IMG/VR virus record: IMGVR_UViG_3300034072_002210
Coordinates: 1-44,810 of that record
Strand: one strand, 5' to 3'
DNA from: a virus
Length of the DNA stretch: 44,810 nucleotides
Each line of letters starts with the position of its first letter. Position 1 is the stretch's first letter. Positions 1 to 44,810 of the stretch are shown in pieces. The notes beneath the pieces are model-generated. The model was not told the origin of the DNA. It saw only the letters and a program-made list of their open reading frames with translations, and made no database searches. The translations under genes and the position numbers were made by a program.

Positions 1-1287
1 TTATTGCACCGATGGTGTGCCAGCGGTGACACGATCCCTTCCGTTAGCATCATCATTCGTGATCCCACATGAACTTCCATCGTCGTCCCAATTCCCTTCG
101 TCTGATCCAATCGTGCCGGAGTAGTCGTCCAGGATGCTCACGCCGGGGTAGATGTGGCCGTTCATGAGGTGGACGTAGCGCCCGGCGGTGATCTTGATGT
201 CGGTGTGGCCGAGCCAATCCCGCAGGGCGATCAGGTCCAGCCCACCCTCCGCAAGGCGCGTCGCGCAGGTGTGCCGAAGGGTGTGCAGCTTGACGTCGTC
301 AAAGTCGAACCCACGCAGCTTCATGTCGTCGCGGATGCACGTCAGCAGGTACAGTGGGCCGCTTGAGCCGTGCGGCCAAGGGAACCAGCGACCGCCCGCC
401 GCATTCGCGTTCAGCTCTGGCAGCATGGCCTTGAGACGCGCGGTCAACGGCACGTCGCGGCTGCGCCCGTTCTTGGTGATCTCCTTGCGGATGTGGAACC
501 AGACACCCTGGATGACATTGCCTTCCCGGTCGCGCCCAGGCTTGCGCTTGATGTGCGATGGGCCGGATTGGATCGGCTCGCCGAGGCGGCACCCGGTGTC
601 GAGCAGGAAGATGACGAGGCGCTTGAACGCCCGCCAGTGACGCAGTGGCTCGGCCTCAATGCGAGCGTCGATGCACTCCAGCATCACCGCTTCCTCGTCC
701 ATCGTGACGACGCGGTCCTGCCGGTTGTCAAAGGTGGCCCGCTTGGGGAACTGAGGAGGGGTCGAGAGGAAGCCGGTGATGGGCTGCGCGGCGACCTTGC
801 AGGCCTTCGACAGGGTGCCCATCAGCTTGCAGATCGACGCCTCGGCGTAGCCGAACTCGTCGCGCAGCTGCTTCTCCAGGTTGTGGACGTCGAGGCTCGA
901 CAGCTCCTTCATCGGCTTGTGCCCGATGAGCTTCGACAGGATTTTCACGTTCGATTGGTGGGTGGCGAAGGCCTTCGCGTCGCGCCAGACCTTCGGGTCG
1001 TAGAGGCAATCGGTCAGCCACTGGAAGACTGTAGGTCCATCCGTTTGCGGCGTCTTGCTGGAAACGGAAGTTTCGTCGCGTGCTTCGCGGCCTTTGGGCG
1101 CCACGACGCCGCCCATGGCGGGGTGCTTCGGGTGGACGCCCGCCAGCCAATCGCGGCGCTGCGCGTCCGCTTCCTTGCGGTCGCGGGTATCCAGGCTGAT
1201 GCGCTGGCGCTTGTACCCGCCGCCCTCGGCGGGAATTTGGACGTCGATGTAGTAGATGCCATTCGGCTTCGTCTTCAGGTCGATCAT
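1..1287 (-). CDS. int: Tyrosine recombinase (phage integrase)
   Basis: Site-specific recombinase expected to insert the phage into and excise it from the chromosome. The 428-residue protein has an N-terminal arm-binding region, a core-binding domain (about 85-185) and a catalytic domain in which the full set of residues is visible: Arg234 in TGCRLGE, Lys272, His335 and Arg338 in LHTLRHT, His361 in LGH and the nucleophile Tyr371 in GRYVHL. About 50 residues follow the tyrosine, a low-complexity acidic and Gly/Asn-rich tail. The gene overlaps the winged-helix gene upstream by 4 bases, so both are probably translated together. It ends exactly at the left edge of the window, so the left attachment site lies just outside. 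A copy of the repeat GGTGTGCCAG found near the tRNA lies in its last codons (14-23). Confidence 0.97.
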   Translation of the reverse strand: MIDLKTKPNGIYYIDVQIPAEGGGYKRQRISLDTRDRKEADAQRRDWLAGVHPKHPAMGGVVAPKGREARDETSVSSKTPQTDGPTVFQWLTDCLYDPKVWRDAKAFATHQSNVKILSKLIGHKPMKELSSLDVHNLEKQLRDEFGYAEASICKLMGTLSKACKVAAQPITGFLSTPPQFPKRATFDNRQDRVVTMDEEAVMLECIDARIEAEPLRHWRAFKRLVIFLLDTGCRLGEPIQSGPSHIKRKPGRDREGNVIQGVWFHIRKEITKNGRSRDVPLTARLKAMLPELNANAAGGRWFPWPHGSSGPLYLLTCIRDDMKLRGFDFDDVKLHTLRHTCATRLAEGGLDLIALRDWLGHTDIKITAGRYVHLMNGHIYPGVSILDDYSGTIGSDEGNWDDDGSSCGITNDDANGRDRVTAGTPSVQ

Positions 1288-1697
1288 GCTTCAGATCCGT
1301 TCTTCGGGACTTGCAGTGCGTTCAGCAGCGCCTTCAGGACCACGCGGCCCTTCGGGGTCAGCCGCAGGAACTTCTCGCGGTTGTCCATCGGGTTAGGCTC
1401 TTGCCGCAGCCAGCCCAGGCCCTGCGGATAGTTCCGCGAGGGCTCCAGCAGGACACGGTAGGTGGTGTGGAGTGAGCGGTTCACCGTTCCGCCGACGAGG
1501 CCCTTAATGTCGCTGAAGGTAGGGTCCTTGCCCATCAGGTCGGCGGTCGCGGTCAACATGAAGAAGATGGCCTGCGAAAGCGTCATCCGCTCAGGAGCGA
1601 GTTCCGCCAGGAGAATTAGGGCTGTTGAAAAACCCCCAAACTCGCCGACGTGCAGCTTCAGCTCGTCTGAGCGCTTCCCGCTCGAACTCGTCGACAT
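1284..1697 (-). CDS. Winged-helix (MarR-like) DNA-binding protein, candidate lysogeny regulator
   Basis: A 137-residue protein whose middle and C-terminal parts read like a MarR-type winged helix: a helical segment with PERMTLSQAIFFML, a recognition-helix region around DIKGLVGGTVNRSLHTTYRVL, and a wing followed by LGWLRQEPNP and RFLRLTPKGRVVLKALLNAL-type residues. The start at 1697 was chosen because GGAG lies 7 bases upstream; an upstream ATG at 1730 in the same frame is possible. It overlaps the integrase start by 4 bases and overlaps the gene upstream by about 107 bases in another frame. No CI/Cro-type repressor was found elsewhere, so this is the best candidate for control of the lysogenic state or of excision. 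That role is inferred from position and fold only. Confidence 0.75.
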   Translation of the reverse strand: MSTSSSGKRSDELKLHVGEFGGFSTALILLAELAPERMTLSQAIFFMLTATADLMGKDPTFSDIKGLVGGTVNRSLHTTYRVLLEPSRNYPQGLGWLRQEPNPMDNREKFLRLTPKGRVVLKALLNALQVPKNGSEA

Positions 1698-1980
1698 CGC
1701 ATTTCTCCGTGTGTGCTGGCTCATCGCCATCGTCTCGGCCCCCTTTCAGACAGTCGAACTCTTCCGTCAACCGCATAGTTACGTTTCCCGCGCCCGTGCT
1801 TTTTCCGTAGTTATCATTCATATGGAAGGGTCCCTCGGTTGCGCTGCCCTGAAATGGGTCAGCCCGCCGTGTGCCGCCGAGGCCCGCAGTGCGCATAGGT
1901 TTCCCCCCAAGCGCCTGCCCCTCACCGCCGGTTAGCTCGTGTCGTTCCGCATGAAATTTCCTATCCTGTGTTCTTATCAT
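1591..1980 (-). CDS. Charged protein of unknown function, first gene of the lysogeny module
   Basis: A 129-residue reading frame not recognised as a family. The C-terminal half is rich in acidic and basic residues with a helical stretch (DVDEFEREALRRAEAARRRV), while the first 50 residues are Gly/Arg-rich and look unstructured. The start at 1980 is favoured by GGAGG placed 6 bases upstream; an internal ATG at 1821, with GAGGG further upstream, would give a 76-residue protein limited to the better-looking half. The 3' part overlaps the winged-helix gene in a different frame by over 100 bases, long for a phage, so either the downstream protein starts later or this frame is only partly used. Position ahead of regulator and integrase suggests a control protein, which is unproven. 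Confidence 0.45.
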   Translation of the reverse strand: MIRTQDRKFHAERHELTGGEGQALGGKPMRTAGLGGTRRADPFQGSATEGPFHMNDNYGKSTGAGNVTMRLTEEFDCLKGGRDDGDEPAHTEKCDVDEFEREALRRAEAARRRVWGFFNSPNSPGGTRS

Positions 1981-2142
1981 GTTCCGCCTCCGAATCACCC
2001 CCTACTCATTTCGGGTTCATGTAGGAAAGCGAATATTTCACTTGCTGCAGATTTTCTCAGCGCCTGCCTCCACCCCGCTGTGAACGCGACCTGAACGACG
2101 TTGCTGCCTTGTAACGGACGCGGGCCGCGCTACAGGGCGGGC
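1981..2142. promoter_or_regulatory. Divergent intergenic region of the lysogeny module
   Basis: This 160-base gap separates the minus-strand lysogeny genes from a plus-strand membrane gene and is locally AT-rich around 2000-2060 in an otherwise GC-rich genome. Promoters for both directions are expected here. I could not fix convincing -35/-10 pairs or an operator. The ribosome binding site GGAGG for the 1980 start lies at its left end. Confidence 0.35.
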
Positions 2143-2358
2143 ATGGAAAAGCTGGCAGCACAGTGGTTCGAGGGCGCGTCCATCACCTTTATGGTCGGCG
2201 TGACGCTTTTGATCGTTGGCGGGGTCATCTGGGGCCTGCTTTCGCTTGCCCTCGGCGATGCCGCAGGTTGGACGTGGACGAAGCTGTCAGCGCTTCTGTG
2301 GGGGCCGCTGGCGGTGCAATACGTGCTGCACCACAGGGACACCGGAAGCTACACCTAA
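2143..2358 (+). CDS. Small membrane protein on the opposite strand
   Basis: A 71-residue protein (start MEKLAAQWFEG) with one long hydrophobic stretch, about residues 14-40 (TFMVGVTLLIVGGVIWGLLSLA), followed by a Trp-rich segment and a polar end. It is one of three plus-strand genes in the prophage and is divergent from the integrase module. Only a weak purine-rich ribosome site (AGGGCGG) precedes the ATG. Its 3' end overlaps by about 70 bases a possible minus-strand membrane ORF (2287-2457), and one of the two may not be expressed. A role in superinfection exclusion would be typical for a membrane gene expressed from a prophage control region, but nothing in the sequence shows it. Confidence 0.5.
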   Translation: MEKLAAQWFEGASITFMVGVTLLIVGGVIWGLLSLALGDAAGWTWTKLSALLWGPLAVQYVLHHRDTGSYT

Positions 2359-2457
2359 GGGCGCCCCCCGAACCGGGCCCAAAGCCAGGGCGTCGATTAG
2401 ACCATAGAGCGACACAGCGGCGGCAAGCCCGAACAGGAGGGCAGGCCCGGCGGTCAT
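2287..2457 (-). CDS. Possible small hydrophobic protein
   Basis: A 56-residue frame beginning MTAGPALLFGLAAAVSLYG with an N-terminal hydrophobic segment (residues 4-27) that could be a membrane anchor, then a Pro/Arg-rich tail. Its ATG overlaps the stop codon of the gene upstream (ATGA), the coupling used by many genes in this phage, which is the main support. Against it, the last 70 bases are antisense to the plus-strand membrane gene ending at 2358 and the tail composition looks like a shadow frame. I rate it as possible only. Confidence 0.3.
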   Translation of the reverse strand: MTAGPALLFGLAAAVSLYGLIDALALGPVRGAPLGVASGVPVVQHVLHRQRPPQKR

Positions 2458-2717
2458 GCGGACTGCTCCCCGATCCATTCGAGCCACGCCAAGGCGGCCT
2501 CGAAGGTCCTGTAGCGGCCTCCGTGGGAGCCGAACGGCTCCGCCGCCCAGGGGCACCACCCCGCGAAGTCATAGCTGGCGTCGGCCTCTCGGTAGACAAT
2601 GAGGCGGTCGCCGGTCGTGGCGATGGCATCCACAGGCTGTATGGCCCCGTCAATTGTGGCGTAGTGGGTCACGCGCAGGTTCAGCGCCTCGGCGCGCTTG
2701 TGCGTTTCGGGGCGCAT
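2454..2717 (-). CDS. Hypothetical phage protein, 87 residues
   Basis: A small soluble protein of unknown family, with many aromatic residues in the second half (WCPWAAEPFG, YRTFEAALAWLEWIG). The end WLEWIGEQSA looks like a C-terminal helix. It lies in the left-end gene block of the virion, where T7-like phages keep small host-takeover genes. The neighbour upstream ends 3 bases before its start. This region is likely read early from host promoters, inferred from location alone. Confidence 0.65.
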   Translation of the reverse strand: MRPETHKRAEALNLRVTHYATIDGAIQPVDAIATTGDRLIVYREADASYDFAGWCPWAAEPFGSHGGRYRTFEAALAWLEWIGEQSA

Positions 2718-2720
2718 CTT

Positions 2721-2999
2721 TCAGGCCTCCACGCCCATGCGGGCCAGTATGCCCACCATGTGATCCGAAAGGGACTTGGCCGTCCCCAAGGCGTCCTCGC
2801 GATCCTCCGTGTAATAGGCGGTGCGCTCTTGGTGCTGCTCGCACCGCGTGCGGCCCCATTCCGGCTTCGCCGTCGCGATGGTCTTCGTCAGATACGCGAC
2901 CCGATATTCCCCGCTCTCGGCCTTCGATACGGTCATGTGGGGCAGGGCGCGGATGGCGCCCCGGAGTTCCTTGTCGGTCATGCCTGCGGGCCCGCGCAT
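2721..2999 (-). CDS. Hypothetical phage protein, 92 residues
   Basis: Unknown family. The first codon overlaps the ArdA stop (TAATG), which supports the start at 2999; a second in-frame ATG at 2981 (MTDKELRGAIRALP) gives a cleaner N-terminus and could be the true one. The protein is polar with a helical C-terminal part (ALGTAKSLSDHMVGILARMG). It sits directly downstream of the antirestriction gene and is probably made from the same message, so an early role is plausible, but no motif was recognised. Confidence 0.65.
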   Translation of the reverse strand: MRGPAGMTDKELRGAIRALPHMTVSKAESGEYRVAYLTKTIATAKPEWGRTRCEQHQERTAYYTEDREDALGTAKSLSDHMVGILARMGVEA

Positions 3000-3526
3000 T
3001 ACGTCCGATCCTCGATCAGATAGCCGTCAAACCGGCAAATCTCGCCATTCATCTCAGCCTCGCGGGCGACCTCTTCCCAATCGATATGATACCGGATGGT
3101 TGCTGGCAGCGCGTCGACCCCGCCTTCGTGGGTTTCGTCGAAGCGGTCGTATGCCCAATCCTTGGGTTCCTGCTCGGAGACGAAGACGTCGTCGAGCTTG
3201 TCGAGGGCATCGCTTAGCGTCTCGCCGTTGTTCTCGATGAGGTATCGCAGGGCGATCATGCGGCGACCGTCGGCGTCGTCCTCCAGCGCCTCGGCGATGG
3301 TCGCAACCGTGTCGAGGGTTGAGTATTCCCCGACCAAGCGCCCAAAGCCTTCGGTGTCGTGGATTGCCCATTCCTCAGCGTCGGGAATACGCGAGGCGGC
3401 CAGCATGGCGTTGACCTCGGCGCGGAGGTCGTCGCCGTCCTTACCATCGCAGTCAATCCAAGCCCCGTGCAGGATGCCGTTGTTGTAGCTCGCGAGGCAT
3501 GCGGCGTAGATGCGCAGTTCCGTCAT
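2999..3526 (-). CDS. ardA: Antirestriction protein, ArdA family
   Basis: ArdA proteins are acidic DNA mimics that bind type I restriction-modification enzymes and protect incoming DNA. The 175-residue protein matches the family over its length: IYAACLASYNNGILHGAWID at the start, EEWAIHDTEGFG in the first third, and near the end YHIDWEEVAREAEMNGE followed by FDGYLIED. It is strongly acidic, as expected of a DNA mimic. Length is close to typical ArdA (about 165-175). Its place near the virion left end corresponds to gene 0.3 (Ocr) of T7, another DNA mimic with the same target, so it should be among the first genes expressed after entry. The leader carries a 12-bp hairpin with a GCAA loop (3561-3588). 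Confidence 0.92.
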   Translation of the reverse strand: MTELRIYAACLASYNNGILHGAWIDCDGKDGDDLRAEVNAMLAASRIPDAEEWAIHDTEGFGRLVGEYSTLDTVATIAEALEDDADGRRMIALRYLIENNGETLSDALDKLDDVFVSEQEPKDWAYDRFDETHEGGVDALPATIRYHIDWEEVAREAEMNGEICRFDGYLIEDRT

Positions 3527-3560
3527 TGTCTCTCAATCCCTTTGGCGTTAAGGAGAGAGA

Positions 3561-3588
3561 CCCCCGAGGCCCTTGCGGACCCCGGAGG
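3561..3588 (-). terminator. Stable hairpin with GNRA loop ahead of ardA
   Basis: On the minus strand, two 12-base arms pair throughout (G-U pairs included) around a GCAA tetraloop, followed by a pyrimidine run TCTCTCTCC rather than a clean U-tract. It lies between the 42-residue ORF and ardA. It could be an attenuator, a weak terminator or an RNA-processing/stability hairpin; the poor U-tract argues against a strong terminator. Confidence 0.5.
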
Positions 3589-3596
3589 CTTTGGCG

Positions 3597-3725
3597 TCAG
3601 TTTCCTAGGAAGCTAACGAGGGCGGCAGCCAGTTTGCAGACCACTGCCGCCCACTCCATCCACTGCAACGGTGTTGGAGCCCGACGCTTCCCCGAAGGAA
3701 CGCGCCGCTTGGTTCGTTTTCTCAT
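3597..3725 (-). CDS. Small basic protein with hydrophobic C-terminus
   Basis: A 42-residue frame: a very basic N-terminus (MRKRTKRRVPSGKRR) followed by a hydrophobic stretch (WAAVVCKLAAALVSFLG). The ATG is preceded by TAGGG at a good distance. The charge pattern suggests a small protein with one membrane-inserting helix or an amphipathic nucleic-acid-binding tail. It lies in the left-end block between the 97-residue gene and the ardA leader. Short length and lack of a known family keep the confidence moderate. Confidence 0.45.
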   Translation of the reverse strand: MRKRTKRRVPSGKRRAPTPLQWMEWAAVVCKLAAALVSFLGN

Positions 3726-3740
3726 GTAACCCTACCAAGT

Positions 3741-3785
3741 ACCGGGTTAGGGCCCGGTGCCCATCCGACCGGCCTTGGCCGGATC
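3741..3785 (-). other. Paired inverted repeats between two small genes
   Basis: Two short inverted repeats lie side by side in a gap without a gene: ACCGGG/CCCGGT around a 6-base loop (3741-3758) and a CCGGCC/GGCCGG pair further right. On the minus strand they would form consecutive RNA hairpins in the transcript just ahead of the 42-residue ORF. No U-tract follows, so a processing or stability role is likelier than termination. Confidence 0.35.
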
Positions 3786-3836
3786 GCTCTGCACTGAGGC
3801 AGCTGGAAGGGCGCGCGCGGCGCCCCTCGGGTTGTC

Positions 3837-4130
3837 TCAGGTTCGTGGGTGGGCGGCGATGACAGCGCCCTTTCCTTCGTATCTGCGGGTGCGCCCGTTC
3901 CACACGGCGTAGGGTGGCAGGTTCAAGGCCCGCGCCATGGTCGCGGCTTCGGCGCGGGTGGCGAACACCGCACCGTTGCACAGCGGTTCGTGGCGGTGGT
4001 TTCGGGCGGGCACGCTGTACCCGTCGGCGTGGCCGTAGAAGCGCCAGCCCTTGCCCGAGCCGTCCCGAGACAGCACCAACGTCATATCGCGGGGCGTGTG
4101 GCCTTTCGGCAGGATGAAACGTGGAGTCAT
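3837..4130 (-). CDS. Hypothetical left-end protein, 97 residues
   Basis: A small basic protein of unknown family (MTPRFILPKGHTPRDM at the start, many Arg/His). GGAAGG lies 3-8 bases before the ATG, a clear ribosome site. The run AVFATRAEAATMARALNLP looks like a helix. It is the second gene after the presumed virion left end and so likely an early host-takeover gene, which is inference from position. Confidence 0.65.
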   Translation of the reverse strand: MTPRFILPKGHTPRDMTLVLSRDGSGKGWRFYGHADGYSVPARNHRHEPLCNGAVFATRAEAATMARALNLPPYAVWNGRTRRYEGKGAVIAAHPRT

Positions 4131-4163
4131 GTGCCTTCCCTATATATCGGTTTAACGGAAGTG

Positions 4164-4385
4164 TTAGTTGAGGTCTTCGAGGTGGGTGAGGTGCCAACCA
4201 TTCACTCGCAACCACTCCTGATTGTCCGTGTCGAAGCACTTGAAGCAACTATCGAAGTCGGTGTCGGGCTTGACCAGCGCGGCGAAGCTCGCCGTCCCGC
4301 CCAATTCAATGAGGACGTGGCGGTCAAAACCCCGCATCACCGCCGCGTTGTCGCAGTTGCTGTGGCCTTCGCGATAGTCCGTCAT
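4164..4385 (-). CDS. Hypothetical left-end protein, 73 residues
   Basis: The first gene after the long non-coding stretch, preceded by a textbook ribosome site (AGGAG, 6 bases before ATG). The protein is acidic, with two closely spaced cysteines (CFKCFD) and a Trp/His-rich end (WLRVNGWHLTHLEDL). No family was recognised. The CxxC pair alone is not enough for a zinc site. As the leading gene of the presumed early operon it would be made first after entry, like the small genes upstream of gene 0.3 to 0.7 in T7-type phages. Confidence 0.65.
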   Translation of the reverse strand: MTDYREGHSNCDNAAVMRGFDRHVLIELGGTASFAALVKPDTDFDSCFKCFDTDNQEWLRVNGWHLTHLEDLN

Positions 4386-4583
4386 GGGATACTCCTGCTA
4401 ATGGAAGTTTTGCGGTTGCTGGAAGGGCACCACTGCACCCCTCTAGGAACCGGCGGGATCGCTCCCGCTACTTCCTGCCCACCGCTCACCCTCAGGTGTT
4501 AGGTGATGGGCCGTTCCAAGGATCGAAGCGGTCCTGCGCGCTCCCCTTGGTCCGTCCCGGCGGCGTCGCCGCTGCCGGTGCCC

Positions 4584-4650
4584 ATTACCTAGTGATACCA
4601 GATTATGCCGTCAACACGATATTTCGGAATTACGAACTATTTTTTCGGAA
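4584..4650 (-). promoter_or_regulatory. AT-rich island, candidate host-RNA-polymerase early promoter
   Basis: This is the only clearly AT-rich patch in the 885-base non-coding stretch. On the minus strand it carries a TTGACG -35-like box (4614-4609), with GGTAAT 19 bases downstream and CATAAT nearer by; none of the spacings is ideal. T7-like phages place strong host promoters near the left end to drive the first genes, and this island lies about 200 bases upstream of the first left-end gene. Confidence 0.35.
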
Positions 4651-5230
4651 AGCTCGGTTTTCTGCGGGTTTCGACCCCGGAAAAAATGCAGGGCCCGCGC
4701 TCCACCCGCCCCAAACCACAGGCGCGCCGCAGCCGCTCCACAGGGTACGCCGCCCCACGGTTCCGCAGGATGCCACAGGATGCCCTAGGAGGCGCCTAGG
4801 AGCGCTTCGGGATGCGGGAGGGTGTCCAAGTAGCTCTTGGGGTGCCTTGGGCATCTCAGGGCCCTAGGATCGAAAAAAGCAGGGCGTCAGGCAAGGACGC
4901 GCGAACCAATGAGCCTGCCAGCCCCTAGGCTGCCCCGCGCTGCCCCTCGGGTTGGCCACAGGCTGCCCCGCAGGCTGCCCATGGTGCCCCGCAGCGTTCG
5001 GTTGGAACCACGTAGGGGAGAGGAATGGCGGTTTTCTGCGGGTTCCGCTCAAACGTGCCGCCATATCGTGCCATAGGGGATGCCGCCGGTGCCCCCTGCT
5101 TTCCTCTGTAGAGCCCGAAGGCGCCACAGGGCCCCGCAGCGCCCGGCAGGGGCACCCCCAGGGGGGCGGGGGCGGCCAGCGACTCTACGCTATCCCGCTT
5201 CGGATTTTTGCAGCAAAACCAACGGGGTCG

Positions 5231-5251
5231 AATTATCACCCACTCTCGGGG
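5231..5251 (+). promoter_or_regulatory. Phage RNA polymerase promoter on the plus strand (counter-oriented)
   Basis: Reads AATTATCACCCACTCTCGGG, matching the 44331-44351 promoter at 19 of 20 positions, with the predicted +1 at 5248. It is the only one of eight copies that points rightward, into the 3' end of the 72-residue gene and the large terminase, both encoded on the minus strand. It lies close to the inferred right end of the virion genome. Confidence 0.75.
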
Positions 5252-5272
5252 TGGGTTTACCTTAGGGTATAC

Positions 5273-5491
5273 CTAGGAGACCTCGTCCCCAGGGACGCCA
5301 GCAGCCCACCCCATGATCCACTCCAGGTCCTTCCTGGGCAGCTTGAGGGCCTCCAGGGTGCCTCGCACCTCTCGGTGGACCAAGGAGTCCAGCTCGGGGC
5401 TCAGGTGACCCACGGACTCCCGCAGGAGCCTCAGGACCACGTCCAGTGGCAGAGTGATGGTGTGGTGTTCCAGGGCCTTCAGGTGATCCAC
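5273..5491 (-). CDS. Hypothetical late protein downstream of terminase, 72 residues
   Basis: Starts with GTG at 5491, preceded by GAGGA at 6 bases. The protein looks like a compact helical bundle (MDHLKALEHHTITLPLDVV, then LVHREVRGTLEALKLPRKDL). It was chosen over the overlapping 105-residue frame because of its normal amino-acid make-up and ribosome site. It is the last late gene before the presumed genome end. Small genes after terL are common in T7-like phages (19.2-19.5 in T7); no function can be assigned. Confidence 0.6.
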   Translation of the reverse strand: MDHLKALEHHTITLPLDVVLRLLRESVGHLSPELDSLVHREVRGTLEALKLPRKDLEWIMGWAAGVPGDEVS

Positions 5492-5547
5492 AGGGCGTCC
5501 TCAGGGGTTGGTGGGATGGAGGAGGGTACAACTCCTCCCCCATCCAC

Positions 5548-7269
5548 TCAACGCCTTCCCACCGCCCTTCCTCGGCCACGACGGGCAGAGATGCTGGTGG
5601 GCTTCTTCATGAAGGAATGACCAACGGTCCCCTCGAAGAACTTCCGCTCCCACTCGGCATCTGCCTTGCGCTTGCGGTCGTCCTCGGCCTTCTTGGCGTC
5701 AGCATTGAGGTACTCGACCCAGTGCTGCACGCCCATGGCCAGCACGTCGACCATGTCGTCATGCTTGAGCGCCCCTCGGGCGTCGGTCATGTGGGTGAGC
5801 TGGAACATCCCGCAGTGAGCCACGGGCTGTTTGAGGTCGGCCCTCAGGACGTTGGTGTCCATGACGAGGCGGTGCTGGCGCATCGTGGGCTCCAGGGCCC
5901 CGATGATCCGCGCTTCCTTCTGCCCCTTGGCCCGTATGCCCTCGATCCGGCAGGGCCGGAGGCGATTGACGTAGGGTTCGAGGAGCTTGCCGAACATGCC
6001 GTCGCCGAAGTTGTCCTCGGGGACGATGATGTTCACCTCTTCCTCCTGCGCGATCTTGGCCAGGGCAGCGAGGGTCTGGGGGCCGTAGCCGTCCTGGAAC
6101 CCACCCCACCGGGTGACGAAGATGAACCCGCAGAGGAACTTGGTGACCACGTAGGTCGTGCGGTCGCGCCCTCGGCCCGAAGGGTCAATGTGCATGGCGC
6201 TGCCGGTGTACGCCAGGAACTCGGAGGAGACGTGCATCGGCCGGAAGAGCCGGTCGCCGTCGAAGCCGACGTTCTCGATGTCCTTGATGGCGAGGTCGGG
6301 GGACGAGCCCCACACGAGGCGCCCAGGGGCGACCTTCTTGTCCACGTCGGTGACGATCAGGTCCCGCGACTTGAGCGGATACTTCTCGGCGTCCGACAGG
6401 GTCGTGTCGAGCTGGTACTGCAGCAGGAAGCCTGCCGCCCGGTACTCGGTCTCGCGCTCGATCAGGTCGAGGTCGGTGAAGCGGTCGGGATCGGTCGGGG
6501 CTCCGCCCACGGTGGAGCCCACGGGCTTCATCAGGGACGGATCGCGCTCCAGGTCGGCGCGCAGCATCGGCGCCAGGAAGGCACCGTAGTTCGCCAGCTT
6601 GTCAGCCAGCGGGTAGCGCGCGGGCCAGACGCGGACCTCGTAGCCCTTCTCGGGGAGCTTGCGGTAGATCGACTGTTCCGACTGCGGGGTCCCCAGGTAG
6701 AGGATCTCGCCGCCGGGCTTCAGGATCGCCGCCGCTTCCTTGGTCTTGGTCTCCAGCTTCTCCCGCATCGTCTCCGTCTCGGAGTTCTTGGGGACCTCGA
6801 CGTCGTCGAAGAGGACGAGGTCGGCGCGGGAGCCGGTGAGCTGGCCGGTGATGCCCACGGCCTTGACCGAGGGCGACTTGTCGGCCTTCGCAGGGCCGAC
6901 GTCGAAGATGAGGGCAGACGTGCGCTGCCCGGCTCGGGCGCGCAGCTCGTCCCACAGGCCGTCTCCGGCTTCGTGGTCGATGATCTGCTTGATGAAGAGG
7001 GCAATCTCGGTCGCGAAGCTCTCGTTCGCGGACACGATCATGATCTTGAGGTCGGGGTTCTTCCACAGGCGCCAGACCACGTAGGCGGCGGTGAGGAAGG
7101 TCTTGCCGACCCCTCGGAATGCCTGGATGAACCGGCGGCGGCCACCGCCCTGCAGGAAGAGGGCGATATCGAGCTGTACGCGGGTCGGCTGCGGCAGGAG
7201 CAGCAGCTTCGTCCACACGTACCAGAGGAACTTGAGGAAGTTCCCCTGGAGAATGTCACGGGATGTCAT
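5548..7269 (-). CDS. terL: Terminase large subunit (T7 gp19-like)
   Basis: ATPase-nuclease that drives DNA packaging into the prohead and cuts the concatemer. All family motifs are visible in the 573 residues: Walker A QAFRGVGKT (49-57), Walker B LVLFDDVE (151-158), coupling motif YLGTPQ (191-196), and a C-terminal RNase H-like nuclease with Asp362 in HIDPSGRG, the VPEDN pair (418-419) and KHDDMVDVL (503-510). Length matches T7 gp19 (586). It is separated from the small terminase by two genes, whereas in T7 gp18 and gp19 are nearly adjacent. A hairpin with a UUCG loop lies just upstream (7282-7299). A counter-oriented phage promoter downstream could produce antisense RNA across it. Confidence 0.97.
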   Translation of the reverse strand: MTSRDILQGNFLKFLWYVWTKLLLLPQPTRVQLDIALFLQGGGRRRFIQAFRGVGKTFLTAAYVVWRLWKNPDLKIMIVSANESFATEIALFIKQIIDHEAGDGLWDELRARAGQRTSALIFDVGPAKADKSPSVKAVGITGQLTGSRADLVLFDDVEVPKNSETETMREKLETKTKEAAAILKPGGEILYLGTPQSEQSIYRKLPEKGYEVRVWPARYPLADKLANYGAFLAPMLRADLERDPSLMKPVGSTVGGAPTDPDRFTDLDLIERETEYRAAGFLLQYQLDTTLSDAEKYPLKSRDLIVTDVDKKVAPGRLVWGSSPDLAIKDIENVGFDGDRLFRPMHVSSEFLAYTGSAMHIDPSGRGRDRTTYVVTKFLCGFIFVTRWGGFQDGYGPQTLAALAKIAQEEEVNIIVPEDNFGDGMFGKLLEPYVNRLRPCRIEGIRAKGQKEARIIGALEPTMRQHRLVMDTNVLRADLKQPVAHCGMFQLTHMTDARGALKHDDMVDVLAMGVQHWVEYLNADAKKAEDDRKRKADAEWERKFFEGTVGHSFMKKPTSISARRGRGRAVGRR

Positions 7270-7281
7270 GGTCTCCTTGCC

Positions 7282-7299
7282 GCGCCCCCGAAGGGGCGC
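7282..7299 (-). other. UUCG-loop hairpin ahead of terL
   Basis: On the minus strand GCGCCCC and GGGGCGC pair around a TTCG loop between the 57-residue gene and the terL start. There is no U-tract, so it is more likely an RNA stability or processing element within the late message than a terminator. Confidence 0.5.
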
Positions 7300-7312
7300 A
7301 GCGGGCTGGAGG

Positions 7313-7486
7313 TTAGGTTTCCGACGGACCCACGTAGTTGAACCGGCGATCCGGGCCCGCCTGCGCGACGACCTCAGCGGTGCTGAAGCCGTCCTCGCCA
7401 GGAAGCTCGGGATGCCTGTCGTCGAACTCGGGGACGTCGAGGGGGAGATACGGGGCCTTGCCCTGGGTGAACTGCCAGCGCGCCAT
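7313..7486 (-). CDS. Small hypothetical late protein, 57 residues
   Basis: Begins MARWQFTQGKAPYLPLDVP; its ATG overlaps the stop of the preceding gene (TAATG). The protein is acidic and Pro-rich, without a hydrophobic segment. It lies between the large virion-associated protein and terL. The normal-looking N-terminus and coupled start make it a probable gene; no family or function is recognised. Confidence 0.6.
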   Translation of the reverse strand: MARWQFTQGKAPYLPLDVPEFDDRHPELPGEDGFSTAEVVAQAGPDRRFNYVGPSET

Positions 7487-8682
7487 TAGATGTACTGCAG
7501 GAACCCAATGACCTGACCTGCCGCGACTGCGGTGGTGTCCGCATCGGCTGCGCCGCCGGTGAGGGCGTAGGAGAAGCCGTTGGGGAAGCCGAGGCCCCAC
7601 TGATCGAAAACGGAACCCAGGGCGACCGGCTCGTTCGGTGGAAGGGTGAGGATCGCCAAGGGCACGTCGGTGCCCACCGTGGGCGCGGAGTTCTTGTTGT
7701 AGAACTTCACATAGCAGACGGCGTTGCCAGTGTTCACCAGCTGACCGCCGCACAGGCGGCAAAGCGACGTCTTCAGGTTCGTCGCGTTCGTGGACGCCGT
7801 CGAGAACACCTTGGTGACGCTCAGGCCGTTGCCCTGGGCGTTGGCCGTGGTAGCCACAAGGGCGACGTTGAGGTTGCCGTTCACGCCGGTCAGGAACATC
7901 GGCATGCTCTGCGAGGCGGTGGTGTTGCCCCGCCCGCCGCCGACTTCCGCCTGCAGCTCCTGTACGTCCACTGCAGCGATCCGGTAGACCGTGATGGTGG
8001 TGTTGGTGGTGGCTGCGGTGTTCTTGAACCAGAGGAATGGGCGGTAGGCGCGCGACGGGTTCGGCACGACGGTCGAAAGCCGACCCGCGTTCGACGAGCG
8101 CACCGCTGCGCTGTCAGCCACGGCGGCCACCATGGTCACGTCCTCGTTGCGCGCCTCCAGGGAGTACTCGCAGGCAGAGGCGGTGCTGACCATGCCGGGG
8201 ACGCTCTGCGTCTTCAGCGGGCAGTCGTCGGCCACAGCCTCCAGCTTCGCTCCGTTAGCGGTCGTGCCGTCGAAGGTGGCGCAGACGAGGTTCTGGTACA
8301 AACCTGCGGTCGACGCATGCGGGAGTGGGTCGCCGGTCGTCGGGTCGACCTCGACGTAGCCGAAGCGGAAGAACTGACCATTCACGCGCGCGCTCATCAT
8401 GAACGCGGCCATGAGGTTCGCTGGGATCGTCTGCAGGGATCGACCGACCAGCAGCAGCTCGTTGCCCGCTGCGGTGCCCGTGGCAACCGTCAGGGACCCG
8501 CCGGTGAGCGTGGGGGTCATGCCGGTGTTGGCGTAGATGTCCCAGGCATCGGCATCGAGCGCGGCGATGGTTGCGGCGCCTGCGGCAGCGGTAGTCGAGA
8601 ATGCGTCGGCGAACTTCGCCGAGGTCGTGCCGACCTGCTGAACCTTGGGCAACTGGTAGATGAATCGGGTATTGCCAGCCAA
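7486..8682 (-). CDS. Putative virion structural protein, 398 residues
   Basis: Starts with TTG at 8682 preceded by GGAG. The protein is rich in Ala, Thr, Asn and Gly and has the beta-rich look of a decoration or fiber protein. The C-terminal third, with VKFYNKNSAPTVGTDVPLAI, ALGSVFDQWGLGFPNGFSYA and ADADTTAVAAGQVIGFLQY, resembles a domain repeatedly seen in tailed-phage structural proteins of unknown role. It sits among fiber and terminase genes. It could be a head decoration or a tail-fiber-associated protein. The family resemblance is from memory. Confidence 0.7.
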   Translation of the reverse strand: MAGNTRFIYQLPKVQQVGTTSAKFADAFSTTAAAGAATIAALDADAWDIYANTGMTPTLTGGSLTVATGTAAGNELLLVGRSLQTIPANLMAAFMMSARVNGQFFRFGYVEVDPTTGDPLPHASTAGLYQNLVCATFDGTTANGAKLEAVADDCPLKTQSVPGMVSTASACEYSLEARNEDVTMVAAVADSAAVRSSNAGRLSTVVPNPSRAYRPFLWFKNTAATTNTTITVYRIAAVDVQELQAEVGGGRGNTTASQSMPMFLTGVNGNLNVALVATTANAQGNGLSVTKVFSTASTNATNLKTSLCRLCGGQLVNTGNAVCYVKFYNKNSAPTVGTDVPLAILTLPPNEPVALGSVFDQWGLGFPNGFSYALTGGAADADTTAVAAGQVIGFLQYI

Positions 8683-8695
8683 GCTGAGCTACTCC

Positions 8696-8968
8696 TTAAT
8701 TGGTGCGCCGTTCGAGCGCGATGTGGTCGAGGTCCAGCTCGCCCAGGGTGATGGCGAGACTGTCGACCTTCTTGTTTGCTTTCGGTGCGTCGATCCCGTT
8801 GTCCTTCAGGAACTTCAGGGCTTTGTCGATCAACTGGGGGTTGATCGGCACGCGCTTCTCGGGATCGGGGTCTGCTGCTGCGGCAATCGCGCGCTGCAGT
8901 TCCTCCGTCAGGCCGGTCGCCACCAGCCCGTGGAGCATGTCCATCAGGTCAGAGCCTGCGCGGCTCAT
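8696..8968 (-). CDS. terS: Terminase small subunit (T7 gp18-like)
   Basis: Recognises the packaging site and regulates the large subunit. The 90-residue protein has the layout of T7-type small terminases: an N-terminal helix (MLHGLVATGLTEELQRAIA), a short Pro/Asp linker (DPDPEKRVPINPQ) and the conserved ALKFLKDNGIDAP block, then an acidic helix LGELDLDHI. AGGAGG precedes the ATG, which also overlaps the stop of the upstream coiled-coil gene (ATGA). Size agrees with T7 gp18 (89 residues). Confidence 0.85.
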   Translation of the reverse strand: MSRAGSDLMDMLHGLVATGLTEELQRAIAAAADPDPEKRVPINPQLIDKALKFLKDNGIDAPKANKKVDSLAITLGELDLDHIALERRTN

Positions 8969-9192
8969 CGGGATGCCTCCTGTCGTGCTTTCACGCTCGC
9001 CAGGGTCTCGCGCGTGGTGGCGAGTTCGCTGGTGAGCTTGTCCATGCTCTCGTCGAGCCGTTCGAGGCGCGTGATGCGCGCGTCGTGCTTTGCGAGGTCC
9101 ACCTTGCCCTGGATCAGCGTGGCCCCGCCGCCGAGAACGGCAGCGGCAGCGACGGCGTTGAGCAGGTGGTCCTTCAGGTCCTTCAGGGCCAC
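8965..9192 (-). CDS. Small membrane-anchored coiled-coil protein
   Basis: A 75-residue protein with an N-terminal hydrophobic helix (residues 10-27, LLNAVAAAAVLGGGATLI) followed by a heptad-patterned segment (RITRLERLDESMDKLTSELA and onward) that should form a coiled coil. This is the layout of XhlA-type lysis accessory proteins and of short inner-membrane spanin-like proteins. In T7 the lysis genes 17.5 and 18.5 lie next to the small terminase as here. However, a clear spanin pair exists elsewhere (30695-31271), so this may instead act with a holin. The start is GTG at 9192, coupled to the 16-codon ORF upstream. Confidence 0.6.
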   Translation of the reverse strand: MALKDLKDHLLNAVAAAAVLGGGATLIQGKVDLAKHDARITRLERLDESMDKLTSELATTRETLASVKARQEASR

Positions 9193-9204
9193 CTGAGGGG
9201 CGCC

Positions 9205-9255
9205 TTAGGTCGTGCCGTCACGGAAGGCCGCGACGGGGATGCAAGTGCGGGCCAT
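9205..9255 (-). CDS. 16-codon ORF with a strong ribosome site
   Basis: MARTCIPVAAFRDGTT, preceded by AGGAGACAC and an ATG, fills the gap between two structural genes. Its stop TAA forms part of the TAAGG ahead of the next gene's GTG start. It is either a tiny conserved protein or a leader whose translation feeds ribosomes to the coiled-coil gene. Evidence is only the ribosome site and spacing. Confidence 0.4.
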   Translation of the reverse strand: MARTCIPVAAFRDGTT

Positions 9256-9265
9256 GTGTCTCCTA

Positions 9266-9706
9266 TCAGTTGAGCGGGGTAGCGGTGAGGTTGATGACGT
9301 AGCTGGCTGTCACGTCGCCGGAGGTGGCGGTGAGCCGCACGGAGCCCGAGCGCATCAGCGGCTTGGACGGGCTCCCGCCCTGGTTGAGCGCGAAGGTGAT
9401 GGACGTCGCCGATCCGCCGGTCGCCACGGAAGCGGTGATGGCAGTGAGGTCGCGCGTCCATGTCCAGGTCGCCGGGGCGGTGCAGCTGATGGTGAACTGT
9501 GCGAGGCCCTCCTCGTTGACCGAGTAGGTGCCCGTGAGCGGCGAGAAGACCGCGCCGGAGCGCCCGCGCATCGTCGAGAACGAGATGGAACCGGAGCTGG
9601 GTGCGCCACCGCGCCCGAGCATCTGTGACATACTGACCGGGTTCCCCAGGCGGAACTCGTCGCGCATCTGGGAGAGGCTGATGGAGCCCGAGGAAGGCAG
9701 CGTCAC
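9266..9706 (-). CDS. Putative tail-associated structural protein with Ig-like domain
   Basis: The protein (146 residues, GTG start overlapping the fiber stop) begins with two copies of a short motif, SSGSISLSQMRDEF (4-17) and SSGSISFSTMR (37-47), a signature often seen at the start of small phage structural proteins. The rest (about 60-146) is a beta-rich, Ser/Thr-rich stretch that resembles an Ig-like or beta-sandwich domain (GLAQFTISCTAPATWTWTRD). It follows the S74-type fiber gene and may be a fiber or baseplate accessory. The function is unproven. Confidence 0.65.
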   Translation of the reverse strand: MTLPSSGSISLSQMRDEFRLGNPVSMSQMLGRGGAPSSGSISFSTMRGRSGAVFSPLTGTYSVNEEGLAQFTISCTAPATWTWTRDLTAITASVATGGSATSITFALNQGGSPSKPLMRSGSVRLTATSGDVTASYVINLTATPLN

Positions 9707-12114
9707 CGCCGCGCCTCCGCGAGTTCCTTCACAGCCTCGATCAGCACGCCCACGAGGTTCGGTAGGGCAACCGCAAGGGTGCCGTCAGCCTGCTCGTGGA
9801 TCAGCTCGGGAAGAACCTCCTGGACCTCCTGCGCGATGACGCCGAGGTTCTCTCGGCCGTCCTTCACGAACCGAACGCCGCGCAGGCGCTGAACTATTTC
9901 CAGGGCGCCCGTGATGGTGCGGACGTCGGTTTTGAGACGCGCGTCGGAGAACGCGGTGACGTCGCCGGATGCCGTCAGGGTGCCTGCGACATAGAGGCCG
10001 CGATTGCCGACCTCACCGATTACAACCGGGGAGCCTGCGGAGACCCGGATGGCGAAGCCACCGTCCCACACGCTCCACACGCCACCGGCGGCGACGTCGA
10101 AGCTGCTCTCGCCGGGCACGTAGATGTTGACGCTGTTGTTCCAGGTGATGTCGCCCGAGAAGCTCCCGCTGTGTCCGCCGACGACGTTGGGCGCGACGAT
10201 CCCGTAGGGAACCTCGACCCAGTTATCGACGCGGAAGCGGCAGACCTCGGCCCCAGCGGACTCGTGGGTCACCATGAGCTGGCCGTTGTCCTTTTGGATC
10301 ATTCGCCAATCTCGGGCCGTGGAGTTGTTCCAGAAGCGAACGCCTGCGGTCCCGCCCGTCGACCGGATCGTGAGCAGGTTCTCCACGTAGAGGCTGCCGT
10401 CGCCGTTCAGCGCCATGATCTCGGCGTCGGCCGCGCTGCGCCACTCGTAGCCGTCAGGGGAGCCGAAATAGGAGCGCCCCTGGGCCGTGAAGTGGAAGCG
10501 GTTCTTGCCGTCGCCGCTGGTGTGCCAGGTGTTCGTGTCGATGGTACCGGAGCGCCATACGCGGGTGCCGTTCACGTACAGCTCGGCGCCGGGCATGATG
10601 TAGTTCCCGCCGTCGAAGTACAGGTACCGGGAAGTGGCGGCGTTCAGGAAGATTACGCCGGTGCCGTCTCCGCGCGAGGCGATGATGTCCTTAGCCAGGA
10701 AATTTCCGCTGGCAGTTAGGGCGCCGCCGTTGGCCTGGAGACGCACGTCCCAATCCTCGGAGGTGCTGTCCTTGAAGTCGATGTACGCACCGCCCGCCGC
10801 GCGGGTCAGCTCGATTGCGCCGTCGGCACCCAGGAGGATTTGGTTCGCCCCCGTGTTCAGCGTGAGCGGCCCTGTCAGGGTCCCGCCGGTAAGCGGAAGG
10901 TCCGCGTGGGTGTGTCCTGCCGTGGCAAAGTCGGCCGCGTGCTTGCCGTCGACCATGTCGGCGTTCATGCCCGAGCCCGCGCCCATGTTGCCCTGGTTCC
11001 AGAAGGTGCCCTTCGGGGATGCGATGTTCCCGCTGACGAGATCGAAGAAGAAATAAGGGTAGGTGGTACCGTTGTTGTCGTAGAAGCGCACGCCGGTGGT
11101 CAGGGTGTCGATGTAGACGTCGCCGCCAGTGGTCATCTGGCTGCCCTTCTTCATGACGATCTGCCCGCCCTCGGGGCCTTGCGAGCGAACCTCCAGGGAC
11201 GCCTCGACAGACAGGAAGCCGGTGATGGTCCCGCCGCTGAGCGGCAGGTACGCCCCGGCAGCCTGCTTGGCGTCGAGCGCGGCCTGGAGGCCGGTGATGT
11301 TGGCGATGGTGTGGCCGTGGCCAACCGCAGCCTTGCCGTCGAGGGCGGTCTGCAGGCCGGTGATGTCGGCCATCCCGTGGGTGTGGTTCAGAGCCGCCTT
11401 CTGCGAAAGCTGAGTGGTCATGGTCGTGGCGAAGTTAGGGTTGTTCCCGAGGGCCGCCGCGAGTTCCTGGAGGGTGTCCAGGGTCGTCGGGCTCTGGCCC
11501 ACGAGCTTCGCCAGCTCGGTGGATAGGTCGGCCTTGGTGGCCAGGAGCGTCGGGTTGATCGAAGCGGCGAAGCGCTGCGCGTCGTCCCGAGCGGTGACTG
11601 CTTCGGCGCGAGCGGTGAGCGTCACGCCTTTGGCGGCGACACTATCGTCGCGCGCTTGCACAGCCTCATCGCGGGCCAACTGAGCGCTCTCGCGCATGCT
11701 GTCGGTGGCGTCGCGGGTGACCTGGAGATTGTAGGCGCTCGCCGCAGCCTCGTCGCGGTAGAGCTTGGTGATGTCGCGGGCAGCGTAGACTTCCGTCTTC
11801 GCGCTCGACACGACAGCACCGATCTGCTCGCTGCGCTGCTGGGCGGTGACCGCCGCATCGCGGGCGGCTTCGCTCAGAAGCTGGGCTTGGCGGGAGAGTG
11901 CCGCCGGGCCGCCGACCAAGTCGACGACCCGAGCGAGACTGTCGAGGAGGAAGGTCTCGCCCGACATATTGGTGATGGGATAGCGCCCGTCCTTGTTGGG
12001 GCCTCCCGATACGGTTCCGGCCAACCACTCGCGGTATTGCGCTTCCCTCTCGTTGACCTTCTGGAGAGCAGCGGTGACCTGGGCGGCCAGCTGCGCGTTG
12101 GTGGTGGTCGTCAT
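9703..12114 (-). CDS. Tail fiber with C-terminal S74 intramolecular chaperone
   Basis: A receptor-binding candidate of 803 residues. Order of parts: an N-terminal Ala-rich coiled-coil region (to about 230), a shaft with repeated tail-fiber units (GHTHGMADITGLQTALDGKA, ADLPLTGGTLTGPLTL), a beta-rich body, and a C-terminal Peptidase_S74 chaperone domain from FSDARLKTD (722-730) to the end. Ser723 with Lys728 fits the Ser/Lys pair used for self-cleavage after trimer folding. It lacks the T7 gp17 attachment domain, which lies in the neighbouring fiber gene, so it probably attaches through another protein. It overlaps the next gene by 4 bases. Confidence 0.88.
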   Translation of the reverse strand: MTTTTNAQLAAQVTAALQKVNEREAQYREWLAGTVSGGPNKDGRYPITNMSGETFLLDSLARVVDLVGGPAALSRQAQLLSEAARDAAVTAQQRSEQIGAVVSSAKTEVYAARDITKLYRDEAAASAYNLQVTRDATDSMRESAQLARDEAVQARDDSVAAKGVTLTARAEAVTARDDAQRFAASINPTLLATKADLSTELAKLVGQSPTTLDTLQELAAALGNNPNFATTMTTQLSQKAALNHTHGMADITGLQTALDGKAAVGHGHTIANITGLQAALDAKQAAGAYLPLSGGTITGFLSVEASLEVRSQGPEGGQIVMKKGSQMTTGGDVYIDTLTTGVRFYDNNGTTYPYFFFDLVSGNIASPKGTFWNQGNMGAGSGMNADMVDGKHAADFATAGHTHADLPLTGGTLTGPLTLNTGANQILLGADGAIELTRAAGGAYIDFKDSTSEDWDVRLQANGGALTASGNFLAKDIIASRGDGTGVIFLNAATSRYLYFDGGNYIMPGAELYVNGTRVWRSGTIDTNTWHTSGDGKNRFHFTAQGRSYFGSPDGYEWRSAADAEIMALNGDGSLYVENLLTIRSTGGTAGVRFWNNSTARDWRMIQKDNGQLMVTHESAGAEVCRFRVDNWVEVPYGIVAPNVVGGHSGSFSGDITWNNSVNIYVPGESSFDVAAGGVWSVWDGGFAIRVSAGSPVVIGEVGNRGLYVAGTLTASGDVTAFSDARLKTDVRTITGALEIVQRLRGVRFVKDGRENLGVIAQEVQEVLPELIHEQADGTLAVALPNLVGVLIEAVKELAEARR

Positions 12115-12123
12115 CGTCAGCCC

Positions 12124-12279
12124 TTATTCGGTGGGGGTCTCCGGCGCGGGCTGCGCCTCGGCGAACTGCAGGATGGCAGCGATCTGGCCGAGGGCCGTCT
12201 CGATGTTCTTCAGCTCGTCCAGCACGAGGCTCTTCTTCGCGAGGAGCTGGATTTGCTGGGTTTTAAGGTTCTCAGTCAT
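12124..12279 (-). CDS. Small helical protein between fiber genes
   Basis: A 51-residue frame starting MTENLKTQQIQLLAKKSLVL and continuing as a single amphipathic helix, then a Pro/Thr/Glu-rich tail. It fills the gap between the S74 fiber and the 135-residue protein precisely, and its composition is that of a real protein. It may be a small assembly or linker protein for the fibers. Family unknown. Confidence 0.6.
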   Translation of the reverse strand: MTENLKTQQIQLLAKKSLVLDELKNIETALGQIAAILQFAEAQPAPETPTE

Positions 12280-12286
12280 GGGGTCC

Positions 12287-12694
12287 TTACTGCGCTGCGC
12301 GCTTCATTTCGGAGATCTCGATCATGGCCCCGGCGCGCACGGTGAGTGGGCTGTCGGGTTCGAGATTGCGGATGGTGAGCTGGATGTGCCGGCTCCCCGC
12401 AGGGAGTCCTTTGGCGAACATCGGGATCGTGAGGGGGAAGCGGGCGGCGCTGTTCCGGTTGTCCAGGATCATGTTGACGCTGGAGTAGCCGTTCAGGACG
12501 CCGTCCACGTAGAGGTAGGCGTCGAGCTGCAAGTCGTCGTTGCTGCTGACGTTGCAGAAGGCCTGAACCTTCAGGACGCTCGAAGTCTCGTGCTTGTTGA
12601 AATAGAGGTCGAAGATGCCGGTGCCGACGGGGCCCGAGGGATAAGTCCCGCCGCCCCCGCCGTCGCCCGGATCAGTCGGTTCATTGATAACCAC
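12287..12694 (-). CDS. Putative virion-associated beta protein, 135 residues
   Basis: Starts with GTG (MVINEPTDPGDGGGGG); residues 8-20 are a Gly-rich linker, and the remainder is beta-strand-like with alternating polar and hydrophobic residues (FDLYFNKHETSSVLKVQAFC, LQLDAYLYVDGVLNGYSS). A flexible linker followed by a compact beta domain would suit a small fiber-tip or capsid-decorating protein. It lies between the two fiber genes. No family was recognised. Confidence 0.6.
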   Translation of the reverse strand: MVINEPTDPGDGGGGGTYPSGPVGTGIFDLYFNKHETSSVLKVQAFCNVSSNDDLQLDAYLYVDGVLNGYSSVNMILDNRNSAARFPLTIPMFAKGLPAGSRHIQLTIRNLEPDSPLTVRAGAMIEISEMKRAAQ

Positions 12695-12698
12695 GAGG

Positions 12699-14561
12699 TC
12701 ACCCGTAGTAGACCGTGATGTCGCTGGTGGTCTGTTGGAAGACCGTCTGCTGCACCGCGGATTGTTGGAGGTTGTCGCTGTTGATCCGCTGGTTCCCGAT
12801 CACGGCATTCTTGATGTACGTCACGCCGTTCACGACCTCGAAGGGTGTGTAGGGCGAGCCGTTGCCGGGATCGACGATAGCGAAGCGGTTCGCGACGATG
12901 GCGAAGGTGCCCGAGCGTCCGTCGTTGTTCTGGATGAACCCCGTGACGAAGCCGTTGACGTCGAGCGACACGCCGTAGCGCGCCTGCACGCCGTTGATCG
13001 ACTGCGACAGGGTCGAGACGGTCGAGACGTTCCGGTCGAGGTCCGTCCGCACGATGCGGATGCTCTCGGCCAGGGCTTCCTTGTCGGAGGTGCGGGCTCG
13101 GTCCAGGTCCTGCAGCGAGCTGCTGACGTTGCCGATCCGCGTGTCCAAGCCGGATAGCCGGGTCGCGAGAGACTGCCCGTTGGTCAGCTGCACGGTGTTG
13201 TCGTTCAGGATGAAGGCGGCGCCGCTGGGGCTCTTGGCGCCCAGGAGCGTGAACAGGTTGGTGAACACGTTGTCCTGGTCCAGCCGAGTTTTGGCTTCGG
13301 TCTGGATCGAGCTGGCAATCTCGCCCCGCAGGGTGGATGCCAAGGTCGTCCGTGCCGTCGCCTCCGCGCTGAGCGCGTCAGCGCGGACCTTCTGCTCCGA
13401 TGTGATGGCGGCAGTGACCTTCTGGTCCGTCTCGCCACGCAGCGTGGCCGCGAGCTGATCCCGCGAGCTGGCCTCGGCCGACACTGCGTCGACCCGCGCT
13501 TTCCTTTCGTTCTCCACGGCGGCGCTAGTCTCGCCCCGCAGCGTGGCTGCCAGGGTGTTGCGCGCCTGCGCTTCGGCCGACACGGCATCCACCCGCGCCT
13601 TGCGCTCGGTGTCAACTGCGGCGGCGTATTCGCTGCGCAGCGTGGCGCCCAAGGTCGACCGCTCGGTTGCCTCGGCGCTGATCGCGTCGGACAGGGTCTT
13701 CTGCGCGGTCTGGATCGCGGCGGCGTTGCCGTCGGTGGCCGACTTGATGGTCGTCAGGCGCTGCGCCAGGGACTCCGTCGTGGAGACCTTGACGCTGTTG
13801 AGGTCGAGGATGAACGAGCTGCTCGTGCCCGACTTGGCGCCCAGGAGGGCAACCGTCGCGGCCAGGGCGGTGTCGCCCATGATGCGCTCGTCGCGCTCGT
13901 TCTTGATGACGGTGGCAATGCCGGTGCCGTCCTCAAGGCTCGCGAGGGAATCCACGACGACCTGGAGGGCCGTGAGGTCCTTCGCGAGGTCGGTCAGGGT
14001 GTTCTTGATTTTGGAGGTGTCGGTGGACTGCTGCGCGATCTTGTTGGTCGCGTCGGTGAGCTTGAACGCCTGATCGGCGAGTTGCTGGGCAGTCAGGTCG
14101 ATGTCGGCGATGCGCTGGCGGAACATGGCCAGGACCTCGTCTTCGAGGACCATGTTGGCGAGTTCGTCCAGGATCGCGTCGGGATCGACGTGGAGCCCGT
14201 TGGCATCCACAATGCGCCGGTACGCGCTCTTGAGAGCGCCGTCGTACTGGGCCTGCAGTTCCTGCTGCTTGAACAGGAGCTGGTTGACGGCGGTGTTCAG
14301 GTCCTCCTGGGTGAGGACCGCGCCGTCTTGAAACTTCACGAGGGCCGTCTCGATGGGCGTGTTACGTTGGACTCTGATCCGATCCGAACGCCGAACCGGA
14401 GACGTCAGCCTGAGCCGACGGTCTCCGATCCAGTCTAGGATATTCGCTTGCGCTTCGTTGACCAGCACCTCGACGTGCGAGCGCGAGAGGAACGGGAACG
14501 GGACATCGAAGTCCGTGGTCCCATCCGGCGCCTGCACGTATTCAACGAGGGGGTAGTTCAT
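12699..14561 (-). CDS. Tail fiber / tail-attached protein with T7 gp17-type N-terminus
   Basis: The 620-residue protein starts at 14561 (MNYPLVEYVQAPDG), where ATG overlaps the preceding stop (ATGA). Residues 1-110 match the T7 tail-fiber attachment domain (FPFLSRSHVEVLV, RIRVQRNTPIETALVKFQDG, LTQEDLNTAVNQLLF). The middle holds four tandem 33-residue helical repeats (unit: TLAATLRGE...ERKARVDAVSAEA) flanked by two copies of an LLGAKS...FIL...SLA.RL segment. The C-terminus (RYGVSLDVNGFVTGF, FEVVNGVTYIKNAVIGNQRI) resembles the C-terminal DUF1983-type domain of lambda-like host-specificity proteins. It thus appears to be a hybrid: T7-type anchor, long coiled coil and siphovirus-type tip. Confidence 0.85.
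   Translation of the reverse strand: MNYPLVEYVQAPDGTTDFDVPFPFLSRSHVEVLVNEAQANILDWIGDRRLRLTSPVRRSDRIRVQRNTPIETALVKFQDGAVLTQEDLNTAVNQLLFKQQELQAQYDGALKSAYRRIVDANGLHVDPDAILDELANMVLEDEVLAMFRQRIADIDLTAQQLADQAFKLTDATNKIAQQSTDTSKIKNTLTDLAKDLTALQVVVDSLASLEDGTGIATVIKNERDERIMGDTALAATVALLGAKSGTSSSFILDLNSVKVSTTESLAQRLTTIKSATDGNAAAIQTAQKTLSDAISAEATERSTLGATLRSEYAAAVDTERKARVDAVSAEAQARNTLAATLRGETSAAVENERKARVDAVSAEASSRDQLAATLRGETDQKVTAAITSEQKVRADALSAEATARTTLASTLRGEIASSIQTEAKTRLDQDNVFTNLFTLLGAKSPSGAAFILNDNTVQLTNGQSLATRLSGLDTRIGNVSSSLQDLDRARTSDKEALAESIRIVRTDLDRNVSTVSTLSQSINGVQARYGVSLDVNGFVTGFIQNNDGRSGTFAIVANRFAIVDPGNGSPYTPFEVVNGVTYIKNAVIGNQRINSDNLQQSAVQQTVFQQTTSDITVYYG
13290..13675 (-). repeat. Tandem 99-105 bp repeats inside the fiber gene
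   Basis: About four in-frame repeats of about 33 codons encode the units with (T/Q)LAATLRGE and ERKARVDAVSAEA. The DNA copies remain similar (CGCCCCGCAGCGTGG-like and CCTCGGCC-GACAC blocks recur), so unequal recombination could change the length of the fiber shaft. Boundaries are approximate. Confidence 0.6.
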
Positions 14562-17500
14562 TCTTGGACAGGGATGCCCAGCTCCTTTGCGAATTGGCGG
14601 GTGGCCGCATCGGCCTCGTCGCGGGTACGCCCTGCGTCCCGGTACTGCTCCCACGTCTCGTGGTGGAGGACCGAGTAGGCGAACTTGTGATCCTCGCGGA
14701 TCAGCTGGTCCGTCGCGAGCTTGGCGTAGCCCTCCTGAGCCTTGCGGATCAGTTGGACCTTCTGGTTGCGACCGAGGCCCTTCCAGACCGGGTCCGCGAT
14801 CATGCCCTGGAGCTTGGCTTCCAGGGTCAGGCCATCGCCGTCGGTCACCTTCTGGCCCCGCAGCTCCAGCCAGCGGCTGAACTGCGTGGAGTTGAGGCGC
14901 ACGCCCTTGATGGTCTTCTTCGGAGGCGGCACGTCAAACGCGAGCTTCTCCAGCTCTTCCACCAGGGGATCGTGATCGGTGTCACCGGCCTTGACGCCGA
15001 TGATCCGCTCACCCGTGGTGACGTCGATGGGACGCCCAAGAATCGCGTCGCGCTTCACCGGGAGCGTTCGCCCGCCGATGGAGGACTTCAGCCACCCCTC
15101 GATCAGGCCCGCGCTTTCCCGCTGGATGCCTTCGTAGCTCTTGTCGAACTGCCGCTGGACACCCGAGGCTGGAACCGCACGGGTCCCTAGGGATGCCGTG
15201 AAGGTCGCGAGCTTGGTCTTGAAGTCGCCGACGTCGCGCGAGTTGGTCATGTCGTTCAGCTGACGGAGCGACGTCATCCAGGTCTTGGACAGCACGTTCT
15301 TGAAGACCGACCACAGGGCCGCTTCAGTCACGCGCGCCGCAACGCCTTCGTCGTCCTCTTCGTCATCGCTCTCCTGCATGGCTGCCCGAATGTCCGCGCC
15401 GAGGCCCAGCACGGTCCCGATGGGATCGAGCCGGTTGAACTCCACGAGGTCGTCGCCGATGCGTAGCGTGTAGCTGCCACGGCTCAGGCGGGCCGAGCTG
15501 GCCAAGCCGCCGTCGTAGCCGACGATGGTCCGGTCAGAGGCCAGGTAGTAGGCCATGGTGAGCATGCCGGTAGCGAGGGTGTAGCGAGCAGCAATTTCGC
15601 CGCGCGCCGCCGTCCCGCCGGTGAGCCACGCTTCCCGCACGCGATCCTTGAAGATGCCGAGGGGAGTGTAGTCGATGGCGGTTCGCTCCAGGATGCGCAG
15701 GGGCGTCTTGGGGAACGGGATGATGAGCGAGCCGATGATCGGCATCGACCCAGGGAGCGCTGCGGAGGTGCGACTGAACGCGAACTCCAGCTCGTCCTGG
15801 AACAGCACGCTCTTGGCGTAGTCGGTTCCTTCACGCTGCAGGACCTCCTTCATCCCGTCCTCGAACGGCTCGGCGGAAACTCCGTCGATCCCGTCCGCGA
15901 GCTGGATGCTGCGGGTCTTGATGTAGTTGTAGAGGGCCTTCTTCTCCAGGCCAGCCTCGGCCGCTTCCTCGACGGCTTTGTCGATGGCAGCGGTGTGAGC
16001 GCCGACGCGAGCTGCCAGGGTTCCGGCGAACTGGTCGGGTGCGTTGATGAACGCGGAGGTGGACAAGCGCGCGAGAGACCCAGGCACGTTGATGGCCGTC
16101 GCGACGGAGCGCGAGAGCCACTGGAGACCAAGCTGACCGAACCGGCCCGTGGGCCAGCTCTCGGCCGCTTCGCTGATCGCGTTGAGCCGCTCGGGGCTGA
16201 TGTACCAGCCACGGTTGTGTGCGGTCTCTTCGCGGATCATGCCGTTCTGGATGCGGTCCCCGGCAGAGATTGCCTTCACCTGCAGTTCCTTCGCGGCCTT
16301 CTCCCACCCTGCGGTGTCCAGGGTCGATGCGATTTCCTCCAGGCCATCCTTGTGCAGGATCGCCCAGGTGTTCGACATCGCGTCCGTGAACGCCATGATC
16401 GGCGCGTGGACGGATGCCCAGGTCTTCAGGAGGTGGATGCGCGCGGCGGTCGCGTGCTGCTGCGAGGCGATGCCGAGGGCGGCGTGGCCGGTAGTGGCGA
16501 GCGCGTGCGTGAGCGTCTTCAGGCCGAGCATGGTGCCCGCGCCGAGGACGTTCATGGACGCGGTGCCGAACGAGAACAGGTTCCCGCGCGTGTCCTGCAC
16601 GATGGCGTCAGCCTGCTGGAGCCACGTCATGTTACGGGCCTTCGCGATCCGGCTCAGCTTCGGGAGGTCGCCCTTGGCGCCCTTCAGCTGGTTCAGGAGG
16701 CGTAGGCGCCCCGCGTCGGTCGTGAGGTCCTTGAACATCTCGTCGTATTTCACCTGAGCGGCGCGCATCTTTTTGATGCCCTGCCAATCCAGGCCGAGCT
16801 GCTTGGCCACCTCGACGTGCTGCAGGCCATGGCGCGCTGCGATGGTCGCTAGGGCGTCGTCGTCAACGCGGCCCTCCGAAACTCCTTCGAGGAACTTCTG
16901 GACGTCGGGGGCCGTGTGATCGACCGTCTTGGCATCCTTGGCTGCCTGCTTGGCGGCATCGGCGGCATCGGCTTTCGCCTGCCGCGCAGCTGCCCGAGTG
17001 GCGTCCTTGGAAGCCAGGGCGCGCGCCTTCTCAAGCGTCTGCCGTGCCTGCTCCGTCACCACCTTGCCTGCGGTCTTCACCTCCGTTGCGAACTGCAGCG
17101 ACTGCAGCGCGCGGGCGGTTTCCGAGCCGGCGCCCCGCAGGGTCCCGAGGAGGACCGAGTGACGCGACAGGGTTTCGAGGAAGGTGTTGTAGGCCTCGCC
17201 CGCGCCGCCCTTGGAGAGTTCCGCGATGGCGGCATCGACGTCAGCGACGAGCTTGTGCGCGTGCTGGCCGACGAGCATGCGGGCGGCAGTCATGTGGCTC
17301 GCGAGACCGCGAGTGGATTCCATGAGCTTGCCGAGGGTCTTCGGTGTCATCGCCAGGGCGCGGGCGGCTTTCACCGTCTCGGCCTTGGAGACCACCTGAC
17401 CCGTGCGGCCGGTCTTCTTCGCCACCTCGTCCACCAGGGAGCCGAGGCTGTTCTGCATCGCGGTGATCTTATCGGGATCGCCGAAGTGCGTCAGGTCGAG

Positions 17501-18706
17501 CTTGAGGGGGTCGATGGACAGCTCGTCGAGCGCATTGTGCGGGTTCTCGACGATGGCCTTGGCGAGCTTCTCCAGGCGCGCCGGGTCGGCGGTCTGGGCC
17601 ACGACCTTGCGGGCCATGTCAGTGAAGTCGTCCAGGGTCTCGATCTGCTTGGGCTTCACCTGATCCACGGGGACCTCGACGGTCTCCTTGGGCGCAGGCT
17701 CGGCGCCGGGGGCAGCAGGCTCGGCCGTGGGCTTCGCCTTGGGCTGTGCGGGATCGAGCAGCGTGTCCGCTGTGACGGTGTTGTCGTTGCGCGCCTTGGG
17801 CGGCTTGTTCTTGCCAGCGGCGAGCGGGTCCTCGCCGTTGATGCGGACGCCAGGGGTTTCCATGCGGCGGGCCTGTTCGGCCTCCGTGGTGCGCTTGATG
17901 GTCAGGTCCTCCTGGACACCGGCCACCAGCTCCTTGGCCTCCTGCTTGCCCGCACGGATGGCACGGTAGGCGCGAACCGCCGCACCGGCACCCTGGGACA
18001 GGACCTCCAGGCCCGCGTCGAGCGGGAGGCTGGCGACCATGCCCTTCAGGCGGGCCTCAAATTCTTCGTCATCTTCGGTCGCGACGAGCGCGTTGAGCGC
18101 CCCGTTGTCGATCCCGAAGGTATCCTTGATCGTGTTGGCGAGGTTGTTCTCGACCGGGTTCACGGTGACTAGATTGGCCGCTGCGCCCGCGACCAGGGTC
18201 TTCGATGCGCTGCCCACCATGGACACCGCCTCGATCCCCCGCATCGCCTTGGTTGCGGCAGTGAACGGCACCAGGAAGGAGCCGATCCCGCGCACCACCT
18301 TCTCGGTCGTGCCCGCATGTGCGGAGCCCTCGAAGTCCTTCAGCTTGCCATCGAAGATAGTCCCGCCGTTGGCGTTGGTGCGCTTCTGGAACTCGTTGGC
18401 GCCGAGATACTGGGCGTATCCGTTGTCGGCCATCTTGCCGAACACGAAGCCGCCGATCCCGGTCTTGTCTTGCAGATAATCGCCCGCGCTGTCGATGAAG
18501 TCCCAGGTGCCCTGGAGGGCATCCCGAACGGCACCGACAGATGCGCGGGTGAAGGAGAAGGGATTGGTCTGGGTAGCCTGGGAGGTCCGCTGGGCGTTCG
18601 CCTGTGCCTGCTGGAGGCGGCGTTCACCTTCCTCTTGAAGGCGAAGCTGTTCGCGTTGGCGAAGCAGCTCTTGATACTGACGTTCGTCCTCGTCGGACCA
18701 TGCCAT
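14558..18706 (-). CDS. Large internal virion protein (T7 gp16-like)
   Basis: At 1382 residues this is the largest gene and occupies the place of T7 gp16 (1318), the ejectosome protein that extends a channel across the cell envelope on DNA entry. The N-terminus is a Gln/Glu-rich helix (DERQYQELLRQREQLRLQEE). A Pro/Lys-rich linker lies around 300-360, followed by long helical stretches, and the C-terminal third has the conserved-looking RLSRGSYTLRIGDDLVEFNR and LDPIGTVLGLGADI. I see no transglycosylase motif of the kind at the N-terminus of T7 gp16, so peptidoglycan opening would need another protein. Assignment rests on size, order and composition. Confidence 0.8.
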   Translation of the reverse strand: MAWSDEDERQYQELLRQREQLRLQEEGERRLQQAQANAQRTSQATQTNPFSFTRASVGAVRDALQGTWDFIDSAGDYLQDKTGIGGFVFGKMADNGYAQYLGANEFQKRTNANGGTIFDGKLKDFEGSAHAGTTEKVVRGIGSFLVPFTAATKAMRGIEAVSMVGSASKTLVAGAAANLVTVNPVENNLANTIKDTFGIDNGALNALVATEDDEEFEARLKGMVASLPLDAGLEVLSQGAGAAVRAYRAIRAGKQEAKELVAGVQEDLTIKRTTEAEQARRMETPGVRINGEDPLAAGKNKPPKARNDNTVTADTLLDPAQPKAKPTAEPAAPGAEPAPKETVEVPVDQVKPKQIETLDDFTDMARKVVAQTADPARLEKLAKAIVENPHNALDELSIDPLKLDLTHFGDPDKITAMQNSLGSLVDEVAKKTGRTGQVVSKAETVKAARALAMTPKTLGKLMESTRGLASHMTAARMLVGQHAHKLVADVDAAIAELSKGGAGEAYNTFLETLSRHSVLLGTLRGAGSETARALQSLQFATEVKTAGKVVTEQARQTLEKARALASKDATRAAARQAKADAADAAKQAAKDAKTVDHTAPDVQKFLEGVSEGRVDDDALATIAARHGLQHVEVAKQLGLDWQGIKKMRAAQVKYDEMFKDLTTDAGRLRLLNQLKGAKGDLPKLSRIAKARNMTWLQQADAIVQDTRGNLFSFGTASMNVLGAGTMLGLKTLTHALATTGHAALGIASQQHATAARIHLLKTWASVHAPIMAFTDAMSNTWAILHKDGLEEIASTLDTAGWEKAAKELQVKAISAGDRIQNGMIREETAHNRGWYISPERLNAISEAAESWPTGRFGQLGLQWLSRSVATAINVPGSLARLSTSAFINAPDQFAGTLAARVGAHTAAIDKAVEEAAEAGLEKKALYNYIKTRSIQLADGIDGVSAEPFEDGMKEVLQREGTDYAKSVLFQDELEFAFSRTSAALPGSMPIIGSLIIPFPKTPLRILERTAIDYTPLGIFKDRVREAWLTGGTAARGEIAARYTLATGMLTMAYYLASDRTIVGYDGGLASSARLSRGSYTLRIGDDLVEFNRLDPIGTVLGLGADIRAAMQESDDEEDDEGVAARVTEAALWSVFKNVLSKTWMTSLRQLNDMTNSRDVGDFKTKLATFTASLGTRAVPASGVQRQFDKSYEGIQRESAGLIEGWLKSSIGGRTLPVKRDAILGRPIDVTTGERIIGVKAGDTDHDPLVEELEKLAFDVPPPKKTIKGVRLNSTQFSRWLELRGQKVTDGDGLTLEAKLQGMIADPVWKGLGRNQKVQLIRKAQEGYAKLATDQLIREDHKFAYSVLHHETWEQYRDAGRTRDEADAATRQFAKELGIPVQE

Positions 18707-18707
18707 G

Positions 18708-20351
18708 CTATTTTCCTCGTCTCTTGGCCATGTCGGCGATTGCTGCGTCTAGGGCTGCGGACCTCGACTGCGTCGAGCCGCCGCTGGATCGGTATGCTTT
18801 GGAGGTTTCGCGGTAGGCCGCGTCGGGCGACATCCGCTTGTCCATGACCAGCTCACGGTAGTGGCTGAGCGCTTGGATCACTTCGGTTTGGGAGCGCTTC
18901 ACGCCCAGGGCCGCTGCGGTCACGCCGCCGCCGCCACTCTTTCCGAGCAAGTCGTCCTGCAGGACCTTGGCATATCGGCCGAACTCAGGGTTCGCCGAGA
19001 CGGCTGCGCGGCCCTGCTTCCAGGCAGAGTCGAGCGACATGATATTGCCCGCGAGCTGACGGCCGGTGCCGAGCTGGCCCGACTTCTCAAGCGAGGCCAG
19101 CATGCTGGTGAACTCGCCCTGCGTGCGGGGGCCGTTGCCCACGTTCCACTCAAGCATGCGGCGGGCCATGCTGACCTCCACACGCCCTTCGTATGCCTGC
19201 CGGGCCTCTGCGGCTGCCGCTCGGGCTTCTGCTCGTGCCGCTCGGGCTTCCGAGCGTTCCTCGCGGTGAATGCTGTCGATGGCATTGGCGAACATGCGCG
19301 CCGTGGTCGCGGGGATGAGGTCCTTCTTCTCCATGTCCCAGATGGTCGCGGCATCCGGCACCTTGCCGTCGCGGAACATCTCGTTGGCCTGCTCGGTGCC
19401 CTTCTCGTACCGCTCGTTGCGCTCCTTCGTGACCCGGCGCTCGCGCTGGTCTTCGACGGCAGAGCGCGTCTCGCGGAGCTGCGCCATTTCCTGGAAGCTG
19501 AGCTGGGGCCCGCCTTCCTTCTGCGCAGCCTCGATAGCGTGGTCGACGCCCTCCAGGTTCTCCGTCGCCCGCGCATGGGAAACCATGCCGACGATGTAGG
19601 CACGCCGCGCCTCAACCTTGTCGATCTGGGGCGGGAGCCCCTTCATGAACGTGTTGATGTCGTAGGTGCCGCCCTTGGCGACGGTGGAGAGGGAGGCCTC
19701 GACCGCGTGGTCCAGGTCCTTCGCCCGCTGCTGCTTCACCATGGCGTCGTGCGCCTCGGTGATGAACTGCGCGCGTATCTCGCCGTACTGGCCGTTGATT
19801 AGCTCGCGGGCCTCAGGGGAACTGAGGTACTCGTTGGGGGTGCCGTCCTCATTCGTGATGAGGGCCTTGAAGTGCTTGCCGATGACCGCGTCGACATCCT
19901 CGGGGGTCCACACGCCATCCTCGTCGCTGTTCATCAGCTGAGTGATGTCGTCATGGATCGCCGACTTGGTCGTCGCGAGCTTCACGTCCAGGATGCTCTT
20001 GGTGCGCCACTTTCGGTAGGCGACCGAGTCCTTCATCTTGGCGTCGTCGATGGTCCCGGCGATGCTGTCGGCGTTGGCCTGGGCGCGGTCTGCCTTGCCC
20101 TGCTCGAACTCCTTCAGGTCGTTCACGTCGGACGCGGCGTCCACGACGCTGGCGCCGGAGCGCTTCACGCCCTGGAGGACACGGAGCAATTCGTCTGCGC
20201 CGCCGTCGCCGCGCTGAGCGCTGCGGAGGGTGGCCTGCCCCTGGAACTCCGGCGCGCGGGTGTCCCGCCGTTCCGGCAAGATCGACGCGCGGTGTTCCGT
20301 GGGCCGGTCCTGAACGCTCTGGCGCAGCTGGGTGCGCGATAGGTCTGCCAT
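18708..20351 (-). CDS. Internal virion protein (T7 gp15-like)
   Basis: A 547-residue, Glu/Arg/Gln-rich, almost wholly helical protein. The start at 20351 (MADLSRTQLRQ) is supported by overlap with the upstream stop (TAATG). Helical segments such as VEDQRERRVTKERNERYEKG and AREARAARAEARAAAAEAR-like Ala/Arg repeats (around 365-390) are typical of core proteins. Its place between gp14-like and gp16-like genes matches T7 gene 15, whose product forms part of the internal core and DNA ejection apparatus. Low sequence conservation in this family means the call depends on position. Confidence 0.78.
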   Translation of the reverse strand: MADLSRTQLRQSVQDRPTEHRASILPERRDTRAPEFQGQATLRSAQRGDGGADELLRVLQGVKRSGASVVDAASDVNDLKEFEQGKADRAQANADSIAGTIDDAKMKDSVAYRKWRTKSILDVKLATTKSAIHDDITQLMNSDEDGVWTPEDVDAVIGKHFKALITNEDGTPNEYLSSPEARELINGQYGEIRAQFITEAHDAMVKQQRAKDLDHAVEASLSTVAKGGTYDINTFMKGLPPQIDKVEARRAYIVGMVSHARATENLEGVDHAIEAAQKEGGPQLSFQEMAQLRETRSAVEDQRERRVTKERNERYEKGTEQANEMFRDGKVPDAATIWDMEKKDLIPATTARMFANAIDSIHREERSEARAARAEARAAAAEARQAYEGRVEVSMARRMLEWNVGNGPRTQGEFTSMLASLEKSGQLGTGRQLAGNIMSLDSAWKQGRAAVSANPEFGRYAKVLQDDLLGKSGGGGVTAAALGVKRSQTEVIQALSHYRELVMDKRMSPDAAYRETSKAYRSSGGSTQSRSAALDAAIADMAKRRGK

Positions 20352-20848
20352 TATCCTGCTGCCTTGAGCTTGGCCTGCTTCTTGGCGACCTTGGCCTTCG
20401 ACACGCCCGACCAAGCCTCAGCTGCGGAAGAGGCGATCTGAAGACCGGCGCCGAGGAGCGTCGGGGATTGAATGCGGGAGAGCTGCGAGTTCGCCTCGGC
20501 GGTGTTCGCCTCGTGTTTGCTCTCCATGTTGGCGAGCGTGCGCTCACCCTGCAGGTTGCCCTGCATCGTGCTGTCGTTCAGCAGGCCCTCAATGGAGCCG
20601 CTCGATAGGGACAGACCGGCCTCACCGGCGGCGGCGCGAACGCGCGCCTGCTCACGGCGGGTGGCCCGCATCTGATCGAACAGCTGGCCGGTGGCTTCCT
20701 GCCGAGTCTCCTCGCGCATGGTGGCCTGCTGCTCGCGGATCGCGGCGGTCTGGGCTTTGGCAGCCTGCGCCTGACCGATGACGCTTGCGGTCGTCCCTGC
20801 GACCGACAGCACACCGACGGCAACCGCCGCCGTGACTGGATCACACAT
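20351..20848 (-). CDS. Internal virion protein (T7 gp14-like)
   Basis: A 165-residue protein starting MCDPVTAAVAVGVLSVAGTT, the MCDP(V/I) opening common to gp14-type core proteins of T7-like phages. A hydrophobic Ala/Val-rich N-terminal segment (6-25) is followed by a long Gln/Arg helix. In T7, gp14 is the ejection protein placed in the outer membrane, and the hydrophobic start fits. The start at 20848 overlaps the preceding gene by 8 bases; upstream in-frame codons look like a shadow. Confidence 0.85.
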   Translation of the reverse strand: MCDPVTAAVAVGVLSVAGTTASVIGQAQAAKAQTAAIREQQATMREETRQEATGQLFDQMRATRREQARVRAAAGEAGLSLSSGSIEGLLNDSTMQGNLQGERTLANMESKHEANTAEANSQLSRIQSPTLLGAGLQIASSAAEAWSGVSKAKVAKKQAKLKAAG

Positions 20849-21320
20849 GGGGATTGGTCCTTGCGAAGATATGGAAAGGGTGTGGGCCGAACATGCGCTC
20901 GCCGACCAGCTGGAACCCACCCCAGCGCAGCCACCGCAGCGAGGCGGTGTTGCGGGTGTCGATGAAGTTCCAGAGGATGGCGTAGGCGGCGTTCAGCTCG
21001 TCGAAATAGCGGCGGGTGGCTCGGCCAATGCCCAGCGCTTCCCGCGTGATCCCTTCGGTGCCCAGCATCCATACGATGCCGACGCCGGGGAGTGGATGAG
21101 GTGCCGCGCCGAACATGGCGACGGGCTCGCCGTCCCGGCCCAGGACTGCCCAGGCGTGGGACGATAGCTCCACCGAGGTGCGCAGCGCGCGCTCGGCAGA
21201 GACGGCGCCCATGGCCTCGATTTCGTCGAGGTCGCAGGCCCGCAGGTTGGTGGCAATGTGATCCGCCCACGCCCCCGCTTCGTCAGGGTCGACGGAGCGG
21301 AGGTCGTGAACAGCGATCAT
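20841..21320 (-). CDS. GNAT-like protein in the gp13 position (DUF2833-type)
   Basis: A 159-residue protein with an acetyltransferase-like fold pattern: ATNLRACDLDEIEAMG, WAVLGRDGEPVAMFG, IVWMLGT and LWNFIDTRNTASLRWLRWGG, the last like the C-terminal motif of GNAT proteins. Related proteins occupy the slot of T7 gene 13 (internal virion protein A, needed for assembly) in many autographiviruses. The start MIAVHDLRSV overlaps the tail tubular B stop (TGATG). Whether it acetylates anything is unknown; the canonical acetyl-CoA loop is poorly visible. Confidence 0.8.
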   Translation of the reverse strand: MIAVHDLRSVDPDEAGAWADHIATNLRACDLDEIEAMGAVSAERALRTSVELSSHAWAVLGRDGEPVAMFGAAPHPLPGVGIVWMLGTEGITREALGIGRATRRYFDELNAAYAILWNFIDTRNTASLRWLRWGGFQLVGERMFGPHPFHIFARTNPHV

Positions 21321-23497
21321 CAAAGCGCTCGGTTGAAGTAGAAGCCCTCCCATTCCGCCGACACGAACGTCGAGGCGACGTGGGTATCGTTGGTCAGCGA
21401 GATGCGCGCTTGCGCGGCGTCGCCGTAGACCTGAAAGGAATAGGCTCCCGTGTGGAAGACGGGGCGGTTGAGTCGAAGGTCGTTCGCACCCACCACCATG
21501 CCGGTGAACTCGGCCAGCTTGGCCGGGACCACGTCCTGCACATCCGGCGCCATGGCGTCCCCGTAAGGGGCCACCTCGGTTCGGAAGAAGGCCGTGCCGG
21601 TGTAGTAGAGTGTGAACGTCCGCAGCTGCAGCCGTCCGGTGGTCAGGGGCCGTCCCTGGTAGTCCTGAGGGAACTGGCGGGAGAACGTCAGGCGCATGAG
21701 GTAGCGCTCGCCACCCGTCGCCACGCCGGTCTCGTTGCCGGGCACGCTGACATGGTCAGGGCCCTCCCACAGCTGGCCGCTCGGGTCGATCAGGCTGCCG
21801 GGCCGCGACGGGTGCGTCTTGGGGCGCACCATCTGGAACGTGTCGGGGTTGGCGCTGTAGGGCAGTACGAACGTCGTCCGATCCTTCACGGGATCGTAGG
21901 TCCCCGTGACCTTCGCGCGCCGGTCCAGGTAGACCTGATTGTTCTGCTCAGCGGGCCGCGCGGCGGGCTCCAGGTTAATGCGTTCGAGCGCGATGTCCGT
22001 CAGCCGCTTCGTGAGCAGATACAGGCAACCGTCGATGTACTCGCCAGCGACCACAGGTGCCCCGAAGGTCCACTTGCGCCACGCGCTCTGCACCTTCTCC
22101 TGGCCGTTCCAGTAGAACTGGTAGACGTAGACGTCGGGCGTGCCGGTCAGCGCGATCAGCGCCTTCTGGTTGCCCGCCGCGATCAGCCGCTTCAGGCCGC
22201 TCGGGACATAGGTGGGGACGTGGGCCGTGATTTCGGCGGCGCTCAGGCCGTCCGCGTCCGACAGGCGGGTGTATTCCCAGAGGACCGAGGAGTCCCCCTG
22301 GTCGCCGCAGAAATAGACCTCCGTGCCGATGGTCACGGGGCGCACGCCGGTGTTCACCTCGTAGCGCGTGGTGGGCCGGATCGCGACGCTCTCGGGCGTC
22401 AGACCGTCCTCGCCGTTGGTGATCGAGAATTGCGTCTGATCGGCGAAGGCCATGATGCCGTCGTTGAACGACAGGGCATGGTTGAGCAGCGACACCTCGG
22501 ACGTCGTCACGGCCACGTCGATCACGTCGGAGCCGACATAGTCGAGGACGGTGTTGCGCCAGAAGTTGCCGAAGTCGCCCGCGCAGCTAAACACGACGTT
22601 CTCGTCGACCAGGAAGCCGAGCCGGTTCTGGTAGAAGAACACGTCGCGGATCGTGCGGCCGACGAAGGTGGGCGCCGGGTTGGTGCCCTCGTCGCCGACG
22701 GTGCGGCGCGCCCAGCTGAATGGTGCGAAGGTGAACGTGCCGTCGGCCTCGCGGACGAGGCAGTGCGGCATGGTCGTGCTGTCGATGGTGTTCTTCAGGC
22801 CGTTGGCCCGCGTCTCGTCCCAGACCGCGCCGTTGCGGCGCACGTAGTAGGAGACGTTGCCACTCTGGGTGCTGCCGGTGATCTTGTACATCGCGCCGTT
22901 CGCCGCCGTCTCGGGCAGCTTCTCGGCACGCGGCAGCTCGCCCATGTAGGTGCTGCTCGGGTAGCCGTTCTGGTACTGAAGGGGCTTGCCGGTGGCCTTG
23001 TAGAACATGTTGTCGATGAAGGGCGCCTGCGAACTGTCCAGCGCCTGCTTGTTCAGCCAGCGATAGAAGTCGGGATCGGGGGCCTTGTCATCCAGCTCGG
23101 GTCGCAGGCCGCAGACCGTGTTGGCGTTCACGATGAACGTGTAGTCGGCGACCGTCACGGCACGGAAGCGTCCCGAGGCGACATAGCCGAACCCGGAGGG
23201 GGCATTAACCGTGCGCGCGGTGCCCGTGAGGTGGTCGAAGACCTTCACGGTGCCACGGTCGACGATGACAATGTACCGCTCGGCCGCGTCGCGGTTGATG
23301 TGGTGGACGAACGCATCGTCCGTCAGCTCGACGCCGATACGGGCGATGAACTCGGTCGGCGGTCGTTTCCCGACGCCCTCGGAGAGGGACGCCCAGGTAT
23401 TCAGCTCATCCTCGTTCTGGTCCGAAGACCGGAGGATCGGCGGCTGCTGCGAGACGCCGTTGTAGAGGGCCGGGAGTGCCCTCGTGCGGAGGGTCAC
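21320..23497 (-). CDS. Tail tubular protein B (T7 gp12-like)
   Basis: Nozzle protein of the short tail. The 725-residue protein has the family's opening, ALPALYNGVSQQPPILRSSD with NEDELNTWASLSEGVGKRPP, and typical internal motifs including FFYQNRLGFLVDENVVFSCA and DFGNFWRNTVLDYVGSDVID. Length is close to T7 gp12 (794). The start follows the gp11-like stop directly, so translation is probably coupled. It should form a hexamer beneath the gatekeeper ring. Confidence 0.95.
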   Translation of the reverse strand: MTLRTRALPALYNGVSQQPPILRSSDQNEDELNTWASLSEGVGKRPPTEFIARIGVELTDDAFVHHINRDAAERYIVIVDRGTVKVFDHLTGTARTVNAPSGFGYVASGRFRAVTVADYTFIVNANTVCGLRPELDDKAPDPDFYRWLNKQALDSSQAPFIDNMFYKATGKPLQYQNGYPSSTYMGELPRAEKLPETAANGAMYKITGSTQSGNVSYYVRRNGAVWDETRANGLKNTIDSTTMPHCLVREADGTFTFAPFSWARRTVGDEGTNPAPTFVGRTIRDVFFYQNRLGFLVDENVVFSCAGDFGNFWRNTVLDYVGSDVIDVAVTTSEVSLLNHALSFNDGIMAFADQTQFSITNGEDGLTPESVAIRPTTRYEVNTGVRPVTIGTEVYFCGDQGDSSVLWEYTRLSDADGLSAAEITAHVPTYVPSGLKRLIAAGNQKALIALTGTPDVYVYQFYWNGQEKVQSAWRKWTFGAPVVAGEYIDGCLYLLTKRLTDIALERINLEPAARPAEQNNQVYLDRRAKVTGTYDPVKDRTTFVLPYSANPDTFQMVRPKTHPSRPGSLIDPSGQLWEGPDHVSVPGNETGVATGGERYLMRLTFSRQFPQDYQGRPLTTGRLQLRTFTLYYTGTAFFRTEVAPYGDAMAPDVQDVVPAKLAEFTGMVVGANDLRLNRPVFHTGAYSFQVYGDAAQARISLTNDTHVASTFVSAEWEGFYFNRAL

Positions 23498-24091
23498 TCA
23501 GTAGGACCGGCTGCCGAACCCAGCGAGGCTGGCGTTGTTGCGGAACAGGTTGGTCTTGCGCTGGCCGCGCTCTTCGCGCTCCAGGAGGAACCACGCTTTC
23601 ATCTCGTCGTCCTCCTCATAGCGGTCCAGGATTTGCGAGCCGATGGCCTTCGATTGGAACCGGCGTCCCGCTGCCGTCGCGATGTAGTCGCGCGCGGTCT
23701 CGGGGAGGTCCTCGAAGGCGAACGCCCACACGATCTTCACGGAGACCGAGGTGGTGAACCGGAAGGTTCGATCGGTCTTGTTGTAGAGCGCCATCCCCTT
23801 CGAGTGTCGCCGGGTCGTGTAGTCGTCCGTCGGACCCATTCCCTCGATCTTGAGGGCGCCCTCGGGAACCAGGACGATCCCGTCGGTATCCGGCAGGAGC
23901 GGATAGTTCTCGTCGGTGTTGAAGTTGAACCCACGCGACAGGACCCGACGGGTCATGCTCGACAGGCGGGCTCTTGCGATGGACACGTCCCTGATGCCAG
24001 TAACGGACAGGGTGTTCACTGGGGCCTGACCGATGCTCATCAGCATCTCGTTGACGGCTTCCAGCTCCGTCATTGCGGAGATAATGGGCAT
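23498..24091 (-). CDS. Tail tubular protein A (T7 gp11-like)
   Basis: Gatekeeper/adaptor ring between portal and tail nozzle. The 197-residue protein has the family features: TELEAVNEMLMSIGQAPVNT at the start, RGFNFNTDENYPLLPDTDG in the first half, and LPETARDYIATAAGRRFQSK towards the end. Length equals T7 gp11 (196). Its start is divergent from and nearly abuts the plus-strand moron (24119). Confidence 0.95.
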   Translation of the reverse strand: MPIISAMTELEAVNEMLMSIGQAPVNTLSVTGIRDVSIARARLSSMTRRVLSRGFNFNTDENYPLLPDTDGIVLVPEGALKIEGMGPTDDYTTRRHSKGMALYNKTDRTFRFTTSVSVKIVWAFAFEDLPETARDYIATAAGRRFQSKAIGSQILDRYEEDDEMKAWFLLEREERGQRKTNLFRNNASLAGFGSRSY

Positions 24092-24118
24092 GGGTGAGGC
24101 TCCAGGGGATGTGTGATT

Positions 24119-24757
24119 ATGAAGAAGATTATCCTCATCGTGCTACCGACTGTGTTAGCGACGTTTCTCGGTCAGCTGGTGTGGGAGAAATACAAAGGCT
24201 GGGACAGTTCGTCTGCCCAACTTGTTTCTATCGATAACCACCAGTCGACGGTTATAACTACTTCAATCAAGAAAGTGGTGGCGTCAGCAGATGTTGGGTC
24301 GACGATTCATGACCTCGTTATATGGAATGACGGCACTGAGGACGTAGAGAATCTAAAACTGCAGATATCGGATCAAAATAGCGATATCAGCTGGGCAGGA
24401 GGCATTGTCGGTCTGGCCGAAGCAGAGACCCCGGACGCCAAATTGTCTGAGGGTGTTTTGGAATTACAATACAAGATTATGAAGAAAGGCGAGGGTACGC
24501 GCGTTTGGTACGTCTCAAAGGGTTCTAAAGAGCCCGTCGTGAGATCGGTTAAGAAAGGCGTTGAGGTGACCAGGAACTATATGAAGGGTCGCCTAGAATT
24601 TGATAGTAACATGATCATAATTTGCTCAATTTTGTTGAGCTTTTTCTTGGGATTGGCTCTGGCAAACGCGTTGATGAATCACGTACTGAAGAGAATCGGT
24701 TTCGAGCCGGCAGAGATAAACAAGGCCTACGCCGAACTGTCGAAGAAGAAGCCGTAG
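24119..24757 (+). CDS. AT-rich membrane protein, inserted cargo gene (moron)
   Basis: Encoded on the opposite strand between capsid and tail tube A and visibly AT-richer than its neighbours, this 212-residue protein is probably a late acquisition. Layout: an N-terminal membrane segment (2-19, IILIVLPTVLATFLGQL), a soluble beta-rich domain (about 35-160, including STIHDLVIWNDGTEDVENL), and a second membrane segment (about 165-190, MIIICSILLSFFLGLALANA) with a Lys/Glu-rich cytoplasmic end. A GTG two codons upstream (24113) is an alternative start; AGGGG precedes both. It ends just before the hairpin 24766-24785. No clear promoter was seen. Two anchors around a beta domain suggest a sensor or exclusion protein; no family was recognised. 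Confidence 0.8.
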   Translation: MKKIILIVLPTVLATFLGQLVWEKYKGWDSSSAQLVSIDNHQSTVITTSIKKVVASADVGSTIHDLVIWNDGTEDVENLKLQISDQNSDISWAGGIVGLAEAETPDAKLSEGVLELQYKIMKKGEGTRVWYVSKGSKEPVVRSVKKGVEVTRNYMKGRLEFDSNMIIICSILLSFFLGLALANALMNHVLKRIGFEPAEINKAYAELSKKKP

Positions 24758-24765
24758 TCGATGAA

Positions 24766-24785
24766 GGGGCCCCCGAAGGGGCCCC
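24766..24785. terminator. Hairpin between moron and capsid gene (T-phi position)
   Basis: GGGGCCCC CGAA GGGGCCCC is a perfect 8-bp stem that folds on both strands, with a UUCG loop on the minus strand. It lies 12 bases after the capsid stop (minus strand) and 8 after the moron stop (plus strand). T7 has its main late terminator T-phi at the same place, after gene 10. The U-tract is short (TTCATC), so termination is likely partial, as needed for downstream tail genes. Confidence 0.7.
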
Positions 24786-24796
24786 CTGGGTTCGAC

Positions 24797-25762
24797 TTAG
24801 GTCGGGATCGCGCCGGTGCGCAGCTCGACGGAGCACTTGCTCCGCAGCTTGCGGGTGCCGACCATCATCCGCGAGATGAGCAGGGTGCCCTGCTTCTCCG
24901 GCTGATCGACGATCTGGAACGACGGGTCCTGCACGATTGCCGAGCAGGCCGCCATCGGGGTCCAGATGACGCCCACGGTCGTGCCGTACTTGGCGCGGTA
25001 CGGGGCCGGGATGGCCGTGTTCGCGCTGTCGTCGGCGCCGAACACGCCAGCGGCGATGTTCGACTTGTGGACCTGGATGTCGTCGATGGTCGTCAGCGTC
25101 ATCGAGCGGATGTTCGCGGTGTCGCCGTTCGTGTTGCGGTTCAGGTTCTTGTCCGAACGCGCCACGAGGTACCACTGCGCGGGCTTGAGCAGACCGTGGA
25201 CGGCCATGCTGTTCACCGGCACGTCCTTCTCGTCCATCGCCTGCTTCGCGGCCGAGAAGCCGTCGATCAGCGAGTTCGCGTCGGTCGTGAACAGCGAGTT
25301 CTGCAGGCCGGTACCGCCGGTGTCGCCGGGGAACAGGGCGCCAGCGCGGGCCGCGAGGACCAGCGTGCGGAGGACGTTGGCGTCGTAGTGACGCGCCAGG
25401 AACTCGCCCAGCTCCTTCGTGTACGGGGCGCGCACGTCGAAGTGGTTGAGCAGCTCGTCGATGTCGGCGATGAAGACGCTCGACACCAGCTTGTCGTCGG
25501 GATCGACCACGATCTCGGTGTGCGGGATCTGGTCGCCGACGATTTCGGTGCCCGGCGTGTGGTAGCCGCCGGTCGCGCGCCAGATGGCCGGGAAGCGGAA
25601 GCTCTTGCCCTTCGCGAGGGTCTTGGTCTGGTGCTTGTCGCGCAGCATCGTCGCCGTCTCGAAGGCCGAGATAACCTCGCCCCCGAAGAGGTCGAGCATG
25701 AGTGCGCGCGTATCGCCAGCGCCCAGGTTCTGACCGGGGCGGTTAGGAGTGGAGTTGGCCAC
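24797..25762 (-). CDS. Major capsid protein (T7 gp10-like)
   Basis: HK97-fold shell protein of 321 residues. T7-family features include ALMLDLFGGEVISAFETATM, an E-loop-like stretch ending in GKSFRFPAIWRATGGYHTPG, DDKLVSSVFIADIDELLNHF and RAPYTKELGEFLARHYDANV. It is close in length to T7 gp10A (345). No frameshift-derived long form like gp10B is evident. It follows the scaffold after a 115-base gap with a hairpin (25791-25811) and is followed by the T-phi-like hairpin. Confidence 0.96.
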   Translation of the reverse strand: MANSTPNRPGQNLGAGDTRALMLDLFGGEVISAFETATMLRDKHQTKTLAKGKSFRFPAIWRATGGYHTPGTEIVGDQIPHTEIVVDPDDKLVSSVFIADIDELLNHFDVRAPYTKELGEFLARHYDANVLRTLVLAARAGALFPGDTGGTGLQNSLFTTDANSLIDGFSAAKQAMDEKDVPVNSMAVHGLLKPAQWYLVARSDKNLNRNTNGDTANIRSMTLTTIDDIQVHKSNIAAGVFGADDSANTAIPAPYRAKYGTTVGVIWTPMAACSAIVQDPSFQIVDQPEKQGTLLISRMMVGTRKLRSKCSVELRTGAIPT

Positions 25763-25790
25763 TGTGTCCTTATCGTGTGAGGAAGTAATC

Positions 25791-25811
25791 GGGGAGGAAG
25801 GCCACCTCCCC
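25791..25811 (-). other. Hairpin in the capsid gene leader
   Basis: On the minus strand GGGGAGG and CCTCCCC pair around a 7-base loop, about 30 bases upstream of the capsid start. There is no U-tract. In T7 the gene 10 leader also carries a stem-loop and the transcript is cut upstream by RNase III; a comparable stabilising or processing role is possible. Confidence 0.45.
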
Positions 25812-25877
25812 GTGGGATGACGCTACGCGAACGCAGCGAACGCCCTTGGTTGAACCAGAGGGACGTGCCGTAGTGAA

Positions 25878-26768
25878 TTAGCGGGTGAAGACCTCGCGCT
25901 CGAACATCGGGCGCTGGACAACCTGGAAGCCGGTCTGCTGAGACCGGACCAGCTTATCCATTACGCTCTGCCGGAAACCGGCGTCGTTCGCGTAGCGGGG
26001 GTCCTTCTGATCCGCGATCAGCTGGGAGCGGTCGGTGTAGACGTCGCCAGCCTGGGAGGGGGTACCTGCGGGAGTGATGAGCTTGCCTTCGGAAGGGCGC
26101 GCTGCCGAGTACCGCGAGTAGAGGCCGCGCACGGCGTTCTCGCGCATCTGGGGATTGTCCAGCGCGGTGTTGAACGCATCCAGCTCCTCGCTCGACAGCT
26201 TCTCAGCCGCCCAGCTTGCCATTGCGTTGTACTGCTCGGTGCCGCCAGCGAAGCCGTGGATTTCCTCCACCGCCTGCTTGGTCACCGCTTCGAGGCCCTT
26301 CAGGTACAGGCCGAAGATTTCCTTCGGGATACCTGCGGCTTCCAGCTCGGCGACCGTCTCGTCGCTGACAGCTTGGCCTTCAGCCCACTCGGTGCGGGCC
26401 TTCTCCATCGCTGTCGTCAGCGGCGCGGCTGCGGGCGTCTCCGGGGTCGCCGGGGCTTCGACCTTCTCGATCTTGCCATCGGCGCCCACGGGGGCCTTCG
26501 GGGCTTCTGCCGGCACCTCGGGGGTGACCGGGGCTGCGGCCTTGGTCGACAGCTCGGCGTAGCTCTTGGCCAGCGCCTCGACGTCTGCCTTGCCGTCCCG
26601 CCAGAACTCTTCGGGGATATAGTCGGGGCGCTGCGGGCCGCTGGGGGGCGGATCGTTCACGCCGGTCGGCTCCGAGAAGCCGCGCTGCGCTACCTCAACC
26701 GAGGCCTGCTCAGCGGGGGAGAGCGACGGGGTCTCCGTGGAGGCGCCCGCCGTTCCTTCCGTAGCCAT
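25878..26768 (-). CDS. Scaffolding (capsid assembly) protein, gp9-like
   Basis: A 296-residue acidic protein, Ala/Pro/Glu-rich with a long disordered middle (about 70-130, APVTPEVPAEAPKAP), as usual for T7-type scaffolds (T7 gp9 is 307). Recognisable pieces are RPDYIPEEFWRDGKADVEAL near the start, the helical middle EIFGLYLKGLEAVTKQAVEE, and a basic C-terminus (VMDKLVRSQQTGFQVVQR) that would bind the capsid protein. It lies between portal and capsid and its ATG overlaps the stop of the 54-residue gene upstream. Confidence 0.92.
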   Translation of the reverse strand: MATEGTAGASTETPSLSPAEQASVEVAQRGFSEPTGVNDPPPSGPQRPDYIPEEFWRDGKADVEALAKSYAELSTKAAAPVTPEVPAEAPKAPVGADGKIEKVEAPATPETPAAAPLTTAMEKARTEWAEGQAVSDETVAELEAAGIPKEIFGLYLKGLEAVTKQAVEEIHGFAGGTEQYNAMASWAAEKLSSEELDAFNTALDNPQMRENAVRGLYSRYSAARPSEGKLITPAGTPSQAGDVYTDRSQLIADQKDPRYANDAGFRQSVMDKLVRSQQTGFQVVQRPMFEREVFTR

Positions 26769-26932
26769 TAGAGGTAGTTCACCTGCGTCAGGCCACCCAG
26801 CAGTTCATACTGCTCGGAAGCCACGGGCTTCTCCACCTCCACCGTCTCGACGGTGTTGTCGACGATTTCCATGCCGGTGTTCGTCACCACTTCGGTGTCG
26901 GACTTGTCGGTGGCTGGGGTCTTCGTTGCCAT
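26768..26932 (-). CDS. Small acidic protein between portal and scaffold
   Basis: A 54-residue frame, MATKTPATDKSDTEVVTNTG at the start and ELLGGLTQVNYL at the end, with many Val/Thr/Glu. Its stop overlaps the scaffold start (TAATG) and a ribosome-like AGAGA precedes the ATG. The exact fit between neighbours and ordinary composition support a real gene. Function unknown; head assembly is likely from its place. Confidence 0.6.
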   Translation of the reverse strand: MATKTPATDKSDTEVVTNTGMEIVDNTVETVEVEKPVASEQYELLGGLTQVNYL

Positions 26933-26940
26933 ATTCTCTC

Positions 26941-28506
26941 TTAGGCTGCGGGGGCTGCCGGTGCGGCGCCGCCCTGGTTCATTGCATCAGCCGCGCCCTT
27001 CGCAATCTGCGGCGCGGCGGCGAGTGCAGCTTGGTTGGCCATGGAGGCCTGCTGCTCGGTCTGTTGGGTCTCTTGCGACTTGATGAGGCTCTCGACGTCC
27101 TCGATCCCGTAGCTGTCGGCGAACCGCCGCCCGACCTCAGTCGGATCGGTGATGCTCTGCACGACCTGGGGACCGTAGATGTTGACCATGTCGCCCATCC
27201 ACATCCGCAGCTTGTTCGCGGAGTGGTTGCGCCCCATGGCCTCGAAGCCCGTCACGATGGTCGGTTGAACCGTCTTGGGGAGTTCGGGGGCCTCGCCCTG
27301 GCGCACCAGGACGTAGAGGATGCGCCGGATCAGCGGCAGCTGGAACTCGGCCGACAGGACGGTGTAAACCCCGCCCAGCACGTTCTCCAGCTCCTGCGCC
27401 ATGGCGCGGATTTCCTCGGCGGTGACGCGCTCGGCCTGCCGAACGGTGCCGCTCTGGAGCATGAAGGCGTGCGACAGACGCAGCTCAAGCCGCTCCGCGA
27501 CGTTGCTCGCTACCGAGAAGTCCTGCGACTTCTCCAGCTGCAGCGCGTGGATTTTGTCGGCATAGCCGGTCAGGAAGTCGCCGCTCTCGGCGCCAGCCAG
27601 CTCCTCCACGTCGATCATCGCGTTCGGGTCCACGATGTGGATGATCCGCGATGCGACCGCAGCGAACTGGATGATGGCCTTCGAGAGGTCCTCAAGGGAC
27701 ATCAGGTCGCCGACGTATTCGGAGACGTGGGCACGGCCCCAATCGCTGCCAGGGATCGCCTGCCAGCGCAGCGCCATCCACCCCGAGCTATCCCGAGGCG
27801 ACTTGCCGTCGGAGCCCGGCACGATGGTGCCGTTGATTTCCTGGTAGTGGACGATGTCGTCGCCGACGCGCTTGATGTGGGTGTAGAGGTCGACGAGCTT
27901 GTCGTTCTCCTTGCCCTTCTCCATCTCGACCTTGCAGGCCGCTATGGTCGCTTCGTCGAGCGTCGAAGGGTACACCTTCTCGGACACCACGGCTTCCAGC
28001 AGACCCCCACGCTCGTCCCGAAGGACCACGTACTGGTCGATGCGGAACATCCGCGGTGGCCCGCCATCCAGGGCGAAATAGACGAGGCAGTTGCCTGCCA
28101 CGATCAGGTGGCGCAGCACTTCCATGAAGATCGGCCGAGCCATGCTCGTCTCGATCAGGAGGTGGGCCTTACCTGCGATCCTGTTCAGGGCTTCCTTCAC
28201 GGTGGAGAGGTTGGCCCCAAGTTCCTTCGCGGTGTCCTCGTGGACACTGAGGCGCGCGAAGTGCTGATCGGGTGGGAACAGCGTGACCAGGAGCCACGCC
28301 GCGAGGTTGTTGATGCAGCGCGCTCCGAGGCTCTGGTAGGGCTGCTCGAAGGAGGCGTTGCTGTCCTGGCCATCCACAGGGATCAGGCCGGGGATCGTTA
28401 GCTTGGAGTTGGAGCGCGCACGCTCCAGCGCGGATTGCCGCGAGCTGGTCAGCTGCGTGTACCGCGCCTTGGCGGTCGCAACCAGCTTCTCGGATTTGTC
28501 TGCCAA
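26941..28506 (-). CDS. Portal protein (T7 gp8-like head-tail connector)
   Basis: Dodecameric portal through which DNA is packaged and ejected. The 521-residue protein shows the podoviral portal layout: an N-terminal helix with SSRQSALERARSNSKLTIPG, LGARCINNLAAWLLVTLFPPD (head-tail connector family motif), central stem helices, and a Gln/Ala-rich C-terminal barrel (QETQQTEQQASMANQAALAA). T7 gp8 is 536 residues. It follows the gp7.3-like gene and precedes the scaffold, the standard order. Confidence 0.95.
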   Translation of the reverse strand: MADKSEKLVATAKARYTQLTSSRQSALERARSNSKLTIPGLIPVDGQDSNASFEQPYQSLGARCINNLAAWLLVTLFPPDQHFARLSVHEDTAKELGANLSTVKEALNRIAGKAHLLIETSMARPIFMEVLRHLIVAGNCLVYFALDGGPPRMFRIDQYVVLRDERGGLLEAVVSEKVYPSTLDEATIAACKVEMEKGKENDKLVDLYTHIKRVGDDIVHYQEINGTIVPGSDGKSPRDSSGWMALRWQAIPGSDWGRAHVSEYVGDLMSLEDLSKAIIQFAAVASRIIHIVDPNAMIDVEELAGAESGDFLTGYADKIHALQLEKSQDFSVASNVAERLELRLSHAFMLQSGTVRQAERVTAEEIRAMAQELENVLGGVYTVLSAEFQLPLIRRILYVLVRQGEAPELPKTVQPTIVTGFEAMGRNHSANKLRMWMGDMVNIYGPQVVQSITDPTEVGRRFADSYGIEDVESLIKSQETQQTEQQASMANQAALAAAPQIAKGAADAMNQGGAAPAAPAA

Positions 28507-28515
28507 TCGGGGCCT

Positions 28516-28812
28516 TTAGTAGAGCGCCCTGGCCGCGTTGAAGCGTCCGCCCCCACCCCCGCCCTGAACAGGCGTGATCTTCGGCAGGACCGGCTGAATG
28601 TTCAGCAGCGGGGCGGAAGCTAGAGGTGGGATAACGGTCGACGTCGCGGCGCCGGGGGACGCGCGCTCGATGCGCAGGCCTGTTCGGCCAGAGCGCAGAG
28701 CCTTGGTGGTGGGGTCGATCCCGTCGAGGTACGTGTTGCGGATGATCGCAGGATCGGGCGTCTTGGCGACGTCCGACTTAGGGTCGACCTTCGGGGTGCT
28801 GACGACGCACAT
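28516..28812 (-). CDS. Small virion protein, gp7.3-like
   Basis: A 98-residue protein starting MCVVSTPKVDPKSDVAKTPD, followed by DPAIIRNTYLDGIDPTTKAL and RTGLRIERASPG, a pattern I associate with the small protein just upstream of the portal in T7-like phages (gene 7.3, a tail assembly and adsorption protein). A Gly-rich stretch (GGGGGG) lies near the end. The ATG overlaps the preceding stop (TAATG). Confidence 0.75.
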   Translation of the reverse strand: MCVVSTPKVDPKSDVAKTPDPAIIRNTYLDGIDPTTKALRSGRTGLRIERASPGAATSTVIPPLASAPLLNIQPVLPKITPVQGGGGGGRFNAARALY

Positions 28813-29093
28813 TAGCGGGACCCCGCTCTGCGGATGGTCTCGCGCTTGAATGCGTCGCGCCAATTCTTGAGGAACAGGACAAGCTCGCGCTTTCCTGCCT
28901 GCCGCTGGATGCTCTCCATGCTGTCCCCGGCTTCGGGGACCCGCTCGGGTACGAGCCGATCCAGCTCGTCGACTAAAGCGACGGCGCTGTCGGGGAATTT
29001 CAGAGGGGGCTGCTCCAGGAAAAAAAGGGGCCGCCTGTTAGGACGACCCCTGAAGGAACCAATGTTTGACCGGAGGGAGGTTTCTCTCTCCAA
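28812..29093 (-). CDS. Conserved-looking phage protein with unclear start
   Basis: The well-formed part is about residues 26-93: LEQPPLKFPDSAVALVDELD, then ESIQRQAGKRELVLFLKNWR, a type often present ahead of gp7.3/portal genes in autographiviruses. No ATG or GTG exists between the upstream in-frame stop and this block: the only standard starts are TTG at 29093, which overlaps the phage promoter and lacks a ribosome site, and an ATG that would cut off half the protein. A CTG at 29018 would begin exactly at the conserved block. A hairpin with a T-run (29020-29050) lies within the first codons of the long frame. The gene is probably real, its start unresolved. Confidence 0.6.
   Translation of the reverse strand: MERETSLRSNIGSFRGRPNRRPLFFLEQPPLKFPDSAVALVDELDRLVPERVPEAGDSMESIQRQAGKRELVLFLKNWRDAFKRETIRRAGSR
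29020..29050 (-). terminator. Terminator-like hairpin 40 bases downstream of a phage promoter
   Basis: On the minus strand GGGGTCGTCC and GGCGGCCCC pair (one bulge, one G-U) around TAACA and are followed by seven T residues, the classic factor-independent terminator layout. The predicted +1 of the phage promoter at 29088-29108 is 41 bases upstream, so transcripts ending here would be about 70 bases. It may only partly stop the phage polymerase, otherwise the structural operon would be shut off. Confidence 0.7.
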
Positions 29094-29108
29094 GAGTGGG
29101 TGTTAATT
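29088..29108 (-). promoter_or_regulatory. Phage promoter for the structural gene block
   Basis: Minus strand reads AATTAACACCCACTCTTGGA; predicted +1 is G at 29091. It overlaps the exonuclease stop codon and precedes the portal/capsid block. No other copy of the motif lies to the left on this strand, so it is the last promoter ahead of all structural genes, comparable to the class III promoters of T7. Confidence 0.85.
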
Positions 29109-29924
29109 GGCCCTCGGCGCCCAGGGGATGATCCGGGTGCCGTCCATGTCGCCAGCCTTCAGGATGCGCGCCAGATTGACCTGGATCACGGCATCCTCCT
29201 CGGTCTTCCCGGCCTTCGCGTAGGCCGAGACGATGGCAGCCCAGCGGTCGCCCAGGTCGACCTCGCGCCAGCGGGTCTCCTCGACGCCCTTGCGTTGGCC
29301 GCTCTTGAAGGTGTGGACGAAGCTCTCCCAGCCGACGCCTTCGAGCAACCTGTCGGCCGCTGCCGGGCCAGCTCCGGGGCACCCTGGGTACCCGTCGGTC
29401 TGGTCGCCGCAGATGCCCTGCCAGAGCATGAAGCGCTCGGCTTCCTCCGGCGTGATTTCCCGCACGAAGGCGTCCTTGTTCGGATTGAACAGGAGCCCCG
29501 GTACGGTCTGCATGTCCTTGTCGGCCGAGACGATGATCCGCTCGCCGTTGTGGGGCTCGGTGGACAGGATGCCCATGACGTCGTCGGCTTCGAGGCGCGG
29601 CCTGCGGTCGGTCGGATAGCTCTCGGCGAGCCAGTCCTTCATGTCGTAGAGATGCTCCGGCCGCACAGTCTCGGCGCGGTTGGTCTTGTACAGCGGATAG
29701 AAGTCTTTCCGCCAGTTGCTGAAGTCGTCTGACAGGCAGATGATGAGGTCAGTCGCGTCCAGCTGTTCAACGAGAGCGTCTAGGGTTTCGCGGGCGTCTT
29801 TCTTGGCGCCCTCGAAGTCGGCATGGCACGAGACCACGCCGTCTCCCCAATCAATACGCTGCTCGTTCGACGCCGCTGCCCGATATGCGATGATGTCGGC
29901 GTCGATGAGGAGCGTTCGGCTCAG
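29103..29924 (-). CDS. 5'-3' exonuclease (T7 gp6-like), CTG start
   Basis: Removes RNA primers and degrades host DNA in T7-type replication. From the first ATG/GTG (29837) the protein would lack its N-terminus, but the frame continues upstream as SRTLLIDADIIAYRAAASNE, the first strand and metal-binding Asp of the FEN/exonuclease fold. An in-frame stop lies four codons before a CTG at 29924, so translation must begin at CTG or another non-standard codon, giving 273 residues (T7 gp6 is 300). Other motifs: LSDDFSNWRKDFYPLYKTNR, RLEADDVMGIL, SADKDMQTVPG and the helix-hairpin-helix GDQTDGYPGCPGAGPAAA. CTG overlaps the upstream stop (CTGA), suggesting reinitiation. Confidence 0.9.
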   Translation of the reverse strand: MSRTLLIDADIIAYRAAASNEQRIDWGDGVVSCHADFEGAKKDARETLDALVEQLDATDLIICLSDDFSNWRKDFYPLYKTNRAETVRPEHLYDMKDWLAESYPTDRRPRLEADDVMGILSTEPHNGERIIVSADKDMQTVPGLLFNPNKDAFVREITPEEAERFMLWQGICGDQTDGYPGCPGAGPAAADRLLEGVGWESFVHTFKSGQRKGVEETRWREVDLGDRWAAIVSAYAKAGKTEEDAVIQVNLARILKAGDMDGTRIIPWAPRAN

Positions 29925-30154
29925 TAGTAGAACTCAGAGGACGCGGCCCGCTTGAAGCCGATCAACTTCGCGACGACGTCAAGCACGCAGAACACGAGGT
30001 GCAGAGTTCCCAGGAGCGCCGCCAGCGGCCACGCCAAAAGGATGAACGCGAGGGTGATCCCCGGCTCCTCGAACTCGCCGCCCTTTGCCGACACGACGAC
30101 CGCAGTGAGCAGCCCGGCGACGGCGTAGAGGATGAGCGCGGCGAGCGGCGTCAC
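29921..30154 (-). CDS. Small protein with two membrane segments
   Basis: A 77-residue protein starting with GTG overlapping the lipoprotein stop (GTGA). It has two hydrophobic helices, about 3-21 (PLAALILYAVAGLLTAVVV) and 33-62 (ITLAFILLAWPLAALLGTLH onward), separated by a short charged loop (KGGEFEEPG), and ends KLIGFKRAASSEFYY. The topology would allow a holin or a pinholin-like protein, and it lies downstream of the spanins, but the more usual holin candidate is at 31855-32112. Function unknown. Confidence 0.6.
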   Translation of the reverse strand: MTPLAALILYAVAGLLTAVVVSAKGGEFEEPGITLAFILLAWPLAALLGTLHLVFCVLDVVAKLIGFKRAASSEFYY

Positions 30155-30528
30155 TTGCGGCGACCGAAGCTGATCGACGAGCTGCGATAGCTGTAGCTCG
30201 GCGTGCTGCGGTAGGAGCTGTAGCTCGGGGTGCTGCGGTAGGTGTAGCTCGGGCTGCGCATCTGGCTGCGCGCCGGGGCGGTGTAGTAGTGGCGCTCGAC
30301 TGTGCGGGTGTGCGTCGAGGTGCTGCCCCCGCCGCCGCCGCTCATGCGGCCGAGAGCGTAGCCGCCCAGGCCGTACAGCAGGCCGTTGTTCGAGCCGCCG
30401 CCGGTGGCCGCGCGGGTTGCCTCGCACTGCTTCACGTCGGTCGCGCCGAGGCACGGATCGGCTTCCTCACCGCAGGCGGCGAGCAGGGTCGTGGCGGCGA
30501 GCGCCGCAGCAATCAAGATGCGGTTCAT
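30151..30528 (-). CDS. Lipoprotein with YRSTPSYS repeats
   Basis: Starts at 30528 with GGAG 6 bases upstream, and overlaps the previous stop (ATGA). A signal peptide (MNRILIAAALAATTLLAAC) ends in the lipobox LAAC, so Cys19 would be lipidated. The mature part has a Gly-rich stretch (LGGYALGRMSGGGGGS) and ends in a Ser/Tyr/Arg-rich tail with tandem copies of YRSTPSYS. A lipoprotein with a low-complexity tail is unusual in a T7-type genome. It could be an outer-membrane exclusion lipoprotein expressed late, or a lysis factor given the location beside the spanins. Confidence 0.7.
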   Translation of the reverse strand: MNRILIAAALAATTLLAACGEEADPCLGATDVKQCEATRAATGGGSNNGLLYGLGGYALGRMSGGGGGSTSTHTRTVERHYYTAPARSQMRSPSYTYRSTPSYSSYRSTPSYSYRSSSISFGRRK

Positions 30529-30698
30529 TTGGAACTCCAGGATTTGAGGTTGGATCGGTTGAGCTGCGCGTGGAGCGCGCTGCTGGGGCTGACGCACAGG
30601 ACGTCGACCTTGCAGGGGCCGTCGAAGAAGCGATGGCCCAGGCACCCCTCCACCCGAAGGTGGCGGGGATGCAGGTAGTCGGTGTGGGTGGCCTTCAT
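30525..30698 (-). CDS. Small Cys/His-containing protein, 57 residues
   Basis: MKATHTDYLHPRHLRVEGCL, then FFDGPCKVDVLCVSPSSALH. Start and stop both overlap the neighbours (ATGA on each side), placing it firmly in the operon. Three cysteines and four histidines in 57 residues could bind a metal, but the spacing fits no known finger. Function unknown. Confidence 0.55.
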   Translation of the reverse strand: MKATHTDYLHPRHLRVEGCLGHRFFDGPCKVDVLCVSPSSALHAQLNRSNLKSWSSK

Positions 30699-31039
30699 CC
30701 GAAGATGGCCCACCAGGGCTTCTTCGTGATCTGCTTCGCGGCCTCGCGGTCGCGGCGTTCGCAGGCCGTCACGATGTCGTGCTGGACCTGCTTGTCGAGG
30801 TTGGCCTTGTCGAGCTGGCCGGTCTGGGCGTCACCGAAGACGACCCAGCCACCGGCGGTCGGATCAGGGAACGGCGCGCTCGGCGTCGGGTCCACCACCT
30901 GCTTCGGCACCAGGGTCGAGCAGTCGCTTGCAGGCCGGTTGAACACGACCGACGTCGCGCAGGCAGAGAGCCCGAAGGCCGGTGTGATGAAGATCAGCAT
31001 CGAGCGGAGCAGTCGCTCCAGGAGCGGCGAGGATCGCAT
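30695..31039 (-). CDS. Outer-membrane spanin (Rz1-like lipoprotein)
   Basis: A 114-residue protein whose signal sequence (MLIFITPAFGLSAC region) ends in the lipobox LSAC. The mature protein begins CATSVVFNRPASDCSTLVPK and has a Pro-rich segment (VVDPTPSAPFPDPTAG) as expected of o-spanins, which tie the outer membrane to the inner-membrane partner and fuse the two at lysis. Its first 176 bases lie inside the i-spanin gene in another frame, the same nested arrangement as Rz/Rz1 of lambda. The start at 31039 places the Met a few residues ahead of the hydrophobic core. Confidence 0.8.
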   Translation of the reverse strand: MRSSPLLERLLRSMLIFITPAFGLSACATSVVFNRPASDCSTLVPKQVVDPTPSAPFPDPTAGGWVVFGDAQTGQLDKANLDKQVQHDIVTACERRDREAAKQITKKPWWAIFG

Positions 31040-31271
31040 CGCGGTTTCCTTGAGTGATGACGTCGATGCGACCGCGTGCGGCCTGGTTCTCGACGATGAT
31101 TTTGACGGTGTCCTGCGCTGCGGCCTTGGAGGCCTCGGCAGTGACGGCGGTTGCTGCGGAGATTGCGGTTGCCTTCCGGGACCGCGTGGGCGCCGTAAGA
31201 AACCAGTAGACGAAGCCGAGGGCGAACAGCCCCAAAAGGCCTGCACCTATTCTTTTCAAAAGTTTGCCCAT
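30864..31271 (-). CDS. Inner-membrane spanin (Rz-like)
   Basis: A 135-residue protein with an N-terminal membrane anchor (7-25, RIGAGLLGLFALGFVYWFL) and a long periplasmic helical part (ATAISAATAVTAEASKAAAQ onward, then NRDAILAAPGATAPLDADLH). The motif QGNRDAILAAPGA with a C-terminal CLRDVGRVQPACKRLL, including two cysteines, resembles spanin-like proteins in alphaproteobacterial prophages. It overlaps the o-spanin in a second frame. Together they should complete the last step of lysis after the amidase (37558-38025) and the holin. Confidence 0.8.
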   Translation of the reverse strand: MGKLLKRIGAGLLGLFALGFVYWFLTAPTRSRKATAISAATAVTAEASKAAAQDTVKIIVENQAARGRIDVITQGNRDAILAAPGATAPLDADLHHTGLRALCLRDVGRVQPACKRLLDPGAEAGGGPDAERAVP

Positions 31272-31298
31272 TGTTTTGGCCTCGTTGCGCTTTAATAA
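31271..31298 (+). promoter_or_regulatory. Candidate sigma70-type promoter for the YfbU gene
   Basis: TTGTTT (31271-31276) and TAATAA (31293-31298) are separated by 16 bases on the plus strand, about 50 bases ahead of the yfbU-like start. It lets the plus-strand gene be read by host RNA polymerase in the lysogen, independent of the phage programme. Confidence 0.5.
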
Positions 31299-31345
31299 CG
31301 AGACGGTGATCCCATCTGGGGTGCGTTCAATGCATGGAGCGAAGC

Positions 31346-31858
31346 ATGAAGTTATCGGATGGAGAGCGCCTCATTGTTGTGATGTTGGCGGAGGTGATGG
31401 AGGAGCTGAAGCTCGACGGGGAAACCGACCCCAAGCTTGTGAAGACCCTCGCAATTAACAATGATGACTGGGCCATCGCTCACAAGTATCCGATGATGTT
31501 CAACTCTGAGGGTCGAGATGACGAGGTCGTCAAGGAGACGATCGACATCCTATGGATGTGGGGGATAGTTGAGCACTCACTGGAGCAGCTTACCGGCGCA
31601 GATGCGGCGGATGCAGCGACGTGGCCATGGGCGAAGTTCAACGGCTTCGATGGAAACCACGATCCGCACTACGGCGTGGCGCACACCTTGATCCACGACT
31701 TAGGTGAGTTCCAAGACTTCGCAGATCGGGGCTTGAACAGCCACTCGCAATCGTCGTTGCCCCGCTATCGTTCAATGTACGAGAAGTTCGAGGGTTACAT
31801 CAACGCAAGTGCCGCCTCGCCGCTCTCGAAAGCTGCATTGGAAGACCTCCTCAACTAG
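31346..31858 (+). CDS. YfbU-family protein, cargo gene (moron)
   Basis: The 170-residue protein matches the YfbU family along its length: KLSDGERLIVVMLAEVMEEL, DDEVVKETIDILWMWGIVEH, FNGFDGNHDPHYGVAHTLIH and a C-terminal RYRSMYEKFEGYINA. E. coli YfbU is 164 residues and its role is not established. The start at 31346 has GGAG at a good distance. Being on the opposite strand, with its own candidate promoter and its 3' end abutting the holin-like gene tail to tail, it is best seen as prophage cargo expressed in the lysogen. A fitness or defence function is possible but not shown by the sequence. Confidence 0.85.
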   Translation: MKLSDGERLIVVMLAEVMEELKLDGETDPKLVKTLAINNDDWAIAHKYPMMFNSEGRDDEVVKETIDILWMWGIVEHSLEQLTGADAADAATWPWAKFNGFDGNHDPHYGVAHTLIHDLGEFQDFADRGLNSHSQSSLPRYRSMYEKFEGYINASAASPLSKAALEDLLN

Positions 31859-32112
31859 GAGGTACTGCCCGGTTCGTCCTTGCGCTTGAAGCCCAAGGCC
31901 GCACCTGCAGACGCCAGCAAGGCACCTGCGCCGCCGCAGAAGTTCAGCATGTCGAACTGGTGGTTCAGTACGAGGACGTCCCAGGCGGACAGGCCCAGGC
32001 TCCAAGCGCCGAACAGGATGACGCCGATGCGAACGACGTCAGGGGTTTGATTGTCGCGGCTGGTCGTCAGCAGACGCAGCCAGCGGAACAGGGTCCGCCA
32101 CAGGTTTCGCAT
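31855..32112 (-). CDS. Putative holin
   Basis: An 85-residue protein with a basic N-terminus (MRNLWRTLFRWLRLL) and two membrane segments, about 26-47 (VVRIGVILFGAWSLGLSAWDVLV) and 54-73 (MLNFCGGAGALLASAGAALG), ending in the charged tail FKRKDEPGSTS. This is the class II/III holin layout, and the gene leads the lysis block with the spanins. Similar small membrane proteins are seen in alphaproteobacterial T7-like phages. It overlaps the HNH-like gene by 74 bases. A holin role is inferred. Confidence 0.6.
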   Translation of the reverse strand: MRNLWRTLFRWLRLLTTSRDNQTPDVVRIGVILFGAWSLGLSAWDVLVLNHQFDMLNFCGGAGALLASAGAALGFKRKDEPGSTS

Positions 32113-32476
32113 AGGCCCTCCTTGGGCGTTTGGGTGTCTTGGGGGTGTGCGCGAGGACCCACGCCAAGATGCGCGCCAGCTCCTCAGGGGTGCTGTCGGA
32201 CTTGATGCGGTTCGCGCGGTTCGAGATGACCTGGACGTTGCCCGGCACGTAGCCGAGCGCCGGAACGACGCGGTCCAGGGATGGCGAGTTGTCGAGCCCG
32301 CCGCTCGATCCCCGTTCCAGCTTGATGCCCAGGATCGGGCAGCGGTCGGGGATCACGATGTCGAGAAACGACAAGGAGAAGGGCACCCCCTTCAGCTTCG
32401 CCCTGCGGCGAGACCGAGAGAGGATGGCCTTCTCCAGACTGTCGGAACCCGGCTCGCGGAGTACGCGAGAGGTCAT
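32039..32476 (-). CDS. HNH-like nuclease, apparently lacking the catalytic His
   Basis: A 145-residue protein with a basic N-terminus (ILSRSRRRAKLKG) and the block IVIPDRCPILGIKL, SPSLDRVVPALGYVPGNVQV, ISNRANRIKSD that characterises a phage HNH-type endonuclease family found near replication genes. In classical HNH enzymes the position after SLD is His; here it is Arg (SLDRV), so it may belong to a divergent subgroup with shifted residues or be inactive. It follows the DNA polymerase after 2 bases and its last 74 bases overlap the holin-like gene, comparable to the homing-type genes 5.3/7.7 of T7 in position. Confidence 0.65.
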   Translation of the reverse strand: MTSRVLREPGSDSLEKAILSRSRRRAKLKGVPFSLSFLDIVIPDRCPILGIKLERGSSGGLDNSPSLDRVVPALGYVPGNVQVISNRANRIKSDSTPEELARILAWVLAHTPKTPKRPRRAYAKPVADPVPLAASADDQPRQSNP

Positions 32477-32478
32477 TC

Positions 32479-34497
32479 TTAGTGGCTATCTGCCCAGTTG
32501 TGGCCCTTGTCGAAGGAGCCCGCGAGGGGGCATCGGAGGTTGAGCGCAATGCCCGCATCGCGGATTGCGTCCTTGCCCATCTCCCCGACTTCAGCGGCGA
32601 GATGCTCAGGGACCTCCATCTGGAACTCGTCGTGGATGTTCGCGACGAACCCCATGACATCGTCACCCCGCCGAAGCGCGCCGGTGAACAGGTCGGGGAC
32701 CCATCCAGCTTCGAGCAGTCGGTTGAACAGGGTGACCAGGGCCTTTTTCATGACGATTGCGCCACCACCCTGCAGGAGGGTGTTGAGCGCGGCGTGTGCG
32801 GATCGGACGCGGAGCTTGCTGCCATCGACGGTCTTGAGGAACCCCGAGGCGGCGAGCCGCTTCACCTTCAGCTGAAGCTCGCCGAGCGCCGGGAGACCGG
32901 CTTCGACGCGCGCCCGCGCTTGCTTCCCGAGGCGGGCGATGGCGCTCTCGCGCATCTTCCCCGCCGGGTGCTTGGCGTTGAAGGCCTCGCGCTGTGCAGG
33001 CGTGAAGTCTTCGTAGATGACCATGCCGAGCTTCAGCAGGCCAGCGCCGTACAGGTAGGCGTAAATCCAAGTCTTCGCGGAGTTGCGGGAGTTGAGACGG
33101 ATCAGCTTCTGGTTGACCGTGTGGACGTCAGAGCCGTCCTCTTTCTTCCCGTTGACGACCGTGTCGGCGTAGGCGCCGCCGTCATACTTCGCCATGTAGT
33201 GGGCGAGCATGCGCAGCTCCAAGCCTTCGGCGTCGACGCCGCAGAGGAGCTTGGCCTTGTCGACCACGAAGAGCGCGCGGCACTCCTTGCCGTAGGGCAC
33301 GGGGCCCCTGGCGTTCACCAGCGACGGCACCTGGGCCATGTTGGGGTCCGAGTGCGTCATGCGCCGGGTGATGGCGCCGAGCGTGTTCACGTAGCCGTGG
33401 ATGCGACCGTCGGCCGCGACCTTCTTGATCCAGGCGTTGTCGCCGTCGGCCAGCTGTCCGAGGCGCTTGTCCACGGTCAGGTAGTCGACCAGCAGCCGCG
33501 CCGCCGGGATGTGATCCAGGGAGCCGAGGGTCGTTTCGTCGACCTTCGGGGCGCCGCTGTCCGTGAACTCGACAGGTATCCACCCGTACAGCTCGATCAG
33601 CCGGTCGGCGATCTGAGGTCGGCTGCCGGGGTTGAACGACACCAGCTTGATCTTGCTGAAGGGGGCGCCCTTGGTTCGGTGCAGCTTCTTGTCGTCGCGC
33701 TGCGGGGTCATCTCGACCACCTTCCCGTGCTTGCGCTCGGGCTTGAACCAGGGCCGGAAGGCCTGCCGCAGCTCATCCTCCAGCTCGGCCTTGCGGGCCC
33801 GCAGGCGCCACTCAAGGCGCTCGGCAGCCTCGCGGTCGAACTTGAAGCCGAACCGCTGCTGCAGCGAGATGATGAACTGGACGTCGTGTTCGAGGTCGGG
33901 GGCTTCCCCGCGACCGACTGGCCGGAACCAACCTTCCTTCCCAGTGGGGTCCCGCAGCTTCTCCTGGATTTTCGCCCAGAGCGCGTAGGTGGTCACCGGG
34001 TCTTGGGCGGCGTACTCCTCCATCTCCTGGGTGAAGTGATCCCACTCACCCTCGTAGTCGGCCTTCAGGACGCCGAGGCGGATGCCCCAGGCCTTGAGCT
34101 TGTGCGATCCGAGGAGCTTCTGCTTGCCGAAGTCGAAGGGCAGCTTGCCCGACTTCATCCACTTGCTGTCGATTTCCTTGATGTGTGGCCAGATAAGGCG
34201 GGCCCAGACCATCGTGTCTTCGACGACGCAGTCGGGCCGGAGCTTGAACCAGGGATAGACCTTGGTGATGGCCGGGTTGTCGAAGGAGATGACGTTGTGG
34301 CCGCAGACGTGGCGGGCCTTCGACAGCAGGATGAAGCCGTCGGCGAGGCTCCCGTGGCGCGGCGCCGGGGTGCCGTCTGCGAAGAACCCATCGTTGAACC
34401 GCAGCCGGATGCCGGTGGCGGTTTCGAGGATGTGCAGGGTGTGGACGCGGTCCAGCTCGTCGAGCAGCCCGTTCGTCTCGATGTCGTAGATAAGCAT
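32479..34497 (-). CDS. DNA polymerase, family A (T7 gp5-like)
   Basis: Replicative polymerase with proofreading. The 672-residue protein starts directly with the exonuclease site (Asp5 and Glu7 in IYDIETNG; Asp73 in NVISFDNP; Asp166 in YAAQD). Polymerase motifs: A VDAEGLELRM (Asp422), B RNSAKTWIYAYLYGAG (Arg471, Lys475, Tyr479 at the position of T7 Tyr526, which allows dideoxynucleotide use), and C NIHDEFQ (His622, Asp623, Glu624). T7 gp5 is 704 residues. No thioredoxin-binding insert could be judged by eye. A strong terminator (34596-34620) lies 100 bases upstream. Confidence 0.97.
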   Translation of the reverse strand: MLIYDIETNGLLDELDRVHTLHILETATGIRLRFNDGFFADGTPAPRHGSLADGFILLSKARHVCGHNVISFDNPAITKVYPWFKLRPDCVVEDTMVWARLIWPHIKEIDSKWMKSGKLPFDFGKQKLLGSHKLKAWGIRLGVLKADYEGEWDHFTQEMEEYAAQDPVTTYALWAKIQEKLRDPTGKEGWFRPVGRGEAPDLEHDVQFIISLQQRFGFKFDREAAERLEWRLRARKAELEDELRQAFRPWFKPERKHGKVVEMTPQRDDKKLHRTKGAPFSKIKLVSFNPGSRPQIADRLIELYGWIPVEFTDSGAPKVDETTLGSLDHIPAARLLVDYLTVDKRLGQLADGDNAWIKKVAADGRIHGYVNTLGAITRRMTHSDPNMAQVPSLVNARGPVPYGKECRALFVVDKAKLLCGVDAEGLELRMLAHYMAKYDGGAYADTVVNGKKEDGSDVHTVNQKLIRLNSRNSAKTWIYAYLYGAGLLKLGMVIYEDFTPAQREAFNAKHPAGKMRESAIARLGKQARARVEAGLPALGELQLKVKRLAASGFLKTVDGSKLRVRSAHAALNTLLQGGGAIVMKKALVTLFNRLLEAGWVPDLFTGALRRGDDVMGFVANIHDEFQMEVPEHLAAEVGEMGKDAIRDAGIALNLRCPLAGSFDKGHNWADSH

Positions 34498-34595
34498 GTT
34501 GGGGGCTCCTGTTCGAGCCTCGGGGGGACGGCGGGGTGGATCACCACTCCCTTGATGCGACCGCTTGCGCGGCCCCGCCGTCTACCGGAGGCACG

Positions 34596-34620
34596 AAAAA
34601 GGGGGCCCCGAAGGACCCCC
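34596..34620 (-). terminator. Factor-independent terminator with UUCG loop
   Basis: Minus strand: GGGGGTCC TTCG GGGCCCCC then TTTTT, an 8-bp stem (one G-U pair). It lies between the 103-residue gene, which starts 12 bases after a phage promoter, and the DNA polymerase gene. It would limit transcription from that promoter into the polymerase. Confidence 0.85.
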
Positions 34621-34648
34621 TTGATGTTGATGGCGATGTTGGTCGGCT

Positions 34649-34960
34649 TCAGCCGAGCAGCGCGTCGATGCGCTTGCGGATCGCCTGGGCGTCGTTGCCC
34701 TTGGCGATGGCTGCGTCCTCGCGGGCGTAGCTGGCGTTCTGGATCGCGAGTTCGCGCTTGGCGCGCTCGTTCTGCTGGAACTCCAGGCGCTCCAGGGCGT
34801 CGGCGACCGAAGCCAGCTTGTCGATGGTGCGGTCGAACGAGACCGGGATGCGGTCCAGGATGCGGTCACGGACATCCGCCAGGAAGTCCATGGTGGCGAG
34901 CGTCGCCGTCAGGGCGAGCGTGCGAAGGCGGGCAGTGATGTTACGAATACGTGCGGTCAT
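34649..34960 (-). CDS. Small helical protein directly behind a phage promoter
   Basis: A 103-residue protein, basic and helical throughout (RIRNITARLRTLALTATLAT, RTIDKLASVADALERLEFQQ, RAKRELAIQNASYAREDAAI), with a likely coiled coil at 40-90. The message from the promoter at 34968-34988 would start GGAGGAAAAACC and then ATG, so the initial transcribed bases double as the ribosome site. With the terminator 28 bases after its stop it forms a single-gene, strongly expressed unit. Such expression points to a structural or DNA-binding role; no family was recognised. Confidence 0.75.
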   Translation of the reverse strand: MTARIRNITARLRTLALTATLATMDFLADVRDRILDRIPVSFDRTIDKLASVADALERLEFQQNERAKRELAIQNASYAREDAAIAKGNDAQAIRKRIDALLG

Positions 34961-34967
34961 GGTTTTT

Positions 34968-34988
34968 CCTCCGAGAGTGGGTGTTAAT
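34968..34988 (-). promoter_or_regulatory. Phage promoter with a 12-base leader
   Basis: Minus strand reads ATTAACACCCACTCTCGGAG; predicted +1 is G at 34972, only 12 bases ahead of the ATG at 34960. The transcript's first bases GGAGG form the ribosome binding site. Confidence 0.85.
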
Positions 34989-35488
34989 CAGAAAGGGCGA
35001 TTTCGAGATGCGCGGGACGGCGGGAGCTTGTTCTTCCGCTCCAGGTATTCCTGGTATCCCGCGAGGGCTCGCCAGCAGACCATCGCCCAATGGTCATTGC
35101 CTTTGTCGTCGACTGTGTGGGTGTCGGCCAAATGCCGCAGGATCTTGTTGCGGTGGTCGGTCGACTTGCTCCGGTCCCAGTGCATCGGCTGATCGGGGTG
35201 ATGCTGCTGGGTGGCGCGGAACGAGAGCTTCGCGACTTCGGCCAGGGCGTTCGGGAAATAGTCCAGCAGGCCATCGGCCATCGGATATTCGTTGCGCTTG
35301 TCGGCGTCGTCGGGAAGCGAAGGCAGGTTGGCGATGACTTCCGCCACCTGCGGGGCGACCGGCGGGGCCGGTGGTGTCGGCTGCGGTTCGGTGCGCGCTC
35401 TGGCGCAGCGGCCTGCCTTGCATTCGCGGCAGTGTTCGTGGCTGATGCCGAGGTATTCGCCACAGCACGAGCAATCGTAGTGGGACAT
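34988..35488 (-). CDS. DUF5664-type (dATP/dGTP diphosphohydrolase-like) protein with N-terminal zinc knuckle
   Basis: Residues 1-28 hold a Cys-rich knuckle (CSCC, HEHC, ECKAGRC). After a Pro-rich linker, residues 65-160 match the phage family DUF5664: NEYPMADGLLDYFPNALAEV, QHHPDQPMHWDRSKSTDHRN, ILRHLADTHTVDDKG and AMVCWRALAGYQEYLE. Pfam relates this family to the N-terminal domain of dATP/dGTP diphosphohydrolases, enzymes that reshape nucleotide pools in some phages. The His/Asp-rich HWDRSKSTDH and the surrounding helices would form the metal site. The fusion to a zinc knuckle is not usual in my recollection. The ATG overlaps the helicase stop (TAATG). Confidence 0.75.
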   Translation of the reverse strand: MSHYDCSCCGEYLGISHEHCRECKAGRCARARTEPQPTPPAPPVAPQVAEVIANLPSLPDDADKRNEYPMADGLLDYFPNALAEVAKLSFRATQQHHPDQPMHWDRSKSTDHRNKILRHLADTHTVDDKGNDHWAMVCWRALAGYQEYLERKNKLPPSRASRNRPF

Positions 35489-37164
35489 TAGAGGTCCTGG
35501 TCCTCCTCGTTCTTGAAGGGCTTCTCGCCATCCACCGGCATGTCGACCTCGGCCATCAGGCCGGTGTCCTTGACGTAGGTGAGAGCGATGAAGGGGCCGA
35601 CGGCGTCGCCGGTAGGGCGATCCTTCAGGCCTCGGATGATGGTGGGGCAGTCGGGGTCTTGCTTGTTGCGCTCCAGGCCCATCAGGAAGTGGGACCAGAA
35701 GGCGACTGCACGGGAACCGCGGAAGTGCTTCTCCTGCACTCTCCCGCCGTCCTCGTGGCTCTTCCCCTCAGGGGTCGCGAGGTGGAACACGAGGTGGATC
35801 GTGACGTCCAAATCCTCGGCCAGCTCGGCCAACTCGGACATGATGCCGTCCAGCGTTTGTCGCTCGTTCTCGTCCCCCGCCGTGAGGGCGGTCATCGGGT
35901 CGATCACGAAGTCGCGGACGCCTTCGGAGTGCGCCAGGAAGCGGATGGTCGCCTTGACCGTCTCCCAATTCCGCGCGCCTTTCAGCGAGACGGACTTCAG
36001 GAGGGGCCGCAGCTCCCGCATGATCTGGCGGGCTTCGTCCTTGTCGTACTCGGTGCCGGGGACGTGGATGCGCTTCCCCATGACCATACCGGCCAGGGTC
36101 TTGAGCGTCCGCTTCAGCGGCTCCTCGTACAGGATGCAGGCCACGGGGCGCGGCGCTGGCATCGTCATGAACGCGGAGTGATCCTCGCCGAGGTCTGGCC
36201 GCATCGCGGTCAGCATCAGCTGCTTCATCAGGGTGGTCTTCCCTGATCCGGTACCGGCGCCCCAGGTGTACAGGGCGGAACGCTGGATGCCGTAGGTCGC
36301 CTTGGTCATGGTGATCCACGGCCACGGCAGTCCCCAGCCTTGCTCTGCGCAGGCCTCGTCGATCAGCTCGTCGTCGATGTCGTTCAGGACGTCGGGGGAC
36401 CATTTGCGGGCACCCCAAATGGCGTCGACCAGCTCCTTCGAGCGGCCCGCCTTGACCATGTCGTTGGCGTCCTTGAGCGGCAGCTTGCCGACGAACACCT
36501 TGCCAGGGCTGAACAGAGGGGCGCAGTCCTCGACCGCTTCGCGGCCGGGCTCGTCCTCGTCGAACAGCAGGACGACCTTCTCGAAGCTCTCCAGGAAGGC
36601 GAGCGCCTTGCTGATGGACTTCTTCGCGCCGCCCGCGCCGCTCGGCAGGGACACTGCGGGCCACGACAGGCCCATTGCCTGGGTGACCGAGAGGGCGTCG
36701 ACTTCGCCCTCGGTGATGACGATCATCTTCCCGCCGTCACGGCACAGTTGCTGGCCGAACAGCGGCAGGGCCTTCTTCAGGTCCCCAAGGATCGTGAAGT
36801 CCTTGCCAGGGAGGCGCACCTTCTGCGCCACCATGTTCCCCGCTTCGTCGAAGTAGGGGGCGATGTGGCACTTCTTGTCGTTGAAGGTGCCGACTTGGTA
36901 ATTGTATTTCTCGCAGACGCGGTCATCGAGCTTGCGGCTCGGGATCGCCTCAATCTCTCCTCGGATGAGGCCAGCCATTCGCTTTCCTTTGGCGGAAGGA
37001 GGTGGTGCCTCCTCCGCGCCATCGGCGCGACCACGGGTTTCGCATTTGTGGCAGTAGGTGTGCCCGTCGTCATAGACGGCGTTCGCATCACTACTGCCAC
37101 AGGCGTCACAGCTGGTCTTGTAGAGGAGGCTGCTCTCGGTCAGCCCTTCCGAGACACGCGCCAT
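35488..37164 (-). CDS. DNA primase-helicase (T7 gp4-like)
   Basis: Bifunctional replication protein of 558 residues (T7 gp4A is 566). The zinc-binding domain has Cys19, Cys22, Cys38 and Cys41 (CDACGSSD, YCHKCET); the TOPRIM primase domain shows ITEGEVDALS (Glu152) and LLFDEDEPGREA (Asp202, Asp204); the RecA-like helicase has Walker A WGAGTGSGKTT (301-311), FVIDPMTALT (Walker B) and a His-containing switch (LVFHLATPEGKSHEDG). The acidic C-terminus (KNEEDQDL) should contact the polymerase. It overlaps the short gene upstream by 25 bases. Confidence 0.97.
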   Translation of the reverse strand: MARVSEGLTESSLLYKTSCDACGSSDANAVYDDGHTYCHKCETRGRADGAEEAPPPSAKGKRMAGLIRGEIEAIPSRKLDDRVCEKYNYQVGTFNDKKCHIAPYFDEAGNMVAQKVRLPGKDFTILGDLKKALPLFGQQLCRDGGKMIVITEGEVDALSVTQAMGLSWPAVSLPSGAGGAKKSISKALAFLESFEKVVLLFDEDEPGREAVEDCAPLFSPGKVFVGKLPLKDANDMVKAGRSKELVDAIWGARKWSPDVLNDIDDELIDEACAEQGWGLPWPWITMTKATYGIQRSALYTWGAGTGSGKTTLMKQLMLTAMRPDLGEDHSAFMTMPAPRPVACILYEEPLKRTLKTLAGMVMGKRIHVPGTEYDKDEARQIMRELRPLLKSVSLKGARNWETVKATIRFLAHSEGVRDFVIDPMTALTAGDENERQTLDGIMSELAELAEDLDVTIHLVFHLATPEGKSHEDGGRVQEKHFRGSRAVAFWSHFLMGLERNKQDPDCPTIIRGLKDRPTGDAVGPFIALTYVKDTGLMAEVDMPVDGEKPFKNEEDQDL

Positions 37165-37307
37165 GACGGCTCGCGCTTCAGGGGGACCTTGGCGTTGCTC
37201 ACGTCGACACCCTGCCGGGCCAACATGGTGAGCATGGCGTCTGCCAGGGCAGTCGGGCGGCGAACCAGCTCACGGGTCTGGACGGGTGCGGGGCGCTGGC
37301 CCTTCAT
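37140..37307 (-). CDS. Small basic protein ahead of the helicase
   Basis: A 55-residue frame, MKGQRPAPVQTRELVRRPTA then LADAMLTMLARQGVDVSNAK. Its ATG overlaps the stop of the HTH gene (ATGA) and its end overlaps the helicase start by 25 bases. The coupling and the helical middle make it plausible. Function unknown. Confidence 0.5.
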   Translation of the reverse strand: MKGQRPAPVQTRELVRRPTALADAMLTMLARQGVDVSNAKVPLKREPSWRVSRKG

Positions 37308-37543
37308 GCCGCCTTCTCCACGAGCTGGTACTCGCCATAGGGGTGACCCGAAGCGTCCCGCTTCATGGCCGTCTTGATGCGCTTGCCCGCCGGGATCAGG
37401 TCCGCGTCCTCGTTGCGGAGGCGGTGGATCGCGTCGGACAGACGGAAGTTGCCGTACTCCAGGGTCGCAGTGCCCTGGCTGATGTGGCCGTGCTTCTTCA
37501 GGTGGTTGGCGACCAGGATCGCCTTGTTCTCGTTGCGGGACAT
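37304..37543 (-). CDS. Small helix-turn-helix protein
   Basis: A 79-residue winged-helix-like protein: NENKAILVANHLKKHGHISQ, LEYGNFRLSDAIHRLRNEDA and a wing with IPAGKRIKTAMKRDASGHPY ending GEYQLVEKAA. This is the pattern of the short HTH domain proteins (HTH_39-type) common among phage replication genes. It may regulate transcription or assist at replication origins. It lies between the amidase and the helicase genes. I rate the fold likely and the target unknown. Confidence 0.75.
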   Translation of the reverse strand: MSRNENKAILVANHLKKHGHISQGTATLEYGNFRLSDAIHRLRNEDADLIPAGKRIKTAMKRDASGHPYGEYQLVEKAA

Positions 37544-37557
37544 TCGGGGGTTCCTCG

Positions 37558-38025
37558 TTACTTGGGTTGGTTCTCCGACCACCAGGCCTTCGCGTCGAAG
37601 CTCGGGCACGCCTTCTGGACGCCGGGCACGTCGCGGTGTCCGAGGACGACGGCGGTCGGGTGCTTGGCGTGCAGTTGGGTGACGAGCGTCTTCAGGGAGG
37701 CCCACTGAGCGGGCGCGAAGTTGTTCTCGCCGAGCCCTCGCTTGGCAGCGACGGAGCCCAGCGGCGGCGCACCGCCGACCATGCAGATGGCCAGCGACTG
37801 CGAGTTGATCCGGGGCTCGTGGGCGCCCGGCATGTCGTCTGGACGGCCCTTTTCGACGGTGCCGTCGCGCTTGATGACGAAGTGGTAGCCGATGTCGCGC
37901 CAGCCCTGCTTGCGGTGCCAGCGACGAATTTCGGCCGCGTCGATGTTCTCGTGAGCTGCATCGGCGGGGGTCGCCGAGCAGTGGATCGCGATGAACCCGA
38001 TGCGGGTCATGGGCTTGTAGTTCAC
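37558..38025 (-). CDS. N-acetylmuramoyl-L-alanine amidase (T7 lysozyme, gp3.5-like)
   Basis: Endolysin that cuts the amide between muramic acid and the peptide stem; in T7 it also binds and inhibits the phage RNA polymerase. The 155-residue protein (T7: 151) has the Amidase_2 zinc site His15 (FIAIHCSATP), His130 (VLGHRDVPG) and Cys140 (QKACPSFD), with Tyr47 (DIGYHFVI) and Lys138 as catalytic neighbours. The start is GTG, overlapping the RusA stop (GTGA). There is no signal peptide, so release depends on the holin. Whether it regulates this RNA polymerase cannot be read from the sequence. Confidence 0.95.
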   Translation of the reverse strand: MNYKPMTRIGFIAIHCSATPADAAHENIDAAEIRRWHRKQGWRDIGYHFVIKRDGTVEKGRPDDMPGAHEPRINSQSLAICMVGGAPPLGSVAAKRGLGENNFAPAQWASLKTLVTQLHAKHPTAVVLGHRDVPGVQKACPSFDAKAWWSENQPK

Positions 38026-38405
38026 AGGTCCTTTGGTTCGAGCTGGACGATGGCGACCGCGACGTGCGGGTCACCCGTGGTCCAGCGCTTGCGGCTGATG
38101 AGGTCCGACACCTCAGTGTCGTCGGACCAGAACCGGCCGTCCTTGGTGATGGCGTCGAGTACGCCCTTGGCGTAGTTGTCGACGTCGGGCTTGGGGATGA
38201 GCAGCTTGCTGGTCTTGGGGCGGCGCACGAAGCACGTCACCTCGACCAGGACAGGGCTCTGGAACACGCACGGCGGATGGACCGCGTGCAGCGCCGCCAG
38301 GGCCTCCTTCTGCCACTCCTGGTACTCCTTGGGGGAGTACATGGTCACGATGGGCTTGCGGCCCTTTGGCGTGATGCACCGAGCCCGAGGCCGAGGGGTC
38401 GGCAT
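38022..38405 (-). CDS. rusA: RusA-family Holliday junction resolvase
   Basis: Cuts branched DNA, needed to resolve replication concatemers. The 127-residue protein has the RusA active-site pattern: Asp74 and Asp76 with Lys80 in KPDVDNYAKGVLDA, and Asp95/Asp96 in RFWSDDTEVSDL. E. coli RusA uses Asp70, Asp72, Lys76 and Asp91, the same spacing. It sits where T7 keeps endonuclease I (gp3, between gp2.5 and gp3.5), so an unrelated resolvase appears to have taken over that task. Confidence 0.92.
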   Translation of the reverse strand: MPTPRPRARCITPKGRKPIVTMYSPKEYQEWQKEALAALHAVHPPCVFQSPVLVEVTCFVRRPKTSKLLIPKPDVDNYAKGVLDAITKDGRFWSDDTEVSDLISRKRWTTGDPHVAVAIVQLEPKDL

Positions 38406-38440
38406 CGGGTCGATGGGCAGAAGGAAAGTGAGGCGCTGCG

Positions 38441-38611
38441 TCAGACCGCCGAGCCGATGAGGGCGCCGCCCACGGTGAACGACACGAAGCCGCAGCCCAG
38501 CAACAGGGCCGCGCCGATGTCACTCAGGCCTTCGGTGGCGCCGATGTAACCCAGCAGGGCCCCGAAGATCAGCGCGAAGACCAGGAAGCCTGCGAGGAAA
38601 CCGACGATCAC
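38441..38611 (-). CDS. Small protein with two membrane segments
   Basis: A 56-residue, almost entirely hydrophobic protein: MIVGFLAGFLVFALIFGALL, then a short polar turn (GATEGLSD), then IGAALLLGCGFVSFTVGGAL. The GTG start overlaps the ssDNA-binding protein stop (GTGA). The position between ssDNA-binding protein and resolvase is unusual for a membrane protein; it might be a membrane-active host-takeover or exclusion protein. No family was recognised. Confidence 0.6.
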   Translation of the reverse strand: MIVGFLAGFLVFALIFGALLGYIGATEGLSDIGAALLLGCGFVSFTVGGALIGSAV

Positions 38612-39360
38612 AGGTCGTCGTCCTCGTCGCTACCGCTCTCGTTCGAGAAGCCGCCGCCGCCCTGGTTCAGGTCGTCGTCGATGTCATCGCCGTCTTCCGA
38701 GCCGAAGCCGTAGCCTGCCGCGTCGCGCTGGCCGAACTGGACCAGGGTGATGAGCTGCACCGCTTCCAAGCGGAACGAGACGCCGACCTTGCCGTCGCTC
38801 GCTGCGTAGTAAGGTGAAAGCTCGATGGACATCTTCACCTCGGAGCCGCCACCGATCTTCGGCGGGGATGCGAGCTGCTTGCCCTTGGCGTTGAAGATGT
38901 TCGGCGTGCGCTCCCAGCGCTGGCCGGTCTTCGGGCCCGACTTGTAGGTGCCCGAGGCCTTCATCTTGGCCTTGAGCATGCAGTTGCCGGTCTCGTCGCC
39001 TTCGTCGTCAATCTCGGGAGCCATCGGTTCCACGAGGGTGATGAGCTTCAGCTTCTCGGCCAGGGCCTTCTTGCCTGCAGCCTTCAGCTCGGCAACCTTC
39101 GCGTCATACTCGTCCTCGTCGAAGTAGACCTTGGAGTCGTCCTTGAACTGCTCCTTGACTTCCTCGAACTTGGCCTTGGCCAGTTCCATGGCCTTCGCCT
39201 TGATCTTCTGGACCAGCGGGTCCGAGAGGCTTAGCTCCTGCTTGCACTCGAACACGCCAGCGGCGTCGTGCTTGGTGTCCGGTTCGTTGAGCCGGGGCCA
39301 GATGGCCGGGGCGCGCGGGGTGGTGAACTTGGGGCCCGCGACGTAGGTGGATTTCGCCAT
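38608..39360 (-). CDS. Single-stranded DNA-binding protein (gp2.5-like)
   Basis: Coats ssDNA and contacts polymerase and helicase. The 250-residue protein begins MAKSTYVAGPKFTTPRAPAI, has OB-fold-like segments (GNCMLKAKMKASGTYKSGPK, GGGSEVKMSIELSPYYAASD, GVSFRLEAVQLITLVQFGQR) and ends in a Gly-linker with a very acidic tail (SGSDEDDDL), as in T7 gp2.5 (232 residues). A Lys/Glu-rich helical insertion lies at 45-110. The ribosome site is poor. Confidence 0.9.
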   Translation of the reverse strand: MAKSTYVAGPKFTTPRAPAIWPRLNEPDTKHDAAGVFECKQELSLSDPLVQKIKAKAMELAKAKFEEVKEQFKDDSKVYFDEDEYDAKVAELKAAGKKALAEKLKLITLVEPMAPEIDDEGDETGNCMLKAKMKASGTYKSGPKTGQRWERTPNIFNAKGKQLASPPKIGGGSEVKMSIELSPYYAASDGKVGVSFRLEAVQLITLVQFGQRDAAGYGFGSEDGDDIDDDLNQGGGGFSNESGSDEDDDL

Positions 39361-39389
39361 TAAGGTGACTTTCGGTTTAACGGAGGGGA

Positions 39390-39560
39390 TCAGCGCATGT
39401 AGTCGATGAGGTCGGCCAGCTTGGCGACGTCAGCGGTGAATGCGGTGGTGTCGAAGCCGCTGGCTGCGGCGTTGGCGATGTCGACGAGGTCAACGACGCC
39501 GGTGTCGGCTGCGCGTTCAGCAGCAGCCTCCACCATGTTGTCGTAGAGCAGCTCGTCCAT
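39390..39560 (-). CDS. Small acidic helical protein, 56 residues
   Basis: MDELLYDNMVEAAAERAADT, then VVDLVDIANAAASGFDTTAF and ADLIDYMR. Its ATG overlaps the preceding stop (TGATG). The protein is strongly acidic and helical with good codon pattern, hence probably real. It follows the 220-residue protein and precedes the ssDNA-binding protein. Function unknown. Confidence 0.6.
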   Translation of the reverse strand: MDELLYDNMVEAAAERAADTGVVDLVDIANAAASGFDTTAFTADVAKLADLIDYMR

Positions 39561-40222
39561 CAGCGAGCGTAGTCCTCGCGGGTGGCGGCGCGGCCCAGGA
39601 TGCGGGCGTCGCGGTACCAGGGGGCAGCCGCAGCGTTGACGCGGGCACCAACCTGGACGTCGTCCTCGAACAGCTGCTCCAGGATCGCCACGCGGACCTT
39701 GCCGTACTTCGTCGCGTGCCGCGCGGCTTCCTTGGTCTTGTGCTTGGTCTGGCCGATGGTGCCGTCCGAGTAGACGTTCAGGAACACCGACTTCTTCACG
39801 ACCTTGACAACAACGTCATCACCGGAAGTGATGCCCGGCGTGCGGGTCTTGCGGCCATCCGCATAGCGCAGCTCGGTAGCGACAGGCTTCTGCCAGCCGC
39901 CATAGGTCACTTCGACCACGATGCGGCCATCGTCGAGCTTGCCGACGAACGTCACCTTCTTGCCGTCCACGGTCTGCAGCGGCTTGGTCGTGTCGAGCGC
40001 GTTCGCCACAGCGTTGCGGATTACCCACAGCTTCATGATGCAGGCGCTGGAGCCGTCCTCATTCCAGCCGTGGTTGGCCTCATTGGCGTTCGGGCACTCG
40101 TTGGTGTAGCGCGTACCGAGCGGTGCGTGGCAACCACGGGTGGTGCGGAGCGTCACCGGCACGACCTTGCCGTCGCGGGCGCGGTACGCTTCGAGCGGCT
40201 TGGTCCAGTCGATCTTGGTCAA
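39560..40222 (-). CDS. Hypothetical early/middle protein, 220 residues
   Basis: Two or more small beta-rich domains: an N-terminal YRARDGKVVPVTLRTTRG segment, followed by KPLQTVDGKKVTFVGKLDDG, both of the type 'RDGK...V' seen in phage proteins of unknown function, then helical ATKYGKVRVAILEQLFED. Two Cys and several Asn/His lie near 31-60 (GCHAPLG, NECPNANEANHGW). It overlaps its neighbours by a base or four. No function can be given. Confidence 0.65.
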   Translation of the reverse strand: MTKIDWTKPLEAYRARDGKVVPVTLRTTRGCHAPLGTRYTNECPNANEANHGWNEDGSSACIMKLWVIRNAVANALDTTKPLQTVDGKKVTFVGKLDDGRIVVEVTYGGWQKPVATELRYADGRKTRTPGITSGDDVVVKVVKKSVFLNVYSDGTIGQTKHKTKEAARHATKYGKVRVAILEQLFEDDVQVGARVNAAAAPWYRDARILGRAATREDYAR

Positions 40223-40494
40223 CGTAGTTCTCCTTGGGCGTAGGCCTCAATGGCCTCGGGGATGGGGTTGCGGACGCGGTTCGCGTCGATGAGCTGGCGG
40301 CGAGCGCGCTCGACCAGCTGATGGGGATCGAGCCCGGCGCCCTGCGCCAGGATGGTGAGGGTGAGTGCCAGCGCCTCGATCTGGACGTCGGCAGGGTGCG
40401 CCTGGAGAGCGTCCAGGATCGAGAACGCCGGTGCCTTGAGAGGCACGAGCGTCGACCTGAACGCGATCCGGTCGCGGATCGTGTGGGATTTCAT
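40219..40494 (-). CDS. Hypothetical early protein, 91 residues
   Basis: Start MKSHTIRDRIAFRSTLVPLK is preceded by CGGAGC and lies 45 bases behind the phage promoter at 40537-40557. The protein is helical (IEALALTLTILAQGAGLDPH, LVERARRQLIDANRV), possibly a small dimer. Longer upstream frames run through the promoter and are rejected. It leads the gene group containing the ssDNA-binding protein and resolvase. Confidence 0.65.
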   Translation of the reverse strand: MKSHTIRDRIAFRSTLVPLKAPAFSILDALQAHPADVQIEALALTLTILAQGAGLDPHQLVERARRQLIDANRVRNPIPEAIEAYAQGELR

Positions 40495-40536
40495 GGTTGC
40501 TCCGGGATCGGGGCCATAGGAACCTAAGTGTTCCCA

Positions 40537-40557
40537 CCCCGAGAGTGGGGGATAATT
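40537..40557 (-). promoter_or_regulatory. Phage promoter ahead of the replication gene group
   Basis: Minus strand AATTATCCCCCACTCTCGGG, identical over 20 bases to the promoter at 44331-44351; predicted +1 at 40540. Downstream the leader contains CTTAGGTT, as does the leader of the other identical copy. Confidence 0.9.
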
Positions 40558-40580
40558 GCCACTCCCGGCCTGAAACGCAG

Positions 40581-40610
40581 AAAAGGGCCCCAGCATTTCT
40601 GCCAGGACCC
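40581..40610 (-). terminator. Terminator with GAAA loop directly behind a phage promoter
   Basis: Minus strand: 11-bp stem (GGGTCCTGGCA with TGCTGGGGCCC, a few G-U pairs) around a GAAA loop and then TTTT. The promoter at 40624-40643 starts its transcript only 16 bases upstream, so a terminated RNA of about 45 bases is expected. It also separates the upstream genes from the promoter at 40537. Confidence 0.8.
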
Positions 40611-40623
40611 TTCGGTTTCATTC

Positions 40624-40643
40624 ACCAGGAGTGGGGGTTAATT
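40624..40643 (-). promoter_or_regulatory. Phage promoter (CCTGG type) ahead of a terminator
   Basis: Minus strand AATTAACCCCCACTCCTGGT; predicted +1 at 40626. It overlaps the stop codon of the small zinc-knuckle gene and is followed immediately by the terminator hairpin 40581-40610. Confidence 0.85.
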
Positions 40644-40793
40644 GCGGGTCTCGTCCCGAAACCCATGCCTATTGGGCACATTCTGCACCCAGAGGCTGTT
40701 CGCTCGTTTCTCGCTGCGATTGCGACAATGGGCACACTTGCCGTCGAAGCGGCTGAAATAGCCCCTGCCGCATGCGCAGACGGGGCTCACCAT
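40638..40793 (-). CDS. Small Cys-rich (zinc-ribbon-like) protein
   Basis: A 51-residue protein, MVSPVCACGRGYFSRFDGKC followed by AHCRNRSEKRANSLWVQNVP. The four cysteines (CxC...CxxC, residues 6, 8, 20, 23) and basic tail suggest a zinc-stabilised nucleic-acid-binding module. It overlaps the 212-residue gene upstream by 7 bases. The start was chosen over a longer frame running through that gene. Confidence 0.6.
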   Translation of the reverse strand: MVSPVCACGRGYFSRFDGKCAHCRNRSEKRANSLWVQNVPNRHGFRDETRN

Positions 40794-41425
40794 CCGAACG
40801 TGGAGGCGTCCAAATACACCTGAGCGTGGCGCCGGATCACCGAGGTGACCGGGCGGCGCGGCGCGAGTGCCTTGGGGGTGACGCGGGCGAACACGCGCCA
40901 GCCGTGCTTGGCTGCCTGCGTGCCGCGATGCGGCGTCCGTTGATCCATCGACCACCAGCAGTTGGGCTGGATGCTCTGGGTGAACAGGCCGTGATAGTCG
41001 CGGGGCGACAGCTTGTTCATGAAGCGGGCAATCTCCTGATGCGAACCAGGGCGCTCCTCCATGTACACCTGCTTGGCCAGGAACTCCGTCTCGGGACCAT
41101 CGCTGATCCAGAGGAGCATGGGCTCGGCCGCAGGGTCGATCAGGTCGAAGCGGAGGCCGCTCTCGTCCCGCACGACCATGTCGGTGTGCCAGTTGGGGAT
41201 GCACGGATACTGGCCGGGCATCAGCATGTGGACCTTGATGTCCAGCTCGTACCGCGAGGGGTCCGAGACGGGCACCGTGGCGATCAACTCGGCCATCGAC
41301 GGCATCAGGTCAGCAGCCTCGTCGAGCGAGGCGCGGAACAGGCCGCAGGTGCCCGCTTCGAGGACCGCCGGGTCGAACCGGATCGAGGTCTCGCTGACCA
41401 GCTTGGGCGTGTGGAGGAGGAACAT
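40787..41425 (-). CDS. Putative 2-oxoglutarate/Fe(II)-type oxygenase
   Basis: A 212-residue protein with the double-stranded beta-helix signature: HMLMPGQYPCIPNWHTDMVV supplies HxD (HTD), and about 85 residues later RTPHRGTQAAKHGWRVFARV supplies the distal His and an Arg in the position expected to bind 2-oxoglutarate. The rest is consistent with a compact jelly-roll. Phage enzymes of this superfamily can hydroxylate nucleotides or proteins. This could modify a base, a host factor or a phage protein; the substrate cannot be inferred. It lies directly after the RNA polymerase in an early-middle position, coupled to the small gene upstream (TGATG). Confidence 0.65.
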   Translation of the reverse strand: MFLLHTPKLVSETSIRFDPAVLEAGTCGLFRASLDEAADLMPSMAELIATVPVSDPSRYELDIKVHMLMPGQYPCIPNWHTDMVVRDESGLRFDLIDPAAEPMLLWISDGPETEFLAKQVYMEERPGSHQEIARFMNKLSPRDYHGLFTQSIQPNCWWSMDQRTPHRGTQAAKHGWRVFARVTPKALAPRRPVTSVIRRHAQVYLDASTFGW

Positions 41426-41550
41426 CAGCGTGCGCCTCCGACGACGACGCCGCCGAACTCCACGGGGAGCCCGGTGTTCTCGGCGATCTGGCGAGCGATG
41501 CGCTCACGCGCATCGCGGGAAAGGGTCTGGTTCTGCTGGTTGGTCTGCAT
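41425..41550 (-). CDS. 41-residue protein behind a phage promoter
   Basis: MQTNQQNQTLSRDARERIAR then QIAENTGLPVEFGGVVVGGA; a short helix and a Gly/Val end. The leader GGAAGGAATCCCA before its ATG is identical to that of the RNA polymerase gene, and both follow a CCTGG-type phage promoter. It overlaps the next start (TGATG). Function unknown; it may serve mainly to feed ribosomes to the oxygenase-like gene. Confidence 0.6.
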   Translation of the reverse strand: MQTNQQNQTLSRDARERIARQIAENTGLPVEFGGVVVGGAR

Positions 41551-41588
41551 TGGGATTCCTTCCGAAATTCGGCGGCGAGGCTTCCCTC

Positions 41589-41608
41589 ACCAGGAGTGGG
41601 GGTTAATT
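41589..41608 (-). promoter_or_regulatory. Phage promoter (CCTGG type) behind the RNA polymerase gene
   Basis: Minus strand AATTAACCCCCACTCCTGGT; predicted +1 at 41591, 41 bases before the ATG at 41550. Same 18-base core as the copies at 40624 and 44214. Confidence 0.88.
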
Positions 41609-41643
41609 GGCCTCGCCGTCAGATCGTGAGTTAAACGGAACTA

Positions 41644-44142
41644 TTATGCGAAGGTGTAATCGGCTTCGAGAATGCGGCTCAGGTCCAGATTCCCGGCCTT
41701 CGGTGGCGCGGGCAGCTCGGCTGCCAGCTCCTCGCCCAGCTGCTCGCACAGCTCGGCATAGAAGCCGCCCAGCACGTCGCCACTGTACTGCTCCACGAAC
41801 GTCTCCCGCAGGATGCGCGAGAGGCGCCCCGTGTTCGCCGCGTGGGTACCGAAGGAGTCGTGGATCACGGCCAGCTGGGTGATCCCTTCCCGCTTCGCCC
41901 GCAGCGCGACGGCCTGCAGGTGCGAGGCGTCGAGCGAGTGGACGAAGTTGGGGGCCACGCCGTTGGCCTGGGCGCGACCGTCGAGGTCCTGCGTCTCGAC
42001 CTGGACGACCATGCGGACGCGCGAGCCCTGCCAGTGGACTTCGACGCGCTCGCCCTTGGTCGCCTTGTACTCCTGCAGGATCGGCAGGCCCATCGGGGTC
42101 GTCCACCACAGGGGCAGCCCGCCCTTCGCCGCCACCTTAGCTGCCTCGCGCAGCCATTCCATCGCCGCTGCGGCAGCCGGAACAGTGTCGCTAATGGAAC
42201 TAAACATGACGTGCGAGAGCCACATGGCGCAGTGGTAGTTGTCCGCGCCGCCGAGGTACGGGCCCTTCCCCTCCTTCGCCAGATCCCGGTCCAGCTCCTT
42301 CAGGGTCTGGACGATCATCCCGCCCATCCCGAAGCGGGTGGCCGAGTAGCAGAAGGTCATGGTCGGGCGCTTGGCGATGCTGCGCTTCACCATGCCGCCC
42401 ATCCACGGGTTCGGGATCGTGACGTCCTCCTCCTCGCCATCCCGCTTCACCGTGTAGGTGATGTACGGGGTGGCATCAGCGACGGCCTGGGCCTTGGCTG
42501 CGGCCCGCATGTAGATGTCCTGCGGACGATCTGCAGGCAGCAGGTTCACGGCAGCGCCGCCCTCCTCGTCCCGCAACATGGCCGAGAAGTGCTGGATGCC
42601 CGAGCAGGAGCCGTCCAGCGCAACCGGGATGCGCGACACGTAGGTCGTGGGGTCACCCGAGGCGTATGCCTGGGCCAGCTCGATGCACGCCGCCAGGGCG
42701 CAGAACGGGCTGTCGGCAGTCGCCCAGAAGCGCTGACCGTCCAGCGGGTCGTTGCCGCTGTCCAGCAGGGCTTCGATGTTGTCGATGGTCCACTGCTCGC
42801 GCTCCGCGAACGGCACCTTGTCGACGCCGAACAGGTTGGCGATGTGGATCGACAGCCAGCGGAACCCTTCGAGACCCAGAGGCATCCCGTGGGCGAAGTG
42901 GAGGAGCGCCTTCTGCCAATCGCAGCCCTGCGGGCTCGGGCCAGCGTTCGGGATCGGGTAGACCCGGCCCCGGAAGTCCAGCTCGTGCGGATAGTAGATG
43001 GCGTCCTCGTCCGCATACTTGCGGGCGATCCACAGGCCCTGGTGGATGGACAGGCGGGCAGACCGCAGCTCGGCGTCCTCGGCGTAGACCTCGGCTGCCT
43101 CGCGCTTCCACTGCATGCGCGCTTCCTCATTCTCCTCGAAGTCTTCCGGCCGCGCTGGGAGCTTCTCCAGGACGTCCTTCTGATCCGGCAGGCCACCGAG
43201 GGAGCTGCCGGTCTTCCACAGGGTGTCGAGGACCTCCAGGACGTCGCGATTGATCCGCCACGGGCTGTCCTGGATGTGGTTCACGCTCTCATAGACCCGC
43301 GACAGGTCCATGTGCTTGACCTCCTCGTGATAGGCAGCGTTGCGCTGCTTCACGAAGCGGTTGCCGTGGCGCCGGGTGACGTACCCGCCGTAGGTCGGCG
43401 AGCGCCAGCGGCGCGGACGGACCACCATAGGCATGTTGATCGGCGCGAGGAGCGAGCAGCGGGCGTGCTGCTTGTCCAGCCAATCCCGCAGCGCGCCGGT
43501 GGTGGTCAGGGCATAGGCGTAGCCGTTGGCGCGGCGCACCTTGTCCAGCTCGAACAGGCCGGTTGCCTCGATCACCAGTTCCACGCACTTCGTGCCGATG
43601 GAGACGCGCTCCTCCTTGGAGACCGAGCGGGCCACGCCCTCGCTCTCGAACAGCTTCTTCACGGCGCTCTTGCGCTGACGCGAGTAGGACCCGCGCGCCT
43701 CCTGCGCCTTGAGGAAGCCCTTGTAGCCCTTCCGGTTCATCTCGCGGAACGACTTGAACTCCATGTTCTCGATCAGCGCGTCGGCCACCTGGACCGCCAC
43801 GTTCTGGAGCAAGGTCTGCTCCATACTGTTGTTCACCATCACGCGAGCCGTGAGGTACGCGACCTCCTTCGGATCGGTGAGCAGCAGGAAGTCCACGGCG
43901 CGGTGCAGGCGTCCCGCCTTGCGCTCGCATGCCTCCTGCAGGAATGCCTCAATGGCCTGGGCGACGGGCTCGATGCACAGCTTCAGCAGCTGGTGGCCCG
44001 GCGGAAGGTTCGCCTCCTCGTCGGCGGCGCCCGCCTCTGCCTTCCAGGGCAGCTCGCGGTTGTTGTAGCGACTCGCGCCGAGCGAGCGGCCCTCGTCTTC
44101 CAGCTCGATCTGACGACGAAGCTGCGCACGAAAATCGGTCAT
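41644..44142 (-). CDS. Single-subunit DNA-directed RNA polymerase (T7 gp1-like)
   Basis: Transcribes the middle and late phage genes from its own promoters. The start at 44142 (MTDFRAQLRRQIELEDEGRS) has GGAAGG upstream; 832 residues compare with 883 in T7. Catalytic residues: Asp510 (VALDGSCSGIQHF), Lys591 and Tyr599 (AKRPTMTFCYS), Asp762 (VIHDSFGTHAA), plus PNFVHSLDASHL. The specificity loop (about 691-715, EYKATKGERVEVHWQGSRVR) has Arg699 and Glu701 where T7 has Arg746 and Asn748; T3 has Asp at the latter site. The chain ends in Phe-Ala (DYTFA), as does T7 polymerase (FAFA). Two phage promoters lie upstream, implying positive feedback once any polymerase is made. Confidence 0.98.
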   Translation of the reverse strand: MTDFRAQLRRQIELEDEGRSLGASRYNNRELPWKAEAGAADEEANLPPGHQLLKLCIEPVAQAIEAFLQEACERKAGRLHRAVDFLLLTDPKEVAYLTARVMVNNSMEQTLLQNVAVQVADALIENMEFKSFREMNRKGYKGFLKAQEARGSYSRQRKSAVKKLFESEGVARSVSKEERVSIGTKCVELVIEATGLFELDKVRRANGYAYALTTTGALRDWLDKQHARCSLLAPINMPMVVRPRRWRSPTYGGYVTRRHGNRFVKQRNAAYHEEVKHMDLSRVYESVNHIQDSPWRINRDVLEVLDTLWKTGSSLGGLPDQKDVLEKLPARPEDFEENEEARMQWKREAAEVYAEDAELRSARLSIHQGLWIARKYADEDAIYYPHELDFRGRVYPIPNAGPSPQGCDWQKALLHFAHGMPLGLEGFRWLSIHIANLFGVDKVPFAEREQWTIDNIEALLDSGNDPLDGQRFWATADSPFCALAACIELAQAYASGDPTTYVSRIPVALDGSCSGIQHFSAMLRDEEGGAAVNLLPADRPQDIYMRAAAKAQAVADATPYITYTVKRDGEEEDVTIPNPWMGGMVKRSIAKRPTMTFCYSATRFGMGGMIVQTLKELDRDLAKEGKGPYLGGADNYHCAMWLSHVMFSSISDTVPAAAAAMEWLREAAKVAAKGGLPLWWTTPMGLPILQEYKATKGERVEVHWQGSRVRMVVQVETQDLDGRAQANGVAPNFVHSLDASHLQAVALRAKREGITQLAVIHDSFGTHAANTGRLSRILRETFVEQYSGDVLGGFYAELCEQLGEELAAELPAPPKAGNLDLSRILEADYTFA

Positions 44143-44168
44143 TGGGATTCCTTCCGGTCTAGGGATGA

Positions 44169-44187
44169 GGGCTGCCGAACGCAGCCC
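44169..44187 (-). other. Hairpin in the RNA polymerase leader
   Basis: GGGCTGC and GCAGCCC pair around a 5-base loop, 27 bases upstream of the RNA polymerase start and just downstream of the promoter at 44214-44233. There is no U-tract. It may stabilise the 5' end of the message or tune translation. Confidence 0.45.
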
Positions 44188-44213
44188 GAGGGGTGGCGCC
44201 GAGTGGTTCTCGG

Positions 44214-44233
44214 GCCAGGAGTGGGGGTTAATT
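44214..44233 (-). promoter_or_regulatory. Phage promoter (CCTGG type) ahead of its own RNA polymerase gene
   Basis: Minus strand AATTAACCCCCACTCCTGGC; predicted +1 at 44216, 73 bases ahead of the RNA polymerase start. The core AATTAACCC-CACT is shared with the phage T3 promoter. Confidence 0.9.
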
Positions 44234-44330
44234 GCCGGGTGCCTCTGCGATGCACGCACGGGGGCGCAGCGCGCCGGGCGCGGCACCTGAGGGTGAACCT
44301 GAGAGAAACCTAAGGGAGGCGGTACGCACC

Positions 44331-44351
44331 GCCCGAGAGTGGGGGATAATT
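44331..44351 (-). promoter_or_regulatory. Phage promoter, outermost copy upstream of RNA polymerase
   Basis: Minus strand AATTATCCCCCACTCTCGGG, with predicted +1 at 44334. The transcript would open with a 6-bp hairpin (GGCGGT GCGT ACCGCC) and contains CCTTAGGTT. It lies about 150 bases from the tRNA, on the prophage side. Confidence 0.9.
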
Positions 44352-44428
44352 GCCATAGCGGCGGGCGCTATATCCGTTGGCGCGATTATGAGTCTACCGG
44401 AACTATCGTGCCGGAACGTGCCACGGAG

Positions 44429-44471
44429 GGGTGTGCCAGAGGTGTGCCAGTTGGCACACCCGGCGTTTTTT
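44429..44471. repeat. GTGTGCCAG repeats with a perfect palindrome beside the attachment site
   Basis: GGTGTGCCAG occurs at 44441-44450, nearly so at 44430-44439, and inverted at 44451-44460; the last two form the 20-base palindrome GGTGTGCCAGTTGGCACACC. The same decamer lies at 14-23 in the end of the integrase gene. In the excised circle these copies flank attP, so they are good candidates for integrase arm sites or for an operator controlling RNA polymerase. Confidence 0.5.
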
Positions 44472-44500
44472 CAGTTTTTGGCAGTTTTCTGCGGGGTAAT

Positions 44501-44574
44501 TGGAGCGGGTGAAGGGAATCGAACCCTCGTCGTAAGCTTGGGAAGCTTCTGCTCTACCATTGAGCTACACCCGC
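44501..44574 (-). tRNA. tRNA-Gly (CCC), probable integration site
   Basis: A 74-base tRNA including an encoded 3' CCA folds into a full cloverleaf: 7-bp acceptor stem (GCGGGTG with CACCCGC), D arm GCTC...GAGC, anticodon loop TTCCCAA (anticodon CCC), and T arm GAGGG TTCGATT CCCTT. Position 73 is U. The prophage begins right after its 3' end, as is usual for tyrosine-recombinase phages that use the 3' half of a tRNA as attB, leaving the gene intact. The duplicated 3' part should lie just beyond base 1 of the window. Confidence 0.93.
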
Positions 44575-44810
44575 AATCCGCTGAGAACCGGCGGCCTCGC
44601 GTGATCGCCGCGCCGAAGTGGCCCGAACAATCGAGCGGTGAAATAGCGGCGCAGGGCGCGGCTGGCAATCGGATAGTTGCGCGATGCCGCAACGCGGGAT
44701 CCGCCGCTCCACCCTGTTCCCCTCGGAAACTGCCCCGCTGGTTGGCGCTGCGGCTAACCCGCGATAAGCCGGCCCGGTCGCGGCTTGATGTGAAATGTCA
44801 TGCGGCATAG
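44575..44810. other. Host flank without recognisable gene
   Basis: These 236 bases upstream of the tRNA are presumably chromosomal and should contain the tRNA promoter (minus strand). No credible coding region was seen and no clear -35/-10 pair could be fixed. Confidence 0.4.

Follow-up and report, generated by a model that had tools for sequence, protein, structure and literature searches.

A backward phage promoter beside the predicted right terminal repeat in a clade of T7-like phages

Transcription by the phage RNA polymerase is known to be necessary for DNA packaging in T3 and T7, whereas the task of the polymerase at the genome end is unsettled. A passage in PMC1828717 states that packaging of both phages in vivo depends on this transcription and that promoters are embedded in the packaging sites, citing Hashimoto and Fujisawa (1992) and Zhang and Studier (1995, 2004). 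T7 and T3 (phiOR) as well as LUZ100 (phi8) have a phage-polymerase promoter of near full consensus sequence between terL and the right terminal repeat. All three run with the genes, as the original prediction had said of the end promoters of T7 and as we confirmed in T7 and T3, whereas the promoter described here faces backward. The strong promoter matches in T3 and SP6 are likewise all forward.

The DNA analysed here, called the window, is the entire 44,810 bases of virus record IMGVR_UViG_3300034072_002210, and the phage is T7-like and temperate. The minus strand carries its main genes, which encode an RNA polymerase, primase/helicase, DNA polymerase, exonuclease, portal, scaffold, capsid, tail and internal virion proteins, the large terminase subunit and an integrase; a phage RNA polymerase together with replication and virion genes of the T7 type, all on one strand, is what characterizes Autographiviridae-like phages. 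The nearest annotated isolates by RNA polymerase are "Mycobacterium phage jiawei" and Caulobacter phage S2B (identity 51-52%), and S2B also carries an integrase. The phage called jiawei (OR464703.1, L089) is S2B-like in its RNA polymerase, gene order and end motifs, and S2B-like phages of this kind occur in alphaproteobacteria, such that its host label may merit checking. A complete tRNA-Gly (CCC) gene at 44501-44574 (minus strand) lies between the RNA polymerase gene and the right edge of the window, and the integrase gene stops at base 1; the tRNA gene is a likely attachment site, and the sequence could therefore represent either a prophage or a circle opened at the tRNA-Gly/integrase junction. 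In a relative from Novosphingobium lindaniclasticum, it is a tRNA-Pro gene that precedes the RNA polymerase gene. The features of the window are:

1287-1, minus strand: integrase gene, with its stop at window base 1
4872-4884, plus strand: conserved GAAAAAAGCAGGG mark bordering the predicted terminal repeat on the side opposite to the right-end element (homology to S2B; relatives)
4885-5192, no strand: predicted virion terminal direct repeat of about 308 bp (boundaries by homology to S2B)
5198-5226, no strand: conserved right-end element CTTCGGATTTTTGCAGCAAAACCAACGGG, candidate terminase recognition or cut region (conserved in the clade; in S2B the homologous element adjoins the annotated terminal repeat)
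5231-5249, plus strand: backward phage-polymerase promoter, -17 to +2, predicted +1 at 5248, heading left on the phage map and antisense into terL (weight matrix, shuffles, conservation in 19 phages)
5238-5256, no strand: palindrome across the start site, 8-bp stem and 3-nt loop (self-complementarity)
5250-5280, plus strand: initially transcribed region, a G-rich start and then an A+T-richer stretch with CCTTAGG/CCTAGG motifs (G+C comparison)
5513-5545, minus strand: G+C-rich hairpin directly after the terL stop, with no U-run on either side and similar in many relatives; possibly a late terminator, processing or pause site
5548-7269, minus strand: terL, large terminase subunit, the final late gene (phrog_38, E=1e-112)
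29090-29108, minus strand: forward phage promoter ahead of the late/structural block (weight matrix; shuffle test)
34971-34989, minus strand: forward phage promoter (weight matrix; shuffle test)
40539-40557, minus strand: forward phage promoter closest to the backward one, sharing the GGGGTGGG start and a downstream CTTAGG (weight matrix)
40625-40643, minus strand: forward phage promoter in tandem with the one at 40557 (weight matrix)
41590-41608, minus strand: forward phage promoter (weight matrix)
41644-44286, minus strand: single-subunit phage RNA polymerase gene (phrog_414, E=2e-245)
44215-44233, minus strand: forward phage promoter (weight matrix)
44333-44351, minus strand: forward phage promoter (weight matrix; shuffle test)

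The promoters of the window are T3-like (AATTAWCMCCCACTCYYGG), and the plus strand at 5231-5249 reads AATTATCACCCACTCTCGG, a near-perfect copy of the phage's own consensus from -17 to +2 in a genome that encodes the cognate polymerase. A single base separates it from the copies at 40557 and 44351, in agreement with the claim that it is nearly identical to the strongest forward sites. Matches with at most 3 mismatches numbered 5 in the window against 0.01 expected from dinucleotide shuffles, which together with the covariation described below (p<1e-5) rules out a chance match. A scan with a weight matrix built from all eight sites returned seven on the minus strand, with the genes, one strong site on the plus strand, at 5231, and no further strong match. 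Both the phage type of the promoter and its backward orientation were thereby borne out, and one of the eight promoters opposes the genes. The tandem pair at 40539-40643 (minus strand), downstream of the RNA polymerase gene, could, by analogy with T3 and its annotated origin, be the primary origin of replication.

Relatives by terL were drawn from IMG/VR, from the assembly of N. lindaniclasticum LE124 and from a single chromosome (G059, 2.7 Mb) that belongs to the same family. Once near-identical contigs had been collapsed, 19 distinct phages, the window included, each showed one backward T3-type promoter between terL and the boundary element. These phages are temperate and T7-like, and they form a single clade in the terL tree (support 100/99), which corresponds to one inferred change. 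Absence of the site from relatives, which had been named as grounds for abandoning the idea, is thus not what we observed, since both position and orientation are kept, and a single-genome oddity is ruled out. In the genomes with enough sequence elsewhere, the backward site is the single exception to gene direction: the 45 forward sites tabulated, from 11 genomes, all point in the same direction as the genes. The copies in N. lindaniclasticum and G059 come from bacterial assemblies, which excludes an artefact of metagenome assembly. The isolated phages in the collection showed no meaningful DNA similarity to this region.

The recognition bases diverge strongly between the phages, for example AATTAGGCCGCACCC, AATTACTGCCACCC, AATTAGTGCAGACC and AATTAACACGCACT, and the backward site follows the forward sites of its own genome. 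The summed mean mismatch between backward and own forward sites was 12.7, compared to 50.0 for shuffled pairings, and none of 100,000 permutations was as low (p<1e-5, in a test that ignores the relatedness among the phages). The most divergent specificities (G021, G012, G009 and G005) were each a good match to themselves only. De novo clustering of 21-mers recovered the promoters of G021 and missed those of S2B, jiawei, G016, G020, G026, G027 and G017; a looser search yielded those of S2B and jiawei. A functionless copy would fall behind the polymerase, and the covariation therefore indicates that the backward site is maintained as a promoter for each phage's own polymerase. In view of this and of its conservation, it is scarcely credible that the site is a non-functional relic or a promoter that arose by chance.

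The virion ends of the window can be placed with the help of S2B, in which a 259-bp terminal repeat is annotated immediately beyond terL and the integrase lies between the early region and the RNA polymerase gene. Two motifs mark the boundaries of the S2B repeat, CTTCGGATTT inside the right end and GAAAAAAGCAGGG at the opposite edge, and both are also present in the window (5198 and 4872) and in the relatives; across the clade, the boundary core and the left mark are 260-329 bp apart. By this homology the terminal repeat of the window would span approximately 4885-5192. The promoter would then lie about 40 bp from the repeat, outside it and on the terL side, that is, between terL and the right terminal repeat as phiOR does. 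That the site is near the right end of the virion, as originally predicted, is thus a well-supported inference: no late gene follows terL, and the site is just inside the boundary homologous to that of the S2B repeat. On the early-gene side, the 5 kb next to the predicted repeat contained no other promoter match. Many short repeats of the CCTAGG/CCTTAGG type flank the predicted repeat on both sides (4500-5280), and these are reminiscent of the short repeats that flank the terminal repeat of T7.

The promoter is locked to this boundary. The AAAATCCGAA core of the right-end element is 22 bp from the promoter edge in the window and in 11 of the 19 phages overall, with distances of 24 bp in one, 31-33 bp in five, and 46 and 48 bp in the remaining two. 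The series 22, 31-33 and 46-48 bp is suggestive of strict helical phasing, the independent values being too few for a claim. On the other side, the distance to the terL stop ranges from 87 to 655 bp, and in L011 and L012 an extra open reading frame lies in between. Ungapped identity among the 19 phages is about 0.65-0.7 over the promoter and the first ten transcribed bases and falls to a background level of about 0.3 from about +10.

One role considered for such a promoter is to hold back terL or late readthrough, through antisense RNA or head-on transcription. The predicted transcript does enter terL antisense, and antisense RNA has been described in LUZ100, a T7-like phage with temperate features, although there it arises beyond the capsid gene, in the structural region, and not at the right-end packaging site (PMC10134795). 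The variable distance to terL and the unconserved RNA sequence nevertheless disfavour the antisense control of terminase put forward in the original prediction, as does a promoter that is fixed on its repeat side and not on its gene side, and we consider this explanation improbable. The 72-residue gene that the transcript was also said to oppose (5273-5491, minus strand) is present as an open reading frame; it has no PHROG match and its status as a gene was not upheld. Still less likely is a functional noncoding RNA or peptide, such as a packaging RNA. The strong and well-kept promoter with its G-rich start would suit such a product, but identity has dropped to background by about +10, and alignment of positions +1 to +105 (MAFFT/RNAalifold) gave no consensus fold.

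A role in cis is instead suggested by a site that is locked to a genome-end element, indifferent to the distance to terL and followed by a transcript that is not conserved. Since packaging in T3 and T7 relies on phage-polymerase transcription and on promoters within the packaging sites, the site may be the clade's reversed counterpart of phiOR, which would put the polymerase at the right-end packaging or maturation site; on the sequence evidence we give this interpretation an even chance. The phage polymerase would initiate about 50 bp inboard of the predicted terminal repeat and depart leftward, away from the cut site, and its presence or movement at the end, rather than its RNA, would help the terminase to recognize and process the concatemer. 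A mark at the concatemer junction, one of three roles originally suggested, is the best supported of them because of the tie to the boundary element. Several observations count against the packaging interpretation. As phiOR in T7 and T3 has the opposite direction, a mechanism in which the polymerase travels through the repeat would not apply, the sister lineage, that of S2B and jiawei, is without a phage promoter at this place, and the terminal repeat was placed by homology alone.

The main rival to the packaging interpretation is a leftward replication origin at the right end, also among the three roles originally suggested, in which RNA from the backward promoter would prime the phage DNA polymerase for leading-strand synthesis leftward. 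We regard this as possible, if rather unlikely, and the two roles could also be combined. The G+C content of positions +8 to +40 is 0.43 after the backward promoters and 0.55 after the forward ones (p=7e-4), a modest A+T enrichment in a comparison that is biased because the forward promoters adjoin genes; such a region suits an origin as well as it suits packaging. Backward sites are also more self-complementary than forward sites (mean -9.1 compared to -5.0 kcal/mol, Mann-Whitney p=1e-4), with the same confounding by genes next to the forward sites. Furthermore, the backward site is most like the forward promoter at 40557, one of the tandem pair that follows the RNA polymerase gene, at the place of the annotated primary origin in T3, and the sequence of a primer need not be conserved. 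However, an origin does not by itself account for the near-fixed spacing to the boundary element.

In S2B and jiawei, no backward phage promoter was found near the repeat with their own consensus sequences (3 forward sites each). S2B, jiawei and three further sequences (L031, L028 and L029) instead have a backward TTGAAA-N16-TACGTA at the position that the backward phage promoter occupies in the window's clade, and another (L044) has TTGAAA-N16-TATCTA, also backward, at the same place. The backward TTGAAA motif occurs once per sequence searched (L088:299, L089:493, L031:6728, L028:2374, L029:7134 and L044:11866). In S2B and jiawei the motif matches the clade's promoter in place and orientation but not the phage promoter consensus of these phages, and TTGAAA-N16-TACGTA may be a sigma70-like host-type promoter in the same role. 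If so, the orientation would outlast the choice of polymerase, which we offer as a lead only. A more far-reaching and doubtful hypothesis is that a phage-polymerase promoter aimed away from the right-end cut is an essential part of the packaging site in this clade and replaces the forward phiOR and phiOL. Departure of the polymerase from the junction, and neither RNA nor readthrough, would then license the terminase, and a host-type backward promoter would do the same job in the sister lineage.

A phage promoter at the genome end is known as such; for the reversed orientation, we found no report in a literature search of open-licence papers. The clade provides a natural, ready-made test of packaging models: if packaging in these phages is equally dependent on transcription, models that require the polymerase to pass through the repeat are excluded. 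Likewise, the promoter and the boundary element together offer a simple mark by which genuine genome ends could be located in T7-like phages and prophages that have not been cultured. Compared with the known systems, the promoter of the clade shares its position between terL and the predicted right terminal repeat with phiOR, whereas phiOR is directed towards the right end, as the genes are, and the clade's promoter faces backward in 19 of 19 phages; it also lies about 40-65 bp from the predicted repeat, as opposed to about 520-550 bp from the repeat in T3 and T7. The E. coli promoter A0 of T3 is likewise leftward at the genome end, but it is of the host sigma70 type, with its hexamers inside the terminal repeat, whereas the site in the window is of the phage-polymerase type and lies outside the predicted repeat.
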